Positions 1-16,926 of a stretch of DNA of 16,926 bases are shown in pieces (position 1 is the stretch's first letter; the number at the start of each line of letters is the position of its first letter). The notes under the pieces were generated by a model. That model worked only from the letters and a program-made list of their open reading frames with translations, searched no databases and was not told the DNA's origin. The stretch is from Treponema sp. (lineage in GTDB: Bacteria > Spirochaetota > Spirochaetia > Treponematales > Breznakiellaceae): contig JAITSE010000041.1 in the NCBI GenBank assembly GCA_031288005.1, positions 1 through 16,926 on the forward strand, written 5' to 3'. Made by a program: the position numbers and the translations under genes.

Positions 1-173
1 GCGGTCTCGCCGCTCTCCCATTGATAAGTGATGGTTCCGGTTCCCTCAAGCTGAGTGGTATCAACGCTCAGCTCCGCGCCAACTGTGGCTTCTTCGCTGA
101 TGCTGACCTTGCCCTCAAGAGCCGGGTCTCCGGCGGGGCTGCTGGTGATCTTCCGGCACCCCCCCCCCCCCAT
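1..173 (-). CDS. Ig-like repeat surface protein, partial (leaves window at base 1)
   Basis: The minus-strand frame is open through the window edge. After the homopolymer it reads ITSSPAGDPALEGKVSIS, EEATVGAELSVDTTQLEG and TGTITYQWESGET. The pattern of VSI, 8-10 residues, VG, a short beta strand with a D-T pair, then G-x-I-x-YQW is that of bacterial Ig-like repeat domains found in tandem in large secreted or outer-surface treponemal proteins (family knowledge). Only about one domain is visible. An ATG at 171-173 sits directly before a run of glycine codons made by the G tract, but I doubt it is the real start: no signal peptide follows and the DNA beyond it is hairpin-rich intergenic sequence. 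More likely the gene is joined here to foreign sequence by an assembly fault, or truncated. Function beyond adhesin-like or surface display cannot be stated. Confidence 0.5.
   Translation of the reverse strand, partial: MGGGGCRKITSSPAGDPALEGKVSISEEATVGAELSVDTTQLEGTGTITYQWESGET
159..171. repeat. 13-base poly-C tract (poly-G on minus strand)
   Basis: Thirteen consecutive C at the junction between the Ig-like fragment and intergenic sequence. Either a slippage-prone tract at the start of a surface-protein frame or an artefact of the same type as the 94-G run that closes the window. Confidence 0.9.
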
Positions 174-244
174 ACCAGGAAGAGGGCCAATGCCGCAAGC
201 GCGGCTTTTCCGCCAAAACTTTCTCTTTTCATACCAAGACTCCT

Positions 245-303
245 GCAAGCGGCAGAGCCGCTTGCTTGGGAGTTTTTGCCCCGCTACGCAGGTCAAAAAC
301 TCC
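245..303. repeat. Structured intergenic repeat, family 2, copy 1 (short form)
   Basis: Two hairpins in tandem: arms 245-253 and 257-265 with a three-base loop, then 269-278 with 294-303. The frame TGCAAGCG ... CGCTTGCTT-GGGAGTTTTT ... TCAAAAACTCCACGC reappears at 3500-3653 with different hairpin tips, which is why I treat the two as copies of one element. Confidence 0.6.
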
Positions 304-504
304 ACGCATATTTTTACGGGTTTCTTACGAAGCCGTGCGTCCCTATAGGCCGCTTAGCAAGCATTATATCACATACATAGAAGCCCTGGCAATGATTTTT
401 ACAAGAAAGCGAAAGATTTTACAAAGTAGCAATTTGCGAAGCAAATTGCAGGGATCAGACCCCGTCCGGAGGACCGGCCCGGGAACCAGCCCTAAGGACC
501 AGCC

Positions 505-531
505 CGGGGTGGCAAGCCCCCCGCGTTTTTT
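505..531 (+). terminator. Weak terminator/attenuator-like hairpin before lysC
   Basis: A short GC stem (505-509 with 519-523) is followed by CG and six T (526-531), ending 44 bases before the lysC start. No forward gene is visible upstream, so if functional it would lie inside the lysC leader and could act as an attenuator. The stem is only 5 bp, so this is tentative. Confidence 0.3.
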
Positions 532-575
532 GCTATTCTGTCTTGGCCGCCGCTGCGCGGTCCCGGAGGAAGATC

Positions 576-1958
576 GTGATTGTGATGAAGTTTGGAGGAA
601 GCTCGGTGGCGGATGCGGAAAGGATACGCCGCATGGGTGAAATTGTCAGAAGCCGGCTCTCCGGCAGGCCGGTACTGGTCCTTTCGGCAATGGGCGACAC
701 CACAGATTACCTGCTGGAAGCCTCTGACCTGGCGCTGCGGGAACGCTCCGTGTCAATTCAACGGATTGAAAGCCTCCACCTCAAAACGATTGAGGCCCTG
801 GGGCTGGCTCAGGCGGTTCAGGAATCAATACGCCCCCTTTTCGTGGAATTGCGGGACCTTCTCACGGGGATTTCCCTGATCCGGGAGCTTACAGCGCGGA
901 CGCGGGATTACCTTGTGTCCTTTGGAGAGCGGCTTTCTGTGCGAATAGCCGCGGCATACCTTGAGTCAGCCGGCATAAAGGCCCGGCCCGTGGACGCCTG
1001 GGACGCGGGCTTCCTGTCTGACGCGAATTACACTTTCGCGGAGCTGCTGCCTGAAACCTGGGAGCGTATCCCGAAGGCGCTGAAGCCTCTTGTGGACGGG
1101 GGAATACTGCCCGTTGTTACCGGCTTCATTGCAAAAGACCAGAGCGGCAGCATCACAACCCTGGGACGGGGAGGCTCAGACCTTTCCGCCACGGTTATCG
1201 CGGCGGCTTCCGGCGCGGAGGAAGTCCAGGTCTGGAAGGATGTGGACGGCATACTCACCGCTGATCCCCGGCTTGTGAAGGACGCCCGCCCTGTGGAGTC
1301 GGTTACCTACGAGGAAGCCGCGGAACTGGCCTATTTCGGCGCCCAGGTTCTGCACCCCCGGGCCATGCAGCCCTGCATGAAGACGGGAACGCCGGTTGTT
1401 GTGAAGAATTCTTTTAATCCCGGCGCGGCGGGGACCCGGATTGGGGCAAAACGGGACAGAAAGAGCGGCCCGGTTCAGGCGATCACTTCCAGACGGAATC
1501 TTACGCTCGTGGATATTGTGTCAACGCGAATGGTGGGCCAGTCCGGGTTTTTGGGAAAGGTCTTTAGCTGTTTTGCCGAACACGATATATCCGTGGATAT
1601 GGTGGCAACCAGTGAAGTTTCAATTTCCCTGACCCTGGACGCGGTTCACGATTTAGCGGCCCTGAAAAGGGACCTGAGCAGGATTGCCAGCGTGGAGATC
1701 AAAACCGGCAAGGCCGTCGTTACAATCATCGGGGATGTATCGCGCTCTTCCCGGATTCTCCAGAGGGCCTTCGGGGTCTGCGCGGACCTGGGCGTAGCTG
1801 TCCAGATGGTCTCCCAGGGGGCCAGCAAGGTGAACATAAGCTTCATCGTAAACGACATTCAGGCGGGCGATGTTGTCAAAGGACTGCATAAAAATTACTT
1901 CGGGGATTCTTCCACTCAGGAAGACATGGACGGAAGCCCTAGCGGGAGCCCTAGCTAA
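576..1958 (+). CDS. lysC: Aspartate kinase (monofunctional, two ACT domains)
   Basis: Phosphorylates L-aspartate with ATP, the first step towards lysine, diaminopimelate, threonine and methionine. The N-terminal amino-acid kinase motif KFGGSSV is at residues 5-11. Further in are SFGERLS and GRGGSDLSA (nucleotide and aspartate site). Two ACT modules follow at the C-terminus ([19 protein letters not shown] ... and [12 protein letters not shown] ...), the usual site of allosteric control by lysine or threonine. I chose the GTG at 576 because GGAGGA at 565-570 lies 5 bases upstream and it gives the family-typical beginning [11 protein letters not shown]; a TTG at 543 would extend it by 11 residues. 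Length is 460 residues, normal for the family. The C-terminal tail is a low-complexity GSPSGSPS made by a short DNA repeat. dapB starts 23 bases after its stop, so the two are co-transcribed. Confidence 0.96.
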
Positions 1959-1973
1959 AGCCCTAACGGGAGG
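1932..1973 (+). repeat. Short tandem repeat across the lysC stop and dapB ribosome-binding site
   Basis: The unit AGCCCTAGCGGG (also AGCCCTAACGGG) occurs about three times, imperfectly. It encodes the GSPSGSPS tail of aspartate kinase, includes the stop codon, and its last unit supplies the GGGAGG of dapB. Confidence 0.6.
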
Positions 1974-1981
1974 ATGTGAAC

Positions 1982-2773
1982 ATGAACATTGCTATTATCG
2001 GATACGGAAAGATGGGGAAACTTATTGAGCGGCATATCCTGGAAAGGGGCCACCGCGTGGCTGCGATTGTGGATCCCGGGGCGCCGGCAGAAAGCGGAAG
2101 TCCTTCGGGCGCGCAAATTTGCCGGAATGCCGGGGAAGCGCCCGGCCTTGAGAAGGCGGACGCGGCTATTGAGTTTACCCGGCCTGACACCGCGGCGGGA
2201 AACATTTTCGCCATGATAGAGCGGCGCATTCCTCTTGTTGTGGGGACTACGGGCTGGCTTGACAGGCTGGAAGAGATACGCCGCGCCGTGGAAGCTGCGG
2301 GGGCTTCCCTTTTGTGGTCGTCTAATTTTTCCCTTGGGGTGAACCTCTTTTACAGGATCGCCGCTTATGCCGCCCGCCTTGTTGACCCTTTTCCTGAGTA
2401 CGATGCGGGAGGCTGGGAAGCCCACCACAATAAAAAGGCCGACAGTCCGTCCGGAACCGCCAAGACCCTTGTGGAAGGCGTGCTGGCCCAGATGAGCCGC
2501 AAGAGCGCGCCGGTATGGGAAACTCTGGACCGGCCCCCTAAGGCGGAGGAGCTTCACTATCCCAGCCTGCGGACGGGATCCATACCGGGAACGCACACTA
2601 TGATCTTCGATTCCCCGGCTGACTCCATAGAGCTTATCCACAGGGCGCGGAACCGGGAGGGCTTCGCTTCCGGGGCGGTCCAGGCCGCTGAATGGCTTAC
2701 GCAGTCCGGTTCCGGGGAAGCCCGGCAAGGAGTCTTTACTATGGATGATGTTTTGGCGGATTTGGGACTGTAG
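1982..2773 (+). CDS. dapB: 4-hydroxy-tetrahydrodipicolinate reductase
   Basis: Reduces the dihydrodipicolinate precursor with NAD(P)H in the diaminopimelate/lysine pathway, which feeds cell-wall synthesis. It shows an N-terminal Rossmann fold with GYGKMG, EFTRPDTAAGN, the VVGTTGW motif, the SNFSLGVNLFY segment that opens the catalytic domain, the signature EAHHNKKADSPSGTAK (catalytic His-His and Lys) and a C-terminal IPGTHTMIF/AVQAAEWL region. About 263 residues, the family norm. The ATG at 1982 is preferred over the in-frame GTG at 1976 because GGGAGG (1968-1973) is 8 bases before the ATG and only 2 before the GTG. It directly follows lysC on the same strand, so the pair looks like a two-gene operon; dapA is not in the window. 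Confidence 0.97.
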   Translation: MNIAIIGYGKMGKLIERHILERGHRVAAIVDPGAPAESGSPSGAQICRNAGEAPGLEKADAAIEFTRPDTAAGNIFAMIERRIPLVVGTTGWLDRLEEIRRAVEAAGASLLWSSNFSLGVNLFYRIAAYAARLVDPFPEYDAGGWEAHHNKKADSPSGTAKTLVEGVLAQMSRKSAPVWETLDRPPKAEELHYPSLRTGSIPGTHTMIFDSPADSIELIHRARNREGFASGAVQAAEWLTQSGSGEARQGVFTMDDVLADLGL

Positions 2774-2775
2774 GT

Positions 2776-2794
2776 CTGAGACCGCAGGTCTCAG
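2776..2794. terminator. Hairpin between convergent dapB and hlyIII stops
   Basis: A perfect 8-bp stem (2776-2783 with 2787-2794) with a GCA loop fills the 22 bases between the two stop codons. There is no T tract, so it is either a shared bidirectional stop signal or only an mRNA 3' end stabiliser. Its TGAGACC/GGTCTCA core recurs in hairpins at 3579-3593 and, with a mismatch, 7762-7777. Confidence 0.45.
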
Positions 2795-2795
2795 C

Positions 2796-3464
2796 TTACC
2801 GCGTCAACAGCCAGACTGAGACCCAGTGGCAGGCGGCGCCGGCCAGGACAAAGACGTGCCAGACTACATGGGCGCCTCTCATGCGGGGCCTGCTGTACCA
2901 GATTGTTCCCAAAGTATAGAAAACCCCGCCCGCGCCAAGAAAGATAAGGCTCATGGGGGGCAGAGACCTGCTCAGAGGGAGCCAGCCCGCCGCGATTGCC
3001 CAGCCCATGAGGATGTAGACGGCTAATTCCACTTTTTTGATAAACTTCAGGTTGGCTGCGTAGAGGACTATCCCGGCGGCGGCCAGAGTCCATTCAAAAA
3101 TCAAGAAGGCCAGGCCAAAGCCGCCTTTTAGCCCAAGCAGGCAGAAGGGAGTGTAGGTCCCGGCGATAAGAAGGTAAATCGCGCAGTGATCCAGCTTCCT
3201 TAAAACTATTTTGGCCCCTTTATGCTGTATGGCGTGGTAGAGTGTGGAAATCAGGAACATGACCGTCATGGAAGCGGCGAATACCCCGCAGGCCGCTCTC
3301 GCCGGTCCGCCGCCTGCTCCGGGGTCCATAGTTATTGCCGTAAATCCGGACGCCGCCAGGAGCGCTCCGAGGCCGTGAAGTATGGAATTGGCTGTTTCTT
3401 CCACCGGGGTCTGAAAAGGAAGCGCCCGTGAAAGAAGGCTGTGTTTTTCGTATTGCCGTGCCAT
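2796..3464 (-). CDS. Haemolysin III / PAQR family integral membrane protein
   Basis: A 222-residue, seven-helix membrane protein of the haemolysin III (YqfA/PAQR) family. Visible signatures are ETANSILHGLGALLA near residues 23-37, STLYHA (73-78, conserved His77), LDHCAIYLLIAGTYTPF (91-107, conserved Asp92-His93), and a last helix with WHVFVLAGAACHW carrying two more histidines. In PAQR proteins these Ser/Asp/His residues form a zinc site linked to lipid-hydrolase-like activity. Bacterial members are often called haemolysins, but their physiological role in most species is unsettled. No obvious ribosome-binding site precedes the ATG at 3464, and no other start keeps the first helix complete. 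It converges on dapB; the gene upstream on its strand is argF, about 270 bases away across a structured repeat. Confidence 0.92.
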   Translation of the reverse strand: MARQYEKHSLLSRALPFQTPVEETANSILHGLGALLAASGFTAITMDPGAGGGPARAACGVFAASMTVMFLISTLYHAIQHKGAKIVLRKLDHCAIYLLIAGTYTPFCLLGLKGGFGLAFLIFEWTLAAAGIVLYAANLKFIKKVELAVYILMGWAIAAGWLPLSRSLPPMSLIFLGAGGVFYTLGTIWYSRPRMRGAHVVWHVFVLAGAACHWVSVWLLTR

Positions 3465-3738
3465 GGCCTATAGGACACGGCAAAAGCGCCTAGGTTGCGT
3501 GCAAGCGTGGGACCGGAGGTCCCACGCTTGCTTAGGAATTTTGAGATTCAAGCAGGCTTGCAACCCGCAAAGAAACCGGAGACCGGAGGTCTCATGGTTT
3601 CACGGGTTGCTTCGGAGTTTGTTCGGGCAGATCGAGTCTCAAAACTCCATGCACTGGTTCGCCGGTCCGTCAGGCGTACTGTTGACGCATCGTCAGGCGT
3701 ACACCTGACGCGCCGTCTGATGGACTGCGCGCGGAAAT
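3465..3738. other. Intergenic multi-hairpin region between argF and hlyIII
   Basis: No gene seen. Nearly the whole region can fold: a 14-bp perfect stem (3501-3514 with 3518-3531), an enclosing 12-bp stem with one mismatch (3535-3546 with 3637-3648) holding further nested stems, and a third arm around 3665-3725 with an inner 7-bp stem (3691-3697 with 3704-3710). The motif GTCAGGCGTAC occurs twice (3669-3679 and 3692-3702). Confidence 0.7.
3501..3648. repeat. Structured intergenic repeat, family 2, copy 2 (expanded form)
   Basis: Same frame as 245-303: TGCAAGCG ... CGCTTGCTT-AGGAATTTT ... CTCAAAACTCCATGC. The first hairpin tip is longer here (14-bp arms, GGA loop). The second stem (3535-3546 with 3637-3648) encloses about 90 bases instead of 15, including nested stems 3560-3567 with 3603-3610, 3572-3577 with 3596-3601, and 3579-3584 with 3588-3593. 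Confidence 0.65.
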
Positions 3739-3748
3739 TTAGTTTCCG
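3732..3748 (-). terminator. Small hairpin spanning the argF stop codon
   Basis: CGGAAA and TTTCCG arms (6 bp, 5-base loop) with the argF stop inside the loop. No T tract follows on the minus strand, so it is a weak candidate for transcript-end processing rather than a proven terminator. Confidence 0.3.
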
Positions 3749-4683
3749 AGTGTCGCCAGCATGACGGCTTTTATTGTATGCTTGCGGTTCTCCGCTTCGT
3801 CCCAGACGCGGCTCTGGGGGCCTTCGATTACATTCACGGCGACTTCTTCGCCCTTCACGGCCGGGAGGCAGTGGAGAAATATGCTGTCTTTGCGTCCGGT
3901 TTTGTCCATTAGGGCCTGATTGACCTGATAGGGTCTGAGGAGGGAAAGCCGCTCTTCCCGCATGGCTTCCTCGCCCATGGAAACCCAGACGTCCGTGTAA
4001 ACGGCGTCAGCCCCTTCAACAAAGGCGGCGTCTGAGACGGCGCGGATTTCCGCTCCGGACGCCGCGGCCAGGGAAGCGCATTTCTCCAGCGTTCCCGCGT
4101 CAGGGGCAAGGCCGGGGGGCGTAATCACGGTAAAATGAATCCCCAGCTTGGCGCATATCACCATGAGGGAGCGGGACACATTGTTCCGTCCGTCGCCCAC
4201 AAAGCAGAGCTTCTTGCCCCGGCCTGGGCCGAAACTTTCTTCCAGGGTCATTATGTCGGCAAGGGCCTGAGTGGGATGGAAAGCGTCGGTAAGGCCGTTG
4301 TAGACCGGAATGCCCGAATAACGGGCCAGGGTTTCCGCTGCGGCCTGGCTGAAGCCGCGGAACTGAATGGCGCTGAACATACGGCCCAGAACGCGGGCTG
4401 TGTCCTCAAGGGATTCCTTGGCCCCAAGCTGTATATCCTGGGTGGAGAGGAATACCGGATGCCCGCCTTCTTCCGCAAAGGCGGTTTCAAAGGCGCAGCG
4501 GGTTCTTGTGGAGCGTTTCTCGAAAATCATCGCGAGGGTTTTGCCCTTAAAACGCTCATGGACCTCGCCCCGCCGCTTTTCCGCTTTTACCTGACTGGAA
4601 AGCTCCAACAGGCGGCGGATTTCTTCTTCAGTATAGTCCAGCCAGGTCAAGAGGGATCGTCCCTTAAAAGATTCCAAAGTCAT
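3739..4683 (-). CDS. argF: Ornithine carbamoyltransferase
   Basis: Makes citrulline from ornithine and carbamoyl phosphate in the cytoplasm (arginine synthesis, or the reverse direction in arginine catabolism). All signatures are present: FEKRSTRTRCAFE (carbamoyl-phosphate loop), HPTQALADI, FVGDGRNNVSRSL, DVWVSMGEE (the SMG ornithine loop that separates it from aspartate carbamoyltransferase), HCLPA with the catalytic Cys, and DEAENRKHTIKAVML at the C-terminus. It has 314 residues, normal length. Translation starts at the ATG whose complement is 4681-4683, with GGAGG six bases upstream. No other arg genes are in the window, so pathway direction cannot be read from context. A promoter with an internal palindrome and repeated AAATGAATTT lies directly upstream. 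Confidence 0.97.
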   Translation of the reverse strand: MTLESFKGRSLLTWLDYTEEEIRRLLELSSQVKAEKRRGEVHERFKGKTLAMIFEKRSTRTRCAFETAFAEEGGHPVFLSTQDIQLGAKESLEDTARVLGRMFSAIQFRGFSQAAAETLARYSGIPVYNGLTDAFHPTQALADIMTLEESFGPGRGKKLCFVGDGRNNVSRSLMVICAKLGIHFTVITPPGLAPDAGTLEKCASLAAASGAEIRAVSDAAFVEGADAVYTDVWVSMGEEAMREERLSLLRPYQVNQALMDKTGRKDSIFLHCLPAVKGEEVAVNVIEGPQSRVWDEAENRKHTIKAVMLATLGN

Positions 4684-4710
4684 AAAGCCTCCGTACTAAA
4701 TGAATTTCAG

Positions 4711-4738
4711 ATTAGACTAGACAAATGAATTTTGTCCA
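4711..4738 (-). promoter_or_regulatory. Probable argF promoter with candidate operator
   Basis: On the minus strand TGGACA (complement of 4733-4738) and TCTAAT (complement of 4711-4716) are 16 bases apart. Between them lies a GACAAA/TTTGTC palindrome (4720-4736), and the 10-mer AAATGAATTT occurs at 4698-4707 and again at 4723-4732. TGAAT-type half sites resemble arginine-repressor boxes, but spacing differs from the classic 18-bp box, so the regulator is not identified. Confidence 0.5.
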
Positions 4739-4800
4739 GCGTCCGCTAAAAACACAAACCGCAAAAACTAGACGCCAAACAGCTTTACGGCAGCCGGGGT

Positions 4801-4830
4801 TTGAAACCGTCTAAGATTATAGTGTATACT
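4801..4830 (+). promoter_or_regulatory. Promoter of the 927-residue protein gene
   Basis: TTGAAA (4801-4806), 18 bases, TATACT (4825-4830); transcription would start near 4837, about 19 bases before the ATG at 4856. It is divergent from the argF promoter. Confidence 0.55.
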
Positions 4831-4855
4831 GACTTCAGGCGGAATTGCGAAGTCT

Positions 4856-7639
4856 ATGATACAAATATTGTTTTCCCTTAGATTTCAAGCTCAGTTGAGG
4901 CGCACAAGGCCGGTTTTATATAAAACAATAGAAAATTCCATAACGGAAGCTATCAAAGCGTCGAGAGGGATCCTTGGTTTTGAACGCCGGTATATCACCG
5001 CGTCTTTTGATGAAAAAAGCATAGGTTTTTGGCTCGATATACTCACCCTTGTGGAAACTATACGCAAAACAATGGAAGACGCGGCTTCAGAATTGTACGG
5101 CTATATCGCTGTTTTGAGCCGGGATCTCATGGACGATACGATACAGCAGTTTCGCCTTATTGCTTCGGCGGAAGGCGATATTTGGTGTGAGCCTAGGATA
5201 CGGAAAGCGTTGTCTGTTTACGGGAGTTTCGATCCTCCCTTGGCGGAAGGAAAGGCGCATCCCGCCATTGCCGGATACGCCCGGCTAAAAAACATCAATA
5301 TTTTCCCCGGGGGCAAGAAGAGCGGCAGTGAAAGTTATTTTATTTACCGGGAGAGGATACAGCGCACCCTGTGGCAGGAAGAGAAGTGCAACGCCCTCCT
5401 GTCGGGTCCCCGGTTTATAGGCAAGCGGGAAGGGCTGCGCCGGTACTGCTCCACATTTCTGGAAGAAGCCCCGCCGCTGATCATAACTTTTGGCGCTGGC
5501 GGCGCAGGGATAAGCTGCTTTGCGGATGCCCTTACCCAGCCGCTGAGTTCATTTATAGGCCCCAGATCAAGCAGCGAGGTTATGGAAGAGCTTGAAGCCC
5601 TTGGATCCTTGATAGCCAGGGACCGTTTTAGAAACCAGCATTCCGGGCAAATGCTTTTCAACGCGGAGAAGTTTCTTCGCCTGCTATGCGAAACCTATAG
5701 GGGCGCGGTGAAACAGGCGCGCTTAACTCCGGTTATCATTCTGGAAAATATACATGAAGCTGAGGCCGAGGCCGCTATGATTTTCGCCGGCTGGTACAGA
5801 GGCGCTTCGGGCAGACCGGCTTTTCTGGTGTATGGAACTTGTTCCGATACGTTCCGGACGGAACCGGCGGTGGATAATTTCAACGCAAGCATAGTGCCCG
5901 AGCCATGGACCAGTATTTTTCCCAAGGTATTGCAGTTTCCGCCCGGAGAATTCGAGCCGCCGCCGCCGCCGCTCTTGCCCGCCGACTTCTATGAAGTCGC
6001 CTACGCCGCGGCCCTTCTCAGGCAGTATTTTCCTAGTTCCCGGTTTACCGATCTTTTCATGGAAGCGGGCATAAATCCCCGGACTGCGGCAGTGATTATG
6101 GACTTCTTTGTTCACCGGGGGCTTATTGATTTCCGGGAAGATCCCCTGCCCAGAATCGCCGGTTTTATTCCCATGGTGGAGAAACTCCTGGGAGAACGGA
6201 AAAATTACATCCGCTCCATAGTTTTGGAGCGTATACTAATCTGGGTAGATGGGAAAAAGATAAATCCATGCTTCAATGTGCTGAAGATCCTTGCGGATTT
6301 GGGAGGCCGCGGCTCTGACGCCCTCATCCTGGATTCAATAATGGGGGATATTATAAACGGGACTTACAGGGAAATAGACGAAGTTATAAATACCGGAACC
6401 TTTGAAACCCTCACCGGGGAAAGTCGCGCAGCCCGGCTCAGGTATATTGCCGTTACGGGTAAAGCCTTGTATCACGGCACGGAAGAAGATATACGCGGCG
6501 CGTTTCTCGAAGCGCCTCCTGAATCCGAAACCTTCCCGCTCTATAAACTGCGGATCCTTATAGGCGCCACCGAATACCATCTGAGCATTCGGGACAGCCC
6601 TTCGGCTCAGGAATCCGCGAAAGAAGCTATGATAATGAGCCAATCCATAGAAAAAGGGAACGGTCTCGTCCAGATATACCGTCTGCTTTCCCTGGTGAAC
6701 GTGTTCCAAGGCCGCCTGGGGGACGCTTTGGACTATTTCAACTTTGCCATTGAACACGCTCAGCGCATAGGCGTCCAGGACGAATTGGCGCTGGCGGCCT
6801 ACTATGCCGCGGGGACCATGTTCCTTTTCGGTAATATATCCAGGGCCGGGGACCTTGCGCGTCAGGCCGAAGCCGCGGCGCTTGCGTCAGGCCGTGAAGA
6901 CTGGGCGGACCGCGCCGCTTTCCTCTGGGGGCGGATCCTCTTTGAAACAGGCCGCTACCAGGAAGCGCTGAACATCTTTGAGCGTCTGGAAGACAGCTCC
7001 TCCAGAGCCTCAAACAAGGCCATGCTTTGTTCCGCTTGGATATTCAGAACCGGGGTATTCTTAAACCACCCCGCCGAAAGACTTCCCAGCATAATGAACA
7101 ACGACTCCCGGCTTTTTGCCGTGGAAGCCGCATACCTGGCTGGCAATTACAAAGAAGCCATTCGCCTGGCTGATGCCCTGGCCGCGGCCCTGCCGGAAGA
7201 AAATTTCTTCTTTGTCGAACAACCCGACTGGAACAGCGGTTTTTCCCAGTGTGAGCTTCTTACATCTTCAATGAAAGATTTATTTTCCCGGCTTCTCACC
7301 GCCTACCGTGCGCTTGCCCTTTGCCGGGTGAAAATGCCGGGCGCCGCAAACAAAGCGGCGAAGAATGAAGCCAGGGACTGCCTCCGGCGTATCCTGCGGG
7401 AAGAAAACTTTCCGCAAATAGATCCAAATGACGCTTTCTATTATTACGCCTATTACTGCGTCCTTGGGGAAACCGGCGCGATGGAAGTGGATATGAATAC
7501 CGCCGTAAGCCTTGCCTTCAAACGCCTTCAAAGCCGGGCCAGCCGCATTGACGATTTGGAGATGAAAAAGTCCTTTCTGTCCCTTAACTACTGGAATAAC
7601 GATCTGGGCCAGGCGGCCAGGCGGCATAAACTTATCTAA
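4856..7639 (+). CDS. Large STAND-like NTPase-fold protein with degenerate P-loop and TPR-like repeats
   Basis: A 927-residue soluble protein that I do not recognise by name. Residues 1-110 are an alpha/beta region of unclear family. At about 207-220 IITFGAGGAGISC sits where a Walker A loop would be, but the Lys-Ser/Thr pair is missing. At 293-302 VIILENIHEA matches the hhhhDDhH Walker-B style of AAA_16/STAND ATPases, with Glu-Asn replacing Asp-Asp. Residues about 375-425 look like a winged helix (YAAALLRQYFP ... VHRGLIDF). From about 565 to 730 helical pairs such as LVNVFQGRLGDALDYFNFA and GRILFETGRYQEALNIFE are TPR-like. The order sensor/NTPase/wHTH/TPR is that of STAND signalling proteins. 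The degenerate loop suggests it binds nucleotide weakly or not at all. There is no transmembrane segment or signal peptide. It stands alone, with its own promoter and no evident partner gene. Confidence 0.75.
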   Translation: MIQILFSLRFQAQLRRTRPVLYKTIENSITEAIKASRGILGFERRYITASFDEKSIGFWLDILTLVETIRKTMEDAASELYGYIAVLSRDLMDDTIQQFRLIASAEGDIWCEPRIRKALSVYGSFDPPLAEGKAHPAIAGYARLKNINIFPGGKKSGSESYFIYRERIQRTLWQEEKCNALLSGPRFIGKREGLRRYCSTFLEEAPPLIITFGAGGAGISCFADALTQPLSSFIGPRSSSEVMEELEALGSLIARDRFRNQHSGQMLFNAEKFLRLLCETYRGAVKQARLTPVIILENIHEAEAEAAMIFAGWYRGASGRPAFLVYGTCSDTFRTEPAVDNFNASIVPEPWTSIFPKVLQFPPGEFEPPPPPLLPADFYEVAYAAALLRQYFPSSRFTDLFMEAGINPRTAAVIMDFFVHRGLIDFREDPLPRIAGFIPMVEKLLGERKNYIRSIVLERILIWVDGKKINPCFNVLKILADLGGRGSDALILDSIMGDIINGTYREIDEVINTGTFETLTGESRAARLRYIAVTGKALYHGTEEDIRGAFLEAPPESETFPLYKLRILIGATEYHLSIRDSPSAQESAKEAMIMSQSIEKGNGLVQIYRLLSLVNVFQGRLGDALDYFNFAIEHAQRIGVQDELALAAYYAAGTMFLFGNISRAGDLARQAEAAALASGREDWADRAAFLWGRILFETGRYQEALNIFERLEDSSSRASNKAMLCSAWIFRTGVFLNHPAERLPSIMNNDSRLFAVEAAYLAGNYKEAIRLADALAAALPEENFFFVEQPDWNSGFSQCELLTSSMKDLFSRLLTAYRALALCRVKMPGAANKAAKNEARDCLRRILREENFPQIDPNDAFYYYAYYCVLGETGAMEVDMNTAVSLAFKRLQSRASRIDDLEMKKSFLSLNYWNNDLGQAARRHKLI

Positions 7640-7702
7640 GAGTCTGCTGCACGGACGCCGTCCGCAGGAGCGCCGCCCTGCCGGGCAATTTTCCAGGTTG
7701 AC

Positions 7703-7927
7703 ATAATGGACTTGGCGAACCGATGGTTCGACGACAACCTATTTTACTGAACCCGGAACCGTGAGACCTGCTGTCTCAGGTTCTTTTGGGTTCGGATTGT
7801 TGGAGAACCATCGGTTCGTAGAACCGCAGTTCTCTTTCAAGTCTCGCAAAATGCTCTACATTTTGCCGTTTTTAAGCGGAACTTGTTTGATAACTGAAGT
7901 TGCGGAAAGTGCGTTTCCGACGAACAA
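7703..7927. repeat. Structured intergenic repeat, family 1, copy A (long form)
   Basis: Shares with 12690-12837 the segments ATAATGGACTTGGCGAAC, GGTTCGACGA, AACCTATTTTACTGAACCC, CAAGTCTCGCAAAAT, ATTTTGCCG and AACTGAAGTT in the same order. Copy A carries three extra hairpins that copy B lacks: 7755-7787 inside the GAACCC/GGGTTC stem (7749-7754 with 7788-7793), 7803-7834 with nested arms 7812-7817 and 7821-7826, and 7903-7919. Confidence 0.85.
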
Positions 7928-7932
7928 GCCCA

Positions 7933-7961
7933 TTGAAATAATAAGATATAGGCTGTATTTT
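7933..7961 (+). promoter_or_regulatory. Possible promoter of the flavin-binding protein gene
   Basis: TTGAAA (7933-7938), 17 bases, TATTTT (7956-7961). The -10 box is only a partial match. GGAGG at 7970-7974, six bases before the ATG, sets the start of the gene. Confidence 0.4.
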
Positions 7962-7980
7962 AAATTAATGGAGGCGCTAA

Positions 7981-8376
7981 ATGCAGGATGTTTATGATTT
8001 TTTGAAAAAAGCGGGAACTTATTATCTCGCAACGGTAGACGGCGTGAAGCCGCGGGTCAGGCCCTTTGGCACAGTGAATATGTTTGAAAATAAATTATAT
8101 TTTCAAACCGGCAAGAACAAGGACGTATCGAAGCAGATCAGGGCCAATCCGCATATCGAAATTTGCGCTATGTCCGGAGACCACCGCTGGATTCGGATAG
8201 AGGCGGATGCGGTTGAAGACGACCGGACAGCGGCGCGGCAGAATATGCTGGACGCATACCCGGAACTGAAAGCAAGATACGCAGCGGACGACGGCAATAC
8301 GGAAGTTATGTACCTTAAAAACGCGAAGGCAACTATATCTTCTTTTTCCGCTGAGCCAAAGGTGATTACATTCTAG
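7981..8376 (+). CDS. Pyridoxamine 5'-phosphate oxidase family (FMN-binding) protein
   Basis: A 131-residue protein of the PPOX/flavin split-barrel superfamily. It shows the N-terminal helix plus strand MQDVYDFLKKAGTYYLATVD, the basic strand VKPRVRPFGTVN, NKLYFQTGKNKDVSKQI, and IEICAMSGDHRWIRIEADAV. These correspond to the FMN-binding barrel strands of small single-domain members, which usually act as flavin-dependent oxidoreductases or binding proteins of unknown substrate. It lacks the C-terminal part of true PdxH, so pyridoxal phosphate synthesis should not be assumed. The start is fixed by GGAGG six bases upstream. It is probably monocistronic: a structured repeat lies before it and an opposite-strand gene after it. 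Confidence 0.88.
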   Translation: MQDVYDFLKKAGTYYLATVDGVKPRVRPFGTVNMFENKLYFQTGKNKDVSKQIRANPHIEICAMSGDHRWIRIEADAVEDDRTAARQNMLDAYPELKARYAADDGNTEVMYLKNAKATISSFSAEPKVITF

Positions 8377-8570
8377 GAGCGGCATGAAGGCGCTCCGTGC
8401 GTCTTCATGTCTATTCCTCACAACTCCATACAGAGCTTCACAACCAATCATCCGATTTTTTCTTTAAGAAAATTTTATATCAGCTAATTTTATTTTTGTT
8501 GAGATCAGGTATTTGTTTTTGATGTTTTTCAATTTCCGTGCATATTATAAATTTATCTTTTCCTTTAGGA
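8377..8570. other. AT-rich gap with a possible minus-strand coding remnant
   Basis: No complete gene. On the minus strand a frame from about 8602 down to a TGA at 8480-8482 reads TDTYIPNPKGKDKFIICTE and IEKHQKQIPDLNKNKIS. It overlaps the tail of the next gene in another frame and is entered only after a stop, so it looks like the decayed end of a gene rather than an independent one. I do not recognise the protein. Confidence 0.35.
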
Positions 8571-8891
8571 TTAGGAATATAGGTATCTGTTTGATATATT
8601 TGTTTTTATATGAATAAAACCCTCCTCCGTGAGTCCTAAATTGTTTAGAATGTCCTGCCTGTTGCGTCGGAAGAAGGCGAGGGTATCTGAATAGTAAGTG
8701 AAGCCGGGGAAACCGCCGTCCGCTCCGTGTTTGGTGCAATCCGCAATGGTTACGGAGAGGCTTTTAAGGCCGTCGTTACTGCGGTAGTCTAAAGCGGTAA
8801 TAACATGGTGACTGGTGTCGGTTTGCCATGCCGAATGTTCTTTGACATAGGTAATGAGACCCTGAATATTTTTGATGGTGACTGTACGCAT
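8571..8891 (-). CDS. Small conserved-type protein of unknown function (mobile-element style)
   Basis: 106 residues, starting at an ATG (complement of 8889-8891) with TAGGAGG six bases upstream, which is why I reject a start 27 codons earlier. It begins MRTVTIKNIQGLITYVKEH and contains TSHHVITALDYRSNDGLKS, CTKHGADGGFPGFTYYSD and TLAFFRRNRQDILNNL. The pattern of a gene product with a YYSDT-x-AFF-x-x-x-R-x-x-I segment resembles small proteins common on plasmids and conjugative elements (DUF7222-like; this is from memory and uncertain). No signal peptide or membrane helix. It points against the neighbouring genes and lies beside the attC-like end at 8985-9007. Its C-terminus ends in a different frame from a coding-like stretch (8480-8602), so it may be frameshifted near the end. 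Confidence 0.6.
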   Translation of the reverse strand: MRTVTIKNIQGLITYVKEHSAWQTDTSHHVITALDYRSNDGLKSLSVTIADCTKHGADGGFPGFTYYSDTLAFFRRNRQDILNNLGLTEEGFIHIKTNISNRYLYS

Positions 8892-8984
8892 TTGAAGCCT
8901 CCTAAAAAGTGAAAACAAGTTGGCATCTAGAAAGCGGTAAGTTTGGAATAATGCGGCCTTTATAGACCGCATGAAGACAAGCGA

Positions 8985-9007
8985 TACACCTGAACCGAAC
9001 GTTATGT
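8985..9007 (+). other. attC-like right end (GAAC|GTT core), upstream boundary of cassette 1
   Basis: CACCTGAACCGAAC followed by GTTATGT parallels CTGCCGGAAC-GTTATGC (site at 9761) and CAGCCGGAAC-GTTAAAA (site at 10771). I could not find a convincing matching left half upstream, so it may be a partial attC or an attI-like end. Confidence 0.45.
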
Positions 9008-9202
9008 GTCATTTGTCCTAAAATTGATTGGAAAATTTATTATATAAAAATTATATAATAAAAAACTGAAATAATGATTTTATATTTTCAATAAAAATAT
9101 AATTACGAAATGCGCCTTCGGCGTAAAATGTACTTTATTGTTGGTATTAAACAGATCCATCACTATTTGCTAAAATGGTATAAAGAATTACTGGAAAAAG
9201 GA

Positions 9203-9232
9203 TTGACAAAATAAAAAATTGTATTGTATGAA
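9203..9232 (+). promoter_or_regulatory. Promoter of the ACT-domain pseudogene
   Basis: Consensus TTGACA (9203-9208), 18 bases, TATGAA (9227-9232). It is followed by AAAGGAGA (9237-9244) seven bases before the ATG at 9252. Expression signals are intact although the gene is not. Confidence 0.5.
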
Positions 9233-9251
9233 TGATAAAGGAGAAATGGTA

Positions 9252-9575
9252 ATGATTTTAGAATTATTGGAAGATGAATATTTTATCATTTAAATTTGAT
9301 TCAAATTTTTCTGTAAAAAATATCTTTGATGGAGAATTTATATCTATAACAAAGACAAAAGATGAAATTTCTGTTGTTGCGGTTTTAAGTTTATCAGATG
9401 AATATAAAAAAATTGAAAAGGTTGGAAAATATTAAAATAAATGGAATACTTGATTTTGGTTTAATTAGGGATATTGAGTAAAATAAGCACCATATTGGCT
9501 GAAGAAAGAATAGGTATATTTGCCATTTCAACATATAATACAGATTATATAATGGTTAAAAAAATTATGAAATAA
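9252..9575 (+). pseudogene. ACT-domain protein gene broken by three frameshifts
   Basis: Joining four reading-frame pieces gives one recognisable small ACT-domain protein: MILELLEDEYFI (9252-9290), KFDSNFSVKNIFDGEFISI onward (9292-9432), KINGILDFGLI (9434-9469), then GILSKISTILAEERIGIF and AISTYNTDYIMVKK (9468-9575). The last two are the signature of stand-alone ACT proteins (GILSKIS-x-IL ... GIFAISTYNTDYI), a family of about 110-130 residues. Single-base indels fit near 9290, 9430 and 9468, and the C-terminus ends early. ACT domains usually bind amino acids; no target can be assigned. It lies between two attC-like ends as cassette 1, in DNA much more AT-rich than the flanking genes. Confidence 0.8.
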
Positions 9576-9601
9576 AAATGGTGGGGGTACGACTAAACAG
9601 C

Positions 9602-9767
9602 ACCTAATAGGTCTGTTTACGCTTCGCCGCCATTAGGCGGATCGGGGTTCCGTTCCGCTAGGTCGGTTACGCCTCCCACGCTCTACTCCACCCACGTTTT
9701 TGCAAGCCCTGGAAACCGTAGGTTTCCAGGGCTTGCAAAAACGTCATATACTGCCGGAACGTTATGC
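9602..9767 (+). other. attC-like site 1 (end of cassette 1)
   Basis: Left core ACCTAAT (9602-9608) followed by AGGTCTGTTTACG; right end CATATACTGCCGGAAC then GTTATGC (9761-9767). The two ends are imperfectly complementary, as attC ends are. The centre holds a perfect 24-bp palindrome with GTA loop (9694-9717 with 9721-9744). It shares its left flank (AAYAGGYCTGTWTAYG), GC-rich middle and right end with the site at 10598-10777. Confidence 0.65.
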
Positions 9768-9804
9768 GAAATCGGGCAAATTTTTTAAAAATTTAAAAAA
9801 ACGC

Positions 9805-9833
9805 TTGAAATATTTGGAAAAATCCTATAAAAT
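9805..9833 (+). promoter_or_regulatory. Promoter of the MNT/HEPN pair, apparently leaderless
   Basis: TTGAAA (9805-9810), 17 bases, TAAAAT (9828-9833). Only seven bases separate the -10 box from the ATG at 9841, and no ribosome-binding site precedes it, so the mRNA probably begins at the start codon. The promoter lies inside the cassette. Confidence 0.55.
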
Positions 9834-9840
9834 ACTATAC

Positions 9841-10137
9841 ATGGAAGTAATAAATATACCTCAGAAGTATCAAAATGATGTTGAACTGGCTGTAAATTAT
9901 CTCAAAAGTGAAGGTTGTTCGGCTATTTATTTATTTGGTTCAATAGTTACAGGAAAGACACATGATGAGTCAGATATAGACATTGGTGTAAAGGGACTAT
10001 CGCCAAAGAAATTTATTAGAACATATTCAATACTAAATAATAAGTTGCTAAATAGAATTGATCTTGTTGATTTTGATATAAATAATTCATTTTTTGAACT
10101 TTTGAATTCATTGGGGGAGGTAAAAAAAATTGGATGA
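9841..10137 (+). CDS. MNT-domain nucleotidyltransferase antitoxin (MntA-like)
   Basis: A 98-residue minimal nucleotidyltransferase. The hallmark is GSIVTGKTHDESDIDIG, that is Gly33-Ser34, ten residues, Asp45-x-Asp47, the metal-binding catalytic centre of the DNA polymerase beta-like fold. In characterised MntA/HepT pairs the MNT protein silences the HEPN ribonuclease by adding AMP units to a tyrosine near its active site (family knowledge). An intact catalytic motif suggests the same here. A frame extending upstream to 9700 is spurious because it runs through the attC-like hairpin. No Shine-Dalgarno sequence is present; the start codon sits at the predicted transcription start. It overlaps the next gene by 8 bases. 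Strongly AT-rich compared with the housekeeping genes, consistent with acquisition by transfer as a cassette. Confidence 0.9.
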   Translation: MEVINIPQKYQNDVELAVNYLKSEGCSAIYLFGSIVTGKTHDESDIDIGVKGLSPKKFIRTYSILNNKLLNRIDLVDFDINNSFFELLNSLGEVKKIG

Positions 10138-10603
10138 AAATATAAAACAGAAAATATTATTTGAAATCTCTCAAATTGATGAGGCAATAAATAGCACTAA
10201 ACCGCTTCGTGATCTGTGTAAAATTAAAGAACCTGATATAATTGAAAAATCGGCAGTAGCATTATTGTTGCAATCATTTTATAACGGTATAGAGAATATT
10301 CTTATAATAATTGTAAAATATTTCGATGCAAAATTGCCAAATGGCAGTAAATGGCATAAAGAATTATTGGAAAAGGCATTTGAAGAATCAAAAGAGCATG
10401 AGCAAATATTTCGAAATGAGATAAAGATAATTTTAAATGACTACATGAGCATGAGACATTTTATAAGGCATACGTATGGATTCAGACTTGATTGGGACCA
10501 AATGCAAGAACTAACAAATGAAATAGATAACATTTGGGTCATGGTAAAAGAAGATTTAAATAAATTCGTAGATAATAATTCGCAAGTGCCCGACTTCGCA
10601 TAA
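10130..10603 (+). CDS. HEPN-domain ribonuclease toxin (HepT-like)
   Basis: A 157-residue all-helical protein and the expected partner of the MNT gene. Its Rx4HxY motif is Arg109 to His114 to Tyr116 in MRHFIRHTYGF, the RNase active site plus the tyrosine AMPylated by MNT antitoxins in the MntA/HepT system. The start is a TTG at 10130 with GGGGGAGG nine bases before it; the nearby ATG at 10134 is out of frame. Overlap with the upstream gene implies translational coupling, antitoxin first. Its stop codon (10601-10603) lies inside the left core GCATAAC of attC-like site 2, a typical arrangement for integron cassette genes. The last codons form part of a 17-base inverted match to the cassette start. 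Likely role: RNA cleavage, giving growth arrest or phage defence, or simply cassette stabilisation. Confidence 0.88.
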   Translation: MDENIKQKILFEISQIDEAINSTKPLRDLCKIKEPDIIEKSAVALLLQSFYNGIENILIIIVKYFDAKLPNGSKWHKELLEKAFEESKEHEQIFRNEIKIILNDYMSMRHFIRHTYGFRLDWDQMQELTNEIDNIWVMVKEDLNKFVDNNSQVPDFA

Positions 10604-10777
10604 CAGGCCTGTATATGCTGCGGGCGCAGTAGCGCCCTTGGCCTCCGTTCGCCTAGGTCGTTCCGCTACGCTCCATTCCCACGCCGTTGCTCCGGCACAT
10701 TTTTTTGCGCCCTGAAACTGCTACGCAGTTTCTTTATCGGGCGCAAAAAAACGTCGTAAACAGCCGGAACGTTAAAA
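10598..10777 (+). other. attC-like site 2 (end of the MNT/HEPN cassette)
   Basis: Left core GCATAAC (10598-10604) followed by AGGCCTGTATATG; right end CGTAAACAGCCGGAAC then GTTAAAA (10771-10777). Between them are a GGGCGC/GCGCCC hairpin (10623-10638), a GC-rich middle similar to site 1, and a stem of 13 bp (10700-10712 with 10739-10751) capped by an 8-bp palindrome with TAC loop (10714-10732). Confidence 0.68.
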
Positions 10778-10820
10778 ACTAGAATTTCGGCCTAATATAT
10801 CTTTAATTTTGAAGAAAATA

Positions 10821-10848
10821 TTGATTTCATGTATTTACGCTCTATAAT
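10821..10848 (+). promoter_or_regulatory. Promoter of the lipoprotein gene, apparently leaderless
   Basis: TTGATT (10821-10826), 16 bases, perfect TATAAT (10843-10848). The ATG at 10856 follows seven bases later with no ribosome-binding site, the same geometry as the MNT gene. Confidence 0.6.
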
Positions 10849-10855
10849 TAATAAT

Positions 10856-12652
10856 ATGAGGCTGTTTCAAAACTCAATTCAAACGAGCTTTTTTACCTGT
10901 CTTTTCCCGGTCCTGTTTCTGGCCGGATGTTTTAATCCCATTACTGTAGAGCCTCCAGAAGGGGCCTTCAATGAAAAACCGGCGCGGACCGCTCCTTTCA
11001 CCGTGGAGATTAACATTGGCGATGACAGCCTGAACGCCAGGTTTCAGCATGACTCGGCCCGGACTGTTTTGAGCGGAGCCGGGGATTCCATGAGCCTCAT
11101 TAACAATTACGCCAATTTCGCGCAGCTTGCGGCCCTTGATGAAAACGGCAGGATTTCCTACATGGGAGAAAGTTTCAAGGCCAAGGATGCTGAAGGCGCG
11201 GTTTTCGATATACCTGGAGCTCTGGCAAAACAGAGCAAAATCTATCTTCTCTTGATGGGCCGCTGGGAAGAAGGCGCCGCGAATCCGACCCTTCTGGCCG
11301 CGGGGTGCAGCACGAGTCTGTCAGATGATGAAAATAAAGTGCTGCTTTATATGTGGCCCATAGTTGTAAAGGCGGAGATCAACTCCAGCCTCGGCCTGCC
11401 CGCTTCCAACTCTAATTCTAATGTCCCGGTAAAGTATAACAGGGAGAGCGGCGCGGCGGAATTGTGGCCCGCGGATTGCGAAATAAAGTGGACGATAACG
11501 GATGGAACCAAAACGTCCGGGGACCCTCTTGCGCCGCTGATTGCCGCGCAGGAAATACTCGCCGCGGTGAAGGAGGGGAGGGCTGTTCCTGAAACCCCGT
11601 CTGGGGGTATATGGGACGGGGAATACTCTTCTGAAAAGAAGCCGCTGAAGGTGGAGAAGGAGTTGATTAAGAGCCGTGGGAAGAATACGGCTGACGGCGC
11701 GGAGTGGGATGATGAAAAGGTCCTTTCAACCGGGGAAGTCGCCGGGAACGTGATAAGCTTGGATTTAAGCGGCTATACCGCGGGCCTTGAGGCTCAGTTC
11801 AACGAGGGATATGTGTACTTCAATTTTGAGTATGTGCCTTTTAACCTGAACGATCCAGCGGCGTGGCTGGAATGGGAAGGGAATTCTGAGTTTAAGCTTG
11901 ACGGCCTTGGCCTGCCTGTTTGGATAATCCGCAATGGGCTGAACGATGAGGCCGGCGATGAGAACACGGAATTTGACAGGCCGGCTGCGGGCGTATCCAA
12001 CGGGAACGGCGCGGCGGCTTTTAAGGTAAAACACCGGTACTGGGCGGCCAACCCTTCGGGAAGCCTTTGGGGTGAACCAGAAGCTCCCTATGATATGCTC
12101 AAGTTCGGCGGCAATTACTTCTTTACTGATTTTCCAGAGTATGAGGGAACAGCGGATACTTCGATAACTGTAAATGAGAGAGATTCTCTGCTTGCAGGAT
12201 ATGATCTTAAAGTGAGTTGTGTGTGGGATGATTATGAGCGGAGACCCTTGAGACCGGAGGAGGGCGGCGGCCTTCTTGAATGGGAGATTGACTGGAGCAA
12301 ATCCGGCCTGCTAACTCTCGCAACGGGGGAGATTAGTCCTGACGACCCTAACTGCGTAGCGCCTGAGAACCTAACAATCATCCGGGACTCATCCGGCGTA
12401 CAGAAATTGAAACTCTTAACCTTCTTCAATGGATCAGTAAACGGTTCTACTCACAGATATGTGATTGCCCTGAGGGGAAGGCTGGAAAAAGGCTTTAAGG
12501 CGCATACCGCCGATATTATAGATATAGAAACATTTAAGGGCGGCGGCGCTTATATAAAAACTGGTGAGAGAAGTTTTGAAGATGGCCAAGATTACTCAGG
12601 CAGTATAATAAGCTATTGGGGTAACTCCCATGGTGTAGATTTCATTTTCTGA
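10856..12652 (+). CDS. Large lipoprotein of unknown function
   Basis: 598 residues. The signal peptide MRLFQNSIQTSFF is followed by a hydrophobic core and the lipobox LAGC, with the lipidated cysteine at residue 25; the mature protein is thus anchored in a membrane, inner or outer leaflet not determinable. I do not recognise a domain. The mature part is acidic, rich in Trp/Gly/Asp and has beta-type strands (for example YVYFNFEYVPFNLNDPAAWL). A Ser-Asn run (ASNSNSNVPV) sits near residue 187. Start: I prefer the ATG at 10856 to the one at 10829, which adds nine residues before the signal peptide and overlaps the promoter. Codon use is GC-rich like the resident genes, so although it follows attC-like site 2 directly, it has no attC after it and is probably not a cassette. 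Long treponeme lipoproteins of this sort often lack characterised homologues. Confidence 0.82.
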   Translation: MRLFQNSIQTSFFTCLFPVLFLAGCFNPITVEPPEGAFNEKPARTAPFTVEINIGDDSLNARFQHDSARTVLSGAGDSMSLINNYANFAQLAALDENGRISYMGESFKAKDAEGAVFDIPGALAKQSKIYLLLMGRWEEGAANPTLLAAGCSTSLSDDENKVLLYMWPIVVKAEINSSLGLPASNSNSNVPVKYNRESGAAELWPADCEIKWTITDGTKTSGDPLAPLIAAQEILAAVKEGRAVPETPSGGIWDGEYSSEKKPLKVEKELIKSRGKNTADGAEWDDEKVLSTGEVAGNVISLDLSGYTAGLEAQFNEGYVYFNFEYVPFNLNDPAAWLEWEGNSEFKLDGLGLPVWIIRNGLNDEAGDENTEFDRPAAGVSNGNGAAAFKVKHRYWAANPSGSLWGEPEAPYDMLKFGGNYFFTDFPEYEGTADTSITVNERDSLLAGYDLKVSCVWDDYERRPLRPEEGGGLLEWEIDWSKSGLLTLATGEISPDDPNCVAPENLTIIRDSSGVQKLKLLTFFNGSVNGSTHRYVIALRGRLEKGFKAHTADIIDIETFKGGGAYIKTGERSFEDGQDYSGSIISYWGNSHGVDFIF

Positions 12653-12850
12653 GCGTTTTGAAATACAATGAAACCGGCTCACAAATACTATAATGGACTT
12701 GGCGAACATTTGGTTCGACGATAACCTATTTTACTGAACCCTATCGGGTTCGGGTTATCGAACAAGTCTCGCAAAATACTACGTATTTTGCCGATTTTTA
12801 TAAGGAATTTGTTCGACAACTGAAGTTATCGAACAACTCTAATATTTTTT
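12653..12850. repeat. Intergenic region holding structured repeat family 1, copy B (12690-12837)
   Basis: Copy B is the short form of the 7703-7927 element. It folds on its own: GATAACC (12720-12726) with GGGTTATC (12752-12759), GAACCC with GGGTTC around a TATC loop, GCAAAATAC with GTATTTTGC around TAC, and TCGAACAA with TTGTTCGA as an outer stem. No gene is present. Confidence 0.8.
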
Positions 12851-13663
12851 ATGACATGGTTTAGCAGTCAGCACGTGGTATTCCAGGCGCTTTTGGCCGG
12901 CCTCTTCACCTGGGGCCTCACAGCCCTGGGCGCGGGGCTGGCTTTCTTTTTTAAGGATATTAACCGTAAGGTTCTGGACGGTATGCTGGGCTTTGCCGGA
13001 GGCGTTATGATTGCGGCCAGCTTTTGGTCCCTGCTGGCCCCGGCCATAGCAATGGCGGAAGCCGACGGGGTCTTTCCCCTGATACCAGCGCTTACCGGTT
13101 TTCTTTCAGGCGGCCTATTTCTCAGGGCCGCCGACCTGCTCCTTCCCCATTTGCATACCGGACATAAGCGCGAAGATGCCGAAGGAATACGGACTTCATG
13201 GCGGCGCTCAATTCTTTTGGTTCTGGCCGTTACCCTCCACAATATCCCGGAGGGCCTCGCCGTGGGCGTGGGTTTCGGCGCCGCGGCCGCCGGGTCTCCC
13301 GGAGGAACCGGGCTTGCGGGCGCTCTTGTCCTGGCCCTGGGCATAGGTCTTCAAAACTTTCCGGAAGGCGCCGCGGTTTCTATCCCCCTGCGGCGGGAAG
13401 GTCTGTCCAGGTTCAGGAGCTTTTGGTACGGCCAGCTTTCAGGCGCGGTGGAGCCGGCGGCCGGTGTGCTGGGCGCGGCCCTGGCCTTTTTCATGCGGCC
13501 CGTCCTGCCATACGCCCTGGCCTTTGCCGCGGGCGCGATGATTTTCGTGGCCGCCGAAGAACTCATCCCTGAAGCCTACCGGGAAGGAAACGATCATATT
13601 GCCACTGCCGGCCTTATGCTGGGTTTTGCGATTATGATGGCTATGGACCTGGGTTTGGGATAA
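12851..13663 (+). CDS. ZIP family metal (zinc) transporter
   Basis: A 270-residue inner-membrane protein with about eight helices, importing zinc or other divalent metals into the cytoplasm (ZupT/ZIP family). The metal-binding helices are clear: HNIPEG at 130-135 in the fourth helix and QNFPEG at 168-173 in the fifth, then AAEELIPEA with Glu236-Glu237. The histidine-rich cytoplasmic loop typical of the family is reduced to [10 protein letters not shown]. First helix: [24 protein letters not shown]. Substrate among Zn, Fe, Mn is not decided by the sequence. The only plausible start, ATG 12851, has no ribosome-binding site. The upstream structured repeat ends about 14 bases before the start, so that element likely forms part of its leader. 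Confidence 0.93.
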
Positions 13664-13715
13664 AACAGCTTTCTGAAACTTGCGGCCCCAGGACGGCCCC
13701 GCCCGGCCGCCCGTA

Positions 13716-13745
13716 TTGACTTGATCTTCCCCGGCCTTGTAAGAT
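13716..13745 (+). promoter_or_regulatory. Promoter of the bactofilin-TPR-mtaB operon
   Basis: TTGACT (13716-13721), 18 bases, TAAGAT (13740-13745) with a TG just before the -10 box. The bactofilin ATG follows 19 bases later, with GAGGG at 13755-13759 as ribosome-binding site. Confidence 0.5.
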
Positions 13746-13764
13746 TTGAAACAAGAGGGCGCCG

Positions 13765-14136
13765 ATGACTGAAATTCATAACGATATGCTTGAAGATGAG
13801 GATTTTGACACAATCCTATCATCAGATATAGATTTTTCAGGGACCCTTCAATTTGAAAAACCCTTTCTTGTGCGGGGGAAGATTTTCGGGACAATTGACG
13901 CCCGGAGCCTCCTAGTTGTGGATTCCTCCGCGGTGGTAGAGGCCAGCATCAGCGCATCCAAAGTGATAATCCGCGGGACCGTAAAGGGAAACATAAACGC
14001 CATGGAGAAAGTGGAAATAACCGGTACGGGAAAGCTGACCGGAGACATCACGGCGCCGCTGATTAATATGGAGACCGGCTGTTCTTTTAACGGACGCTGC
14101 ACCATGGAAGAAAGGGATTTGCCGTCTGAAAAATGA
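13765..14136 (+). CDS. Bactofilin (polymer-forming cytoskeletal protein)
   Basis: 123 residues with the bactofilin (CcmA/DUF583) right-handed beta-helix core from about residue 20: DIDFSGTLQFEKPFLVRGK, IFGTIDARSLLVVDSSAVV, EASISASKVIIRGTVKGNI, KVEITGTGKLTGDI. Bactofilins self-assemble without nucleotide into filaments that scaffold cell-wall enzymes or shape determinants; in spirochaetes they affect cell morphology (family knowledge). The N-terminal ~20 residues are acidic and probably disordered, as is the short C-terminal tail. It is the first gene of a tight operon: its TGA overlaps the ATG of the next gene by 4 bases (ATGA), so the two are likely translationally coupled. Confidence 0.95.
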   Translation: MTEIHNDMLEDEDFDTILSSDIDFSGTLQFEKPFLVRGKIFGTIDARSLLVVDSSAVVEASISASKVIIRGTVKGNINAMEKVEITGTGKLTGDITAPLINMETGCSFNGRCTMEERDLPSEK

Positions 14137-14765
14137 GAGAGCTTTGCGGAAAAATAGGCGCGGCCCTGTTTCTGCTTCAGGCCGCATTTGTTCACGCCCA
14201 GGTAAAGCCTGACGCGCTTGCCGAATATAGAAACGGCAATTACAATGCGGCGATTTCCATCTGCCTGGACGAGCTTTCGGCCAATCAGGAAAATCTTGAA
14301 TCCCATGTGGTTATTTGCTGGAGCCTTATCCAGCTTGGCCGCTACGAAGAAGCCAGCAGCTATGCCCTCTCAGGACGGGCCCTCAGCCGTTATGATATCA
14401 GACTCATCGAGATTCTTGGGGAAGTAAACTATTACCTTGGCCGCAACGCCGAAGCCCTTCAATGTTTTCAGGAATACATTAACCTTGCCCCAGAAGGCAG
14501 CCGCATTGATTCGGTCTATTACTTCATGGGAGAGATTTATATACGCCTTGCGCGTTTCCACCATGCGGATATAGCCCTGTCAACCGCGGTTCATTATATG
14601 CCGGGGAACGCCGCATGGTGGGTCCGCCTGGCCTACGCCCGGGAAAACGCCGGGGATTTGCAGGAAGCGGTGCTGGCCTATGAGCAGGCTCTGTTCCTTA
14701 ACTCCCAGCTTGCCGACGCCCGCCGGGGCCTTGAGCGGGCCAAGCAGTCCCTGGCAAACCGCTGA
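14133..14765 (+). CDS. Secreted/periplasmic TPR-repeat protein
   Basis: 210 residues. The N-terminus MRELCGKIGAALFLLQAAF ending in VHAQ is a Sec signal peptide with likely cleavage after AHA-type residues near 22, so the mature protein should be periplasmic. Then follow at least five TPR helix pairs: LAEYRNGNYNAAISICLDE, ICWSLIQLGRYEEASSYAL, VNYYLGRNAEALQCFQEYI, FMGEIYIRLARFHHADIAL and RLAYARENAGDLQEAVLAY. TPRs bind protein partners. Coupling to bactofilin (4-base overlap) suggests a link to envelope or shape functions, but that is inference. It ends 5 bases before mtaB. Confidence 0.9.
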   Translation: MRELCGKIGAALFLLQAAFVHAQVKPDALAEYRNGNYNAAISICLDELSANQENLESHVVICWSLIQLGRYEEASSYALSGRALSRYDIRLIEILGEVNYYLGRNAEALQCFQEYINLAPEGSRIDSVYYFMGEIYIRLARFHHADIALSTAVHYMPGNAAWWVRLAYARENAGDLQEAVLAYEQALFLNSQLADARRGLERAKQSLANR

Positions 14766-14770
14766 AATCA

Positions 14771-16231
14771 ATGCCGTCCATATCGGTTGTAACTCTGGGC
14801 TGTAAACTCAATCAGCTTGAAAGCGAAGCCATCGCGGCATCCTTCCGCAAGAAAGGTTTCAGCCTGCTTCCCTGGCCCGCGGCCGCGGATATTCTTGTGG
14901 TAAATACCTGCACGGTTACATCCAAAGCGGAACAGAAGGCCCGTCGCATCATCCGCAAGGCCCTCATGGATAATCCGGCTTCCTTCCTAATCATAACCGG
15001 CTGTTACGCCCAGCTTGACGGCCCCGCCCTGGCCGCGCTTGAAGATGAGTTCATCGGGAAGCGCTCCTCCCCGTCAGGACGCCGGGTATTTGTTGTTCCG
15101 GGCGGCATGAAGCCGGCGCTGCTGGATTTGCCCGGGCGGATGCAAGGACGGACGCCTGAAACAGCGCTGATTGAGGCCGGCCTTGAAAAACAGGGCGGGG
15201 AAGCGGGGGAGTGGGATCCTTTTGCTTTCAACCCCGGGGATTTCTCCTTTCATTCCCGTTCTTTTTTGAAAGTCCAGGACGGCTGCGATCACGCCTGCTC
15301 CTATTGCCGGGTAAAACTAGCCCGGGGGAAGAGCGTAAGCCTTGACGCTGTATCCGCGCTGGCCCGGCTCAGGGAACTTGAGGAGAGGAGATACGTCGAA
15401 GCTGTGATCACCGGGGTCAATATCAGCCAGTACAGGGATTCCCGCGGTGAAGCCTGTGATCTGGGCCGGCTCCTTGACTTCCTGCTCCGGGGAACTTCCC
15501 GCATCGCCCTCAGACTCTCTTCTTTAGACCCAGGAAGCGTAAATCCTGAATTGCTCGCGGTTCTGGGCAGCCCGCGCATACGGCCCCATTTCCACCTTTC
15601 GCTCCAGTCAGGAAGCGGGGAAATCCTTAAAAGTATGCGCCGGCGCTACGGCCCGGAGGACGCGGCCAGGGCAGTACAAGCTCTCCGCTCCTGCCGGGAT
15701 GACCCCTTTATAGCCTGCGATATCATCGCGGGTTTTCCAGGGGAAAGCGGGGAGAAATTCCTTCAAAGCTATGAGCTGTGCCGGCGCCTCGATTTTGCGT
15801 GGATTCACGCCTTTCCCTATTCAAGGCGGCCCGGAACAGAAGCCGCCGGATTAAAAGATCAGGTAAGCGAAAGGGATGCCGCGGTCCGGGTGGAAGCCCT
15901 CTTGAAGCTTGCAAAGCAGGGCCGGAAACGCTATGCCGGGCGGCAGTTTGGGAAGGCCGTGGACGCCGTTATGGAAACCCAGGACCGCGGGAAAGGCCCA
16001 TATATCCCCGCGGTATCGGAAAATTATCTCAGGCTGGCTGTTCCCGTCCCTCAAGACGGCTTTTTTCCAGGGAAGCTCCTGCGTTGCCGTATACGCCCTC
16101 TTCCTGGAGACGGCATGGATCGCTTTGACGCTATGGGGGAGGAACTTACGGCCTCTCAAAGCGCATCATCGCGACGGGAGCGAACCTTAGATTCCGCGGA
16201 CATAAACCTGACCAGCGCCGCCCTTGACTAA
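14771..16231 (+). CDS. mtaB: tRNA t6A37 methylthiotransferase (MtaB-like radical SAM enzyme)
   Basis: Adds a methylthio group to t6A at position 37 of ANN-decoding tRNAs. An N-terminal MTTase domain with TLGCKLNQLES (Cys11), NTCTVT (Cys47) and TGCYAQ (Cys78) holds one 4Fe-4S cluster. The radical SAM core has DGCDHACSYCRVK with Cys172, Cys176 and Cys179 for the second cluster. Later motifs ITGVNISQY, HLSLQSGSGEILKSMRRRY, DIIAGFPGES and HAFPYSRRPGT are typical of the MiaB/MtaB group. The GCKLNQLES start and TVTSKAEQKARRIIRKA region fit MtaB rather than MiaB or RimO. The C-terminal part (VMETQDRGKGPYIPAVSENYL) corresponds to a TRAM-like RNA-binding domain. 486 residues, slightly longer than usual, the surplus being an insertion around residues 90-150 and a non-conserved tail. 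No strong ribosome-binding site; probably translated after the TPR gene five bases upstream. tRNA-Lys(TTT), a known type of substrate, follows. Confidence 0.93.
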   Translation: MPSISVVTLGCKLNQLESEAIAASFRKKGFSLLPWPAAADILVVNTCTVTSKAEQKARRIIRKALMDNPASFLIITGCYAQLDGPALAALEDEFIGKRSSPSGRRVFVVPGGMKPALLDLPGRMQGRTPETALIEAGLEKQGGEAGEWDPFAFNPGDFSFHSRSFLKVQDGCDHACSYCRVKLARGKSVSLDAVSALARLRELEERRYVEAVITGVNISQYRDSRGEACDLGRLLDFLLRGTSRIALRLSSLDPGSVNPELLAVLGSPRIRPHFHLSLQSGSGEILKSMRRRYGPEDAARAVQALRSCRDDPFIACDIIAGFPGESGEKFLQSYELCRRLDFAWIHAFPYSRRPGTEAAGLKDQVSERDAAVRVEALLKLAKQGRKRYAGRQFGKAVDAVMETQDRGKGPYIPAVSENYLRLAVPVPQDGFFPGKLLRCRIRPLPGDGMDRFDAMGEELTASQSASSRRERTLDSADINLTSAALD

Positions 16232-16266
16232 TCTCCATATTTTAAGGTATGGTAGAAAAACATCTC

Positions 16267-16283
16267 AAAAGACCGGGTCTTTT
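16267..16283. terminator. Bidirectional-type terminator after mtaB
   Basis: AAAAGAC (16267-16273), CGG loop, GTCTTTT (16277-16283): a 7-bp stem whose outer part is A on the left and T on the right. It ends the bactofilin-TPR-mtaB transcript and separates it from the tRNA. Confidence 0.55.
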
Positions 16284-16307
16284 AATTCCGGATCAGTTTG
16301 GTGCTGC

Positions 16308-16380
16308 GGGCCGCTAGCTCAGTAGGTAGAGCAACGCCCTTTTAAGGCGTGGGTCACACGTTCGAATCGTGTGCGGCTCA
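16308..16380 (+). tRNA. tRNA-Lys (anticodon TTT)
   Basis: A 73-base cloverleaf: acceptor GGGCCGC (16308-16314) with GCGGCTC (16373-16379), D arm GCTC...GAGC, anticodon stem ACGCC with GGCGT around the loop CTTTTAA (anticodon TTT, A at position 37), variable loop GGGTC, T arm ACACG-TTCGAAT-CGTGT, discriminator A at 16380. CCA is not encoded. It reads lysine codons AAA/AAG. Confidence 0.95.
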
Positions 16381-16493
16381 GTTTTAATTCATTGTGCCGT
16401 AAGCAATTACGGTACAATCTGTTTCTTCAAAATCGAACCTTCGCGGCAATGTGCGTTTATCGTGCGGTTACTTTTTCGACTTTGGAGGATGCA
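16381..16493 (+). other. Gap between tRNA-Lys and integrase: likely attachment-site side
   Basis: Contains an imperfect inverted repeat just after the tRNA (TGTGCCGTAA at 16394-16403 and TTACGGTACA at 16408-16417) that could be a tRNA terminator or integrase arm site, and GGAGG (16484-16488) six bases before the integrase ATG. If an element is integrated here, the attL core should be the 3' half of the tRNA; the other copy is outside the window. Confidence 0.4.

Positions 16494-16926
<433 letters not shown>

Follow-up and report, generated by a model that had tools for sequence, protein, structure and literature searches.

An orphan two-cassette array in a treponeme genome and the spirochaete integron system to which it probably belongs

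Two cassettes at a locus with no recombinase gene

The window, by which we mean the whole 16,926-nucleotide stretch of Treponema sp. DNA analysed here, carries two units of low GC content (0.23-0.31, against 0.46-0.56 to their right) that are delimited by GTT ends at 9001, 9761 and 10771 (Table 1). The three ends and the fall in base composition had both been pointed out in a first-pass annotation, which read the region as two integron-type cassettes with no integrase nearby (a CALIN). Two attC-like sites are indeed present and no integron integrase was found in the 16.9 kb, where tblastn with six recombinases (of the new type described below, IntI and Xer; E<=0.01) returned no tyrosine recombinase. 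An Rfam search of the window at gathering score gave no match except one tRNA.

Cassette 2 starts with GTTATGCGAAATCGGGCA and ends with the reverse complement of that sequence bar one base, just as had been claimed, and its ends are the sole inverse pair matching at 15 or more of 18 positions at a spacing of 200-3500 nt in the entire window. The genes between them, for a nucleotidyltransferase and a HEPN protein, are adjacent and overlapping and by family match form a putative MNT/HEPN toxin-antitoxin pair; the HEPN stop codon (10601-10603) does lie within R'', the left core. In cassette 1 the complementarity between the two ends is mostly lost (10/18), the left core reads AAT, not AAC, and there is no ORF of at least 60 aa. 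In G007, G153 and G162 there are relatives of the inner part of cassette 1 whose frames are open for 128-146 codons, and the single relative scanned matched ACT_7 in Pfam. We take 9001 as a cassette start because 13 of the 44 DNA matches listed begin exactly at that base, and because in both of the matches checked (L341 and L349) the similarity is preceded by an attC right arm. In the window itself, the GTT at 9001 follows unrelated sequence ending in ACCGAAC, and attC is absent to its left.

On its left the array adjoins a minus-strand gene for a DUF7222 protein (8571-8972), found in 9 of the 195 genomes of the family surveyed below. Positions 10829-12652 encode a lipoprotein-like protein of 607 aa with no Pfam match, whose relatives occur in 3 of 11 genomes searched with up to nine matches per genome. 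A genome scan with the 927-aa neighbour gene as query gave no match. The best matches of the ornithine carbamoyltransferase of the window, 85% and 84% identical, come from Treponema sp. MAGs that are presumably termite-gut bins.

Table 1. Features of the two-cassette array (positions in the window).
Feature	Position	Strand	Details
Left junction ACCTGAACCGAAC/GTT, no attC	8986..9003	+	Candidate secondary (attG-like) insertion point; no attC arm leftward
Cassette 1	9001..9760	+	Begins GTTATGTGTCATTTGTCC; ACT-domain gene, decayed; attC site 1 at its end
attC-like site 1	9602..9767	+	R'' ACCTAAT, L'' CTGTTTACG, hairpin 9694-9744, L' CATATACTG, AAC/GTTATGC; fold z -10.1
Cassette 2 (MNT/HEPN unit)	9761..10770	+	18-nt complementary ends; 93.7% identical unit in G006
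Left extended R arm, cassette 2	9761..9778	+	17/18 complementary to 10587-10604; mismatch at conserved position 11
MNT-type nucleotidyltransferase, putative antitoxin	9841..10137	+	98 aa; Pfam Polbeta 1e-10, NTP_transf_2 1e-6
HEPN/HepT-like protein, putative toxin	10130..10603	+	157 aa, TTG start; Pfam HepT-like_2 2.6e-28
Right extended R arm, cassette 2, R'' included	10587..10604	+	Complementary to 9761-9778
attC-like site 2, array end	10598..10777	+	R'' GCATAAC, L'' CTGTATATG, long hairpin, L' CGTAAACAG, AAC/GTT; fold z -5.0

Folded sites and complementary cassette ends

Sites of this class have the architecture of attC, an imperfect palindrome R''-L''...L'-R' with AAC and GTT and an extra L'' base. 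The left arms of the two sites in the window lie at 9601 and 10597, and the hairpin of site 1 is a perfect 24-nt inverted repeat (9694-9717/9721-9744). The right-arm pattern matches twice in the window against a mean of 0.03 in shuffled sequence, two matches never being reached in 200 shuffles, and each site, read on its bottom strand, gives a much more stable fold than its shuffles. The flanks of each site had been described as complementary to one another, which holds in part: the L boxes (9613-9621, 9745-9753, 10609-10617 and 10755-10763) are swapped between the sites, L'' of site 1 pairing exactly with L' of site 2 and L'' of site 2 pairing with L' of site 1 at 8 of 9 positions. This could be a true exchange or an assembly chimera. 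Orphan arrays, that of the window among them, often lack intact pairing of L'' with L' inside a site, which we ascribe to decay, shuffling or chimeric assembly. The swapped boxes also prompted us to consider a cassette boundary between L'' and L', for which neither pairing clearly exceeded shuffles (431 and 495 of 5000 reached it). The GTT boundary was kept, since the arrays adjacent to a recombinase gene mostly pair within the site and the comparison of cassette ends given below shows a boundary at GTT.

By their arms, 56 full sites were gathered from the loci, with a variable middle and a core length of 48-183 nt; 49 passed a stricter filter and 42 were aligned, six shorter sites and one longer being left out. 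In this alignment, pairs form in 90.5% of the cells of the R and L helices as proposed and in 25-39% when one side is slid, and the covariation score is higher than in all 500 shuffles. The count of pairs changed on both sides is not above shuffles (137 of 500 reach it), and RNAalifold recovers the L helix unaided. As the arms served to gather the sites, their conservation is in part a product of the selection. The site core of the 56 has T as its fifth base in 71%, and its consensus GTTAKRY departs from the classical GTTRRRY/RYYYAAC as given in the accessible text of PMC3053210. When the sites are folded as they would be in a free circle, stability is higher for the bottom strand than for the top in every site of the three sets (28/28, 23/23 and 6/6; 57/57 overall); the same source has classical IntI bind the bottom strand.

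In the 37 units with both ends visible, the 18 nt at the start are complementary to the 18 nt immediately before AAC. Over the variable positions 13-18, agreement within a cassette averages 4.78 of 6, against 2.00 with the junction neighbour (n=24) and 2.21 in shuffles (maximum 3.03 among 5000 shuffles). The ends almost always mismatch at position 11, where 36 of the 37 starts have A and 34 of the 37 ends have C, which amounts to A.C on the top strand and a G.T wobble on the bottom strand; in L317, where the search did not require this signature, the mismatch occurs in 16 of 16 units. Six stretches from genomes with a classical IntI (L311-L316) yielded no unit with the position-11 signature, and one of them (L312) has two mirrored pairs that are without it. 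Since promoters are no more frequent in the cassette leaders than in shuffled leaders or on the reverse strand, we do not claim a built-in cassette promoter.

A dedicated recombinase and its arrays in other spirochaetes

The right-arm pattern, TANACNGCCGGAACGTTA, was searched in 195 genomes from the family to which the nearest relative (G001) belongs and is present in 83 of them, with up to 15 copies per genome; a control with the arm read backwards gave one match in one genome. No exact arm was found in viral contigs. The array in L160 is headed by a 411-aa tyrosine recombinase transcribed toward it, and a tyrosine recombinase of about 400 aa occurs in 67 of the 195 genomes; the 40 further recombinase loci that were taken all encode homologues of the L160 enzyme (42-82% identity). 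A sample of 392 genomes from the phylum contains a relative at E<=1e-55 in 51, of which 41 are outside the 195 of the family. Among the rows listed for phages, plasmids and viral contigs there are distant recombinases only, with at most 42% identity bar one short match.

The strict arm and the recombinase occur together in 26 of the 195 genomes, which is about what chance would give for 83 genomes with the arm and 67 with the recombinase: at E<=1e-60 the recombinase is missing from 57 of the 83 site-bearing genomes, and the exact arm is missing from 41 of the 67 with the recombinase. This lack of a positive association may be due to L boxes that differ between lineages, to loss and to incomplete MAGs; many of the genomes are MAGs, and contigs often stop near the sites. 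Three of the 11 site-bearing genomes searched (G014, G015 and G119) have no PF00589 match at E<=0.001, XerC/D included, either through gaps in the MAGs or through true absence.

At the recombinase loci themselves, the arrangement is that of a half-site, a putative attI, followed by an oriented cassette array. In 41 loci of the family, 26 complete cassettes lie downstream on the recombinase strand and none on the opposite strand, while upstream, in a longer total, there is one on each. At least one complete downstream cassette is present in 13 of the 41 loci and none in 28; among loci with at least 1000 nt downstream, the figures are 11 of 25 with cassettes and 14 of 25 with none. The first cassette begins 110-544 nt past the recombinase stop codon in 11 of the 13 (1165 nt in L230 and 4060 nt in L226). 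Outside the family, 8 of 20 loci from the phylum have cassettes of the same design, 18 on the recombinase strand and none opposite (upstream, one and none), with other L boxes where these were read; 12 of the 20 have no complete cassette, and 8 of the 13 with at least 1000 nt downstream are positive. The two cassettes of L309, both AT-rich, may be chance matches, and shuffled loci gave one match in 208 kb.

Long arrays were found in three genomes. Breznakiella homolactica (G018) has 34 cassettes between 3,520,225 and 3,559,598, in one 39-kb run directly behind the recombinase. G300 has 28 in two groups 40 kb apart, the stretch that was read stopping inside the second, and Treponema primitia ZAS-2 (G141) has eight, of which three lie at the recombinase and the other five 20 kb on. 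The search of these three genomes required the position-11 signature, and it found no cassettes on the other strand and none in a reversed control. Other named holders of the recombinase are Hollandina sp. SP2 and Treponema sp. TIM-1. Pfam matches at E<=0.001 were obtained for 18 of the 30 cassette genes scanned (of 34) in B. homolactica, two of them under Pfam's own cut-off, and include the acetyltransferase, NUDIX, PIN, AbiC-like, AAA ATPase and peptidase S51 families, among others. Such cargo resembles that of known chromosomal integrons.

The recombinase is not a classical integron integrase. The IntI-specific insertion (LPxALxRKYP...WxWQWVFP variants) is absent from the six new recombinases displayed and present in 8 of 8 IntI; the core is 267-271 residues long in all 35 new rows, against 313-320 in eight full IntI, and where PDB 2a3v has 58 residues the new recombinase has 16. 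Against the IntI profile TIGR02249, the L160 enzyme scores 201 bits, below the cut-off of 265. In a tree, nine IntI rows form a clade (100/99) with none of the 35 spirochaete rows inside it, and the new enzyme is also separate from XerC/D. The integrase of the Leptospira phage LkmZ_Bejolso9 (L336) falls on a long branch inside the spirochaete recombinase group. The new recombinases have an extra N-terminal beta-alpha domain (L160:7264-7500), for which no fold is named: modelled alone it gave a poor model (pLDDT 53), and the rows mostly span residues 130-409 only. A canonical treponeme IntI (L124:1189-1390) has, by eye, an N-terminal extension with a similar W-rich stretch.

Probable origin of the orphan array and relation to other integrons

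Of 30 loci, 27 contain DNA with similarity to the MNT/HEPN region, and in only two of these (G006 and G108) does the similarity start at GTT, exactly at 9761 in each case; in G006 the left flank is a different one, and in G084 the unit is preceded by an attC arm. As at 9001 in the window, attC is absent from the left flank in both G006 and G108, and these attC-less flanks are likely the result of insertion at secondary sites, which the accessible text of PMC12901181 names attG. HEPN/MNT pairs are not confined to cassettes, as the remaining homologues are for the most part more distant, with no attC arm close by. No empty site was found when both window flanks were compared with the fetched loci, or in the sequence upstream of the DUF7222 relatives.

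Positions 9001-10777 of the window are best read as an orphan two-cassette array of a spirochaete integron system, as the absence of a recombinase from the 16.9 kb, the arrays that the same sites form behind a recombinase in relatives and the left edge of the MNT/HEPN unit at GTT in two genomes bear out. The first reading of the sites as a divergent attC class was correct yet fell short of the data, since the integrase is also without the IntI-specific domain; it is for this reason that we regard the whole platform as non-classical. We infer recombination by this system from its sequences. In relatives, the recombinase points to an attI half-site that is followed by same-strand cassettes, each extending from GTT as far as a folded attC-like site. 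Recombination by the enzyme between two attC, or between attC and attI, would release a cassette in circular form. Once the circle is free, the 18-nt ends of the cassette would pair and make the attC stem longer than a classical one, the enzyme would act on the folded bottom strand with the crossover at GTT, and the conserved mismatch at position 11 (G.T on the bottom, A.C on the top) may aid strand choice. Entry of cassettes at secondary GTT sites would account for orphan insertions like that of the window, in which a toxin-antitoxin pair would help to retain the DNA.

An origin of the window in this system, with its dedicated non-IntI recombinase and the mechanism just proposed, is the best explanation and in our view a very probable one. 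An ordinary CALIN left by a classical Treponema IntI integron, with the deviations due to decay, is unlikely and largely contradicted. IntI integrons are known in some treponemes, with a recombinase oriented toward the array as it is here (PMC3607928, accessible text), and 5 of the 195 genomes exceed the TIGR02249 cut-off; those five carry none of the right arms, however, stretches from IntI genomes contain no position-11 units (L312 with its two mirrored pairs included), and intact arrays sit behind a recombinase other than IntI.

The Xer-like character of the enzyme could also suggest that host XerCD moves the units in the manner of pdif modules, with no integron function, and pdif modules often carry toxin-antitoxin pairs. 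It is hard to reconcile this with a dedicated recombinase that is placed apart from XerC/D and heads the arrays, or with long folded sites that have cassette-specific complementary ends, and we consider it highly improbable. Inverted ends of 18 nt and many scattered copies would likewise be expected of non-autonomous transposons with terminal inverted repeats, or of spreading structured repeats, in place of site-specific cassettes; yet the arrays keep to one strand, have one shared site per junction and start at a half-site behind the recombinase, and the ends pair within units and not between them, which leaves very little probability for such elements.

The spirochaete system resembles sedentary chromosomal integrons, such as those of Vibrio and Treponema denticola, in its recombinase gene, attI-like half-site and same-strand array of small cassettes, in its folded attC-like sites with AAC/GTT cores, an extra L'' base and a better-folding bottom strand, and in a cargo with acetyltransferases, NUDIX, PIN and abortive-infection proteins. 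It differs from them in an integrase without the IntI-specific domain that lies outside the IntI clade, in 18-nt complementary cassette ends with a fixed mismatch where they have a 7-nt R box, and in the core GTTAKRY where they have GTTRRRY. The Treponema integrons described in the accessible part of PMC3607928 are found in the same or neighbouring genera, have a recombinase transcribed toward the array and, in some species, long attC, and in T. phagedenis attC cassettes occur without intI, as in the window; they have IntI, which the new system does not. Compared with XerA and Xer-like recombinases (NCBIfam NF040815; PDB 5hxy and 4a8e), the new enzyme scores under the curated cut-off, has the extra N-terminal domain and is associated with cassette arrays. 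It is possible, though we put this forward tentatively and find it somewhat less probable than its opposite, that a second integron lineage arose in spirochaetes, in which a Xer-like recombinase that never had the IntI domain independently came to recombine folded single-stranded cassette sites, with strand choice through the 18-bp outer stem and its bottom-strand G.T wobble and perhaps through its own N-terminal domain.

As far as the accessible texts go, the additional domain is the defining mark of integron integrases (PMC9668308, PMC7784347, PMC9024848), is held necessary for single-strand recombination (PMC9668308, PMC7784347) and is needed by IntegronFinder to call an integrase (PMC9668308); attC models for spirochaetes exist (PMC8352920, likewise). 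A literature search, with subscription papers and preprints outside its reach, returned no published report of this spirochaete integron system, which was probably missed because IntegronFinder requires the very domain that it lacks, and integrons without the additional domain would have escaped detection. Integrons were reported to be absent from the termite treponemes T. primitia and T. azotonutricium in the accessible part of PMC3607928, and for T. primitia that report is revised by the recombinase and eight cassettes of strain ZAS-2. What we describe is a real, phylum-wide integron variant, an added reservoir of cassettes in spirochaetes, cultured species included, and one that lets the origin of integrons be asked as a question of whether the additional domain was gained, lost or replaced.
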